This document shows, piece after piece, positions 1 to 44,978 of a stretch of DNA of 44,978 bases. Within the stretch, counting starts at the first letter, position 1. Each line of letters opens with the position of its first letter. A program made the translations under genes and the position numbers. Below the pieces are notes generated by a model. It had not been told where the DNA came from. It saw only the letters and a program-made list of their open reading frames with translations, and made no database searches. The stretch comes from Candidatus Polarisedimenticolia bacterium (GTDB lineage Bacteria; Acidobacteriota; Polarisedimenticolia; Gp22-AA2; AA152). The stretch spans positions 1 to 44,978 of the forward strand of contig DASTZC010000031.1 of assembly GCA_035764505.1 (NCBI GenBank). The letters are read 5' to 3'.

Positions 1-92
1 AAGGGCTCCAGATTGCGCGACGCACGGTCGCCAAGTACCGGGAGGAGCTGCGCATTCCGTCCTCGAACGAGCGCCGGCAGGGGTTTCGCTGA
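1..92 (+). CDS. rpoN: RNA polymerase sigma-54 factor, C-terminal end (partial)
   Basis: Only the last 29 residues are in the window, read in frame from base 3 to a TGA at 90-92. They contain the RpoN box ARRTVAKYREEL, the signature helix by which sigma-54 recognises the -24 promoter element, followed by LRIPSS and a short basic tail. Sigma-54 directs RNA polymerase to -24/-12 promoters that need an AAA+ activator. The ribosome hibernation factor gene starts 11 bases downstream, and rpoN-hpf is a widely conserved neighbour pair. The start and the other domains lie upstream of the window. Identity is close to certain from the RpoN box alone. Confidence 0.93.
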   Translation, partial: GLQIARRTVAKYREELRIPSSNERRQGFR

Positions 93-103
93 AGGAGCGA
101 GCC

Positions 104-637
104 ATGAAGTTCCACTTCACGGGCAGGCAGATCGAGATCAGTCCGGCGCTCAAGAAATCAGCCGAGGAGCGCCTGGGAAAACTGGACCGGTTCCTGGATC
201 ATCTGATGGAGGCGCACGTCATCCTGGCGGTCGAGAAGCGGCGCCATCGGGCCGAGGTGGTGGTCCACGGGCGCCATGTCACGCTCTCGGCCGCCGGCGA
301 GACGGCCGACATGTATTCCACCCTGACGCTGGTGGCGGAGAAGCTCGAGCGGCAGGCGAAGAAGCACCGCGACAAGGTCAAGGTGGAGAAGAAGCGGCAG
401 GGGATGAAGGCCTCTCCCCGTCAGCCGGAAGCGGACGGCGATGGCGCCGCCGAGGAGCCCCAGGTGGTGCGCGTCGACGCCTCGCCCCTCAAGCCGATGT
501 CCCTGGAGGAGGCCCTCCTGCAGGTCAAGGGAACCGACAAGGAGTTCCTGGTGTTCCGCAACGCCTCGTCGCGGCGCCTTTCGGTCCTCTACCGCCGGCG
601 GGACGGAAATTTCGGGCTGATCGAGCCGGAGCCCTGA
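104..637 (+). CDS. hpf: Ribosome hibernation promoting factor, long form (HPF/RaiA/YfiA family)
   Basis: The 177-residue protein begins MKFHFTGRQIEIS, typical of the HPF/RaiA N-terminal domain (about residues 1-100), which binds the 30S decoding region and silences ribosomes in stationary phase. After a charged linker (about 100-122) comes a C-terminal domain (about 123-177) with LSVLYRRRDGNFGLIEPEP. This domain is found only in long HPFs and mediates 70S pairing into 100S dimers. The length fits long HPF (about 170-190 residues). The start ATG has GAAGGAG about 7 bases upstream. The gene probably shares a transcript with rpoN. The usual next genes (ptsN, hprK, rapZ) are absent. Confidence 0.95.
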   Translation: MKFHFTGRQIEISPALKKSAEERLGKLDRFLDHLMEAHVILAVEKRRHRAEVVVHGRHVTLSAAGETADMYSTLTLVAEKLERQAKKHRDKVKVEKKRQGMKASPRQPEADGDGAAEEPQVVRVDASPLKPMSLEEALLQVKGTDKEFLVFRNASSRRLSVLYRRRDGNFGLIEPEP

Positions 638-661
638 AATCCGCCGGGCAGGCGCCCGCGG

Positions 662-691
662 TTGACAGTCCTTCCGCCCCATTGCTATCCT
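662..691 (+). promoter_or_regulatory. Sigma-70 type promoter upstream of the acyl-CoA operon
   Basis: TTGACA at 662-667 and TATCCT at 686-691 are separated by 18 bases. The -10 is preceded by TGC, giving an extended -10. Predicted transcription start is near 698, leaving a leader of about 100 bases before the ATG at 802. The promoter lies in the only real gap between hpf and the acyl-CoA dehydrogenase. Confidence 0.65.
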
Positions 692-801
692 GCAACGGCT
701 TGCAGCGTGACAGCTTACCGCCTTCCAGCGCCTCGATGCCGCGCCGGCAGGACCGTCGCGCGGCGCGGACCGGATCGACTCACAAGCCAGGGACACTTTC
801 G

Positions 802-1944
<1,143 letters not shown>

Positions 1945-1950
1945 CCCACC

Positions 1951-3111
1951 GTGCCGTTCGCGCTTTCCGAAGAGCATCTTCTCGTCCGCGACACCCTGAG
2001 GGAGTTCGTCGCCCGCGAGGTTTCTCCCGAGGCGGGGGAGCTGGACCGCCGCTCGGAGTTTCCGGCCCGCGCCGTGGCCCGCCTGGCGGAGCTCGGCTTG
2101 CTCGGGATGACCATTCCGGAAGCCTATGGCGGGGCCGGCCTGGACGCCCTCGGAGGCGCGGTGGCCATCGAGGAGATCGCCCGGGGCTCCGCCGCGCTGG
2201 CGGTGACGGTCAGCGTGACCAACTCGGTGTGCGCCGGGCCGATCGTGCGCTTCGGAAGCGAGGAGCAGCGCCGGCGCTACCTGCCTCGCCTGGCGCGCGG
2301 CGAGATCCTCGGAGGCTTCTCGCTCACCGAGCCCGACTCGGGGTCGGATGCCGCCCACCTGCGGGCGCGAGCCCGTCGCGAGGGAGACTTCTACTTTCTT
2401 AACGGGGACAAGGCCTGGGTGACCAACGTCGGCATCGGACAGCTCTTCGTGGTGGTGGCGGCCACCGACCCGGCGCAGGGGGCCCGCGGACTGACCGCCT
2501 TCCTGGTGGAGAAGGATTTCCCCGGGTTCGCCTTCGGCAAGGTGGAGGACAAGATGGGGCTGCGCTCCTCCCTGACCGGCAGCCTGCTGCTGCAGGATTG
2601 CCGGGTGCCGGCCGGGAACCGCCTCGGAGAAGAGGGCCAGGGTTTCAAGATCGCCATGGCGACGCTGGACGGGGCGCGCATCGGCATCGGCGCGCAGGCG
2701 GTGGGGATCGCGCGCGGCGCTCTGGAGGAAGCGATCTCCTTCGCGCGGCAGCGCAAGGCGTTCGGGGAGTCGATCGTGAATTTCCAGGCGATCCAGTTCA
2801 TGCTGGCCGACATGGCGACCGCCATCGAGGCGGCCCGGCTGCTGGTGCACCGGGCTGCGCGCCTGCGCGACAAGGGGGACGTGCCCTTCACCAAAGAGGC
2901 CTCCATGGCGAAGCTGTTCGCCAGCGAGATGGTGAACCGGGTCGCCTACCAGGCGCTGCAGATCCATGGCGCCTACGGCTACTCGCGCGAGTACCCCGTA
3001 GAGCGGTACTATCGGGATGCGCGGGTGACCACGATTTACGAGGGGACCTCCGAGATCCAGCGGCTGGTCATCGCCCGCCGGATCCTGGAAGACCTCGGAA
3101 GGAGATCCTGA
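1951..3111 (+). CDS. Acyl-CoA dehydrogenase (second paralogue)
   Basis: The 386-residue protein is a close relative of the preceding gene, with [35 protein letters not shown] and the catalytic glutamate at residue 364 in [10 protein letters not shown]. It starts with GTG only 6 bases after the previous stop, and its TGA overlaps the ATG of the mutase gene by one base, so the genes are cotranscribed. Two adjacent paralogues suggest either different acyl chain preferences (for example butyryl and isobutyryl or 2-methylbutyryl) or a heteromeric pair. I infer a tandem duplication followed by divergence, since the two are clearly similar over their whole length. ETF genes are not in the window. 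Confidence 0.92.
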
Positions 3112-4793
3112 TGAAGCAGCCGGCAGGGGGAGTCCTGACCCGCCGCACTCGCAAGGACTGGGAAGAGGAGACGCGGCGGATGGCAGGACGCGGCGCGCCG
3201 GAGCGCCTGCCTGAGTTCACCACGATTTCGGGCAGCCCGGTCGACCGCCTCTACACCTGGGAGGACCTGGAGCGCTGGGACCCGGAAACGAAGCTCGGAC
3301 AGCCCGGAGAGTTCCCGTACACGCGCGGCCCGCACCCCACCATGTACCGTGGTCGGCTCTGGACCATGCGGCAGTTCTCGGGGTTCGGGACGCCGCGCGA
3401 TACCAATCGCCGCTACCGCTACCTTCTGCGCCACGGCCAGACGGGTCTCTCGGTCGCCTTCGACATGCCCACGCTGATGGGCCTGGACTCCGACGACGCG
3501 CGCTCGGAAGGAGAGGTGGGACGGGAAGGGGTGGCGATCGACACCCTGGCCGACATGGAGACGCTGTTCGAGGGGATCCCGCTCGAGCAGGTCTCCACCT
3601 CCATGACCATCAATGCGCCGGCCGCGGTCCTGCTGGCGATGTACCTGGCGGTCGCCCGCAAGCAGAACGTCTCCTGGGACCGCGTCCGCGGGACGATCCA
3701 GAACGACATCCTGAAGGAGTACATCGCCCAGAAGGAGTGGATCTATCCTCCGCGGCCGTCGATGCGCATCATCGTCGACATGATCGACTTCTGCACGCGA
3801 GAGGTGCCGGCCTGGAACACCGTCTCGATCAGCGGCTACCACATCCGCGAGGCGGGCTCCACGGCGGCGCAGGAGCTGGCCTTCACGCTGGCCGACGGGA
3901 TCGGCTATGTCGAGGCCTGCACGCGGGCGGGGCAGGACGTCGACGCCTTCGCGCCGCGCCTGTCGTTCTTCTTCAACGCCCATTCCGATTTCTTCGAGGA
4001 GATCGCCAAGTACCGCGCCGCCCGCCGCATCTGGTCGCGGGTCATGCGGGACCGCTTCGGGGCGAAGGACCCGCGCTCCTGGATGCTGCGCACGCATGCC
4101 CAGACGGCGGGCTGCTCGCTCACCGCCCAGCAGCCTTACAACAACATCGTGCGGGTGGCGCTGCAGGCGCTCTCCGCGGTGCTCGGTGGAACGCAGTCGC
4201 TGCACACCAACTCGATGGACGAGACGCTGGGACTGCCCACCGAGAAGGCGGTCACGATCGCGCTGCGCACGCAGCAGATCCTGGCCGAGGAAACCGGCGT
4301 GGCGGCGACCGTCGACCCGCTGGCCGGGTCCTATTTCCTCGAGAGCATGACCGACCGGATCGAAAAGGAGGCGATGGATCTCATCGACGCGGTGGATCGG
4401 ATGGGCGGCATCGTCGCCGCCATCGAGCAGGGCTTCCCGCAGCGCGAGATCGCCGAGGCCTCGTTCCGCTACCAGCAGCAGCTGGAGCGCGGCGAGAAGG
4501 TGATGGTGGGCGTGAACCGGTTCCAGGAAGGAGAGCATGAGCCGGTCGAAATCCTGAAGATTTCGCCGGCGGTGGAGCGGGCCCAGATCCGCCAGCTGCA
4601 GTCGGTCCGGCGCCGGCGCGACGCGGCCGTCCACCGAAAGGCCCTGGAATCCCTGAGCGCCGCGGCCAAGAACGGAGCCAATCTCATGCCGCCCATCCTC
4701 GCGGCGGTCGAGGCCTATGCTTCGGTGGGGGAGATATGCGGCACCATGAAGAAGGTGTTCGGTGAGTATCGCGAAGAAAAAACCTACTTCTGA
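3111..4793 (+). CDS. B12-dependent acyl-CoA mutase, large (substrate-binding) subunit; isobutyryl-CoA mutase-like
   Basis: This 560-residue protein is the TIM-barrel subunit of the methylmalonyl-CoA mutase family (for example [42 protein letters not shown]). It rearranges the carbon skeleton of an acyl-CoA by a radical from adenosylcobalamin. Two positions set substrate choice in this family: Tyr89 and Arg207 in methylmalonyl-CoA mutase, Phe and Gln in isobutyryl-CoA mutase (IcmA), Ile and Gln in 2-hydroxyisobutyryl-CoA mutase. Here they read Phe89 ([10 protein letters not shown]) and Gln207 (KEYIAQKEW), the IcmA pattern. A generic annotation would be methylmalonyl-CoA mutase. Its ATG shares one base with the previous stop, and the small subunit gene overlaps its 3' end by 32 bases. 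The acyl-CoA dehydrogenases beside it fit butyryl/isobutyryl-CoA interconversion and oxidation. Confidence 0.93.
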
Positions 4794-5373
4794 GCGCGGC
4801 GGACCGGTCGGCCCCTCGGCGGCGGGCAAGATTCGCCTGCTCGTCGGCAAGGTCGGTCTCGACGGCCATGATCGCGGCGCCAAGATCATCGCGCGGGCGC
4901 TGCGCGACGCGGGCTTCGAGGTGATCTACACCGGGCTGCACCAGACCCCCGAGATGGTGGTGGCCACCGCGCTCCAGGAAGACGTCGATGCCGTGTCGCT
5001 GAGCATCCTGAGCGGCGCGCACAACACACTGTTTCCCAGAGTCATCCGCCTGTTGGAGGATGCCGATGTCGAGGTGCCGGTCTTCGGCGGCGGCATCATC
5101 CCGGAAGACGACATCCCCGTCTTAAAGAAGGCGGGAGTGCGCGCCATCTTCACGCCCGGGGCCACCACCTCGGAAGTGGTCGAATGGGTGCGCACCAACA
5201 TCCATCCCCGCGGCAATGCGGCGGCTCCCGCCGCGTCGGAGCGGCGCAACGGAAAGTCGCGCGCGCGGGCTCGTACGAAGGGTGTGCGCAGCCGGAAGAG
5301 TGCTGCCACAGGCGCCAGGAGACGATCGTCTGCACGATCTCGTCGCGGAGCGCCTGCCGGAAAGCGGCGGTGA
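4762..5373 (+). CDS. B12-binding small subunit of acyl-CoA mutase, with basic C-terminal tail
   Basis: The first 150 or so of 203 residues form a Rossmann-type cobalamin-binding domain. [10 protein letters not shown] carries the Asp34-x-His36-x-x-Gly39 motif whose histidine coordinates cobalt, followed by [11 protein letters not shown] and [10 protein letters not shown]. It completes the mutase with the overlapping large subunit; the split into about 560 and 140 residues is usual for archaeal MCM, IcmA/IcmB and HcmA/HcmB. The GTG start at 4762 lies inside the large-subunit gene. Residues after about 154 form an Arg/Lys/Ser/Ala-rich tail of about 50 residues that the family normally lacks. It may be a real basic tail or readthrough of a lost stop. 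No MeaB-type chaperone gene follows. Confidence 0.92.
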
Positions 5374-5407
5374 GCTCGTCGCCGAGATAACGGAAGCGAG
5401 TGCTTCC

Positions 5408-6667
5408 ATGAAGATCGGGTCGTTTCTTCTCCTGTTAGCCGCGCTGCCGCCACTTCCTCCCTCGGTACAGCCCGAAGTCCTCAGGATTGCCACGACGGAG
5501 CCGGTCCTCGTGGACGTGGGAGCAGGTTCCGTCCACTGGCTCTCCGAAGCGGAGTTCCGCAAGGCGGCCGCCCGGTGGAGCGAGGATCCTGATTACGTTC
5601 CCTTGAAGCCCGGGCTTACCGGCCTTTCCCCCAGCGCGCTCTTCGACACGGTTCTCGCGAGTCTGGACCACACGGTGACCCTTGCCGTCGATCTCGATTC
5701 ACGGGGAGCCGCCTTCGTGACGGCCGATCTGGATTCGGACGGCGACCTCGGCGACGATCGCCGCTATCCAGTGCGAAAACAAAGCGTCGATCTACGGGTC
5801 CGTTCCCGCCATTCCGGGCGGAAAGCGCTCTGGGTCGCCGAGATCGACACCGGCGTGCAGACGACGGGCGGTCGCGTGATGTTTCGCATGACCTTTTCGG
5901 AGAATCCGGCGGAGCTGATGCGAGGGACGGGAGCCAGGCCGAAAGCGATCCTGTCCCAATCGACGCTGCGCAAAGGAGTGGTGCGCGGCCCCGGGATGCA
6001 GATCGCCTTCGCGCTGTGGGGAACCGCCGGCTCTTACGACGACGACTACAACGCGGCCCTGTTCGACCTGAATGGCGATGGAAAGCTGGATCCCGCGAAC
6101 CGGGCCTCGCGCGAGTTCTTCTGGATCTGGGAACGCCAGGTCAGTCTCGGAGGAGCGACCTACGAGTTCTCGGTGGACCACGATGGCTCGACACTGACTC
6201 TGAAACCGCTCGCCGAGAAGCTCCCGGAGCGGCCCAGCCTCGAGGTGGATAGCCCCGCGCCCGACTTCGCCTTCGTCGACTTCGACGGGAAACGCCGCCA
6301 CCTGAGCGATTTTCGCGGGCAGGTGCTCCTGCTCGATTTCTGGGGAACCTGGTGCCAGGGTTGCGTGGCCCACGCGAAGACGCTCGTGGCGGGCTATCGT
6401 CGTCTCCACCCGCGAGGATTCGAGATTCTCGGAGTCCACCTCGGGGGGGCGAAAGAGCAGGTGGAGGCCTTCGCGACATCGCATGAAATGTCCTGGCCCC
6501 AGACGATCGAGACGGGGGAGGCGCTTCGGGACAGGCCTTTGCAGAGGCTGTACCGGTTCCTCGGCGCGCCGAACTACTTTCTGATTGGTCGCGACGGTAC
6601 CCTCCTCGCCAACGGCGGGCTCCCCCCCGAGTCCTTGCTCGATTTGGCGGAGAAGCAGCTGCGTTGA
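5408..6667 (+). CDS. Secreted TlpA/AhpC-TSA-like thioredoxin-fold protein
   Basis: The 419-residue protein starts with a short hydrophobic signal sequence (residues 1 to about 20). Residues about 25-275 are an extracytoplasmic region I do not recognise; it contains the EF-hand-like acidic loop DLNGDGKLDP (220-229) and an acidic DLDSDGDLGDD stretch. From about 283 (SPAPDFAFVDFDGKRRHLSDF) it is a redoxin/TlpA domain with active-site WCQGC (Cys316, Cys319) and a C-terminal cis-Pro region (APNYFLIGRDG). The likely role is thiol-disulfide exchange in the envelope. The ATG at 5408 was chosen because it begins the signal peptide; upstream codons in frame look random. It follows the mutase operon by 35 bases, but a functional link is not evident. 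Confidence 0.85.
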   Translation: MKIGSFLLLLAALPPLPPSVQPEVLRIATTEPVLVDVGAGSVHWLSEAEFRKAAARWSEDPDYVPLKPGLTGLSPSALFDTVLASLDHTVTLAVDLDSRGAAFVTADLDSDGDLGDDRRYPVRKQSVDLRVRSRHSGRKALWVAEIDTGVQTTGGRVMFRMTFSENPAELMRGTGARPKAILSQSTLRKGVVRGPGMQIAFALWGTAGSYDDDYNAALFDLNGDGKLDPANRASREFFWIWERQVSLGGATYEFSVDHDGSTLTLKPLAEKLPERPSLEVDSPAPDFAFVDFDGKRRHLSDFRGQVLLLDFWGTWCQGCVAHAKTLVAGYRRLHPRGFEILGVHLGGAKEQVEAFATSHEMSWPQTIETGEALRDRPLQRLYRFLGAPNYFLIGRDGTLLANGGLPPESLLDLAEKQLR

Positions 6668-6684
6668 GCTACACGCGGGGAGCC

Positions 6685-6714
6685 TTGACACTCTCGGATC
6701 CCATCTGCTAAGTT
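6685..6714 (+). promoter_or_regulatory. Promoter upstream of the receiver-domain gene
   Basis: TTGACA at 6685-6690 and TAAGTT at 6709-6714 have an 18-base spacer, with TGC directly before the -10. The arrangement matches the promoter at 662-691. It would leave a leader of about 70 bases before the ATG at 6790. Confidence 0.6.
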
Positions 6715-6789
6715 GAGCCGGCTCAAGACGAAGGCCCTGTCGCCGGGAGCGATTCCCGAGCGTTCCGGGACCTGCGGGCCGGGGGCGGC

Positions 6790-7746
6790 ATGCCGAAGAA
6801 AATCCTTCTAGCGGACGACAGCATCACCATCCAGAAGGTCGTCGAGCTGACCTTCTCGGAAGGGGACTATCAGGTCTATGCCGTCGGCAATGGCTCACAG
6901 GCGCTGCGCAAGATTCACGAGGTCCGGCCCGATATCGCGCTGTTGGACGTGATCATGCCGGAGGCCAACGGCTACGAAGTGTGCGAGAAGGTGAAGGGGG
7001 ATCCGACCACTTCGCGGATTCCCGTCCTGCTGCTGACCGGCACCTTCGAGCCTTTCGATAAAAATCGCGCGCAAGCCGTGGGAGCGGATGGCCACCTGAC
7101 CAAGCCGTTCGAATCGCAAGTGCTGATCGCGCGCGTGGAGGAGCTGATTGCCATGGCCGCACCGGCCGTGACGATGCCGGCTGGCGTCCGCGAGGCGATA
7201 GAAGAACCGACTGCCGAAGCCCCCGAGCCGGCGGGCGCTGCGCAGGAAGTTGAGGTTCGCATCGTGCCGGATCGCTACGACGACGAGCCTTCCGCGCGGC
7301 GCGAATTCGGCAGCGAAGCGGGCGAGTCGATCCAGACCGTTCACCTCGATCCGGAAGACATCCCGCCCCCGTCGAGCTCTTCCGAGGAAGCTTCGGCGGG
7401 GACCTGGGACGAGCTGGCCAGCGGGCTTTCCTCCGCGCCCCTCTCATCGCGTCCCGAGACCGAAGAGAGGGCGCCGATGCGCGGCGAGTCCGCCATGGCG
7501 CGCGAAGCGGAGCAGCCCATCTCCGCGGAAGCGGTCCAGGCCGCCTACGCAGCCGAGACCCACGGTGAGACCGGAGGCAACGGCCTCAGTCCCGACCAGG
7601 TGGATCGGATCGCCTCACGCGTGGTCGAGAAGCTCTCCGATCGGATCGTTCGGGAGATTGCCTGGGAGGTAATCCCCGAAATCGCCGAGAACCTGATTCG
7701 CCAGCGCATCCGGGAGCTCGAGGAGAAGATTTCCCGGGAAGGCTGA
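6790..7746 (+). CDS. Receiver-domain protein with disordered linker and conserved C-terminal helical tail
   Basis: Residues 1-120 of this 318-residue protein are a CheY-like receiver: acidic pocket Asp9/Asp10, phosphoacceptor Asp53 (IALLDVIMPEANGYE), Thr83 and Lys105 (TKPFES). Residues about 125-255 are acidic, Pro/Ser/Glu-rich and probably disordered. The last 50 residues (from LSPDQVDRIASRVVEKLSD) form amphipathic helices ending EVIPEIAENLIRQRIRELEEK. This resembles the C-terminal oligomerisation region of PopZ-type polar proteins and the layout of the Myxococcus polarity protein RomR; that comparison is from memory and is inference. There is no DNA-binding output domain and no adjacent kinase. 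The gene is monocistronic, flanked by its own promoter and a strong terminator. Confidence 0.85.
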   Translation: MPKKILLADDSITIQKVVELTFSEGDYQVYAVGNGSQALRKIHEVRPDIALLDVIMPEANGYEVCEKVKGDPTTSRIPVLLLTGTFEPFDKNRAQAVGADGHLTKPFESQVLIARVEELIAMAAPAVTMPAGVREAIEEPTAEAPEPAGAAQEVEVRIVPDRYDDEPSARREFGSEAGESIQTVHLDPEDIPPPSSSSEEASAGTWDELASGLSSAPLSSRPETEERAPMRGESAMAREAEQPISAEAVQAAYAAETHGETGGNGLSPDQVDRIASRVVEKLSDRIVREIAWEVIPEIAENLIRQRIRELEEKISREG

Positions 7747-7771
7747 TCCCACCGCGCAGGTCCATGGATCA

Positions 7772-7804
7772 GGGGGCAGGCCCGTGCCTGCCTCCTTTGT
7801 TTTT
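7772..7804 (+). terminator. Intrinsic terminator after the receiver gene
   Basis: A 10-bp stem (7772-7781 with 7786-7795, one G-U pair) has a CCGT loop and is followed by a T-rich run, TTTGTTTTT, at 7796-7804. It lies between the receiver gene stop and valS, so it separates the two transcription units. It is the clearest intrinsic terminator in the window. Confidence 0.85.
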
Positions 7805-7847
7805 CGGGAGCATCGCCGCGCGGGCATGCTCCTCAGGAGTGCCACGC

Positions 7848-10529
7848 ATGGAAGTCCCGAAGCGCTTCGATCCGGCGGAGGTGGAGGGCCGTTGGAGCGC
7901 CCACTGGCTTGCCTCGGGCTACTTCACTCCCGATCCGTCTTCCCAGTCGGAGCCTTTCTGCATCGTCATCCCGCCGCCCAACATCACGGGAAGGCTGCAC
8001 GCCGGCCACGCGCTCAACAATACTTTGCAGGACGTTCTGGTGCGCTGGCGCCGCATGCAGGGGAGGAACACGCTGTGGCTTCCGGGGACCGACCATGCCG
8101 GGATCGCGACGCAGATGGTGGTCGAGCGCGAGCTGCAGAAGGAGGGGACGAGCCGGCACGTGCTGGGCCGCGAGGCGTTCCAGAAGCGCGTGTGGGCCTG
8201 GAAGGAGGAGCACGGCAGCGCCATTGTCGAGCAGCTGAAGCGGCTGGGGGCCTCCTGTGACTGGAGCCGCCTGCGGTTCACCCTCGACGAGGGGCTCTCC
8301 GTCGCGGTGCGCGAGGTCTTCGTGCGCCTGTACGAAGAGGGGCTCATCTACCGCGACAAGGCAATCGTCAACTGGTGCCCGAGCTGCCGGACGGCGCTGT
8401 CGGACCTGGAGGTGGTGCACAAGGAGGTCACCGGCAAGCTCTATTCGATTCGCTATCCGCTCAAGGAAGGCAACGGATCAATCACGGTGGCGACGACCCG
8501 GCCCGAAACGATGCTGGGGGACACGGCGGTGGCGGTGCATCCGGCCGACGAGCGCTACGCGGCGCTGGTCGGGAAGAATGCGGTCCTGCCGATCCTGGGA
8601 CGGGAGCTGCCGATCGTCGCCGACGACGCGGTGGATGCCGCCTTCGGCACCGGGGCGGTGAAGGTCACCCCGGCGCACGATCCGAACGACTTCGCCATCG
8701 GCCGGCGGCATGGCCTCCCCGCAGTGCGCATCATGGACGAGGCGGCGAAGATGAGCTCCGAGGCCGGGCCGTACGCCGGATTGGATCGCTATGCCTGCCG
8801 CAAGAAGCTGCTGGCCGATCTGGAGGCGTCAGGCTACCTCGTGAAAATCGAGGAGCACCGGCACGCGGTGGGCCGCTGCGATCGCAGCGACACGGTGGTC
8901 GAGCCGACGCTGTCGGACCAGTGGTTCGTCCGCATGGAGCCGCTCGCCTCGGAAGCGCTGCGCGCCGTGGAGGACGGCAGGGTGCGCTTCGTTCCCGAGA
9001 ACCGCCGCAACGACTACTACGAGTGGATGCGCAACATCCACGACTGGTGCATCTCCCGCCAGCTCTGGTGGGGCCACCGCATCCCGGCCTGGCATTGCGC
9101 CCGCTGCGCGCACATCACCGTGTCGCGCGACACGCCGGCGGCGTGCGCCTCCTGCGGAGCCGCGCATCCGGTGCAGGATGCGGACGTCCTCGATACCTGG
9201 TTCAGCTCGGCACTGTGGCCCTTCTCCACCCTGGGATGGCCCGACACCGCAGCTGCCGATTTGCGGCGCTTCTATCCCACCTCGGTCCTGGTGACGGGCT
9301 ACGACATCCTGTTCTTCTGGGTGGCCCGCATGATCATGATGGGGTTGAAGTTCATGGGCGAGGTCCCGTTTCCGCAGGTCTACTTCAACGGCCTGGTGCG
9401 CGACGACAAGGGCCGCAAGATGAGCAAGACGCGCGGTAACACCGTCGATCCCCTGGAGCTGATGGAGCGGCACGGGACCGACGCGCTGCGCTTCACGCTG
9501 GCCGCCATGTCCTCCCCGGGCGCCGACGTCCTGCTCGACCTCAAGCGGGTGGAAGGGTACCAGGCGTTCGCCAACAAGATCTGGAATGCGGCGCGCTTTA
9601 CCCTGATGAACCTGGACCCCGCGATGCCTCCCTCGGAGCCGCGCTTCCGCGCCGCTGGCAAGGGTCTGCCGCTGGCGGACCGCTGGATCATCAGCCGGGT
9701 CAACGGCGTCGCGGCGGAAGTCGATGCCGCCTTGGAGGAGTTCCGCTTCGACGCGGCGGCGACGGCGCTGCACCGCTTCTTCTGGCACGAGTTCTGCGAC
9801 TGGTACCTCGAGATGGTGAAGCCGGCACTCCTCGGAAGCGACGCGGAGGCGGCGCGGACGGCGCGCAGCGTCCTGCTGCGCACCCTGGACCGGGCGCTGC
9901 GGCTGCTGCACCCGTTCATGCCTTTCCTGACCGAGGAAATCTGGCAGAGGCTGCCTCACCAGGGCGACTCCCTGGTGGTGGCGCAATTTCCCGTCCATCG
10001 GCCCGAAGAGCACGACGAGGAAGCGGAGCGCGAGATGCAGTTCCTGATGGCGGCCGTGGGCAAGCTGCGCAACCTGCGCGCCGAGGCGGAGCTCGATCCG
10101 GGCCGCAAGGTGGAGGCCTTGTTCAAGACGGAATTGGCCTACCCGCGGCGGCTCCTCGAGGAGCATGCGTCGACCGTGGCCTCGCTGGCGCGGCTGTCGG
10201 GCACGCGCTTCGTGGACGAGATACCCAGGGATGCCGCGGCGGTGCGCGGGGTGGTCACGGGGCTGGAGATGGCGCTCCTGCTTCCCCAGGAGCGCGACAC
10301 CGGCGAGGAGCGCGGCCGGCTGAGCCGCGAGATGGAGAAGATCGACCGGGAGATCGCCGCGCTGGAGGCCAAGCTGGCCAACGATAGTTTCGTGTCACGT
10401 GCCCCCGCCGCAATCGTCGAGAAGGTGCGCTCCTCCCGGACCGAGCTGGCCGGAAAGCGGGACAAGCTCGAGCAGACGCTGGCCGCGCTCTCCGATCCGG
10501 ATGCCTCAACCCGCGCCGGAAAACCGTGA
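7848..10529 (+). CDS. valS: Valyl-tRNA synthetase
   Basis: The 893-residue class I synthetase charges tRNA-Val and edits mischarged threonine. It has the HIGH-type motif HAGH at 51-54 (PPPNITGRLHAGHALNN), the CP1 editing domain (TTRPETMLGDTAVAVHP), a WISRQLWWGHRIP stretch, the KMSKS-type loop KMSKT at 524-528 and a C-terminal coiled coil (RGRLSREMEKIDREIAAL) that binds the tRNA. The ATG at 7848 gives the family start; an in-frame upstream start would run through the terminator at 7772-7804. It heads a run of genes joined by GTGA overlaps (nadC, birA, coaX and an unknown gene). Confidence 0.98.
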   Translation: MEVPKRFDPAEVEGRWSAHWLASGYFTPDPSSQSEPFCIVIPPPNITGRLHAGHALNNTLQDVLVRWRRMQGRNTLWLPGTDHAGIATQMVVERELQKEGTSRHVLGREAFQKRVWAWKEEHGSAIVEQLKRLGASCDWSRLRFTLDEGLSVAVREVFVRLYEEGLIYRDKAIVNWCPSCRTALSDLEVVHKEVTGKLYSIRYPLKEGNGSITVATTRPETMLGDTAVAVHPADERYAALVGKNAVLPILGRELPIVADDAVDAAFGTGAVKVTPAHDPNDFAIGRRHGLPAVRIMDEAAKMSSEAGPYAGLDRYACRKKLLADLEASGYLVKIEEHRHAVGRCDRSDTVVEPTLSDQWFVRMEPLASEALRAVEDGRVRFVPENRRNDYYEWMRNIHDWCISRQLWWGHRIPAWHCARCAHITVSRDTPAACASCGAAHPVQDADVLDTWFSSALWPFSTLGWPDTAAADLRRFYPTSVLVTGYDILFFWVARMIMMGLKFMGEVPFPQVYFNGLVRDDKGRKMSKTRGNTVDPLELMERHGTDALRFTLAAMSSPGADVLLDLKRVEGYQAFANKIWNAARFTLMNLDPAMPPSEPRFRAAGKGLPLADRWIISRVNGVAAEVDAALEEFRFDAAATALHRFFWHEFCDWYLEMVKPALLGSDAEAARTARSVLLRTLDRALRLLHPFMPFLTEEIWQRLPHQGDSLVVAQFPVHRPEEHDEEAEREMQFLMAAVGKLRNLRAEAELDPGRKVEALFKTELAYPRRLLEEHASTVASLARLSGTRFVDEIPRDAAAVRGVVTGLEMALLLPQERDTGEERGRLSREMEKIDREIAALEAKLANDSFVSRAPAAIVEKVRSSRTELAGKRDKLEQTLAALSDPDASTRAGKP

Positions 10530-11389
10530 CCGGCGGAGTGCGCCTATCCGCCCTGCGGCAGGAGCAGGGAAGGCTGGTGCGCGAGGCGCTGCGGGAGGAT
10601 CTGGGTTCGGGAGACCGGACCACCCTGTCCGTCGTGCCGAAAGCGCAACGCGCCGTGGGGACCATTCGCGCGAAGCAGCCGCTGGTGCTCGCGGGAATCG
10701 AGTTCGCCCACGAGGCCTTCCGCCGCGTCGATCCCACCCTGCGCTTCACCCCGGTGCGGCGCGACGGCAGCAGAGTGCGGCGCGGTGAGACGGTCGCCCG
10801 GGTGCGCGGCCGCGCCGCGTCGATCCTGCGGGCCGAGCGCACGGCCCTCAATTTCCTGCAGCACCTCTCCGGCATCGCCACCTACACCGATCGCTGCGTC
10901 CGCGCCGCCCGCGGGCGATGTGCCGTCCGCGACACGCGCAAGACCCATCCCGGCCTCCGCCTGGCCGAGAAGTACGCGGTGCGGGTGGGAGGAGGCGAGA
11001 ACCACCGGCTTCGTCTGGACGACGGCATTTTGATCAAGCACAATCACTGGAGAGTCGGAGGCGGTGTGGGTGCCGCGGTGCGCCGCGCCGGCCGCGGTGG
11101 TGTCGGGCGCCGCCCACCCATCCAGGTCGAGGTTTCATCGCTGCGCGATCTGCGGGAGGCGATCGTATCGGGAGCCGATTCCGTGCTCCTGGACAACCTG
11201 TCGGGGCGCGCTCTCAACCGAGCGCTCGCCGTCGCCCGGGGGCGAATCCATGTGGAAATCTCGGGAGGAGTGACGGCGGAAAACGTGCGGCGCCTGTCGA
11301 GTCTGGGAGCCGACGCGGTATCCTCCGGTGCTTTGACCCACTCGGCGCCCTGGGCCGATCTGTCGCTGCGCCTGGAGCCTTTGCCGTGA
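10526..11389 (+). CDS. nadC: Nicotinate-nucleotide pyrophosphorylase (carboxylating), quinolinate phosphoribosyltransferase
   Basis: The 287-residue enzyme converts quinolinate and PRPP to nicotinate mononucleotide in de novo NAD synthesis. Diagnostic stretches are LREDLGSGDRTT at the N-terminus, RAERTALNFLQHLSGIAT, RDTRKTHPGLRLAEKYAV and GGGENHRLRLDDGILIKHNH, with the C-terminal barrel ends EVSS, VLLDN and EISGGV. It starts with GTG inside the valS stop (GTGA), indicating translational coupling. A Gly/Arg-rich insert (about 172-192) between IKHNH and the EVSS strand is longer and more basic than I expect. nadA and nadB are not in the window. Confidence 0.97.
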   Translation: MTGGVRLSALRQEQGRLVREALREDLGSGDRTTLSVVPKAQRAVGTIRAKQPLVLAGIEFAHEAFRRVDPTLRFTPVRRDGSRVRRGETVARVRGRAASILRAERTALNFLQHLSGIATYTDRCVRAARGRCAVRDTRKTHPGLRLAEKYAVRVGGGENHRLRLDDGILIKHNHWRVGGGVGAAVRRAGRGGVGRRPPIQVEVSSLRDLREAIVSGADSVLLDNLSGRALNRALAVARGRIHVEISGGVTAENVRRLSSLGADAVSSGALTHSAPWADLSLRLEPLP

Positions 11390-12174
11390 GCATGCCGGAG
11401 ATACCTGCCTTGTTTCCAGCACCCCGCCGGTTCGGAAAGCCGCTGCACCGCTACGATGCGCTCGAATCGACCAACGACAAAGCGCTCGAGCTCCTCGAGA
11501 GCGGAGCTGCGGAAGGCACGCTCGTACTGGCCGAGGAGCAGACCCGGGGCCGCGGACGGCGCGATCGCTTCTGGCACTCGCCCGCGGGAGTCAGCCTCTA
11601 CGCGAGCCTGATTCTTCGCCCGCCGCTGCCTGCGAGCCTGCTTCCCCTCGTGTCTCTTACGGCCGCGACGGGGGCGGCCCGGGCGCTCGCCGAATGGGGC
11701 CAGCTCCCCGGAGTGGCCATCAAGTGGCCCAACGATCTCCTTTTCCGGGGCCGCAAGCTCGGTGGAATCCTGGCGGAGGCTCGCGGAGAAGCGGGCGCTG
11801 CGGCGCTTGTCGTGGGCATCGGCATGAACGTCAACCTGGTTGAGTTTCCCGCCGAGATGGAAGGGGAAGCCACCTCGCTGCGGCTCTCCGGCGGCCATGT
11901 CTGGGACCGGGAGGCGCTGCTGGGCGCGATCCTGGCTTTCTGGGAGGCCGATTACGATCGTCTCCTCTCATCCGGTCCGGCGACGCTGCTGGAGGCGATG
12001 CTGGAGCGGTCGGCCCATCCGCCCGGCAGCCCGCTGCAAATCGACCTCGGGGACGAGATCCTGAGCGGTACCTTCGCCGGCTACGGCAGCTCCGGGGAGC
12101 TGCTCCTGCAGGAAGCGGACGGGAGCGTGCGGCCGCTGCACTTCGGAGAGATCCGCCGCATGAGGATGCCGTGA
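11386..12174 (+). CDS. birA: Biotin--[acetyl-CoA-carboxylase] ligase
   Basis: The 262-residue protein attaches biotin to carboxyl carrier proteins through biotinyl-AMP. It has the STND motif at the start of the catalytic domain (YDALESTNDKALEL), the adenylate-binding loop GRGRRDRFW (residues 55-63; the usual form is GRGRRGR) and KWPNDLLFRGRKLGGIL, followed by the C-terminal SH3-like domain. It lacks the N-terminal helix-turn-helix of E. coli BirA, so it is a monofunctional ligase, not a repressor. The GTG at 11386 was chosen because GGAG lies 8 bases upstream and it repeats the operon's GTGA overlap; the ATG two codons later (11392) is the alternative. Confidence 0.95.
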   Translation: MSMPEIPALFPAPRRFGKPLHRYDALESTNDKALELLESGAAEGTLVLAEEQTRGRGRRDRFWHSPAGVSLYASLILRPPLPASLLPLVSLTAATGAARALAEWGQLPGVAIKWPNDLLFRGRKLGGILAEARGEAGAAALVVGIGMNVNLVEFPAEMEGEATSLRLSGGHVWDREALLGAILAFWEADYDRLLSSGPATLLEAMLERSAHPPGSPLQIDLGDEILSGTFAGYGSSGELLLQEADGSVRPLHFGEIRRMRMP

Positions 12175-12944
12175 GCCTGCTGCTGGCCGTGGACGTCGGG
12201 AACACCGGCACCGATCTCGGGGTGTTCCGCGGCGAGGCTCTGGAAGCCCGCTGGTCGCTGTCGACCGAAAGGGGGCGCACGACCGACGAATTCGGCGTCG
12301 CCATCCAGAGCCTGTTCGCGGCACGCGGCCTCGCCCTCAGCGGGATCCAGGGCGTGGCAATCGCCTGCGTCGTCCCGCCGCTCGACTCGGTGCTCGAGGC
12401 GGTCGCCCGCAAGTACCTGGGGGTTGATCCCCTGTTCGTGGCCCCCGGCATCAAGACCGGGATGCCGATCCTGGTGGACAATCCGAACGAGGTGGGGGCC
12501 GACCGAATCGTGAACGGCGTGGCGGCCTATGCGCGCTTCCAAAGGGCCTCCATCGTCGCCGATTTCGGCACCGCGACCACCTTCGACGCGGTCAGCGCGC
12601 GGGGAGAGTATCTGGGAGGCGCCATCGCGCCGGGGGTGAAGGTCTCGGCGCAATCGCTGTTCGAGGCTACCGCCAAGCTGCCGCGCATCGACTTGAAGCG
12701 CCCCGATCGGGCGATCGGCAAGAGCACGATCGCCAGCATGCAATCGGGAATCGTCTTCGGGTACCTGGGGCTGGTCCGCGAAATCCTGGAGCGCATGCGC
12801 GCGGAGATGGGCGGGACTCCCGCCGTGGTGGCCACCGGCGGCCTGACGGCGCTGCTGCAGCCGGATCTCTCGCGCTTCGTCGACGCCATCGATCCCGATC
12901 TCACGCTCACGGGGCTGCGCATCCTGTACGAGAGAAACCGGTGA
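12171..12944 (+). CDS. coaX: Type III pantothenate kinase
   Basis: The 257-residue ASKHA-fold kinase phosphorylates pantothenate, the first step of coenzyme A synthesis. Visible motifs are the phosphate-1 loop AVDVGNTGTD (residues 6-15), the pantothenate region DNPNEVGADRIVN with the catalytic aspartate, the phosphate-2 motif VADFGTATTFDAV, LGGAIAPGV, and the adenosine motif VVATGGL. It begins with GTG overlapping the birA stop by 4 bases. birA next to coaX is a common arrangement in many phyla. Type III kinases need a monovalent cation and are not feedback inhibited by CoA (family knowledge). Confidence 0.97.
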   Translation: MSLLLAVDVGNTGTDLGVFRGEALEARWSLSTERGRTTDEFGVAIQSLFAARGLALSGIQGVAIACVVPPLDSVLEAVARKYLGVDPLFVAPGIKTGMPILVDNPNEVGADRIVNGVAAYARFQRASIVADFGTATTFDAVSARGEYLGGAIAPGVKVSAQSLFEATAKLPRIDLKRPDRAIGKSTIASMQSGIVFGYLGLVREILERMRAEMGGTPAVVATGGLTALLQPDLSRFVDAIDPDLTLTGLRILYERNR

Positions 12945-13663
12945 GCCGCTCACCCGAGCCGGAGGTCTCCGCGGAGGAGCGCCGCTACTTCCGCACCATC
13001 GAGGAGCGCTTCGGCGCGCTGCGCGGCACCCACCTGCTCCTGTCCCCCCGCGACTGGGCGCTGATTGCCTCCTGGTGGTCCGACGGCGTGCCGATCGCAA
13101 TCGTGCTGGAGGCCTTGGAAGACGTGTTCGCCGCGCGCCGCACCGGGGGCACCACGGCACGGCCGGTGAATTCCCTGGCCTACGTCCGCTCCGAGGTCGA
13201 GCACCGCGCGCGACTGCGCCGCGAGATGGCCGCCGTGCGGCGCGGGGAAGCGGAGGACTCGCAACGGCTGCGCCGGGAGATTCGCCTGCATCTGGGGCGG
13301 CTGGCCCGCCGTCTTGCCTCCGCCGCGACCGGAGCGGCCGACGCGGGCGGAGAGGAGCTGGCGCGCGAGCTGTTCGTGGCGGCGGCGGAAACGCGCCGCC
13401 TGCGGCGCGATGCGGGAAAGGAAGAGGGAAATCTCTCTCTTCTCGACCAGGCTTTGACGCGTCTCGACGCGGCGCTCCTGGAAGCGGCGCGGCGCAGCCT
13501 GCCTGTCGAAGCGCGCGCGGACATCGCCGCACAGGCGCGTGCGCGCGCAGCCGTGTTCGGCAGGAGCATGACGCCTCAGGCGCGCGATGAGACGCTGCAG
13601 GCTCTCGAGGACGAGCTGACGCGCAAGCACTGGGGGATAGGGCGTATCGCCCTTTTCTCCTGA
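12941..13663 (+). CDS. Conserved hypothetical protein, Arg-rich helical
   Basis: The 240-residue protein has no domain I can name. Residues about 10-80 (ERRYFRTIEERFGALRG, then SPRDWALIASWWSDGVPIAIV) resemble a small helical domain of the kind seen in replication-initiation or DnaD-like accessory proteins, but this is a weak impression. The middle (80-190) is an Arg/Glu/Ala-rich helical region, and the end (DETLQALEDELTRKHWGIGRIALFS) is also helical. There is no signal peptide or membrane segment. It overlaps coaX by a GTGA, so it is translated as the last gene of the valS operon. Codon use fits its neighbours, which supports a real gene. Confidence 0.8.
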   Translation: MSRSPEPEVSAEERRYFRTIEERFGALRGTHLLLSPRDWALIASWWSDGVPIAIVLEALEDVFAARRTGGTTARPVNSLAYVRSEVEHRARLRREMAAVRRGEAEDSQRLRREIRLHLGRLARRLASAATGAADAGGEELARELFVAAAETRRLRRDAGKEEGNLSLLDQALTRLDAALLEAARRSLPVEARADIAAQARARAAVFGRSMTPQARDETLQALEDELTRKHWGIGRIALFS

Positions 13664-13664
13664 C

Positions 13665-13693
13665 TTGATGCGGCGCGCGGGAAATGCTAGCTT
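13665..13693 (+). promoter_or_regulatory. Candidate promoter for comEC
   Basis: TTGATG at 13665-13670 and TAGCTT at 13688-13693 have a 17-base spacer and TGC directly before the -10. It sits just after the stop of the preceding gene and predicts a transcript start near 13700, about 30 bases before the GTG at 13730. Confidence 0.5.
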
Positions 13694-13729
13694 CCCCCGG
13701 GGAGCCGGTCCGCGCGTCGAGCCTGCCGC

Positions 13730-16138
13730 GTGCGCCGAACTTCTCCCCCTCGGTTCACCTTTTCCTTCGGCACGGCGGTTGCCTTTGCCTCCGGAATTGC
13801 CGCCGCCCGCGTAATCCTTCTTCCTCCCCCTCTGTTCATCCTCGGCTCAGCGATCTGCATCGCAGCCGCGTGGAGTCTGCGCCGTCGCGCCCTTGCGGGA
13901 TGTCGCCAGCCTTCCCTGGCGCTCGCGGCATGCGTAAGCCTGGCCATCGCCACGGGAGGCGCCGCCCTGGCTTCGCGAACCCACCGGAGCTACCAGCAGG
14001 CGCCGCTGCTGCGGCTGGCCGAGCGGGAGCCGCTCGATCCGGCGCGCCTGACGCGGGTGCGGGGCCGGGTGATCTCCGACCCCGTCCTTCATCTCGATCG
14101 TCTCCGCTTCTCCTTCCAGGTTGAAGAGGTCGCCGTCCCGGATGGCTGGCTCCCTTGCCCTGGAACGGTGCGGATTTCGGTGCGCGCTCCGGCGCCGGCG
14201 TTTCGTCCGGCCTATGGATCGCGCTGGGAAATGCCGCTGCGCCTGCGCCAGGGAAAAAGCTTCCGCAACCCGGGCGCATTCGACTATCGGCTTGCTCTGG
14301 AAGCCGACGGAATCCATCTGTTGGGGAATCTCAAGAGCAGCCAGCTCGCCGAGCCCCTTCCGGGAAAGGGGTACGACGATCCGATGGTCGCGATCCACCG
14401 CCTGCGATCGCGCTGGAAGGCCCGCCTGGATGCCTCATTTCAGAATCCGGACGGGGAGGAGTCGCGCCGCTTCCTGGCGGCCATTCTGCTGGGAGAGAGA
14501 GAAGGGGGAGAGGGGCGCACCGAATCGCTGTTCCGAAGAACCGGCGTTTACCACATCGTATCGATCTCAGGGATGCACTTCGCTCTGCTCCTGGCGATGC
14601 TCCGCGTCCTGGGGAGGCGGCTGCCGTGGCGGCGATGGACGGAGCCGGCGCTGCTCGCCGGGGTCGGAGGGTTCTATGTGCTGCTTTCGGGAGGCGCGGA
14701 TCCCATCCTTCGCTGCGCTCTGGCGGCGGGACTCCAGGAGCTGGGCGAGAGATTCGAGCGCAAGGTCTCGGCGTGGGACGCGCAATCGCTTGCGGGGGTG
14801 GCGTTGATGGTGGTCACCCCCCAGCACCTGTTCACCCCGGCCTTCCAGCTTTCTTTCCTGGCAACCTGGGGAATCCTGGCGCTCGGCGGCGGAGCCACAC
14901 CGGCGCCTGCGAAGCTCCAATGGGCCGCGCGCGGCATCAAGGCTTCCCTGGGCGCCTGGACGGCGTCGACCCCTCTGATGGCTTGCTGGTTCCTGCAGAT
15001 TTCCCCGGTCGCTTTGCTTCTCAATATCATCGCCGCGCCCTTCTTGACGATCTCCATGGTTCTGGGAGGGTTTCTCCTGGTCCGGCCCGGAGCCGCCGGG
15101 GCGGCGTGGATGGAGGCGCTGCTCGCTGGCTTCGCCTCCTGCTGCTCGATCGCGCTGCGGATTCCGGGTGCATGCCTGCGCGTCCCCTCGCCTTCCTTTC
15201 CGGTCACCGCGGCCCTGGGAGCCCTCCTCCTGGCGCGACTGCATTGCAAGACGAGGAAGCCCGAGGGAAAGGTCCTGTACGGTGCCGTGCTGGCGTCCAT
15301 GGTCCTGATGGCGTGGCCTCCCGATCCGTGGCTGCCTCCGGGAAGGCTCAGCGTTATGGCGCTGGACGTCGGGCAGGGCGACGCGATCCTGGTGGGGCTG
15401 CCCGGTCCGAAATGGGTCCTGGTTGATGCCGGAGGCTTTGCGGCCAGCGATTTCGACGTCGGAGAACGGGTGGTCCTTCCGGCATTGATGTCGAGGGGTG
15501 TCCGGCGTCTGGAGGCGGTCGTCCTCACCCACGCCCATCAGGACCACGGGGGCGGCTTGCCTGCGATCCTGGAGGCCTTTCCGCCTCGCGAGATATGGCT
15601 GGGAGGCGCGCCTGCCGACGCCGCACTGGTGAGACGGATCGAGGCTCAGGCGGGAAGCTTGCGGATAACGGAGCTCCATCCCGCCGGCGGGACCATGCGC
15701 TGCTATGGCGCCGCCTGCCTCGAGGTGCTGCTTTCGGGCGCTGCGATGTCGCGCCGTGGGGGAAAGGTCGCCAACGACGATTCCCTGGTGCTGCGCGTCT
15801 CGCTCGGCGACACCGCCGCATTGCTGACGGGCGATGTCGAAGCCGAAGGAGAGCAAAGGCTCATTCCTTTGCTGGCTTCGCGACCGGTGCAGCTCCTGAA
15901 AGTGGCCCATCACGGCAGCTCTTCTTCCACCTCCGAAGCTTTTCTCGAAGCCGCCTCTCCCCGGATTGCCGTGATCTCGGTGGGGACGGGAAACCCCTGG
16001 GGCCATCCGGCGCCCAGCGTCGTCGATAGACTTCGCAGAGGGAGCATCGGCATTCATCGGACCGATCGGGAAGGAGCGATCGAATATGAGACGGCCGGGC
16101 AGGGCTGGAGCCGCCGGGCCCTGGCGGTGCCGCCGTGA
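13730..16138 (+). CDS. comEC: ComEC/Rec2 family DNA internalisation protein
   Basis: This 802-residue inner-membrane protein is predicted to form the channel for single-stranded DNA uptake in transformation. It has N-terminal membrane segments and an OB-like domain (about 60-200, containing TRVRGRVISDPVL). The Competence domain (about 240-500) contains RTGVYHIVSISGMHFALLLAML. The C-terminal metallo-beta-lactamase domain starts at LDVGQGDAILV (about 545); its metal ligands THAHQDHGGG are His601, His603, Asp605 and His606, and KVAHHGSSSSTS lies near the end. The length is typical (700-850). The GTG start lacks a strong ribosome site and could be slightly off. No pilus or comEA genes are nearby. 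It converges on the M50 gene with 7 bases between stops. Confidence 0.94.
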   Translation: MRRTSPPRFTFSFGTAVAFASGIAAARVILLPPPLFILGSAICIAAAWSLRRRALAGCRQPSLALAACVSLAIATGGAALASRTHRSYQQAPLLRLAEREPLDPARLTRVRGRVISDPVLHLDRLRFSFQVEEVAVPDGWLPCPGTVRISVRAPAPAFRPAYGSRWEMPLRLRQGKSFRNPGAFDYRLALEADGIHLLGNLKSSQLAEPLPGKGYDDPMVAIHRLRSRWKARLDASFQNPDGEESRRFLAAILLGEREGGEGRTESLFRRTGVYHIVSISGMHFALLLAMLRVLGRRLPWRRWTEPALLAGVGGFYVLLSGGADPILRCALAAGLQELGERFERKVSAWDAQSLAGVALMVVTPQHLFTPAFQLSFLATWGILALGGGATPAPAKLQWAARGIKASLGAWTASTPLMACWFLQISPVALLLNIIAAPFLTISMVLGGFLLVRPGAAGAAWMEALLAGFASCCSIALRIPGACLRVPSPSFPVTAALGALLLARLHCKTRKPEGKVLYGAVLASMVLMAWPPDPWLPPGRLSVMALDVGQGDAILVGLPGPKWVLVDAGGFAASDFDVGERVVLPALMSRGVRRLEAVVLTHAHQDHGGGLPAILEAFPPREIWLGGAPADAALVRRIEAQAGSLRITELHPAGGTMRCYGAACLEVLLSGAAMSRRGGKVANDDSLVLRVSLGDTAALLTGDVEAEGEQRLIPLLASRPVQLLKVAHHGSSSSTSEAFLEAASPRIAVISVGTGNPWGHPAPSVVDRLRRGSIGIHRTDREGAIEYETAGQGWSRRALAVPP

Positions 16139-16145
16139 GCGCAGC

Positions 16146-17027
16146 CTAGTTGAGCACCAGAGGGATCGGCATGAAGGAAAGCAGAAAGATGGCGAGGGCC
16201 ACCAGAGCGACGATTCTCCTGCCCCGGGACAGCGGCTCACCTTCATCCAGCAACGGAGGGTGGCGCTCTCCGATCATCAGGAGTGCGACGGCCCAGAGGA
16301 GCCAGCCTTTGTGCACGGCTCCCAGGAGAATGACGCCGATCAAGGTGATGCGGGACATGGCGGCGTGCAGGCGCCGGGAAAGGGCGTAACAGAGATGTCC
16401 GCCGTCGAGCTGACCGACGGGAAGCAGATTCAGCGATGTGGCGAGCATCCCCACCCAGGCGGCCGAGAGAAGCGGGCTGAGATTCAAGGCCATTCCGGCG
16501 GGGGCGTGGGGAAAGAACCAGGGAATCGCCGCCTGGAAGAGAAGCGGAAAGCCGACGAGGAAGGGAGCGTCTCCGGCCTGGGAGGAGGCCACGATCTCCG
16601 ACCGGGCCATTCCGATGATGAAGAAAGGAAGTGCCACCACGAAGCCGGCGATGGGGCCGGCGACGCCAACGTCGAAGAGCGCCTTGCGGGAAGGGATGAC
16701 CCCGCGGATGCGTATGAAGGCGCCGAACGTGCCGAGCAGGTTGGGACCCGGAAGGAAGTAGGGAAGGCTCGCCGGAATCCCGTAGTACCGGCACGCGAAA
16801 TAGTGACCGAGCTCATGGGCCAGGAGGATCAGAAGAACGCTCGCGGCATAAGGAGCCCCGGCACTCCAGCGCGCCGGATTCAGGATCGTCTCCAGCAACG
16901 GATCCTTCCAGAATTCCTCTCGGGAGTGGAAGATTGCTCCCGCGATGAGGGCGCTCACGGCGGTCAGGGCGAAGAGCAGGACATGCAGCCACCACCGCAC
17001 TGAGGGCGCCGTTCGGAGCCGCGGCAT
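16146..17027 (-). CDS. Site-2 protease-like M50 membrane metallopeptidase
   Basis: The 293-residue multi-pass membrane protein has a zinc-binding HELGH motif at residues 71-75 (LILLAHELGHYFACRYYGI), GTFGAFIRIRG (a conserved strand of the S2P core), GVAGPIAGF and the third zinc-ligand region LLPVGQLDGGH. Such proteases cut transmembrane segments, for example anti-sigma factors. With FAMILY features such as SLPYFLPGPNLLG it resembles the soluble-domain-free Acidobacteria/cyanobacteria S2P group. The start at 17027 (MPRLRTAPSVRWW) was chosen because it sits directly before the first membrane segment; the open frame continues upstream through HU and der but is not protein-like. It follows HU on the same strand. 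Confidence 0.88.
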   Translation of the reverse strand: MPRLRTAPSVRWWLHVLLFALTAVSALIAGAIFHSREEFWKDPLLETILNPARWSAGAPYAASVLLILLAHELGHYFACRYYGIPASLPYFLPGPNLLGTFGAFIRIRGVIPSRKALFDVGVAGPIAGFVVALPFFIIGMARSEIVASSQAGDAPFLVGFPLLFQAAIPWFFPHAPAGMALNLSPLLSAAWVGMLATSLNLLPVGQLDGGHLCYALSRRLHAAMSRITLIGVILLGAVHKGWLLWAVALLMIGERHPPLLDEGEPLSRGRRIVALVALAIFLLSFMPIPLVLN

Positions 17028-17197
17028 TGGAGCCGACGGGCCGCGCGTCGCTTCGGGACTTTCGACGGAGCCAAGAGTTTCGGGAGAAGTGGGGCCTTGC
17101 GGGTACAATGCGCCGTCCCTAGGAGAGGGGAGAAGGGGTGAGCTTACAGCGGTGCTATACTGCCCGGCCGCCCCGCGAGGAGCGTCTTGCGGGCGGA

Positions 17198-17467
17198 TTA
17201 CTTCAGATTTCTCAGGTTCTTGCCGGGCTTGAAACGGATGGTCTTTCCCGGGGGGATACGGACCTCGTAGCCGGTCCTGGGGTTCCTGCCGATTCCCTTC
17301 TTTCGGGGCTTCACCTGGAACACTCCAAAGCCGCGGAGCTCGATGCGCTCGCCGCGCTTCATCGATTCCTTCATGGCATCCAGGACCGCCTCGACCGCGA
17401 TGACTGCCTTGATGCGGGTGATATCGGCGGCTTTTGCGACGTTGTTGATGATATCGGTCTTGATCAT
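17198..17467 (-). CDS. HU-family DNA-binding protein
   Basis: The 89-residue histone-like protein bends and compacts DNA as a dimer. MIKTDIINNVAKAADITRIKA forms the helical dimerisation body, and the family signature runs through GFGVFQVKPRKKGIGRNPRTG, with the conserved proline of the DNA-intercalating arm in NPRTG and the end FKPGKNLRN. The ATG at 17467 was chosen because AGGAGG lies 8 bases upstream; a GTG three codons earlier sits too close to that site. A promoter (17514-17543) faces it, divergent from der. A second HU/IHF paralogue is at 37308. Confidence 0.95.
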   Translation of the reverse strand: MIKTDIINNVAKAADITRIKAVIAVEAVLDAMKESMKRGERIELRGFGVFQVKPRKKGIGRNPRTGYEVRIPPGKTIRFKPGKNLRNLK

Positions 17468-17513
17468 CCCCTCCACCTCCTCCTAGGGCCTTGAGCAGCT
17501 TTAAGTTGTTGCC

Positions 17514-17543
17514 ATGGTAAGGGTGTAACGCGTTTCCTGTCAA
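17514..17543 (-). promoter_or_regulatory. Promoter of the HU gene
   Basis: On the minus strand, TTGACA (17543-17538) and TACCAT (17519-17514) are separated by 18 bases. Transcription would start near 17507, leaving a leader of about 40 bases with a strong AGGAGG ribosome site. Confidence 0.6.
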
Positions 17544-17602
17544 GCAAGTCCAGGTCGCCTGACGCTTTGCGCAAGCCGCCTGAATCGAGCAGGGGATCGG
17601 TA

Positions 17603-18952
17603 ATGCGCGGGAGGCCTTCTGCCAGGGAAAAAACGGCGCGCGACGGCGCCGTGGTGGCGCTCGTCGGGGCACCCAATGTAGGGAAGTCGCGCCTTTTCAA
17701 TCGCCTCACAGGGAGCCACTCCATCGTCCATGATCGTCCGGGGGTGACGCGCGATCGGATCGAGGCGATCTGCGAATGGAACGGCCGCCGGTTCCGGCTC
17801 TTCGACACCGGAGGTCTGGTCCCAGGGGATCGGGACGAGCTCACCCGGGGCGTCGAGCGCCAAGTGCTGAAGGGAGTTGAAGAAGCCGATCTCGTGGTCT
17901 TCGTCGTAGACGGCCGGCATGGACTCACGGCGCTGGATGAGTCCCTGGGAAAGGTGCTGCGCGAGTCGACCCGTCCCATCCTTCTCGCCGTCAACAAGGT
18001 GGATGCCGAAGGACAGGAAGCGCGTACGGCCGACTTCTTCAAGCTCGGGTTCGCGGACCCGATTGCCATCTCAGCGGAGCAGGGACGGGGTATATCGCAC
18101 CTTCTGGATCGCATGCTCGAGCGACTGCCTCCGGAGATTCCGGCCGAAGAGCTCCCTGCGGCATCGCCGGAGGCGATTCGGCTGGCCATAGTCGGCCGCC
18201 CAAATGTCGGGAAATCCACTCTTTTCAACCGTCTCACCGGAGAAGAGCGAGCGGTGGTCAGCAGTGTTCCGGGAACCACGCGGGACCCGGTGGACGCCGA
18301 GTTCTCCCATAGCGGGCGCCTTTACAAGGTCGTGGACACGGCAGGACTGCGCCGCAAGGCGCGGGCGGAAGGCGAGACGGTGGAGGTCCAGAGCGTGGAG
18401 CGCGCTTTTGCCACGATTCGCGCCGCCGACATCATCCTCGCGGTCCTGGATGCGACCTCGCCTCCCGCACATCAGGACCTGGCGGTGATCGGCGAGTGCC
18501 TGCGGTTGCGCCGCCCTCTACTCGTGCTCCTGAACAAGATGGATCGGGTGCGGCGCGAAGCGGTGGAGGCGGTCGTGGGGCAGGCGATCGAAAGCCTGCA
18601 CTTCGGCCGTGATGTTCCCGTGCTGCCGGTTTCTGCCTCGCAGGGAAGCGGCCTCGGGAAGGCCCTTTCGACGCTGGACCGGCTGGCGGAAGAATGCGCT
18701 CGCAAGATCCCGACTTCCCGGCTGAATGAGGCCCTCGAGGAGGCGGTTCGCCTGCGCACTCCCGCTTCGAAGGACAAGGTGCCCCGTCTCTTTTACATCG
18801 CACAGACGGGAGGTTTCCCTCCCTCCTTCGTCGTGTTCACCAACGGGGCCCGGATTGAGCCCGCCTACGGCAGGTTCCTGGCCAGGCACCTGCGGAAGTC
18901 CCTGGGACTGGAGCTCGCCCCGATTGCCCTGAAATTCCGTCGCCGCGCTTGA
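17603..18952 (+). CDS. der: Ribosome-associated GTPase Der (EngA)
   Basis: The 449-residue protein has two tandem GTPase domains, a layout unique to Der, which is needed for 50S ribosome assembly. The first has G1 GAPNVGKS (22-29), DTGGL (G3) and NKVD (G4); the second has G1 GRPNVGKS (198-205), DTAGL and NKMD. The C-terminal KH-like domain (about 365-449) ends with HLRKSLGLELAPIALKFRRR. The ATG at 17603 has AGGGG 7 bases upstream. It is divergent from HU. Confidence 0.97.
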   Translation: MRGRPSAREKTARDGAVVALVGAPNVGKSRLFNRLTGSHSIVHDRPGVTRDRIEAICEWNGRRFRLFDTGGLVPGDRDELTRGVERQVLKGVEEADLVVFVVDGRHGLTALDESLGKVLRESTRPILLAVNKVDAEGQEARTADFFKLGFADPIAISAEQGRGISHLLDRMLERLPPEIPAEELPAASPEAIRLAIVGRPNVGKSTLFNRLTGEERAVVSSVPGTTRDPVDAEFSHSGRLYKVVDTAGLRRKARAEGETVEVQSVERAFATIRAADIILAVLDATSPPAHQDLAVIGECLRLRRPLLVLLNKMDRVRREAVEAVVGQAIESLHFGRDVPVLPVSASQGSGLGKALSTLDRLAEECARKIPTSRLNEALEEAVRLRTPASKDKVPRLFYIAQTGGFPPSFVVFTNGARIEPAYGRFLARHLRKSLGLELAPIALKFRRRA

Positions 18953-18986
18953 GCCGCAGGTCGTTAACTTCATGAATAGAAAGGGA

Positions 18987-19015
18987 TTGACCCATGCCCT
19001 GCGGCATGCTATCGT
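18987..19015 (+). promoter_or_regulatory. Promoter of the MglA-like gene with a palindromic spacer
   Basis: TTGACC (18987-18992) and TATCGT (19010-19015, preceded by TGC) are 17 bases apart. The spacer contains an inverted repeat, CATGCC-CTGC-GGCATG, at 18993-19008, placed where a repressor would block RNA polymerase. The leader to the ATG at 19088 would be about 66 bases. Confidence 0.6.
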
Positions 19016-19087
19016 CCCGCCGCCCGCCGGGGTTGATCGAGGCGGGTGGCGCCTCTATGTTTAAGGGGCTGAAACCTTTCGGGAGCC

Positions 19088-20413
19088 ATGATGGTCCTCT
19101 TCAACTACACCACGCGCGAGCTCACGGCGAAGATCGTCTATTACGGTCCGGGACTTTGCGGCAAGACGACCAACCTCCAGTTCATCTATGACGGTCTTCC
19201 CAATCAGGTCAAGAAAGGCAAGATGCTGTCGCTCGCGACGAAGACGGATCGGACGCTGTTCTTCGATTTCCTGCCAATCGAGCTGGGCCGGATTCGCGGC
19301 ATGCGCACGCGCGTCCAGCTCTATACCGTCCCAGGGCAGGTCTTCTACAACTCGACACGCAAGCTGGTGCTGAAGGGGGCCGACGGCGTGGTGTTCGTCG
19401 CCGACTCACAGCAGAAGATGATGGAATCGAACGTCGAGAGCTATCACAATCTCGAGGAGAACCTGGGCGAGATTGGTCTGAAGCTCGGCGAGATTCCGCT
19501 GGTGATGCAATTCAACAAGAGGGACCTGCCGAACCTTACTTCGATCGAGGAGATGAACACGCTGATCAACCGGCACAACGCGCCGTTTTACGAAGCGGTC
19601 GCCACCACCGGAATCGGCGTCGAGGATACGCTCAAGGCAATCACCAAGCTGGTGCTGAACCACCTGGCGGCAAAATACCAGCTCGGCACGGCCGAGGAGG
19701 GGAAGCAGGATCGACCGGCCGCGTCCGCCGGAATCGCCTCCCTGCGGGACGCCGTCGAGCCGGCACGTCCCTCCGCGCCCCCCGTGCAGGCTCCGATCCC
19801 GGAGCCGGCGCCCATGCCGGAAGCGACCGTGAATTACGCGGATGACAGCAGCCTGCTGGAAGAGGATGATTTCGGCACGACCCCGTCCATCGAGGCGGTG
19901 GCGCACACGGCTGCTCCCACCACGGTTGATGATTTGGAGGTCTTCGATCTCGATGGGGAGGAGGAAATCTCTTCGCTGGAAGCGCTGCCCATTCCGGCGC
20001 AAAAGGAGCCCCTACCCGAGATGTCGGAGGATCTGAGCGATCTTCTAGAGGAGATCCCCGAGGATTCCGACGAGTCGCCCATGGAGGTGCTGCGTGAGAT
20101 TCCCGCCGCACGACCCATGCCGGTTGCGCGCAGTCTGGAGCCGCCTCCGACAGAGCCCGCTCGACCCGCGCCCCGCCCGGGAGGGTTCGCCATCGCCGGC
20201 GCGCAGCCCGTTTCCCGCGTCTCCTCGGAAATCAGCGCCGACCCTCTCGGAATACTCTCCGCCCGACAGGAAGAGCCGGCCTCGGCGCCTGCCATCCATC
20301 TCGGGGACGTCGTTCCCGGCAGGCAGCACCAGATTACCGTGCCGCTGGAAATGTCGGTCGACGGCCGCAAGGTCCGCCTTCAGCTCAGGATGACTCTGAC
20401 TCTTTCCACATAG
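19088..20413 (+). CDS. MglA-like small Ras-family GTPase with long C-terminal extension
   Basis: Residues 1-200 match the gliding-motility/polarity GTPase MglA: Walker A GPGLCGKTT at 20-28, ELGRIRGMRTRVQLYTVPGQVFYN (switch regions, with the PGQ form of G3), FNKRD (G4) and a typical MglA end. MglA itself is about 195 residues; this protein has 441. Residues about 205-395 are acidic and Pro/Ala/Glu-rich, likely disordered. The last 40 (IHLGDVVPGRQHQITVPLEM and on) look like a conserved folded tail. MglA proteins set cell polarity and type IV pilus or gliding direction with the GAP MglB, which is not in the window. Start could be the first or second of two adjacent ATG codons. Confidence 0.9.
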   Translation: MMVLFNYTTRELTAKIVYYGPGLCGKTTNLQFIYDGLPNQVKKGKMLSLATKTDRTLFFDFLPIELGRIRGMRTRVQLYTVPGQVFYNSTRKLVLKGADGVVFVADSQQKMMESNVESYHNLEENLGEIGLKLGEIPLVMQFNKRDLPNLTSIEEMNTLINRHNAPFYEAVATTGIGVEDTLKAITKLVLNHLAAKYQLGTAEEGKQDRPAASAGIASLRDAVEPARPSAPPVQAPIPEPAPMPEATVNYADDSSLLEEDDFGTTPSIEAVAHTAAPTTVDDLEVFDLDGEEEISSLEALPIPAQKEPLPEMSEDLSDLLEEIPEDSDESPMEVLREIPAARPMPVARSLEPPPTEPARPAPRPGGFAIAGAQPVSRVSSEISADPLGILSARQEEPASAPAIHLGDVVPGRQHQITVPLEMSVDGRKVRLQLRMTLTLST

Positions 20414-20420
20414 CCGGCCG

Positions 20421-20553
20421 GCACGAAAATGTGCGGGGGCCCCGGGAAGGGCCCCGCCATCGTCGTTCGGTTTAGGAGGGACGGACGTTATGGGGTGGTG
20501 GGGAAGGCCCGCAGGCCGTTCCCTGTTGACCTCGCACATGGCAATTTTCGTGC
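20421..20553 (+). other. Structured intergenic stretch, possible RNA element
   Basis: The gap between the MglA-like gene and the next gene (20414-20776, 363 bases) has no convincing open frame. GCACGAAAAT (20421-20430) is an exact inverted repeat of ATTTTCGTGC (20544-20553). Pairing continues with GTGCG (20431-20435) and CGCAC (20533-20537) after a six-base bulge. The enclosed stretch includes the hairpin at 20433-20457 (which competes for part of the arm) and a second stem at about 20502-20522 (GGAA/TTCC and GGCC/GGCC). This could be a small structured RNA or a 3' UTR element. No family is recognised. Confidence 0.35.
20433..20457 (+). terminator. GC-rich hairpin after the MglA-like gene
   Basis: A 9-bp stem with one bulged G (20433-20442 with 20449-20457) and a six-base loop lies 20 bases after the stop. 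There is no clear T run, so termination may be inefficient, or the hairpin may be part of the larger structure at 20421-20553. Confidence 0.4.
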
Positions 20554-20732
20554 AAGCCCCCGCCGCGCTCCGCATCCCGCTCGAAACGCTGTCCTTCAAG
20601 CGATTTTCCTCCGTGTCGGCCCGTTTCCCGCTGCCGGAAGGTTACGATCGGCGTCCCATAATGTAACCCCGATTACGATTTTGAAGTTCCGTCATAGCGC
20701 CGTCCTGCCCGCCGGTCCCGGCGAGATCGCTG

Positions 20733-20741
20733 TGCTATACT
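20733..20741 (+). promoter_or_regulatory. Extended -10 promoter of the secreted-protein gene
   Basis: TGC-TATACT at 20733-20741 gives a near-consensus extended -10; I see no good -35. The predicted start near 20748 leaves a leader of about 30 bases with AGGAGGAG (20761-20768) 8 bases before the ATG. Confidence 0.5.
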
Positions 20742-20776
20742 TCCGCTCCATTCCCTTCGAAGGAGGAGAGGCGTTG

Positions 20777-21919
20777 ATGTGCAGAGGAGTTCTGTCGTTC
20801 CTGGCGATGGCAATGGTCGTGGTGGTCCTGGCCCCGACGGTGCGAGCCCAGCAGACCCAGGAAGAGGTCGCACCCCCGCCTTCCGGATCCCGCTTCGTGG
20901 CCTACCCGACCTTTCGTCCCATTTTCCACAACCAAAGCGAGACCTTCACCATCCTCGCCAACATCTATGTGGTCAACGCCGCCGCAGCCAGCCTGAAGGA
21001 CGTGACTTTCAAGCAGAGCTTTCCCGCGGAGCTGAAGCCGAAACTGGCTCCCGAGGTGATGCAGTCGCAGCTAAGCTACCCTCCCGAGTTCTCGCAGAAG
21101 ATCGAGAATTCGACCTACTCGATGTTTCTGCCTCGCCTCGTGCGGCGGCAGCCGGCGGTCATCCTCACGGAGCTGTCGCTGGAGCGGCGCATGAGCACTT
21201 TCAACATTCCCGCCGCCCAGATTGAATTCACGCTTCCCGAAGGGCCCGGCAAGGAGGAGACCCTCCCGATGAGCGTGAATTTCACCGAGTACGCCAATAA
21301 CGTGGGTGATCTGAACCGGTTTCTGCGTAAGTACGCACGCATCGGGCTCGACATCACGGTCTCGGGCCGCGATGGCTGGGAGTTCGCTCCGCCGGACGCC
21401 GTGGCCACCGGCCGCAACCCGGAAGGGGTGATCGGCGTGGAGACGCGCGATGAAGGCTATTCCGGGCATTACCGTCTGCACAACGGCGTGCCGGGAGACG
21501 CGCTCGACATCCTGGTCGTCTGGAAGTCGACGCAGAAGGACGAGGCCCTGAAAGACGAAGCCGCAGTGCAGAAGGCGCTGTCGGAGTACTTGAAGTGGAC
21601 GGGCCCCTTCCGCTTCGATCCCGAGGACTCCAAGCTTGCCAAGGGGAAGTTCAAGAAGTACGACGCCTGGATCCTGCAGGGGCGCTGGGTCGACTCGATC
21701 CCGAAGCACCTGGGCTCGGGCCCCGTGAAGGCGCTGGCTTTCTACTCGCCGCGCGAGGACGTCGAGTACTACCTGATTTTCAGCGGCCAGGGCCGTGGGG
21801 CCGGTCCGGACCATGCCGACAATCCGGCGCCTGAGAAGGATGCGGCGCTGCTGCAGACTCTCGAGAAGATCCTGGACACCTTCAAGTCCGAGATCGTTCC
21901 CATCTCCACAGCCCGGTAG
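20777..21919 (+). CDS. Secreted protein of unknown function
   Basis: The 380-residue protein has a clear Sec signal peptide (MCRGVLSFLAMAMVVVVLAP and on), with likely cleavage after VRA at residue 24. The mature part is beta-rich in appearance, with an early segment (FRPIFHNQSETFTILANIYV) like the start of an immunoglobulin-type fold and a hydrophilic C-terminal half with KYDAWILQGRW and EDVEYYLIFSGQG. No catalytic motif, Cys pair or membrane anchor is visible. The ATG at 20777 was chosen because AGGAGGAG lies 8 bases upstream and the signal peptide starts there. It has its own extended -10 promoter and converges on the DsbD-like gene. I do not recognise a family. Confidence 0.85.
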   Translation: MCRGVLSFLAMAMVVVVLAPTVRAQQTQEEVAPPPSGSRFVAYPTFRPIFHNQSETFTILANIYVVNAAAASLKDVTFKQSFPAELKPKLAPEVMQSQLSYPPEFSQKIENSTYSMFLPRLVRRQPAVILTELSLERRMSTFNIPAAQIEFTLPEGPGKEETLPMSVNFTEYANNVGDLNRFLRKYARIGLDITVSGRDGWEFAPPDAVATGRNPEGVIGVETRDEGYSGHYRLHNGVPGDALDILVVWKSTQKDEALKDEAAVQKALSEYLKWTGPFRFDPEDSKLAKGKFKKYDAWILQGRWVDSIPKHLGSGPVKALAFYSPREDVEYYLIFSGQGRGAGPDHADNPAPEKDAALLQTLEKILDTFKSEIVPISTAR

Positions 21920-21943
21920 GTTGTTTCGGAGTCTCGGCGCTCG

Positions 21944-22525
21944 TCAGCGCGGCGTGCCCGGTGTGGCGGAGCTCTTTCCAGAGGCCGCATCGACGCGCAC
22001 CGACAGCGTGATGGGCTCCTTCTTCGGCGGGTAGCAGCGATCGATGGTGCAGGCCTGGTACTTGAGAAGGAGGCGAAGGTCGCGCCGGGAAGGGGACAGG
22101 GTCGCAGGCGCCTTGATCGTCCCTTCGACCCGGAAGCTTCCTTCGTATACCTGGATCGGCTCCTCGGAGTAGGCGAACCGCTTAGTCTCTCCCTCGGGAT
22201 ACTTCCAACCCCCCACTTCCAGACCGTCCGCCGCCGTCGTCTCGATCGAGGTGGCAATGAGGTAGTCCTGCGACGGCGTATGGCTGTTCACGTGGAACTC
22301 CGGCGACAGCGTCACCGTCACGACGATCCGGCCCGTCTTGCCGGCCGGCAGAGGGTCCTCATCGACGGTCGCGACGAGCTTGCGCAGCGGCGTGGGAGCC
22401 TTGGATGGAGGGGCGGGAGCCGCCGCCACGAGCAGGAGGCAGCCCGCGAGCGCCGCCGCGAAGGCGAGGGGCTGGGGCTGCGGCAATCCTGGTGCAGCGG
22501 GAGGTCTCGTACGGTGGCGACGCAT
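21944..22525 (-). CDS. Stand-alone DsbD-alpha-like (thiol:disulfide interchange N-terminal domain) protein
   Basis: The 193-residue exported protein has an N-terminal hydrophobic segment (about 19-37) that includes LAGC, a possible lipobox with Cys29, so it may be a lipoprotein. The rest resembles the periplasmic alpha domain of DsbD: HVNSHTPSQDYLI, KYPEGETKRFAYS, and the Cys pair in YQACTIDRCYPPK (Cys159, Cys164), where DsbD has a similar Cys-spaced loop followed by YPP. It lacks the DsbD membrane and thioredoxin domains, so its reducing partner must be elsewhere; such proteins pass electrons to periplasmic disulfides. TATAAT ends 6 bases before the ATG, which predicts a leaderless transcript. 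Divergent from glnA. Confidence 0.82.
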   Translation of the reverse strand: MRRHRTRPPAAPGLPQPQPLAFAAALAGCLLLVAAAPAPPSKAPTPLRKLVATVDEDPLPAGKTGRIVVTVTLSPEFHVNSHTPSQDYLIATSIETTAADGLEVGGWKYPEGETKRFAYSEEPIQVYEGSFRVEGTIKAPATLSPSRRDLRLLLKYQACTIDRCYPPKKEPITLSVRVDAASGKSSATPGTPR

Positions 22526-22531
22526 TTGCGC

Positions 22532-22537
22532 ATTATA
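22532..22537 (-). promoter_or_regulatory. -10 hexamer of the DsbD-like gene (leaderless)
   Basis: A perfect minus-strand TATAAT (22537-22532) ends 6 bases before the ATG at 22525, so transcription would start at or beside the start codon. No good -35 is visible at 16-18 bases. Confidence 0.55.
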
Positions 22538-22574
22538 CGTCGTCGAGAGTCAGTGTGGCGCGTCGCGGCCCCGG

Positions 22575-22602
22575 TTGACTGCGATCCTCCCTGTGCTAGA
22601 AT
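22575..22602 (+). promoter_or_regulatory. Sigma-70 promoter of glnA
   Basis: TTGACT (22575-22580) and TAGAAT (22597-22602, preceded by TGC) are 16 bases apart. The leader is about 20 bases, with GGAGG at 22615-22619. I see no -24/-12 sigma-54 promoter here, although nitrogen genes often have one. Confidence 0.65.
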
Positions 22603-22629
22603 TCCGCCTTTCATGGAGGATGGAATCGC

Positions 22630-24042
22630 ATGAAACCTGCCGATGTCCTCAAATTGGCGAAGGAAAAGAACGCGCAGATCCTCGATATAAAGTTCATGGA
22701 TTTTCCGGGGCTGTGGCAGCACTTTTCCGTTCCCATTCATGAGCTCAGCGAATCAAACTTTCAGGACGGCTACGGGTTCGACGGCTCCAGCATACGAGGC
22801 TGGCGCTCCATCCACGAGAGCGACATGCTGGTGGTCCCCGATCCCACGAGCGCCTTCATCGATCCCTTCTGCGACATCCCGACTCTCTCGATGGTGGGCA
22901 ATATTCTCGATCCGATCAGCAAGGAGCGCTATAACCGCGATCCCCGCAACATCGCGCAGAAGGCGGAGGCCTATCTCAAGTTCACGGGCATCGCGGACAT
23001 CGCCTACTTCGGGTCGGAAGCCGAGTTCTTCATCTTCGACGACATCCGTTTCGATCAGAACGAGCACAGCTCCTTCTATTACATCGATTCGGTGGAAGGG
23101 CGATGGAACAGCGGCCGCGATGAGAAGCCGAACCTCGGATACAAGCCGCGCTTCAAGGAAGGGTACTTCCCCGTCCCGCCGACCGACGCCTTCCAGAACC
23201 TGCGCAGCGAGATGGTCGCCATCATGGAGCAGTGCGGTCTGCACATCGAAGCCCACCATCACGAAGTGGCGACGGCGGGGCAGATGGAAATCGACATCAA
23301 ATACAACACCCTGACCAAGACCGCCGATTCGCTGATGCTGTACAAGTACATCTGCAAGAATACGGCGCGCAAGCACGGCAAGACGGTCACGTTCATGCCC
23401 AAGCCGATTTACGGCGACAACGGCTCGGGCATGCACACGCACCAGAGCCTCTGGAAAGGGGAGAAGCCGCTGTTCGCGGGGGACAAGTATGCCGGGCTGT
23501 CCGAGATGGCGCTGCACTACATCGGTGGGCTGCTGAAGCACGCTCCCTCGATCGTCGCCTTCGCCGCCCCGACCACCAACTCCTACAAGCGGCTGGTTCC
23601 GGGCTACGAGGCTCCGGTGAATCTGGCCTATTCCAGGCGCAACCGCTCCGCGGCGATCCGCATCCCGATGTACAGCCCGTCGCCCAAGGCGAAGCGCGTC
23701 GAGTTCCGGCCGCCCGATCCTTCCTGCAATCCCTACATCGCCTACGCCGCGATGCTGATGGCGGGCCTGGACGGCGTGGAGAACCGCATCGATCCGGGCG
23801 AGCCGCTGGACAAGGACATCTACGGTCTGTCGCCCAAGGAGCTGCGCAAAGTCCCGTCGCTGCCGGGCTCGCTGGAGGAGTCGCTGCGGGCGCTGGAGAA
23901 GGATCATGCTTTCCTGCTGAAAGGCGACGTGTTCACCGAGGACGTCATCCAGACCTGGCTCGACTACAAGTTCGAGAAGGAGATCGAGCCGCAGCGCTTC
24001 CGCCCGACGCCCGCAGAGTTCAGCCTCTACTTCGACATCTGA
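22630..24042 (+). CDS. glnA: Glutamine synthetase, type I (adenylylation-regulated)
   Basis: The 470-residue dodecameric enzyme makes glutamine from glutamate, ammonia and ATP. Motifs include DGSSIRGW near 51-58, the metal and substrate segment [23 protein letters not shown] (ATP-binding signature) and [11 protein letters not shown]. Tyr398 in [11 protein letters not shown] aligns with the adenylylated tyrosine of the E. coli enzyme (DKNLYDLPPEE), so this is the beta subtype controlled by GlnE, and glnE is the next gene. The length (about 470) is normal. Its promoter looks like sigma-70, and a strong hairpin follows the stop. No PII (glnB) gene is in the window. Confidence 0.98.
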
Positions 24043-24057
24043 TCCGCCCACGAGAGC

Positions 24058-24087
24058 CGGGCGGTGGAGGTCATCCTCCGCCGCCCG
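24058..24087 (+). terminator. Strong hairpin between glnA and glnE
   Basis: A 13-bp stem (24058-24070 with 24075-24087, one G-T pair) has a TCAT loop and lies 16 bases after the glnA stop. It is not followed by a T run, so it may act as a 3' end stabiliser or partial terminator that makes glnA mRNA more abundant than glnE. Confidence 0.6.
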
Positions 24088-24117
24088 TTGACCCTCCTCT
24101 TCCGGCGCCGATACAAT
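24088..24117 (+). promoter_or_regulatory. Promoter of glnE, placed for a leaderless mRNA
   Basis: TTGACC (24088-24093) directly follows the hairpin stem; TACAAT (24112-24117) lies 18 bases later, each 5 of 6 to consensus. The ATG at 24124 is 6 bases after the -10, so the predicted transcription start is the start codon. Confidence 0.65.
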
Positions 24118-24123
24118 CCGTTC

Positions 24124-27093
24124 ATGAGCCCGTCCCGTGAAAGGCCGCGAACGGATCCCCTCGGGGATCTGCCGGTCCCTTCCGGTGAGGCGGAGTTCCT
24201 CCGCGACCAGGTCGCCGCGAGCCCCGATCCCGCCGCCCTCATCCACCTGCTGACCCGCTTCCAATCGAGCCACGGCCTGCCGGCCGACCGCCAGCATCTG
24301 CTCATCCTCTGCACGGTGGCCGGCGTGAGCCCGTTCCTCGGCGAGCAGCTGTTGAGCGAGGAGGCGTCGCTCGCCTGGGTGGCGACGCACCTCCGGCGCG
24401 AGGAAGCGCGCACCGCCGAGGACCTCCGGCAGGACCTGGCGCGCTATCGCTTCACCTTCTCCAACCTTCCCGATTCCGACGCCTTGCGGCGCTTCAAGCA
24501 CCGCGAGTACCTGCGCATCGCTCTGCGCGACTTCTTCGGCAAGGCGGATCTCTCGGAGACCACCCGCGAGCTTTCCCTGCTGGCCGACGTCCTGCTGGAT
24601 GAGGCTTACCGCCTCTCCCTGAGGGAGATGCTCAACCGGTTCGGGACCCCGCAGTACCGCGACGATTCGGGACGGTGGAGTGAGGCGGTCTTCGCGGTCC
24701 TATCGCTCGGAAAGCTCGGGGGAGGCGAGCTGAACTACAGCTCCGACATCGATCTGGTCTACGCCTTCAGTCGTGAAGGCCAGACCTCCGGCCTCGACGG
24801 CGACCCCGAGACGGCAGTCTCCAACCGCGAATTCTTCACCCGTGTCGGCCAGGCGATGACTCAGCGCATCTCCGGAATCTCGCCCGAGGGACAGGTGTTC
24901 CGGGTGGACCTCGGCCTGCGGCCCGGGGGCAAGGACGGCGAGCTGGTGCATTCGCGGCGGTCCCTGCTCGCTTACTACCGGAGCTGGGCGCGGACGTGGG
25001 AGAGGCAAGCGCTCCTCAAGGTTCGCGCCTCCGCTGGGGACGCTGCCTTCGGCGAGGCGCTGGTGCACGATTTGGCGGCCTGCGTGCACGCGGCCGGTCC
25101 GGCGGCGCTGGTGGCGCTGGAAATCAAGGAGATGAAAGACCGGATCGACGAGGAGCTGAGCCGTCTCGGCCGATCCGATCGGGATCTCAAGCTGGGCCGG
25201 GGCGGCATTCGGGAGCTGGAGTTCGCGGTCCAGGGGCTGCAGATGGCGCACGGCGTGGCGCTGCCTTGGATTCACGAAGCCAACACCCTCCGCGCGCTGC
25301 ACCGCCTCGCCGACAAGGACCTGGTCACCTACGGCGAGCATGCGCTTCTGGATCGCGCCTACGCCTTCCTGCGGAAAACCGAGCACCGGGTGCAGCTCGA
25401 GCGGAACCGGCAGACCGCCTTGCTTCCCTCCGACGCGGAAGGGATGCGCGCCCTGGCGCGGAGGATGGGTTTCATCGAGCGGGACGGCTCGAGCGAGTTC
25501 CTGGAAGAGCTCAACCGCCACCGGGAGTCGGTGCGCGCCTTCTATGACCGGGTGTTCGGGCAGATATCACAGCCGGCCTTGCCGGGAGATGTCCCCGATC
25601 CGCTCCTCGATCCGATTTCGGAGAGGGAGCTGGCCTCCGTCCTGGGCAACGGCGCCGCCGCTGGCGAGGACGCCGTGCGCCTCTTCAGGAGAATACGGAG
25701 GCTGTTCGCCCCGGAGCAGATCCGTCCCGCGGAGCGCCGCCAGGTGCGGCGCATCTCGGCGGCGATGCTGCAGGAGATCACCTCGGCGCCGGAGCCGGGG
25801 CGGGTCCTTCTGAACCTGGAGCGCTTTCTCTCTTCGCTGTGGGTCGAGCCCGCCGCGCGCAGCGCCTTCCTGCGCAAGGCGGAATGGATTCCGCCGCTGC
25901 TGCGGCTGCTCGCCCAGAGCGAGCATCTCGCGCTCGTGCTGACGCGCCATCCCAGGATCCTGCAGGAGCTGGGGAGCGTTTCCGAGTCGCTGAAGGAGGC
26001 TGACGCCGCGGCCTGGGTCGACACTCTGTCAAGGTCCCTGCGCGCCGCCGCCGGCACTCGTGAGGTGGCCGCCGAGATGAGGCGCTTCCAACAGCGCCAC
26101 CTGCTGTTCACCGGGTTGCGGGACGTGCACCACCAGGAAAACCTGGGCCGGATTCTCCTCCGGCTGACGCTGCTCGCGGAAACCTGCATGATCGCCGGCG
26201 AGCAGGCCGCGGCGCGCTTGACCGCCACGGACCCGGCGGGAGGCCGCGGCTGCATTCTGGGGCTGGGCCGGCTCGGGACCCGTGAGCTCGACTATGGCTC
26301 CGATCTCGATCTGATCTTTGTCGTCGATCCGGGATCGCAACCGGATCTGGCGAAAGAAGCGGCCCGCCGGCGCGCCGAGACGCTGATCCACCTGCTGACC
26401 GCCATTACGCAGGAAGGGGCGCTCTACAACGTCGACCTGCGGCTGCGCCCGGCGGGAGGGGAGGGGGAGCTGGTTCAGACGCGCAGCGGATTGCTCGATT
26501 ACTTCGGGACCACCGCGCGGACCTGGGAGAAGATGGCTCTCCTGAAGGCCAGACCGGTCGCCGGCGACCTGGACTTCGGATGGAGCCTGCTCGACGAGCT
26601 GGAGGCGACCCTGTTCCAGGGCGTGGATCGTGCCTCGCTCGCTTCGGAGGTGCGCGCCATGAAGGAGAGCCTGGAGCAGTCGGCGCCGTCCTCCGGCGAC
26701 GTCGTCCCGCTGAAGCTGGGCCCAGGCGGCATGATGGACATCCACTTCATCATCCAGTTCCTGCAGCTGCGCGAGGGGATTTCCCCAGGTCGGGATCGGG
26801 AAACGCCCCGCATGCTGGCCGAGCTGCACCGCCGGAGACTGCTGTCGGGTGAGGACTACCCGAAGCTGTACGCCGGATATCTCCTGCTTTGCGGCCTGGA
26901 TCATTCGATGCGCCTGCTCTACGACCGTCCGGGCGACTCCCTGCCCGCCTCCCGGTCTCCCCTGATGCGGCTGTCGCGCGAGATCAGCTTTTCGCTGTCT
27001 TCGTCCCGGGACGCCAGCGCCGAATCGCTGCGCAGCCTGGTGGCCGAGACGCTGGCATCCGTGCGCGATTGCTTCGATCGCACCGTGCGGTGA
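24124..27093 (+). CDS. glnE: Bifunctional glutamine synthetase adenylyltransferase/adenylyl-removing enzyme
   Basis: The 989-residue protein adds and removes AMP at Tyr398 of GlnA in response to PII and glutamine. It has two nucleotidyltransferase domains: the N-terminal one (deadenylylation) at LGKLGGGELNYSSDIDLVY near 193-212, and the C-terminal one (adenylylation) at LGRLGTRELDYGSDLDLIF near 713-731. Each is followed by RxDLxLRPxGxxGELV (VDLGLRPGGKDGELV, VDLRLRPAGGEGELV) and a helical regulatory domain. The ATG at 24124 was chosen over a GTG at 24064 because the latter lies inside the hairpin and upstream of the promoter. It probably has its own leaderless transcript. The length (about 950-1000) is normal. 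Confidence 0.96.
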   Translation: MSPSRERPRTDPLGDLPVPSGEAEFLRDQVAASPDPAALIHLLTRFQSSHGLPADRQHLLILCTVAGVSPFLGEQLLSEEASLAWVATHLRREEARTAEDLRQDLARYRFTFSNLPDSDALRRFKHREYLRIALRDFFGKADLSETTRELSLLADVLLDEAYRLSLREMLNRFGTPQYRDDSGRWSEAVFAVLSLGKLGGGELNYSSDIDLVYAFSREGQTSGLDGDPETAVSNREFFTRVGQAMTQRISGISPEGQVFRVDLGLRPGGKDGELVHSRRSLLAYYRSWARTWERQALLKVRASAGDAAFGEALVHDLAACVHAAGPAALVALEIKEMKDRIDEELSRLGRSDRDLKLGRGGIRELEFAVQGLQMAHGVALPWIHEANTLRALHRLADKDLVTYGEHALLDRAYAFLRKTEHRVQLERNRQTALLPSDAEGMRALARRMGFIERDGSSEFLEELNRHRESVRAFYDRVFGQISQPALPGDVPDPLLDPISERELASVLGNGAAAGEDAVRLFRRIRRLFAPEQIRPAERRQVRRISAAMLQEITSAPEPGRVLLNLERFLSSLWVEPAARSAFLRKAEWIPPLLRLLAQSEHLALVLTRHPRILQELGSVSESLKEADAAAWVDTLSRSLRAAAGTREVAAEMRRFQQRHLLFTGLRDVHHQENLGRILLRLTLLAETCMIAGEQAAARLTATDPAGGRGCILGLGRLGTRELDYGSDLDLIFVVDPGSQPDLAKEAARRRAETLIHLLTAITQEGALYNVDLRLRPAGGEGELVQTRSGLLDYFGTTARTWEKMALLKARPVAGDLDFGWSLLDELEATLFQGVDRASLASEVRAMKESLEQSAPSSGDVVPLKLGPGGMMDIHFIIQFLQLREGISPGRDRETPRMLAELHRRRLLSGEDYPKLYAGYLLLCGLDHSMRLLYDRPGDSLPASRSPLMRLSREISFSLSSSRDASAESLRSLVAETLASVRDCFDRTVR

Positions 27094-27107
27094 TCCTGCC
27101 GCTGGGC

Positions 27108-27283
27108 TGTGGAAAACTTGTGGATGAGTCCTCACCGAAGCGCGCCTGCCCGATTCCCGCCGCCGCGCGTCTCGAGCCGCTGTCTTTCATGCAACTCTAT
27201 CCAAGAAAATGAGTTAGTGGACAACCGGCAGGGTTCGGATACGGCTGGGACGGCCGGCGAGAGCGGGATTGGAGTTTTCAACA
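27108..27283. other. Cluster of DnaA-box-like 9-mers in the glnE-M23 gap
   Basis: The 223-base gap between two convergent genes (27094-27316) has no open frame of note. It contains TGTGGAAAA (27108-27116), TGTGGATGA (27119-27127), AGTGGACAA (27216-27224) and TTTTCAACA (27275-27283). Against the DnaA box TGTGGATAA or its complement TTATCCACA they match 8, 8, 7 and 7 of 9. A 6-bp hairpin (GCCTGC 27284-27289 with GCAGGC 27299-27304) follows, a possible convergent terminator without a T run. No box is perfect and no AT-rich unwinding region is obvious. Confidence 0.35.
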
Positions 27284-27316
27284 GCCTGCCTGTGCAACGC
27301 AGGCGGCTTGCGCCAT

Positions 27317-29563
27317 TCAGCGGATCTCCACCTGGAAAGACTTGGTCGGAGCCCGGTTTCCGGCACGATCCTCCGCCCAGCATTCCAGGGCATGGGTTCC
27401 CCGCGACAGAGGACGATCCGTGCGCCCGGTGGCCCACCCGCGATCGGGGTCGTATTCCATGAGCAGCTCCGCTCCATCCACCGTCAGATGGACGCCGTCG
27501 TAGCCCAGACCTGAAGCGTCATCCTGCACCCGCACCTTGAGCAGGGAGAAAGGGGAGCGGGGACGCCCTTGCGGAGCGGGTTCGATCCCGAGCACGGTCG
27601 GCGGGGTCACATCCTCCATGAGGGCATAAGTGTCGAACCGTCCGGCGTTGAACACGAATGCATCACCCTGGCGTTCACCGCCCTGATAGACCCACGTCGC
27701 GCTCGCCGAATCGAGCCGGTAGATTCCCAGGCGATTCGGTGTAGAGACGTCGGCGGGGATGGGAAAGCGCAGCGGCGCCTTGTGCGACAGCGGAAGCCCC
27801 TCGGGGAGGAGCCGGACGGCGGGGCCGCGCGGCAAAGCTCCTGCGCCCTCTTTGGCGGCGGGCTGCCTGACGCTCTCGCAGGCCAAGGCGGCCGGTCCAT
27901 AGAGCGCACCCTTGGGAATCTGCAGCTCCACGCCGCAGCGCGCGAACCGCAGGTCGCTCTCCGGCGACGCATAGACTGCCTCCGGCACCACCTCGAAGGA
28001 AGGGATGGCAAGCCCGTCGGGCCATTCCAGCACCACTTTGCGCATCAGACGCAGCAGGTCGAAGGACAGCGGGATCGCGAGGCGATTTTCTCCGATGGCC
28101 TGGACCTCCAGGGTCCCGACTTCCTTTCCACCCTCGCCGAGCAGGCGCGCGCGAATGGGAGGGGGTCCTGAGAGCGATGCCAGCTCCAGATCCAGGAATC
28201 CGGGCCTGGGGCGAGGGAGAAGCGTGACGCTCGCGGATCCTCCCGCTGCCAGCGGCTGCAGCAGCCGTTTCACGACCACCCCCGCCTCATCCAGGCTCGC
28301 CACGATTCCCTGGCTCCCCGAGGCGATCTCGAAAGTGCAGGCCTCCCCCTGCGGTTCGGAGGTACGCTCCCGGCAGGGGGCCGCCCCTTCCTGCCCGAGA
28401 AAAGCGTAAGTGATCGGGCTCTTCCCGCCGGTGGCGCCTTCCGGCTCCCATCCGGTGAGGCTCATTCGGACCGTCCCGTCCCTTGGGGCCGCTTCCTGCT
28501 TCCAGCCCAGCTCGGGCGGCCGGACAATACGGAACGGGACACGCGCCCGGGCCGATCCTCCGAACGCTCCCGCCGCTTCCACCTCGAGCAGGTGATTGCC
28601 AGGCGACAGCGCGGGCCAGGGCGACTCCGATGCCTCGTGAACGCGGCCGAGCTCGTTGCCGGCGACGCGCTGCAGCCGGTAGGTCGAAGCGGCCGGAGAC
28701 AGCCGGCTGCGCGCATGGTCCATCAGCAGCCCGATCTGCGGGTAGGCGTCGAAGGAGAACTCCTCCATGCGGAAGCGGTAGACGGCCGTGCCGTCGAGGA
28801 TGACGGTCAGCTGGCGGATCCCGAAACGATGTCCCTCCCGATCCTCCGACACGAGACGTGCCTCCGGCAGGAAGCTACCCGTCACCACGGGCGGTGACGC
28901 CGGCATGTAATACCCGGCAGCGTCGCGGAACAGGCGGATCTCGGCACTTCGCTCGCCCTGCACCAGCGCCGAGGGCTCCGCCGCCAGCAGGATGAGGGCT
29001 TCGAACCGGATCGCGGGCTGCTCCCGGATCGTGCCGACCGCCGGGGACGGATCGGCGGGATGCGCGTCATCGCGGCGCAGCTCGAAATGCAGGTGCGGAA
29101 GTCCCGCCCCGCTTTCGCCGGTGAGCGCGATGACCTGCCCCCGGCGCACGCGCAGGGGGGGATCGATGTAGATGTCCCCAGGATAGCGGGAGCGCGTCTG
29201 CTGCCGGGCGGCGGCGACCCGCGACTCCAGCTTGAGGGTTTTCTCCTCGAACGACTCGAGATGAGCGAACACCGAGATCCGCCCGTCGGCGTGCCGGACA
29301 TAGACGGCACGTCCGTAGCCGCGCCATTCGACCTTCAGGCGGAAGATGTCGCCGTCGGCGATGGCATGGACCGGCAGGCCGGTGCGCCCGCCCGTGGAGA
29401 GATCGATTCCCGGATGCAGGTGGTCGGGCCGGTACTCTCCGAACGAGGAGACGGGCGATGCCTCCCCATCGAGCGGCGGGCGGTAACGCGATTCGGAGCG
29501 CGGATCGGGGGCTGAAGGAAGAGCCACGAGCAGGGCGCAGAGGATCCAGGGCGACGGGTGCAT
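27317..29563 (-). CDS. Secreted M23 family metallopeptidase (LytM-like) with large C-terminal region
   Basis: The 748-residue protein starts with a signal peptide (MHPSPWILCALLVALPSAP). An M23 peptidase domain follows (about 35-165) with all zinc-binding residues: His50 and Asp54 in HPGIDLS, and His157 and His159 in LPHLHFEL, so it should cut peptidoglycan cross-links or act in outer-membrane biogenesis. Most of the protein (170-748) is beta-rich and immunoglobulin-like; the end (HLTVDGAELLMEYDPDRGW to THALECWAEDRAGN) is a typical Ig-like repeat, possibly a surface-binding region. I chose the ATG at 29563 because a TACAAT lies 7 bases upstream; the ATG at 29572 overlaps that -10. Single-domain M23 proteins are far shorter. 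Confidence 0.9.
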   Translation of the reverse strand: MHPSPWILCALLVALPSAPDPRSESRYRPPLDGEASPVSSFGEYRPDHLHPGIDLSTGGRTGLPVHAIADGDIFRLKVEWRGYGRAVYVRHADGRISVFAHLESFEEKTLKLESRVAAARQQTRSRYPGDIYIDPPLRVRRGQVIALTGESGAGLPHLHFELRRDDAHPADPSPAVGTIREQPAIRFEALILLAAEPSALVQGERSAEIRLFRDAAGYYMPASPPVVTGSFLPEARLVSEDREGHRFGIRQLTVILDGTAVYRFRMEEFSFDAYPQIGLLMDHARSRLSPAASTYRLQRVAGNELGRVHEASESPWPALSPGNHLLEVEAAGAFGGSARARVPFRIVRPPELGWKQEAAPRDGTVRMSLTGWEPEGATGGKSPITYAFLGQEGAAPCRERTSEPQGEACTFEIASGSQGIVASLDEAGVVVKRLLQPLAAGGSASVTLLPRPRPGFLDLELASLSGPPPIRARLLGEGGKEVGTLEVQAIGENRLAIPLSFDLLRLMRKVVLEWPDGLAIPSFEVVPEAVYASPESDLRFARCGVELQIPKGALYGPAALACESVRQPAAKEGAGALPRGPAVRLLPEGLPLSHKAPLRFPIPADVSTPNRLGIYRLDSASATWVYQGGERQGDAFVFNAGRFDTYALMEDVTPPTVLGIEPAPQGRPRSPFSLLKVRVQDDASGLGYDGVHLTVDGAELLMEYDPDRGWATGRTDRPLSRGTHALECWAEDRAGNRAPTKSFQVEIR

Positions 29564-29570
29564 GGCGCGC

Positions 29571-29599
29571 ATTGTAGGGAGGCCGCACGACGCCCGCAA
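29571..29599 (-). promoter_or_regulatory. Promoter of the M23 gene (leaderless)
   Basis: Minus-strand TTGCGG (29599-29594) and TACAAT (29576-29571) are 17 bases apart; the ATG at 29563 is 7 bases after the -10. Confidence 0.5.
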
Positions 29600-29613
29600 C
29601 ATCTCGCGATTCC

Positions 29614-29643
29614 TTGACATCGCCGCGCGCGCCCCGGTATTCT
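29614..29643 (+). promoter_or_regulatory. Promoter of the CNB-FHA gene
   Basis: TTGACA (29614-29619) and TATTCT (29638-29643) are 18 bases apart. It is back to back with the M23 promoter in a 122-base divergent gap. The leader is about 36 bases with AAGGA 5 bases before the GTG. Confidence 0.65.
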
Positions 29644-29685
29644 CTTGCGCGCCGTTAGCACGCTTTCACCCGCTCAAGGACATCG

Positions 29686-30504
29686 GTGGTCGCACATCCC
29701 CTGAAGGATTTCGTCGTCCGCTACAAATCGGGGGACCTGATCTATCGCGAAGGCGATCAGGGCTCCGAGATGTATATCGTGCAGTCGGGAGCGGTCGAGA
29801 TCGCCAGGAGCCTGGCGGGCAAGGATCACGTGGTCGCGGTCATGGAAAAGGGCGACTTCTTCGGGGAGATGTCGATCCTGGAAGGCTGCCCGCGGACCGC
29901 CTCGGCGCGCGCCGTGGAGGATTCGGAGCTGGTCGAGATCACCAGCGCGGTGTTCGACCGGATGATCCGGGGCAACATCGAGATCGCCGTCCGGATGCTG
30001 CGCAAGCTGAGCTCGCGGCTGCAGGAGGCCAACCGCAAGATAGAGGAGAATCTGGCGCGTCCTGGATCGGCGGTCGCCGTGACTCCCGAGGCGGAGCGCG
30101 TTGTGCCGGTGGCTTCCGCCTCCAAGCCCACGGCGCCCGTGCGGGGACGCGTCGCGCCGCTCCCGGAGGGAGTCCTGGGGACGCTCGTGCTGGGAGAAGG
30201 AGAGCAGGTGTTTCCGATTCGCGCCGACGTCTGTCTGATCGGGCGCTACGATCCGGTCACCGGCACGCGGCCCGAGATCGATCTCACCGCCTACGACACG
30301 AACCGCTCCGTCTCCCGCCGGCACGCCAAGCTGGTGGCCCGCGGGAACGACTGGTTCCTCAGCGAGGAAGTCGGGGCGCTCAACGGCACGTTTCTGAACG
30401 GAAAGAGGCTGACGCCGGGGAAATCGGAGCCGGTGCGCTCGGGGGACACGCTGGCGCTGGGCATGGTGCTGCTGAAATTCCAGGGGCGCACCCCGGCATC
30501 CTGA
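29686..30504 (+). CDS. Cyclic nucleotide-binding domain plus FHA domain protein
   Basis: The 272-residue cytoplasmic protein has an N-terminal cyclic nucleotide-binding (CNB) domain (about 8-125: YREGDQGSEMYIVQSGAVEI, GDFFGEMSILEGCPRTASARA). A Pro/Ala/Val linker follows, then a forkhead-associated domain (about 180-268) with LIGRYDP, SVSRRHAKLV and LNGTFLNGKRL, the phosphothreonine-binding surface. There is no helix-turn-helix, so it is not a CRP regulator; it probably joins a second messenger to Ser/Thr-kinase signalling. No kinase lies nearby. The GTG start was chosen from the AAGGA site. Confidence 0.93.
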   Translation: MVAHPLKDFVVRYKSGDLIYREGDQGSEMYIVQSGAVEIARSLAGKDHVVAVMEKGDFFGEMSILEGCPRTASARAVEDSELVEITSAVFDRMIRGNIEIAVRMLRKLSSRLQEANRKIEENLARPGSAVAVTPEAERVVPVASASKPTAPVRGRVAPLPEGVLGTLVLGEGEQVFPIRADVCLIGRYDPVTGTRPEIDLTAYDTNRSVSRRHAKLVARGNDWFLSEEVGALNGTFLNGKRLTPGKSEPVRSGDTLALGMVLLKFQGRTPAS

Positions 30505-30535
30505 CGCGCGCCCGACGCAAGGAGCTATTGGATCG

Positions 30536-30796
30536 ATGGCCAGTTTTCTGGGTGGCTCTGCCTACGCCATGTCGCGCGACATCGCGGAGGGGTACGTCCT
30601 CCTGAACAGCACGCTGCTGAAAGGCTTCAGCCCCGCGGATCTGGCCCAGCTCCGGCAGCAGCTCGAAAAAGTGCAGCGGGAGATTCGCGCCGATCAGCCC
30701 GCCTCGGACGACGTCCAGGCGATCCAGAAGCGGGGGAGGAAGATCTCGCGCATCACCTCCGCCCTGCTGATCCTCGACACCCTCCGGAAGCGCTGA
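30536..30796 (+). CDS. Small hypothetical protein (86 residues)
   Basis: The protein is mostly helical and hydrophilic (LLKGFSPADLAQLRQQLEKV, then a basic end LILDTLRKR), with no signal peptide or cysteine. AGGAG precedes the ATG, and trpS follows after 9 bases, so it is translated in the same operon as the CNB-FHA gene. I do not recognise it. Codon use and spacing support a real gene. It may be a small adaptor, but nothing shows a partner. Confidence 0.72.
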   Translation: MASFLGGSAYAMSRDIAEGYVLLNSTLLKGFSPADLAQLRQQLEKVQREIRADQPASDDVQAIQKRGRKISRITSALLILDTLRKR

Positions 30797-30805
30797 GGGC
30801 CCGCC

Positions 30806-31795
30806 ATGAACGCCTCGCAGGAAAGGGTCCTCTCGGGATTCAGGCCCTCCGGGCCGCTGCACATCGGGCACTGGGTGGGGGCCCTGCAGAACTGGGTGTC
30901 CCTGCAGCGGCAGTACCGCTGCTTCTACGCGGTCTGTGATTGGCACGCCCTCACTTCCGAGTACGCCCACACCGCTCCGCTGCGCGATTACGTCTTCCAG
31001 ATGGCGCTCGACTGGCTCGCCGCCGGGCTGGATCCCGAGGTCGCGACGCTGTTCGTGCAGTCGCGCGTCAAGGAGCACGCCGAGCTGCACCTGATCCTCT
31101 CGATGATCGTGCCGCTGGGATGGCTGGAGCGCGTGCCGACCTACAAGGAGCAGCAGCAGCAGGTCGCGACGCGCGATCTCACCAATTACGGCTTCCTCGG
31201 CTATCCTGTCCTGCAGACGGCCGATATCCTGGCTTACAAGGCCCACTGGGTGCCGGTGGGAGAGGACCAGATTTCCCACCTGGAGCTGTGCCGCGAGATC
31301 ACCCGGCGATTCAATTCGCTCTATGGCGAGATCTTCCCCGAGCCCCAGCCCAAGATCGCCAGGATTCCGAGGCTGCCCGGGACCGATGGCAGAAAAATGA
31401 GCAAGAGCTACAACAACGCGGTCTATCTGTCGGATTCGCAAGCGGAGGCGAGCCGGAAGGTCCTGACGATGGTGACCGACCCGGCCCGGGTGCGGCGCTC
31501 CGATCCAGGAAATCCGGACGTCTGTCCGGTCTTCACGCTCCACAAGGCCTTCTCGTCGATGGAGACGCTGGAGACCGTGAACCGGGAGTGCCGGACCGCC
31601 GGGATCGGCTGTATCGACTGCAAGAAGATGTTGCTGGCGCACCTGGACGAGACGCTCACGCCGCTGCGAGTGCGGCGCGAGGCGCTTGCGCAAAAGCCGC
31701 AGCAGGTGCACGAAATCCTGGAGGTGGGAGCCGCCACGGCGCGAGGATTTGCGTCGCAGACGCTGCAGGAGGTCCGGGATGCCGTCCGAATCTGA
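30806..31795 (+). CDS. trpS: Tryptophanyl-tRNA synthetase
   Basis: The 329-residue class I synthetase has the HIGH motif in SGFRPSGPLHIGHWVGAL, the tryptophan-binding GYPVLQTADILAYKA, VPVGEDQISHLEL and the KMSKS loop KMSKS at 197-201 (GRKMSKSYNN). The length is normal for the bacterial enzyme. Its 3' end overlaps scpA by 17 bases, so the two are translationally coupled; trpS-scpA-scpB is a common order. Confidence 0.98.
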   Translation: MNASQERVLSGFRPSGPLHIGHWVGALQNWVSLQRQYRCFYAVCDWHALTSEYAHTAPLRDYVFQMALDWLAAGLDPEVATLFVQSRVKEHAELHLILSMIVPLGWLERVPTYKEQQQQVATRDLTNYGFLGYPVLQTADILAYKAHWVPVGEDQISHLELCREITRRFNSLYGEIFPEPQPKIARIPRLPGTDGRKMSKSYNNAVYLSDSQAEASRKVLTMVTDPARVRRSDPGNPDVCPVFTLHKAFSSMETLETVNRECRTAGIGCIDCKKMLLAHLDETLTPLRVRREALAQKPQQVHEILEVGAATARGFASQTLQEVRDAVRI

Positions 31796-32627
31796 TCATC
31801 CCGCACCCTCGCCGGAGAGCGGCGGGTTCGATCCGGCCGCCTCGGGAACGGAAGAGGGTGCCTCCCCGGTCGCCGGGACCGGCTATCGAGTCCGGCTGAC
31901 CGCCTTCGAGGGGCCTCTCGATCTCCTCCTGCACCTGATTCGCGTCAACGAGATCGATCTCTTCAACATTCCGATCGTCTCCATCACCCGCCAGTACAAC
32001 GAGACCCTCGATTTGATGCGGGAGCTCAACCTGGAGGTTGCCGGCGAGTACCTGGTGATGGCGGCCACGCTGCTGCACATCAAGTCGAAGATGCTCCTGC
32101 CGCCCGACCCGGAGGCGGCGGTGTCCGGTCCGTCCGACCCGCGCGCCGAGCTGGTCCGCCAGCTGGAGGAATACCGCCGTTACCGGGAAGTGGCCCTCGC
32201 GCTGGGTCAGGCCGAATTCGAGCAGAACCGCACCTGGAGCCGCCCCGCATCTCTGGTGACCGGCTTCGAAGGGGAGGCGGCGGTGGTGGCCGATCTGTTC
32301 AGCCTCCTGGGGGCCTTCAAGCGGATCCTGGACACCTTGAGCCGGCAGGAGCAGCTGGCGCTGAAGCGCGAGCGGATCTCGCTGCTGGATCGGATCCACT
32401 GGGTGCTGGATCGGCTGCGCGAGATGCGGCGTGCCCCTTTCTCGAGCCTGTTCGAGCCGGGCGCCTCGCGCGCCGATCTCATCGTGACCTTCCTCGCGCT
32501 CCTCGAGCTGATCCGCCTCCAGGTGATCGGGGCCGCGCAGGATGTCCGCTTCGGGGAGATCGAGATCGTGCTTCTGGAAGAGCCGGATCAAATCCGCATC
32601 GATGCGGAAAGGGTCCTGGATGCCTGA
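31779..32627 (+). CDS. scpA: Segregation and condensation protein A (kleisin)
   Basis: The 282-residue kleisin bridges the SMC heads in bacterial condensin. After an acidic leader of about 30 residues it shows FEGPLDLLLHLIRVNEIDLFNIPIVSITRQY, given here only as the family hallmark start FEGPLDLLLHLI, then EYLVMAATLLHIKSKMLLP, and the C-terminal winged helix VTFLALLELIRLQVI. The ATG at 31779 lies inside trpS; the homology starts about 40 residues later, so the true start could be a little downstream. It overlaps scpB by 8 bases. The smc gene is not in the window. Confidence 0.95.
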   Translation: MPSESDHPAPSPESGGFDPAASGTEEGASPVAGTGYRVRLTAFEGPLDLLLHLIRVNEIDLFNIPIVSITRQYNETLDLMRELNLEVAGEYLVMAATLLHIKSKMLLPPDPEAAVSGPSDPRAELVRQLEEYRRYREVALALGQAEFEQNRTWSRPASLVTGFEGEAAVVADLFSLLGAFKRILDTLSRQEQLALKRERISLLDRIHWVLDRLREMRRAPFSSLFEPGASRADLIVTFLALLELIRLQVIGAAQDVRFGEIEIVLLEEPDQIRIDAERVLDA

Positions 32628-33363
32628 CGCCAAGCTGACCTCGGAAGAGATCAAGGCGATCCTCGAGGCGCTCATCTACGTCTCGGAGGAGCCGGTCAAG
32701 CAGGAGGAGATCCTTTCCGCATTGCCGCAGGAGCAGCGGGAGGAAATCCTCCAATGCCTCGAGGAGCTTCTCCTGGAATACTCGGGGACTCCCCGTGGGC
32801 TGCGCATCGTGCAGGTCGCCGGCGGCTACCGTATGCAGACGAGGCCGGAGCACGATGCCTGGATTCGCAACCTGTATCGGCAGCGCAACAAGGTCCGGCT
32901 GTCGCGAGCGGCGCTGGAGACCCTCGCGATCATCGCCTACCGGCAGCCGGTCACCTCTCCGGAGATCCAGGCGATCCGCGGAGCCAATCCGATGGGCGTG
33001 CTGCAGACGCTGCTGGAGCGCCGGCTCGTCCGGACGCTGGGGCGCAAGAAGGTGGTGGGCAAGCCGATCCTTTACGGGACCACCGATGAGTTCCTCATTC
33101 ATTTCGGCTTGAACGGTCTTGGCGATTTGCCCAGCCTGGAGGATTTCCCCGGATTGTCGGAAAGCGGCCTGGAGACTCCCGAAGGCCCGCTCGCCGCCGC
33201 GGCCGGCTCGCTGGAAGGGCTGTCGGCCTCCGGCCCGGAAGTGCGCGGCGGGCGCTTCATCGAGCTGCGAGACGCCGACGATGAATGGGAGGAGGATCGT
33301 CCCGTGGGCGCGCCGCCCGCAACGCCTCTGGCCGACGGACCCCGGGACGATGAAGAAGAATGA
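32620..33363 (+). CDS. scpB: Segregation and condensation protein B
   Basis: The 247-residue protein is the KITE subunit of SMC-ScpAB. Two winged-helix domains are visible: LEALIYVSEEPVKQEEI (about 14-30) and LSRAALETLAIIAYRQPVT (about 94-112), followed by IRGANPMGVLQTLLERRLV and YGTTDEFLIHFGL. The acidic tail after residue 165 is probably disordered. It overlaps scpA by 8 and rluB by 14 bases. Confidence 0.96.
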   Translation: MPDAKLTSEEIKAILEALIYVSEEPVKQEEILSALPQEQREEILQCLEELLLEYSGTPRGLRIVQVAGGYRMQTRPEHDAWIRNLYRQRNKVRLSRAALETLAIIAYRQPVTSPEIQAIRGANPMGVLQTLLERRLVRTLGRKKVVGKPILYGTTDEFLIHFGLNGLGDLPSLEDFPGLSESGLETPEGPLAAAAGSLEGLSASGPEVRGGRFIELRDADDEWEEDRPVGAPPATPLADGPRDDEEE

Positions 33364-34096
33364 GGCCGGCGAGAGCCCGGCGGGCGAGCGGCTCCAGAAG
33401 CTCATCGCTCAGGCCGGATTGGCCTCGCGACGGGAAGCGGAAGGCTGGATCCTCCAGGGACGGGTCTCGGTCAATGGAAGGCGCGTCACCGAGCTGGGAA
33501 CGCGTGCCCTCCTGGGACGCGACACGGTCCGCGTGGACGGCCGGAAGCTCCCTCACTCCGAGCGTCCTACCGCAATCCTGATCAACAAGCCCAAAGGCTA
33601 TCTTTCCACCTGCTCCGATCCCGAGAAGCGTCCCACCGTGCTGGACCTGATCCCGCAAGTCCGCCAGCGCCTCTACCCGGTGGGGAGACTCGACTTCAAC
33701 TCCGAAGGTCTCCTGATCCTGACGAACGATGGCGAGCTGGCGCTGGCGGTGACCCATCCCCGGAACCAGTGCGCCAAGGTCTACCGGGTGAAGGTGCGGG
33801 GCGTCCCTCCGGACGAGGCGCTTGGCCGCCTGCGCCGGGGCATCCCGCTCGAGGGAAGGAAAACCTCCCCCGCGGCGGTGACCAAGGTCCGCACCGAGAA
33901 GAACGCCTGGATCGAAGTCACCCTGCGGGAAGGGCGCAAGAACGAGATCCGGCGGATGTTCAAGCAGATCGGCCATCCGGTTCTCAAGCTCAAGCGCATC
34001 TCGATCGGAGGGATCGGCGACCGCGGGCTGGCCCCCGGAAGCTGGCGGCATCTCACCCAGGAGGAGATACGCTCCCTGAAAAGCGGCGCGCGATGA
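33350..34096 (+). CDS. rluB: Pseudouridine synthase, RluB/RsuA family
   Basis: The 248-residue enzyme modifies rRNA. It has an N-terminal S4 RNA-binding domain (about 13-60: RLQKLIAQAGLASRREAEGW) and the RsuA-type catalytic domain with GRLDFNSEGLLILTNDGEL, where the aspartate in GRLD is the nucleophile, then EIRRMFKQIGHPVLKLKRISIG. Position after scpB is the standard place of rluB, which makes the 23S U2605-type site the likely target (family knowledge). It ends in ATGA overlap with the aminotransferase. Confidence 0.95.
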   Translation: MKKNEAGESPAGERLQKLIAQAGLASRREAEGWILQGRVSVNGRRVTELGTRALLGRDTVRVDGRKLPHSERPTAILINKPKGYLSTCSDPEKRPTVLDLIPQVRQRLYPVGRLDFNSEGLLILTNDGELALAVTHPRNQCAKVYRVKVRGVPPDEALGRLRRGIPLEGRKTSPAAVTKVRTEKNAWIEVTLREGRKNEIRRMFKQIGHPVLKLKRISIGGIGDRGLAPGSWRHLTQEEIRSLKSGAR

Positions 34097-35202
34097 GTCC
34101 CCGAATTCCGCAGCACCTCTCGAACCTCATGCCGTATGTCCCGGGGCAGTCGGAGGAGTCTGCCGCGCGCGGGGACGGTACCGAGGCGCCTTTGAAGCTG
34201 GCATCCAACGAGAACCCGCTGGGCCCCTCCCCGCGCGCCCTCGAAGCAGTGCGTCTGGAGCTGGAGCGCTCCCACCGCTATCCGGAAGGGACCGGCAGGC
34301 AGCTCAGAGAAGAGCTCGCCCGCCGGCTTGGGGTCGCCGCGAACCAGATCATCCTGGGGAATGGATCCACGGAGCTGGTGGAGCTGTTGGTGCGAACCTT
34401 CCAGGGGAGCGGGGGAAGCAGCGTGGTCCCCGCGGGGACCTTCATCATGTACCGCATCGCGGTGCTCGCGGCTCGCGGGCGCCTGGTTGAGGTCCCGCTG
34501 CGCGAGCAGCGGATCGATCCGGCCGCCGTGGCGGCGGCCTGCGACCCCCGGACGCCTCTGGTCTTTCTGGCGAACCCGAACAATCCGACGGGCAACTACT
34601 TCACAACCCCCGAGCTCCAGGACTACTTCCGGCACCTGCCGGGGGGTGTCATCACCGTGCTCGACGAAGCCTACCGCGAGTACCTGCAGCGTCCTGATTA
34701 TCCCTCCGGCCTCGACGCGCTTCGCGAAGGAAGGACGGTCGTGGTGCTGCGGACCTTCTCCAAAGCGCATGGGCTTGCGGGGCTGCGCATCGGCTACGGC
34801 ATCGGCCCGGCCGATCTCATCGCGACGATGGAAAAGGTCCGATCTCCTTTCAACACGAGCCGTGTCGCGCAAGCCGCTGCGCTGGCCGCGCTGGATGACT
34901 CTGCCCATCTCGCGGCCACTGTCGAGACCAACCGCATCGGGTTGGAGCACGTGGCGGCCGAGCTGTCGAAACGGGGCGTCCCCTTCACCCCCAGCGTGGC
35001 CAACTTCCACCTGGTGCATTTCCAAAGGGACGCCGAGGATGTCCACCGCGACCTCCTGGCCGAAGGGGTCATCGCCCGGCCGATGGGGGCCTACGGATTC
35101 CCGCGCTCGCTCCGTATCACGGTAGGCACGCCCCCACAGAACGACAGGCTGCTTCTATCCCTCGACCGCGTGCTGGCCAAGGGGCCGCCGGCGTCTTCCT
35201 AA
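34093..35202 (+). CDS. hisC: Histidinol-phosphate aminotransferase family (HisC-like)
   Basis: The 369-residue PLP enzyme of fold type I has LKLASNENPLGPSPRALEA, the cofactor segment FLANPNNPTGNYF, LDEAYREYL and the Schiff-base lysine Lys224 in TFSKAHGLAGLRIGYGIG, with the substrate arginine region SLRITVGTPPQN near the end. HisC uses histidinol phosphate but many members also act on aromatic amino acids. No other his genes are near, so the exact substrate is not certain. Its ATG overlaps the rluB stop (ATGA). Confidence 0.88.
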   Translation: MSPRIPQHLSNLMPYVPGQSEESAARGDGTEAPLKLASNENPLGPSPRALEAVRLELERSHRYPEGTGRQLREELARRLGVAANQIILGNGSTELVELLVRTFQGSGGSSVVPAGTFIMYRIAVLAARGRLVEVPLREQRIDPAAVAAACDPRTPLVFLANPNNPTGNYFTTPELQDYFRHLPGGVITVLDEAYREYLQRPDYPSGLDALREGRTVVVLRTFSKAHGLAGLRIGYGIGPADLIATMEKVRSPFNTSRVAQAAALAALDDSAHLAATVETNRIGLEHVAAELSKRGVPFTPSVANFHLVHFQRDAEDVHRDLLAEGVIARPMGAYGFPRSLRITVGTPPQNDRLLLSLDRVLAKGPPASS

Positions 35203-35227
35203 TTTCCTGAAAACAGGACTTTTCTGC

Positions 35228-35256
35228 TTGACAAGGTGGGGTTCGGTTCGTATTAT
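35228..35256 (+). promoter_or_regulatory. Strong promoter of rpsA
   Basis: TTGACA (35228-35233) and TATTAT (35251-35256) have an ideal 17-base spacer; this is the best consensus promoter in the window. The predicted start near 35263 leaves a leader of about 180 bases before rpsA. Confidence 0.8.
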
Positions 35257-35335
35257 AGGCTACTCGTTTGCTCTCATGGGTTTGCGGCAACATGGCGATG
35301 GTCCCGCCGCGCGAGGACGCCGTCAGGCCGCGGAC

Positions 35336-35363
35336 GACCGGTGCCCGAAGGGTCCGGTCTTTT
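35336..35363 (+). terminator. Terminator-like hairpin in the rpsA leader
   Basis: GACCGG (35336-35341) pairs with CCGGTC (35354-35359); inside it CCC/GGG closes a GAA loop, and TTTT follows at 35360-35363. It lies about 70 bases after the predicted transcription start and 80 bases before rpsA, so it could attenuate transcription of rpsA. Confidence 0.55.
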
Positions 35364-35443
35364 ATTCGATGGAGTAACACCGGGCACCCCGGGACGGGCA
35401 AGACCTGGGGGCCTTTGAAGCAATGAAGGAGGATTCGAAACGC

Positions 35444-37270
35444 ATGGATTTGCAAAGGGATTTTGACCAGGACGACTTCCCGCCCGCGGGAGCAAGCAGG
35501 CCCACACGACAGGCTCCCCGGCCCAAGCTGGAAGGCACCGAGGCCGCCGGGGCCGAGATGGACCGGGCCGAGTACGAGCAGCTCCTGGGCCTGTACGACG
35601 ACAGCTTCAGGAACCTGGCGGAAGGGGAAGTGGTCAAGGGGAAAGTCCTGCGCATCCTCCCCAACGAAGTCGTGGTCGATGTCGGCTACAAGTCCGAAGG
35701 CCTGATCGACATCGAGGAGTTCACCGACCTCAGCGGCAAGATCCATGTCGAGGTGGGCGACGTGATCGACGTTCTCCTGGAGAAGACGGAGAACCAGGAA
35801 GGCTACGTCGTCCTCTCCAAGGAAAAAGCCGAGAAGATGAAGATCTGGGAGGAGGTCGAGCAGGCCTACAACGAAGGGAAGATCGTCCGCGGCGTCGTCA
35901 AGGAGCGGATCAAGGGGGGCCTCGCGGTCGACATCGGCGTGCGTGCTTTCCTTCCGGGCTCCCTGGTCGACATGCGCCCGGTGAGGAACCTCGACGCCCT
36001 GCGCGGCAAGGAGCTGCGCATGCGGGTCATCAAGGTGAATCGCAAGCGCGGCAATATCGTCCTGTCCCGCAAGGCGGTCCTCGAGGAGGAGAACCAGGAG
36101 AAGAAAAAGAAGACCCTGGCGCTGCTCGAGGAGGGGAAAATCCTCAAGGGCATCGTCAAGAACATCACCGAGTACGGGGCCTTCATCGACCTGGGCGGCA
36201 TCGACGGCCTCCTGCACAAGACCGACATGTCGTGGGGCCGCGTGAACCATCCTTCCGAGCTCTTCGTGGTGGGCGACGAGGTCGAGGTGGTAGTCCTCAA
36301 GTTCGACCCGGAGCGGGAGCGCGTGTCGCTGGGCTACAAGCAGAAGAGCACCGACCCCTGGCAGCGCGTCTCGGAGAAGTACTCCAAGAACTCGCGCGTG
36401 CGTGGCAAGGTGGTGAGCCTCACCGACTACGGCGCCTTCGTCGAACTGGAGGAGGGTGTCGAAGGCCTGATCCATGTCTCGGAAATGTCCTGGACGAAGC
36501 GGATCAAGCACCCCTCCAAGGTCCTGGCGGTGGGGGACACGGTGGAAGCGGTCGTGCTCGACGTCGACCAGGAGGCACGCCGGCTGTCGTTGGGCCTGCG
36601 TCAGACCGAGCCCAATCCCTGGGACGTCATTGCCGACAAGTACCACGTTGGCGACAAGATCACGGGCAAGGTCCGCAACCTCACCGACTTCGGCGCTTTC
36701 GTCGAGGTGGAAGAAGGGATCGACGGCCTGGTGCACATCTCCGATCTCTCATGGACCCGGCGCCTGCGGCATCCTTCCGAGATGCTCAAGAAGGGGGACA
36801 CGGTCGAGGCGGTGATCCTCAAGATCGATTCCGAGAACCAGCGGCTTTCCCTCGGCATCAAGCAGTTGTCGCCGAACATCTGGGACGAGTTCTTCCGCCT
36901 GCGCTCGGTGAACGACGTGGTCACCGGCAAGGTGGTCCGGCTGACCGACTTCGGCGCCTTCCTGGAGATCGAGGATGGGATCGAAGGGCTCATCCACGTC
37001 TCCGAGCTCTCGGAGGAGCGGGTCGAGCAGCCGAAGGACGTCCTCTCGGTCGGTGACGTGGTCAAGGCGAAAATCATCAAGATGGAGCCCGCCGAGCAGA
37101 AGATCGGCCTGTCTCTGAAGGCGGTCGCGCAGGATCTGACCGCCGAAGAGCTGCGCGCGTATCAGGAGCGCTCGGCTCAGGACTCGGGCAGCACACTGGG
37201 AGATGCCCTGCGGAACTCCCAATTCCTGGAGGCGGAGAATTCCGACAACGCCGATGGCGACGACAACTGA
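35444..37270 (+). CDS. rpsA: 30S ribosomal protein S1, six S1 domains
   Basis: The 608-residue protein binds mRNA and the ribosome and helps initiate translation. Six S1 (OB) repeats are visible, each with a form of GKVVRLTDFGAFVEL and GLIHVSELSW; the first begins near residue 62 (GEVVKGKVLRILPNEVVVDV). The acidic start (MDLQRDFDQDDFPPAG) precedes them. I chose the ATG at 35444 because AAGGAGG at 35426-35432 lies upstream of it (11-base spacing, somewhat long); the ATG at 35423 would place that site inside the gene. Followed by an IHF/HU gene, as in E. coli rpsA-ihfB. Confidence 0.95.
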   Translation: MDLQRDFDQDDFPPAGASRPTRQAPRPKLEGTEAAGAEMDRAEYEQLLGLYDDSFRNLAEGEVVKGKVLRILPNEVVVDVGYKSEGLIDIEEFTDLSGKIHVEVGDVIDVLLEKTENQEGYVVLSKEKAEKMKIWEEVEQAYNEGKIVRGVVKERIKGGLAVDIGVRAFLPGSLVDMRPVRNLDALRGKELRMRVIKVNRKRGNIVLSRKAVLEEENQEKKKKTLALLEEGKILKGIVKNITEYGAFIDLGGIDGLLHKTDMSWGRVNHPSELFVVGDEVEVVVLKFDPERERVSLGYKQKSTDPWQRVSEKYSKNSRVRGKVVSLTDYGAFVELEEGVEGLIHVSEMSWTKRIKHPSKVLAVGDTVEAVVLDVDQEARRLSLGLRQTEPNPWDVIADKYHVGDKITGKVRNLTDFGAFVEVEEGIDGLVHISDLSWTRRLRHPSEMLKKGDTVEAVILKIDSENQRLSLGIKQLSPNIWDEFFRLRSVNDVVTGKVVRLTDFGAFLEIEDGIEGLIHVSELSEERVEQPKDVLSVGDVVKAKIIKMEPAEQKIGLSLKAVAQDLTAEELRAYQERSAQDSGSTLGDALRNSQFLEAENSDNADGDDN

Positions 37271-37307
37271 TCGGACGATGAATCGCCGCGAGGAGGGGCC
37301 CCAGGCC

Positions 37308-37601
37308 ATGACCAAGGCGGAGCTTGTCGAGGAGGTAGCCCGCGTCGCCGAGCTCACCAAGAAGCACTCCGAGGTGATCGTGAACACCGTCTTCGACTCG
37401 ATCATCGAGGCCCTGCAGAAGGACGAGAAGATCGAGCTGCGGGGATTCGGAAGCTTCAGGATTCGGCAGCGGCGCTCCCGCCAGGGGAGGAACCCGAAGA
37501 CAGGCGACAAGGTCGACGTCCCGGCGAAGAAGATTCCGTACTTCAAGCCCGGCAAGGAGCTCAAGGAGCTGATCAACTCCGACTCCCAGCCCGAGCCCTG
37601 A
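37308..37601 (+). CDS. HU/IHF-family DNA-binding protein
   Basis: The 97-residue protein carries the HU/IHF signature GFGSFRIRQRRSRQGRNPKTG, with the intercalating proline in NPKTG, and the conserved FKPGKELKE near the end. Position after rpsA matches ihfB (himD) in proteobacteria, so it may be IHF-like. AGGAGGGG lies about 10 bases before the ATG at 37308; an earlier ATG at 37278 would add ten residues that are not family-like. It differs clearly from the HU at 17198. Confidence 0.93.
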   Translation: MTKAELVEEVARVAELTKKHSEVIVNTVFDSIIEALQKDEKIELRGFGSFRIRQRRSRQGRNPKTGDKVDVPAKKIPYFKPGKELKELINSDSQPEP

Positions 37602-37610
37602 TCCGCTCCG

Positions 37611-38144
37611 ATGCGCAACCTGTTCACGCCCTGGCGCTACGCCTATCTCGCCGGCGGCGGGCGCAGCCGGCGCTGTGTGTTCTGCAAGGCGCGTGACTCC
37701 AGGGACGACCGCTCCGAGCTGGTGGTACACCGCGGCCGCTACAACTTCGTCATCCTGAACCGCTATCCCTACAACAGCGGGCATCTGATGATTGCCCCGA
37801 ACGAGCACCTGTCGAGCCTGGCGCGGAGCTCGCCGGCCCAGCTGCGCGAGATGATGATGCTGGCGGCGCGCTGCGAGCGCGCGCTCCGGCGCATCTATCG
37901 CATGGACGGGCTGAACCTGGGGATGAACCTGGGAGAGAGCGCCGGGGCCGGCATCCTGGGTCATTTCCATCTCCATCTCGTGCCGCGGTGGAAAGGGGAC
38001 ACCAACTTCATGACGGTGGTGGGCTCGACGCGCGTCACTCCCGAGCTGCTGCAGGACACCTTCCAGAAAGTCCGCACGCAGCTCCGCCGGCCGCTGAAGC
38101 CCGGCTCGAAGCCGGCTCGGACCCTGCGCCGGAAGGCATCCTAG
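37611..38144 (+). CDS. HIT family hydrolase (diadenosine polyphosphate type)
   Basis: The 177-residue protein has the histidine triad His118-x-His120-x-His122 in LGHFHLHLVPRW, and an N-terminal CVFC (Cys22, Cys25) that probably binds zinc with a later histidine. Family members hydrolyse nucleoside phosphates such as Ap4A or adenosine phosphoramidates. The C-terminus is basic (RRPLKPGSKPARTLRRKAS). It starts 9 bases after the HU/IHF gene and ends 4 bases before miaB, so all are in one operon. Confidence 0.93.
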   Translation: MRNLFTPWRYAYLAGGGRSRRCVFCKARDSRDDRSELVVHRGRYNFVILNRYPYNSGHLMIAPNEHLSSLARSSPAQLREMMMLAARCERALRRIYRMDGLNLGMNLGESAGAGILGHFHLHLVPRWKGDTNFMTVVGSTRVTPELLQDTFQKVRTQLRRPLKPGSKPARTLRRKAS

Positions 38145-38148
38145 GCCG

Positions 38149-39465
38149 ATGCGCTACTTCATCCAGACCTGGGGATGCCAGATGAATTTCCACGATTCCG
38201 AGAAGCTTGCCGGAATCCTCGAGGAGCAGGGCTGCGTGCCGGCCGGCCGACTGCCCGACGCCGACGTGCTGCTACTGAACACCTGCAGCATCCGGGAGAA
38301 GGCGGCGGAGAAGGTCTTCTCGCACCTCGGGGCGCTGCGGCCGCTGCGGGAGCAACGCCCCGATCTCATCATCGGGCTGTGCGGCTGCGTCGCCCAGCAG
38401 GAAGGGGAGCGGCTGTTCCGGCGCAGCGATTTGGTCGATTTCATCCTCGGCCCGCGGGCCATCGAGTCTCTTCCTGCCCTCTTGAGGGAAGCGGCGCAGC
38501 GCCGGCGCCCCCGGCTCGCCGACCTCGCCGTGCGCGACGACAGCATCCGCTTCGACGGCGCGCGAGCACGTCGCGCTGTGGGGCCTCGCGCTTATCTGAC
38601 CATCATGGAAGGATGCAACAAGACCTGCACCTACTGCATCGTGCCGACGACCCGCGGCAGGGAAGTCAGCAAGCCGGTGAGCCAGGTCCTGGAAGAGGCG
38701 GCCGCGCTGGAGCAGGCCGGCTTCGTGGAGATCGAGCTGCTGGGCCAGAACGTCAATGCCTATCGTGACGGCTCCTTTCACCTGGATGGTCTGCTGCGTC
38801 TTCTGCAGCCCCTGGAGGGGATAAAACGTCTGCGCTTCACCACCTCCCACCCGGCCCATCTCAGCACCGCCATCATTCGCGCCATGGCGGAGTGCCCGAG
38901 CGTCTGCCACGCGCTGCACCTGCCGTCCCAATCGGGCTCCGACGCGGTCCTCGAGCGGATGCGCCGCGGCTACACCCGCCGGCGCTACCTCGACCGGATC
39001 GAGACGCTGCGGCGATGGATTCCGGACCTCGGTCTTTCCACCGACATCATCGTCGGCTATCCGGGGGAATCGCGCGCCGAGTTCGAGGAAAGCCTTTCCC
39101 TGCTGCGCGAGGTGGAGTTCGACCAGGTCTACTCTTTTCTCTACTCGCCGCGGCCCGGAACGGACGCCGCCCAGGAGCAGGAGAGCCTGTCGTTCGCGGA
39201 GAAGAACGCTCGCCTGGCGGAGCTGCAGGCGATGCAGCAGGAAATCCAGCTGCGGCGCAACCGGCTTCATGTCGGAAGCGAGGCGGACGTGCTCGTGGAC
39301 GGGGTGTCGCGCATGGGGGGCAAGCTGAAAGGCCGCACCGGGGCGAACCGGGTCGTGAACTTCGAGGGCGAAGAGTCCTGGATCGGCTCCACCGTGCAGG
39401 TCCGGATCACGGCGGCGGGGCCCAACTCCCTGGAAGCACGCCGGATCCGCGTCGCCGGGTCTTGA
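38149..39465 (+). CDS. miaB: tRNA-2-methylthio-N6-dimethylallyladenosine synthase
   Basis: The 438-residue radical-SAM enzyme adds a methylthio group to i6A37 of tRNA. The N-terminal auxiliary cluster cysteines are Cys10 (QTWGCQMN), Cys46 (LNTCSIRE) and Cys80 (GLCGCVAQ). The radical-SAM cluster is Cys156, Cys160 and Cys163 in GCNKTCTYCIVP, followed by TRGREVSK and STDIIVGYPGES. The C-terminal TRAM domain is at about 375-438. QMN after the first Cys favours MiaB over MtaB or RimO. Confidence 0.97.
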   Translation: MRYFIQTWGCQMNFHDSEKLAGILEEQGCVPAGRLPDADVLLLNTCSIREKAAEKVFSHLGALRPLREQRPDLIIGLCGCVAQQEGERLFRRSDLVDFILGPRAIESLPALLREAAQRRRPRLADLAVRDDSIRFDGARARRAVGPRAYLTIMEGCNKTCTYCIVPTTRGREVSKPVSQVLEEAAALEQAGFVEIELLGQNVNAYRDGSFHLDGLLRLLQPLEGIKRLRFTTSHPAHLSTAIIRAMAECPSVCHALHLPSQSGSDAVLERMRRGYTRRRYLDRIETLRRWIPDLGLSTDIIVGYPGESRAEFEESLSLLREVEFDQVYSFLYSPRPGTDAAQEQESLSFAEKNARLAELQAMQQEIQLRRNRLHVGSEADVLVDGVSRMGGKLKGRTGANRVVNFEGEESWIGSTVQVRITAAGPNSLEARRIRVAGS

Positions 39466-39490
39466 CTTGCCCGTAGTTGAAGGTTATAAG
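39462..39490 (+). promoter_or_regulatory. Promoter of the DUF151 gene
   Basis: TTGACT (39462-39467) overlaps the miaB stop codon; TATAAG (39485-39490) follows after 17 bases. The leader is about 18 bases, with AGGAG 5 bases before the GTG at 39515. Confidence 0.6.
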
Positions 39491-39514
39491 TGGGGCGCAA
39501 TTTCAGGAGAGACC

Positions 39515-40000
39515 GTGGAAGTGGAAATGAAGATTAAGGGTCTGATGATCGACCCTATCAGCAACATGCCGATCATCATTCTCCGCGATCCGAAGACGAG
39601 CGCCGTGCTTCCGATTTGGGTCGGCATCTTCGAAGCCAATGCCATCGCCCTCCAGATCGAGAAAATCGCGACCCCCAGGCCCATGACCCATGATCTCCTC
39701 AAGAACATCCTGACCGGCATGCAGGCCTCGGTGGAGAAGATCGTGATCACCGAGCTCAAGGACAACACGTTCTACGCGCTGGTCTACCTGCGGCACGGCG
39801 ACCGACAGTTGTCGATCGACTCGCGGCCCTCGGATGCGATCGCGCTCGCGCTGCGGACCGAGTCTCCCATCTTCGTGGAGAGCGAGGTGATCGAGAAGGC
39901 GAAGAACGCAGAGCTCACCAAGGACGCAGGAGAGTCGGAGCGGATCCGCAAATGGCTGGAGAACCTGGACCCGGAGGAGCTCGGCAAGTACGAGATGTAG
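39515..40000 (+). CDS. Bifunctional nuclease family protein (DUF151)
   Basis: The 161-residue protein matches the DUF151/BFN family (KGLMIDPISNMPIIILRD, LPIWVGIFEANAIALQ, RPMTHDLLKNIL and SRPSDAIALALR). Some members have DNase/RNase activity, but the role in most bacteria is not known. The GTG at 39515 was chosen because AGGAG is 5 bases upstream; ATG at 39527 or a longer upstream frame are alternatives. DUF151 next to miaB is a common neighbour pair. Confidence 0.9.
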   Translation: MEVEMKIKGLMIDPISNMPIIILRDPKTSAVLPIWVGIFEANAIALQIEKIATPRPMTHDLLKNILTGMQASVEKIVITELKDNTFYALVYLRHGDRQLSIDSRPSDAIALALRTESPIFVESEVIEKAKNAELTKDAGESERIRKWLENLDPEELGKYEM

Positions 40001-40019
40001 CCGCAGGCGTTCGCTGCGT

Positions 40020-40044
40020 AAGTTATTGATAAATAACAAGTTAT
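40020..40044. promoter_or_regulatory. Palindrome and direct repeats upstream of parA
   Basis: GTTATT-GATA-AATAAC (40022-40037) is an exact inverted repeat, and AAGTTAT occurs at 40020-40026 and 40038-40044. The stretch is AT-rich in a GC-rich genome. It lies 60-84 bases before parA and may be a ParA or ParB operator. No clear -35/-10 pair is assigned. Confidence 0.45.
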
Positions 40045-40103
40045 AGCTCTCTCGCTCCAATTCCACCAAGCTGCATCCCACAACCCGTAGGCGGATCTCC
40101 TGG

Positions 40104-40859
40104 ATGATTCTGGCCATCGCCAATCAGAAGGGCGGAGTCGGGAAGACCACCACCGCCATCAATCTCGCAGCAGCCCTGGCTCACAAGAAATATAAGACGC
40201 TCCTGATAGATCTCGATCCCCAGGGGAACTGCACTCTCTGTTTCGTCGATCACCAGCAAATCGGCACGACGGTGTACGAGGCCTTGACGGAGCCGGGATT
40301 GAGCCTCAAGGAGGCCATCCATCCGACGCAGACGGCGAACCTCGAGGTAGTTCCATCGCGCATCACGCTCGCGAAATTCGAGAGCAAGATGATTGGGGAG
40401 CTGGACAGTCACTTCCGCATGAAGGATCGGATCGCATCGGTGCAGAAGCAGTATGACTACGTCATCATCGATTGTCCGCCGACGTTGGGGCTGCTGACGG
40501 TGAACGCCCTGGTGGCGGCGAGCCACCTGCTCGTACCGATCCAGTCCTCCTACTTCGCGCTCGAGGGGACAGACGATCTTCTGGAGACGGTGGAGAAGAT
40601 CAAGGCCCGCCCGAACCCGGGGCTGGAGTTCCTCGGCGTGGTCATCACGCTGCACGACAAGCGCACGGTCCTCGGAAGGGATATCAAGAGCCACATCAAG
40701 GAAGTCTTCGGGAACAAAGTGTTCAAGACGATCATCAGCCGCAGCGTGCGGCTCGAGGAAAGTCCCGCTTACAAGGAATCGATCTTCACTTATTCTCCTA
40801 ATTCGACCGGCGCGTTGGAATATTACCGGCTTTCTGAAGAGGTCATCGGACGTGTCTAA
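40104..40859 (+). CDS. parA: Chromosome/plasmid partitioning ATPase ParA (Soj)
   Basis: The 251-residue Walker ATPase has the deviant Walker A KGGVGKTT (9-16, with the signature lysine), LIDLDPQGNCT, VIIDCPPTLGLLTVNAL and SRSVRLEESPAY. It has no N-terminal helix-turn-helix, as in chromosomal and type Ib ParA. It moves ParB-parS complexes. parB overlaps its end by 8 bases. Confidence 0.96.
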   Translation: MILAIANQKGGVGKTTTAINLAAALAHKKYKTLLIDLDPQGNCTLCFVDHQQIGTTVYEALTEPGLSLKEAIHPTQTANLEVVPSRITLAKFESKMIGELDSHFRMKDRIASVQKQYDYVIIDCPPTLGLLTVNALVAASHLLVPIQSSYFALEGTDDLLETVEKIKARPNPGLEFLGVVITLHDKRTVLGRDIKSHIKEVFGNKVFKTIISRSVRLEESPAYKESIFTYSPNSTGALEYYRLSEEVIGRV

Positions 40860-41694
40860 CAGCAAGAATCGCGGTCTGCCTCTCGAGAAACGCATGCGCC
40901 ATGACCACCACTTCGTCGACAGCCTGAGCCGGGGAGCCCTGGCTCCCATCGGAAGGATGATCTCCCTCGAGCAGATCGACACGATTCCGGACCAGCCCCG
41001 ACGGCAGATGGGAGACTTGAAGGACCTGGTTGCCTCGATCAAGGAGAAGGGAGTGCTCGAGCCGATCCTGGTGCGTCGCAACGGACCGCGCTTCCGGATA
41101 ATCGCCGGAGAGCGCCGGTACCGCGCCTCGCGCGAGGCTGGCCTGACGCAGATCCCGTGCATCGAGCTGGAGGTGGACGACAAAGGAACGCTGGAGATCT
41201 CCCTGATCGAGAATTTGCAGCGCAGAGACCTGAGCGCTTTCGAAGAAGCGCATGGCATCAAACAGCTGATCGACCGGTTCCTCTACACCCACGAAGAGGT
41301 TTCGCGCCGGCTCGCAAAGTCGCGCTCGGCAATCACCGAGATCCTGAGCCTGACCCAGATTCCCGAGGAGGTGATGGAGTATTGCCAGGAATACGGTATC
41401 AGCTCGCGATCGCATCTTCTCGCGATCGCCCATCAACCTGACGTGGACACGATGCTGGCTCTTGCAGAGCAGATTCGGACTCAGAACCTGACCCGGGAGG
41501 ACGTGCGCAAGCTGAAGAACCCGTCGACCGAGGAAGGAAAGCGGGGGAGGCCGAAGCACTTCGTGTTCCGGTATCGGGCACAGGACCGTCGCTTCGCTTT
41601 CAGCCTCAGGTTCAGCAAATCAGAAGTTTCCCGGGACGAAATCATTCACACGCTGCGCGAGCTCCTTCAGAACCTCGAGGCCGAAGCCAACTAG
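40852..41694 (+). CDS. parB: Partitioning protein ParB (Spo0J family)
   Basis: The 280-residue protein has the ParB/Srx CTP-binding domain (LEQIDTIPDQPRRQM, IKEKGVLEPILVRR, IIAGERRYRASREAG, ISLIENLQRRDLSAFEEA). The central helix-turn-helix follows: YTHEEVSRRLAKSRSAITE. The C-terminus (RAQDRRFAFSLRFSKSEVSR to LLQNLEAEAN) is shorter and differs from the usual leucine-rich dimer domain. The GTG at 40852 overlaps parA. No perfect parS site is seen nearby. The layout is chromosomal, but placement at origin or terminus cannot be judged. Confidence 0.94.
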   Translation: MSNSKNRGLPLEKRMRHDHHFVDSLSRGALAPIGRMISLEQIDTIPDQPRRQMGDLKDLVASIKEKGVLEPILVRRNGPRFRIIAGERRYRASREAGLTQIPCIELEVDDKGTLEISLIENLQRRDLSAFEEAHGIKQLIDRFLYTHEEVSRRLAKSRSAITEILSLTQIPEEVMEYCQEYGISSRSHLLAIAHQPDVDTMLALAEQIRTQNLTREDVRKLKNPSTEEGKRGRPKHFVFRYRAQDRRFAFSLRFSKSEVSRDEIIHTLRELLQNLEAEAN

Positions 41695-41744
41695 GCACGG
41701 CCGCCCGCAATAAATCCATCCACCAATTCGTTGATGCAATCGGG

Positions 41745-41762
41745 CTGGAGCGCAAGCTCCAG
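41745..41762 (+). terminator. Hairpin after parB
   Basis: CTGGAGC (41745-41751) pairs exactly with GCTCCAG (41756-41762) around a GCAA tetraloop, about 50 bases after the parB stop. There is no T run, so it may be a 3' stabiliser or weak terminator. Confidence 0.4.
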
Positions 41763-42314
41763 CTCCATCTGAGCTTCCTAAGAGCAGATTCTCCGACGTC
41801 CTGGTCAAGAAACAATCCACTTCGCTGCGACGCCTGATGTTCGGGCTGCTCGGAGGCGAAATTGGAGCGTGGAACTTGTGTCGGTTCACGTGAGCTCACT
41901 TCGGTTGAGACCTTGAGGTTTCTTGAGAATGATCTAGCACGAAGGAATTCTCATGATCTTTGCGCTTAAGGGCGATCGGGCTGTTCCTTATGCTGCTGTT
42001 CCTGTTCATCCGGTTCCTGCCGATGATCGGCTGGTTGCTCGATCTTCGAGATGCGGACGATCCTGCCGGAGGCGGAGGTGGAGGGGCATGGAGAAGAAGG
42101 CCTCCATCAGGTAGCCGTAGACGAATCTTGGATTCTGTTAGGAGTGAATAATGTTTTCGTTACCCGGGTGCATGACAGACGAACCGCACGTGGCGGATCA
42201 CGGGACATGGAGCATGGGGCGATGAATTCTCATTGATTCGATGTCGATCGGTGGTGAGGAAGATCTTGTCGAACTTGCGTAGAAGTTTTCGAAAGCTAGC
42301 CGCGTCATCGAGCG

Positions 42315-42336
42315 AAATGTCGGCCGGCCGACATTT
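42315..42336. repeat. Perfect 22-bp palindrome
   Basis: The left half AAATGTCGGCC is followed directly by its exact reverse complement, with no loop bases. A T (TTTT with the last arm bases) follows. It is too symmetric to be a normal terminator and may be an operator or a resolution/attachment site. Confidence 0.6.
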
Positions 42337-42613
42337 TCAAATAGACCTAAGTAACGACAGCAAGACGGTAGATGCATCGAGTTGCAGCCTCGTTGCGAGG
42401 TCAGGAGGCCGGGCCTGGAAGGAGCGCACCGGGGTTGCAGCGGGCATCGTGTGGGTAGGTCGGCAGTCCGGGCAGGCGAAGGCACACATGTCGTGAGGAC
42501 GTCCCTGGATTGTTCCATTTGATGGGTCTCACGGGGTGGCATTCCATCGGCGCCTGGGCAGGCTCGAGCGAAGAGGCAACCCTGGAATTCCTGGGCGGCC
42601 TGACCGACCATTT

Positions 42614-42641
42614 AGTTTACATAAGATTTCTTATCGGACAT
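42614..42641 (-). other. dif-like XerC/XerD recombination site
   Basis: Read on the minus strand this is an 11-base arm ATGTCCGATAA, a 6-base centre GAAATC and an 11-base arm TTATGTAAACT. The second arm is identical to the XerD-side arm of Bacillus subtilis dif as I recall it, and 9 of 11 match the E. coli arm TTATGTTAAAT. The first arm keeps the ATAA next to the centre and is otherwise variable, as XerC-side arms usually are. The 11-6-11 layout is the standard. It lies in non-coding DNA 117 bases before lptF. No xer gene is in the window. Confidence 0.55.
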
Positions 42642-42708
42642 TCTCGGGATCCCGGGTCGGAACGCAAAAGAGCCTGATTTTCCTGGCGATTTACCTCTTT
42701 CTGATGCC

Positions 42709-42737
42709 TTGACTCAGGGCCGGGCCGCTCCTACCAT
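42709..42737 (+). promoter_or_regulatory. Promoter of lptFG
   Basis: TTGACT (42709-42714) and TACCAT (42732-42737) are 17 bases apart. The leader is about 15 bases and contains GAGGGGG just before the ATG at 42759. Confidence 0.6.
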
Positions 42738-42758
42738 GACAGCGCCTGAGGGGGCTTA

Positions 42759-44978
42759 ATGTTCCGACTGTATCGCTACATCTTCCGGGATCTTGCCTCT
42801 CCGACCGTTTTGGGTCTGCTCATCTACACCTTCGTCCTCCTGATGAACGCTATCTTCGACGTGGCGGAATTCGCCATCAAGAAGGACTTGCCGATCACCG
42901 CGGTCCTCAAGATCCTGGCTCTTTCCTTGCCGCAGTTCCTGACTCTGACCATTCCGATGTCGGTGCTTCTCGGTGTGCTCATCGGAGTAGGCCGGCTCTC
43001 CGCCGACAGCGAGATCATCGCCATGCGGGCCTGCGGGATTGGCTACTGGAAGGTCGTGATTCCGGTCATGACCCTGGGCCTGGTGGGATGGGCGATTTGC
43101 AGCTCGCTGCTCATATGGATCGAGCCGGAGGCCGATTATCTGCGCCATCGCCTCGGATCACGCCTCGTCCTTAAATCCGACCTCCGCAAAGAGCTGAAGT
43201 CGCGCACCCTCTTCGAAGAGATTCCGGGAATGCTGCTTTACGCCGACAAGGTCTATAGCGGCGGGAGCAGCCTGGAGCGGGTCATCCTGTCGCAGTCCGA
43301 TCCGCAGGGGCGGGACCTGCTGACCACCGCGCGCCGGGGTCGCCTCGATTACGACACGGGCACCGGGAGGTTGCGGCTGTTTCTCGAGGATGGCGTGACG
43401 CACCGAACCAATCCGTCCGATCCCCTCGACTACCAGGTTTACGGAGCCGATCGACAAATGGCCCTACGTGAGCCCGACAGCGGGTTCAAGCTCAGGACCC
43501 GCCTCTTGAAAGAGCCCCAGCAGAAGAACTATCGGGAGCAATCGCTGCAGGAGCTCAGGGAGTCATGGGCCAAGGCCGGCGCTCTCGAGCACATCCCGAC
43601 GCGGGACCGGCTGAGAGCGTCAATCGATGTGGTGTGGCATGAGCGCTTCGCCTTGCCGGTCGCCTGCCTGGTGTTCAGCTTCGTCGGCTTCCCGCTCGGC
43701 ATCTACAACCGCCGGGGCGGAAAATCCTCCGGCATCGCGATCAGCCTGGGAGTCGTGCTGGTCTACTGGCTCATTCTGACGACCGGTGAGCAGCTGGCCA
43801 CCGAAAACAAGCTTCCTCCCCTCGTGGCGCTGTGGACCGGAAACCTGGTGTTCGTCATCTTCGGAGTCCTGCTGCTGCGGCGCAAAGAGAAGCAGGAAAC
43901 GGGGATGGAAGGAAGCGGATGGATTGGTCGAAGCTACGCCGCCGGACGAAAAGTGCGAGTGGCAGTGGCCGGGGTCCTGAAGCGGAGAGGATCCGGTGGG
44001 ACGGAGGGCGGTACGGAGCCAATCGACCCGGAACCGCGGCGGAAATACTCGGGGGGTCCTGCCTTCTCCACGCTGCTCGACCGATACGTCCTGCGCAGCT
44101 ATCTCAGGTTCCTCCTCATGACCGGGCTATCGATCTACGTCATCTTTCTGGTGGTCGACTTCCGCGAGCTGATCGACGACGTGATCAACAGCCGTGTCCC
44201 CGGGACACTGGTCCTGAATTTCTTCAAGTATCGATCTCCGTGGATCATCGGTCAGATACTGCCGGTGGCCTGCCTCGTCTCGACCCTGCTGGCCTTCGGC
44301 GTGCTTTCCCGGTTCAACGAGATCACCGCCATGAAGGCAGGCGGGCTGAGCCTTTACCGCATCTCGCTCCCCGTCCTCGGCGCCACGATCGTGGTCTCAA
44401 CTTTCGCCTTCGGCCTGCAAGGCTACGTCATGCCTTTCTCGAATCAGCGCGCCAGCCAGCTGCGCGACCAGATTCGCGGCAAGGTCAGCCGCAGCTATTC
44501 CCAGCCCCAAAAGCGCTGGGTGCAGGGGACCGACGGAGTTTTCTATTCGTACCGCAGCTTCCAGAAGACCTCTCCCGGCCTGGTGCCGCTCACCACGGAA
44601 GGGGTGTTCCAGGGATTCAGCATCCTGCGCCTGGATCCGGAGACCTATCAGGTGCTGTCCCGGGTCTATGCGCGCGAAGCCCAATTCGTGGATGGGTCGT
44701 GGATGCTGCGCAGCGGCTGGGAGCGCGGCTTCGATGAGGGGGGTCACATCACCTCCTTCGACGAGTTCAAGGAGAAGGCTTATCCCTTACCGATCAATCC
44801 GAGCCGCTTCATGGGGGACACACGAACCCCTGACCAGATGAGCTATACGCAGCTGCGGGAATTCATCGAGGACCTGCGCCGGCGAGGCTACTCGGTCCAG
44901 GAGCTGATGGTGGACCTGCATGAAAAGGTGGCGATGCCCTTCGTTTCCTTCGTGATGGTCGTCCTGGGACTCCCGTTC
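42759..44978 (+). CDS. LptF-LptG fusion permease of the LPS exporter (3' end outside window)
   Basis: The frame is open from ATG 42759 to the window edge: 740 codons with no stop. Residues 1 to about 385 are LptF (RLYRYIFRDLASPTVLGLLI, IPMSVLLGVLIGVGRLSADSE, FALPVACLVFSFVGFPLGIY, with the beta-jellyroll between the membrane segments). A basic/Gly-rich linker of about 50 residues follows. From about 439 (LLDRYVLRSYLRFLLMTG) a second copy, LptG-like, starts with ILPVACLVSTLLAFGVLSRF and runs to the window end in its C-terminal membrane region. LptF and LptG are normally two proteins that with LptB2 extract lipopolysaccharide from the inner membrane. Here they are one polypeptide. Confidence 0.9.
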   Translation, partial: MFRLYRYIFRDLASPTVLGLLIYTFVLLMNAIFDVAEFAIKKDLPITAVLKILALSLPQFLTLTIPMSVLLGVLIGVGRLSADSEIIAMRACGIGYWKVVIPVMTLGLVGWAICSSLLIWIEPEADYLRHRLGSRLVLKSDLRKELKSRTLFEEIPGMLLYADKVYSGGSSLERVILSQSDPQGRDLLTTARRGRLDYDTGTGRLRLFLEDGVTHRTNPSDPLDYQVYGADRQMALREPDSGFKLRTRLLKEPQQKNYREQSLQELRESWAKAGALEHIPTRDRLRASIDVVWHERFALPVACLVFSFVGFPLGIYNRRGGKSSGIAISLGVVLVYWLILTTGEQLATENKLPPLVALWTGNLVFVIFGVLLLRRKEKQETGMEGSGWIGRSYAAGRKVRVAVAGVLKRRGSGGTEGGTEPIDPEPRRKYSGGPAFSTLLDRYVLRSYLRFLLMTGLSIYVIFLVVDFRELIDDVINSRVPGTLVLNFFKYRSPWIIGQILPVACLVSTLLAFGVLSRFNEITAMKAGGLSLYRISLPVLGATIVVSTFAFGLQGYVMPFSNQRASQLRDQIRGKVSRSYSQPQKRWVQGTDGVFYSYRSFQKTSPGLVPLTTEGVFQGFSILRLDPETYQVLSRVYAREAQFVDGSWMLRSGWERGFDEGGHITSFDEFKEKAYPLPINPSRFMGDTRTPDQMSYTQLREFIEDLRRRGYSVQELMVDLHEKVAMPFVSFVMVVLGLPF

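Follow-up and report, generated by a model that had tools for sequence, protein, structure and literature searches.

The analysed stretch of 44,978 nucleotides (hereafter the window) represents one entire contig, C31, of a MAG of 4.46 Mb in 288 contigs. On its forward strand it encodes a ParA-type ATPase (parA-ter, 40104–40859, 251 aa) with a KGGVGKT Walker A motif (Pfam AAA_31, 5e-59; CbiA, 9e-27), followed by a ParB protein (parB-ter, 40852–41694, 280 aa) whose reading frame overlaps that of parA-ter by 8 bp. ParB-ter consists of an N-terminal CTPase-type domain and an HTH domain (Pfam ParB_N, 5e-26; HTH_ParB, 3e-17) and matched the ParB structure 7bnk of the PDB with 4e-49 in a profile search. 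As is characteristic of ParABS systems, a ParA ATPase and a CTPase/HTH ParB thus share one operon and are accompanied by local palindromes that are candidates for parS. The candidate of the window, which we term parS-ter, is a perfect 20-bp palindrome, AATGTCGGCCGGCCGACATT, at 42316–42335 with the core TGTCGGCNNGCCGACA at 42318–42333. The locus is flanked on the left by a conserved set of forward genes (35423–40000) for S1-domain, HU-like, HIT and MiaB-like proteins and a bifunctional nuclease (BFN), assigned by Pfam and by synteny in 21 genomes, and on the right by a fused lptF-lptG permease gene on the same strand (42759–44978, open at the contig end; Pfam LptF_LptG in two stretches, 7e-141), a neighbor that is conserved within the class. 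The fusion of lptF and lptG forms a single frame of about 800 codons, and its family (F2) occurs in 21 genomes. The genes scpA and scpB for condensin subunits are found about 8 kb upstream of dif in the class of the window (loci L037–L056).

Between the end of parB-ter at 41694 and the start of lptF at 42759, the reverse strand carries at 42614–42641 a 28-bp element composed of the XerC arm ATGTCCGATAA, the centre GAAATC and the XerD arm TTATGTAAACT, which bears out the dif-like 11-6-11 layout in non-coding DNA described in the original prediction. The window contains one match to dif at up to three mismatches, with none expected in shuffled windows. A genome-wide count of dif sites had been proposed, and the search of the window's own genome returned a single match at up to two mismatches and none for the reversed control. 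Among 60 relatives, 44 share the site, almost always as a single copy, contrary to the lack of conservation that had been named as an argument against it. Within the class the two arms are constant (AYGTCCGATAA and TTATGTNAACT) and the central 6 bp vary; this combination of conserved arms and variable centre is the signature of a functional dif. Matches to the XerD family were obtained in G000 and in all six complete relatives. The element is the chromosomal dif, and it is predicted from its sequence to be recombined by XerCD. A chance match in AT-rich DNA, one of the readings offered before, was rejected on the basis of the shuffled windows, the uniqueness in the whole genome and the conservation in relatives. 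The proposal that the site is the scar or entry point of an element using XerCD was likewise abandoned as either excluded or unsupported: dif is single, no second dif or genes of such an element were found, and the neighbors are chromosomal genes. In eight loci (L039 of genome G003, L061, L064, L067, L071, L078, L087 and L088) dif has the opposite orientation with respect to parB-ter and keeps its position.

In complete chromosomes of relatives, the distance of dif from dnaA corresponds to 47.6% of the circle in G021 (5.985 Mb), 48.4% in G227, 49.5% in G270, 50.2% in G165 and 56.9% in G122, and parB-ter and dif are separated by 0.15–0.8 kb in these five genomes. The GC skew of G021 changes sign at dif (Mann-Whitney p 0.001, 20 sampled stretches), and a weaker trend is seen in G227 (p 0.02). 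Beyond lptFG, the genes of both flanks are oriented towards dif. Since the genome of the window is a MAG of 288 contigs, its terminus position is taken from these complete relatives, from which we infer that the dif of the window is likewise the terminus site; the suggestion that it might be something other than the chromosomal dif is thus not tenable for a site that is single, conserved and located opposite dnaA in the relatives. In G107, G126 and G152, Chloracidobacterium-like genomes by their two-chromosome layout, parB-ter lies at 49–56% of chromosome I, and parAB-ter and parS-ter are situated near the terminus of this chromosome. No dif was recognized near parAB-ter on chromosome I of G107. 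The second chromosome of G107 (L208, contig C2) contains a dif-like site in the middle of the replicon, around 533 kb of 1.0 Mb.

A parAB locus usually marks the origin region, and the original prediction had therefore considered the vicinity of dif unexpected. It had offered three readings, of which the lack of origin linkage of parAB proved correct and the non-chromosomal dif and the chance match did not; a conserved ParABS at the terminus had not been foreseen. Nearly every member of the class encodes two ParB proteins, one at about 7–27 kb from dnaA and a second adjacent to dif, and clusters of the canonical parS TGTTNCACGTGNAACA are found near dnaA in the complete genomes. We accordingly rejected that parAB is the origin system of a rearranged chromosome, as this place is taken by the other ParB with its canonical parS. 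The parAB of the window is not origin-proximal and shows neither parS TGTTNCACGTGNAACA nor the contact residues of a canonical origin ParABS. Of the roughly 34 class genomes in which both parB-ter and dif were found, 30 have them close together on one contig, and in the remaining four or so a contig break between them is present or likely. In a tree of 79 ParB sequences, the terminus ParBs form a single clade with 100/100 support; neither the origin ParBs from their own genomes nor any ParB from another phylum groups with them, and the branching order inside the clade tracks taxonomy. A profile of the terminus ParB applied to the genomes of 84,980 species recovered at least 67 loci in Acidobacteriota sensu lato (with Aminicenantes), including a few records with another or no phylum label; the matches listed below these were exclusively ordinary ParBs from other phyla. 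Among 294 Acidobacteriota genomes sampled, most families have ParB-ter, and family f18 and several others possess the origin ParB only. The parAB of the window is hence a second ParABS that is distinct from the origin parAB and lies beside the terminus over much of Acidobacteriota.

For ParB, the residues Q162, N178, G201 and R204 have been identified as parS-contact positions, and R173 and G201 are absolutely conserved in orthologs (PMC7383237). In ParB-ter, Q162 is substituted by histidine, N178 by glutamate, G201 by lysine or arginine and R204 by leucine; R173 and the CTP-pocket motifs GERRYxA and ENLQR are retained. Since contact residues are altered, a changed DNA specificity is expected. 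In this respect ParB-ter resembles Noc, a ParB-fold paralog with switched DNA specificity and a basic residue at position 201. In contrast to Noc, it has Arg173, His162 and Glu178, a ParA partner and sites at the terminus; the combination of Q173/R201 with K179/K184 and no ParA partner that defines Noc was not found. Noc sites avoid the terminus.

The exact core of parS-ter is present in most genomes of the class, usually once and at the parAB-dif locus, where three kinds of placement occur: in the gap between parB and dif, within parB, or upstream of parA. Complete or near-complete genomes contain one to eight copies, all within about 50 kb at the terminus. G021 and G122 each have one copy and G227 and G270 two, exclusively at the terminus, G107 has four within 40 kb of parB-ter, and G199 has eight within 14 kb. 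No exact copy was detected in three genomes without ParB-ter, and the reversed control gave almost always zero. Where parS-ter lies inside parB-ter it encodes CR(Q/R)ADI, and the codons TGT CGG x GCC GAC are used in all of 12 genomes from several families, most of which use TGT as the minority cysteine codon; a probability product calculated from this codon freeze overstates its significance because the 12 genomes are related. The fixation of codons inside parB implies that parS-ter is conserved as a DNA site and not as a protein motif. In the order to which the window belongs, parS-ter has left parB and now lies between parB and dif. ParB-ter is predicted to bind the palindrome TGTCGGCNNGCCGACA as a centromere-like site. 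An exact parS-ter within 3 kb was observed in 38 of the 67 loci among the matches listed. It was absent from the loci of Terriglobia and Pyrinomonadaceae, and a search for exact 7-2-7 palindromes in the Terriglobia, Pyrinomonadaceae and f47 loci yielded no common motif. In Pyrinomonadaceae-type loci parS-ter may have changed in sequence. Loci of this type with parAB-ter beside dif and no exact parS-ter are L096, L100, L109, L112, L114, L118 and L121. In the 10-Mb genome G199 (L203, contig C15), six of the eight parS-ter copies are clustered in about 370 bp upstream of parA-ter (7803–8169).

The association of the module with dif was followed across lineages. A strong dif lies 21–993 bp (median 97) downstream of parB-ter in 43 of the 67 loci among the matches listed; for comparison, the 1.07 Mb of these loci yielded one strong dif at another place, and 1.01 Mb of control DNA yielded two. 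Loci of the Terriglobia type and some of Blastocatellia possess parAB-ter with no recognized dif nearby, and a divergent dif, which we sought in the profile-negative loci, was convincing in L086 only (about 2.2 kb). In Aminicenantes, parS-ter, parA, parB and dif are retained, and the miaB-bfn and lptFG flanks of the class were not found at these loci. In L094, miaB has been relocated and inverted with the module intact; in Pyrinomonadaceae the flanks are altered and the module is again intact; and in L204, the unit of parA-ter, parB-ter and dif has been turned round between lptFG on one side and bfn-miaB on the other. Part of the conserved neighborhood is plain inherited synteny; the linkage of parAB and dif exceeds it.

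With a probability of roughly 60%, we consider parA-ter, parB-ter and the palindrome to constitute a complete second ParABS (ParABS-ter) that is dedicated to the terminus, its role in segregation being deduced from the sequences. ParB-ter dimers would load at parS-ter as CTP clamps and then, like other ParBs that form such clamps, slide across the few hundred bases that separate it from dif and continue beyond, so that a partition complex would be built on each sister terminus. Late in the cell cycle, ParA-ter may then hold, align or separate these complexes, by which the dif sites would be positioned for XerCD/FtsK and the termini subsequently moved apart; an effect on condensin or on XerD at dif could be included. 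The wider proposal, to which we give even odds, is that these chromosomes carry two separately evolved, complete centromere systems, one at the origin and the other at dif. The latter would be an ancestral trait of Acidobacteriota and would, in concert with XerCD, actively segregate or align the sister termini, such that the last-replicated region would be partitioned by a ParA and not only by FtsK/MatP-type functions.

ParB-ter could alternatively be mainly a terminus organizer of the MatP kind or a condensin loader or regulator that, from parS-ter, marks the terminus and influences SMC or XerD at dif instead of working through ParA-driven partition, with ParA-ter as an accessory. The main observation in its favor comes from lineage f47, in which parA-ter has been lost and parB-ter is still located beside dif (G165 and G117); ParA is hence not always needed, which suggests that a ParA-independent role of ParB-ter is possible. 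The ParB-ter of G165 additionally lacks the N-terminal GLP region, the usual ParA contact site of ParB. Also in line with such a role are the proximity of scpA/scpB in the class of the window and of xerD in several lineages. The xerD gene lies no more than 5 kb away from the module in G227, G122 and G270, and its distance to parB-ter is 0.8 kb in G107; this proximity is also in keeping with ParABS-ter. Moreover, processive SMCs have been reported to unload near the terminus of B. subtilis, and XerCD/dif has been discussed in the context of SMC distribution (review PMC8242196). This alternative nonetheless appears unlikely to us, as every lineage examined outside f47 keeps parA-ter overlapping or adjoining parB-ter, and the parS-ter sites are few and local compared to the many matS sites of a macrodomain. 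The loss of parA-ter from its place between bfn and parB-ter can be seen in L194 (G165, 10188–11616) and in L195 (G117).

Mobile elements using XerCD are known to insert at dif, and ParABS systems are typical of plasmids. An ancient partition system of a plasmid or second replicon may thus have been integrated at dif via XerCD and been inherited since, possibly as a mere passenger now, and the distinct parS and ParB clade agree with such a descent. We regard this as rather improbable, since the conserved module comes without genes for replication, mobilization or an integrase, the ParB-ter tree tracks taxonomy through the classes, parS-ter is conserved base for base despite its shifting position, and dif is single-copy. 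Taken as a story of origin, it is compatible with the explanation as ParABS-ter. That dif is simply inherited beside an ordinary gene block, the linkage being functionally meaningless, accords with the class-wide conservation of some ten genes as a block around dif but is highly improbable, because the flanks differ between classes, miaB or bfn have been moved or inverted, parAB-dif was inverted as a unit between its flanks in L204, and the orientation of dif flips in G003 and seven further loci at constant position.

ParABS is understood as the segregation machinery of origins or plasmids, and a partial literature search that included few subscription papers returned no description of a ParABS linked to the terminus or to dif. 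ParABS-ter shares with the chromosomal systems of the Spo0J/Soj type the KGGVGKT ParA, the CTPase-type and HTH domains of ParB and a palindromic 16-mer that often lies inside parB, but it is located beside dif at the terminus instead of near oriC, has TGTCGGCNNGCCGACA in place of TGTTNCACGTGNAACA and coexists with the origin ParABS on one chromosome. A separate ParB clade and an own parS for each system are also known from the ParABS of secondary chromosomes and plasmids, whereas here both systems reside on one replicon. As in the case of MatP/matS of E. coli, a dedicated DNA-binding protein would mark the terminus around dif. The MatP fold, however, is unrelated to ParB-ter, which is of the ParB type by sequence; matS sites are many and spread over the Ter macrodomain, whereas ParABS-ter includes an ATPase and has only one to eight sites within about 50 kb. 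If a dedicated ParABS with its own parS is indeed locked to dif throughout most of a phylum, some bacteria would actively partition the region replicated last as well as the one replicated first. ParABS-ter would then provide a testable handle on the positioning of the terminus and its handover to XerCD, as well as a natural case of ParB specificity divergence inside one genome.

In comparison to known XerCD/dif systems, the dif of the window has the same 28-bp 11-6-11 organization, is single and terminal and is accompanied by encoded XerD-like recombinases; it differs by its physical linkage with a partition locus and, in relatives, often with xerD. A xerD gene was noted at a distance of no more than a few kb from the module in L189 (11604–12458), L198 (4478–5344), L197, L199 and about 17 other loci, and it adjoins parB-ter in the genomes that are Chloracidobacterium-like by their two-chromosome layout.
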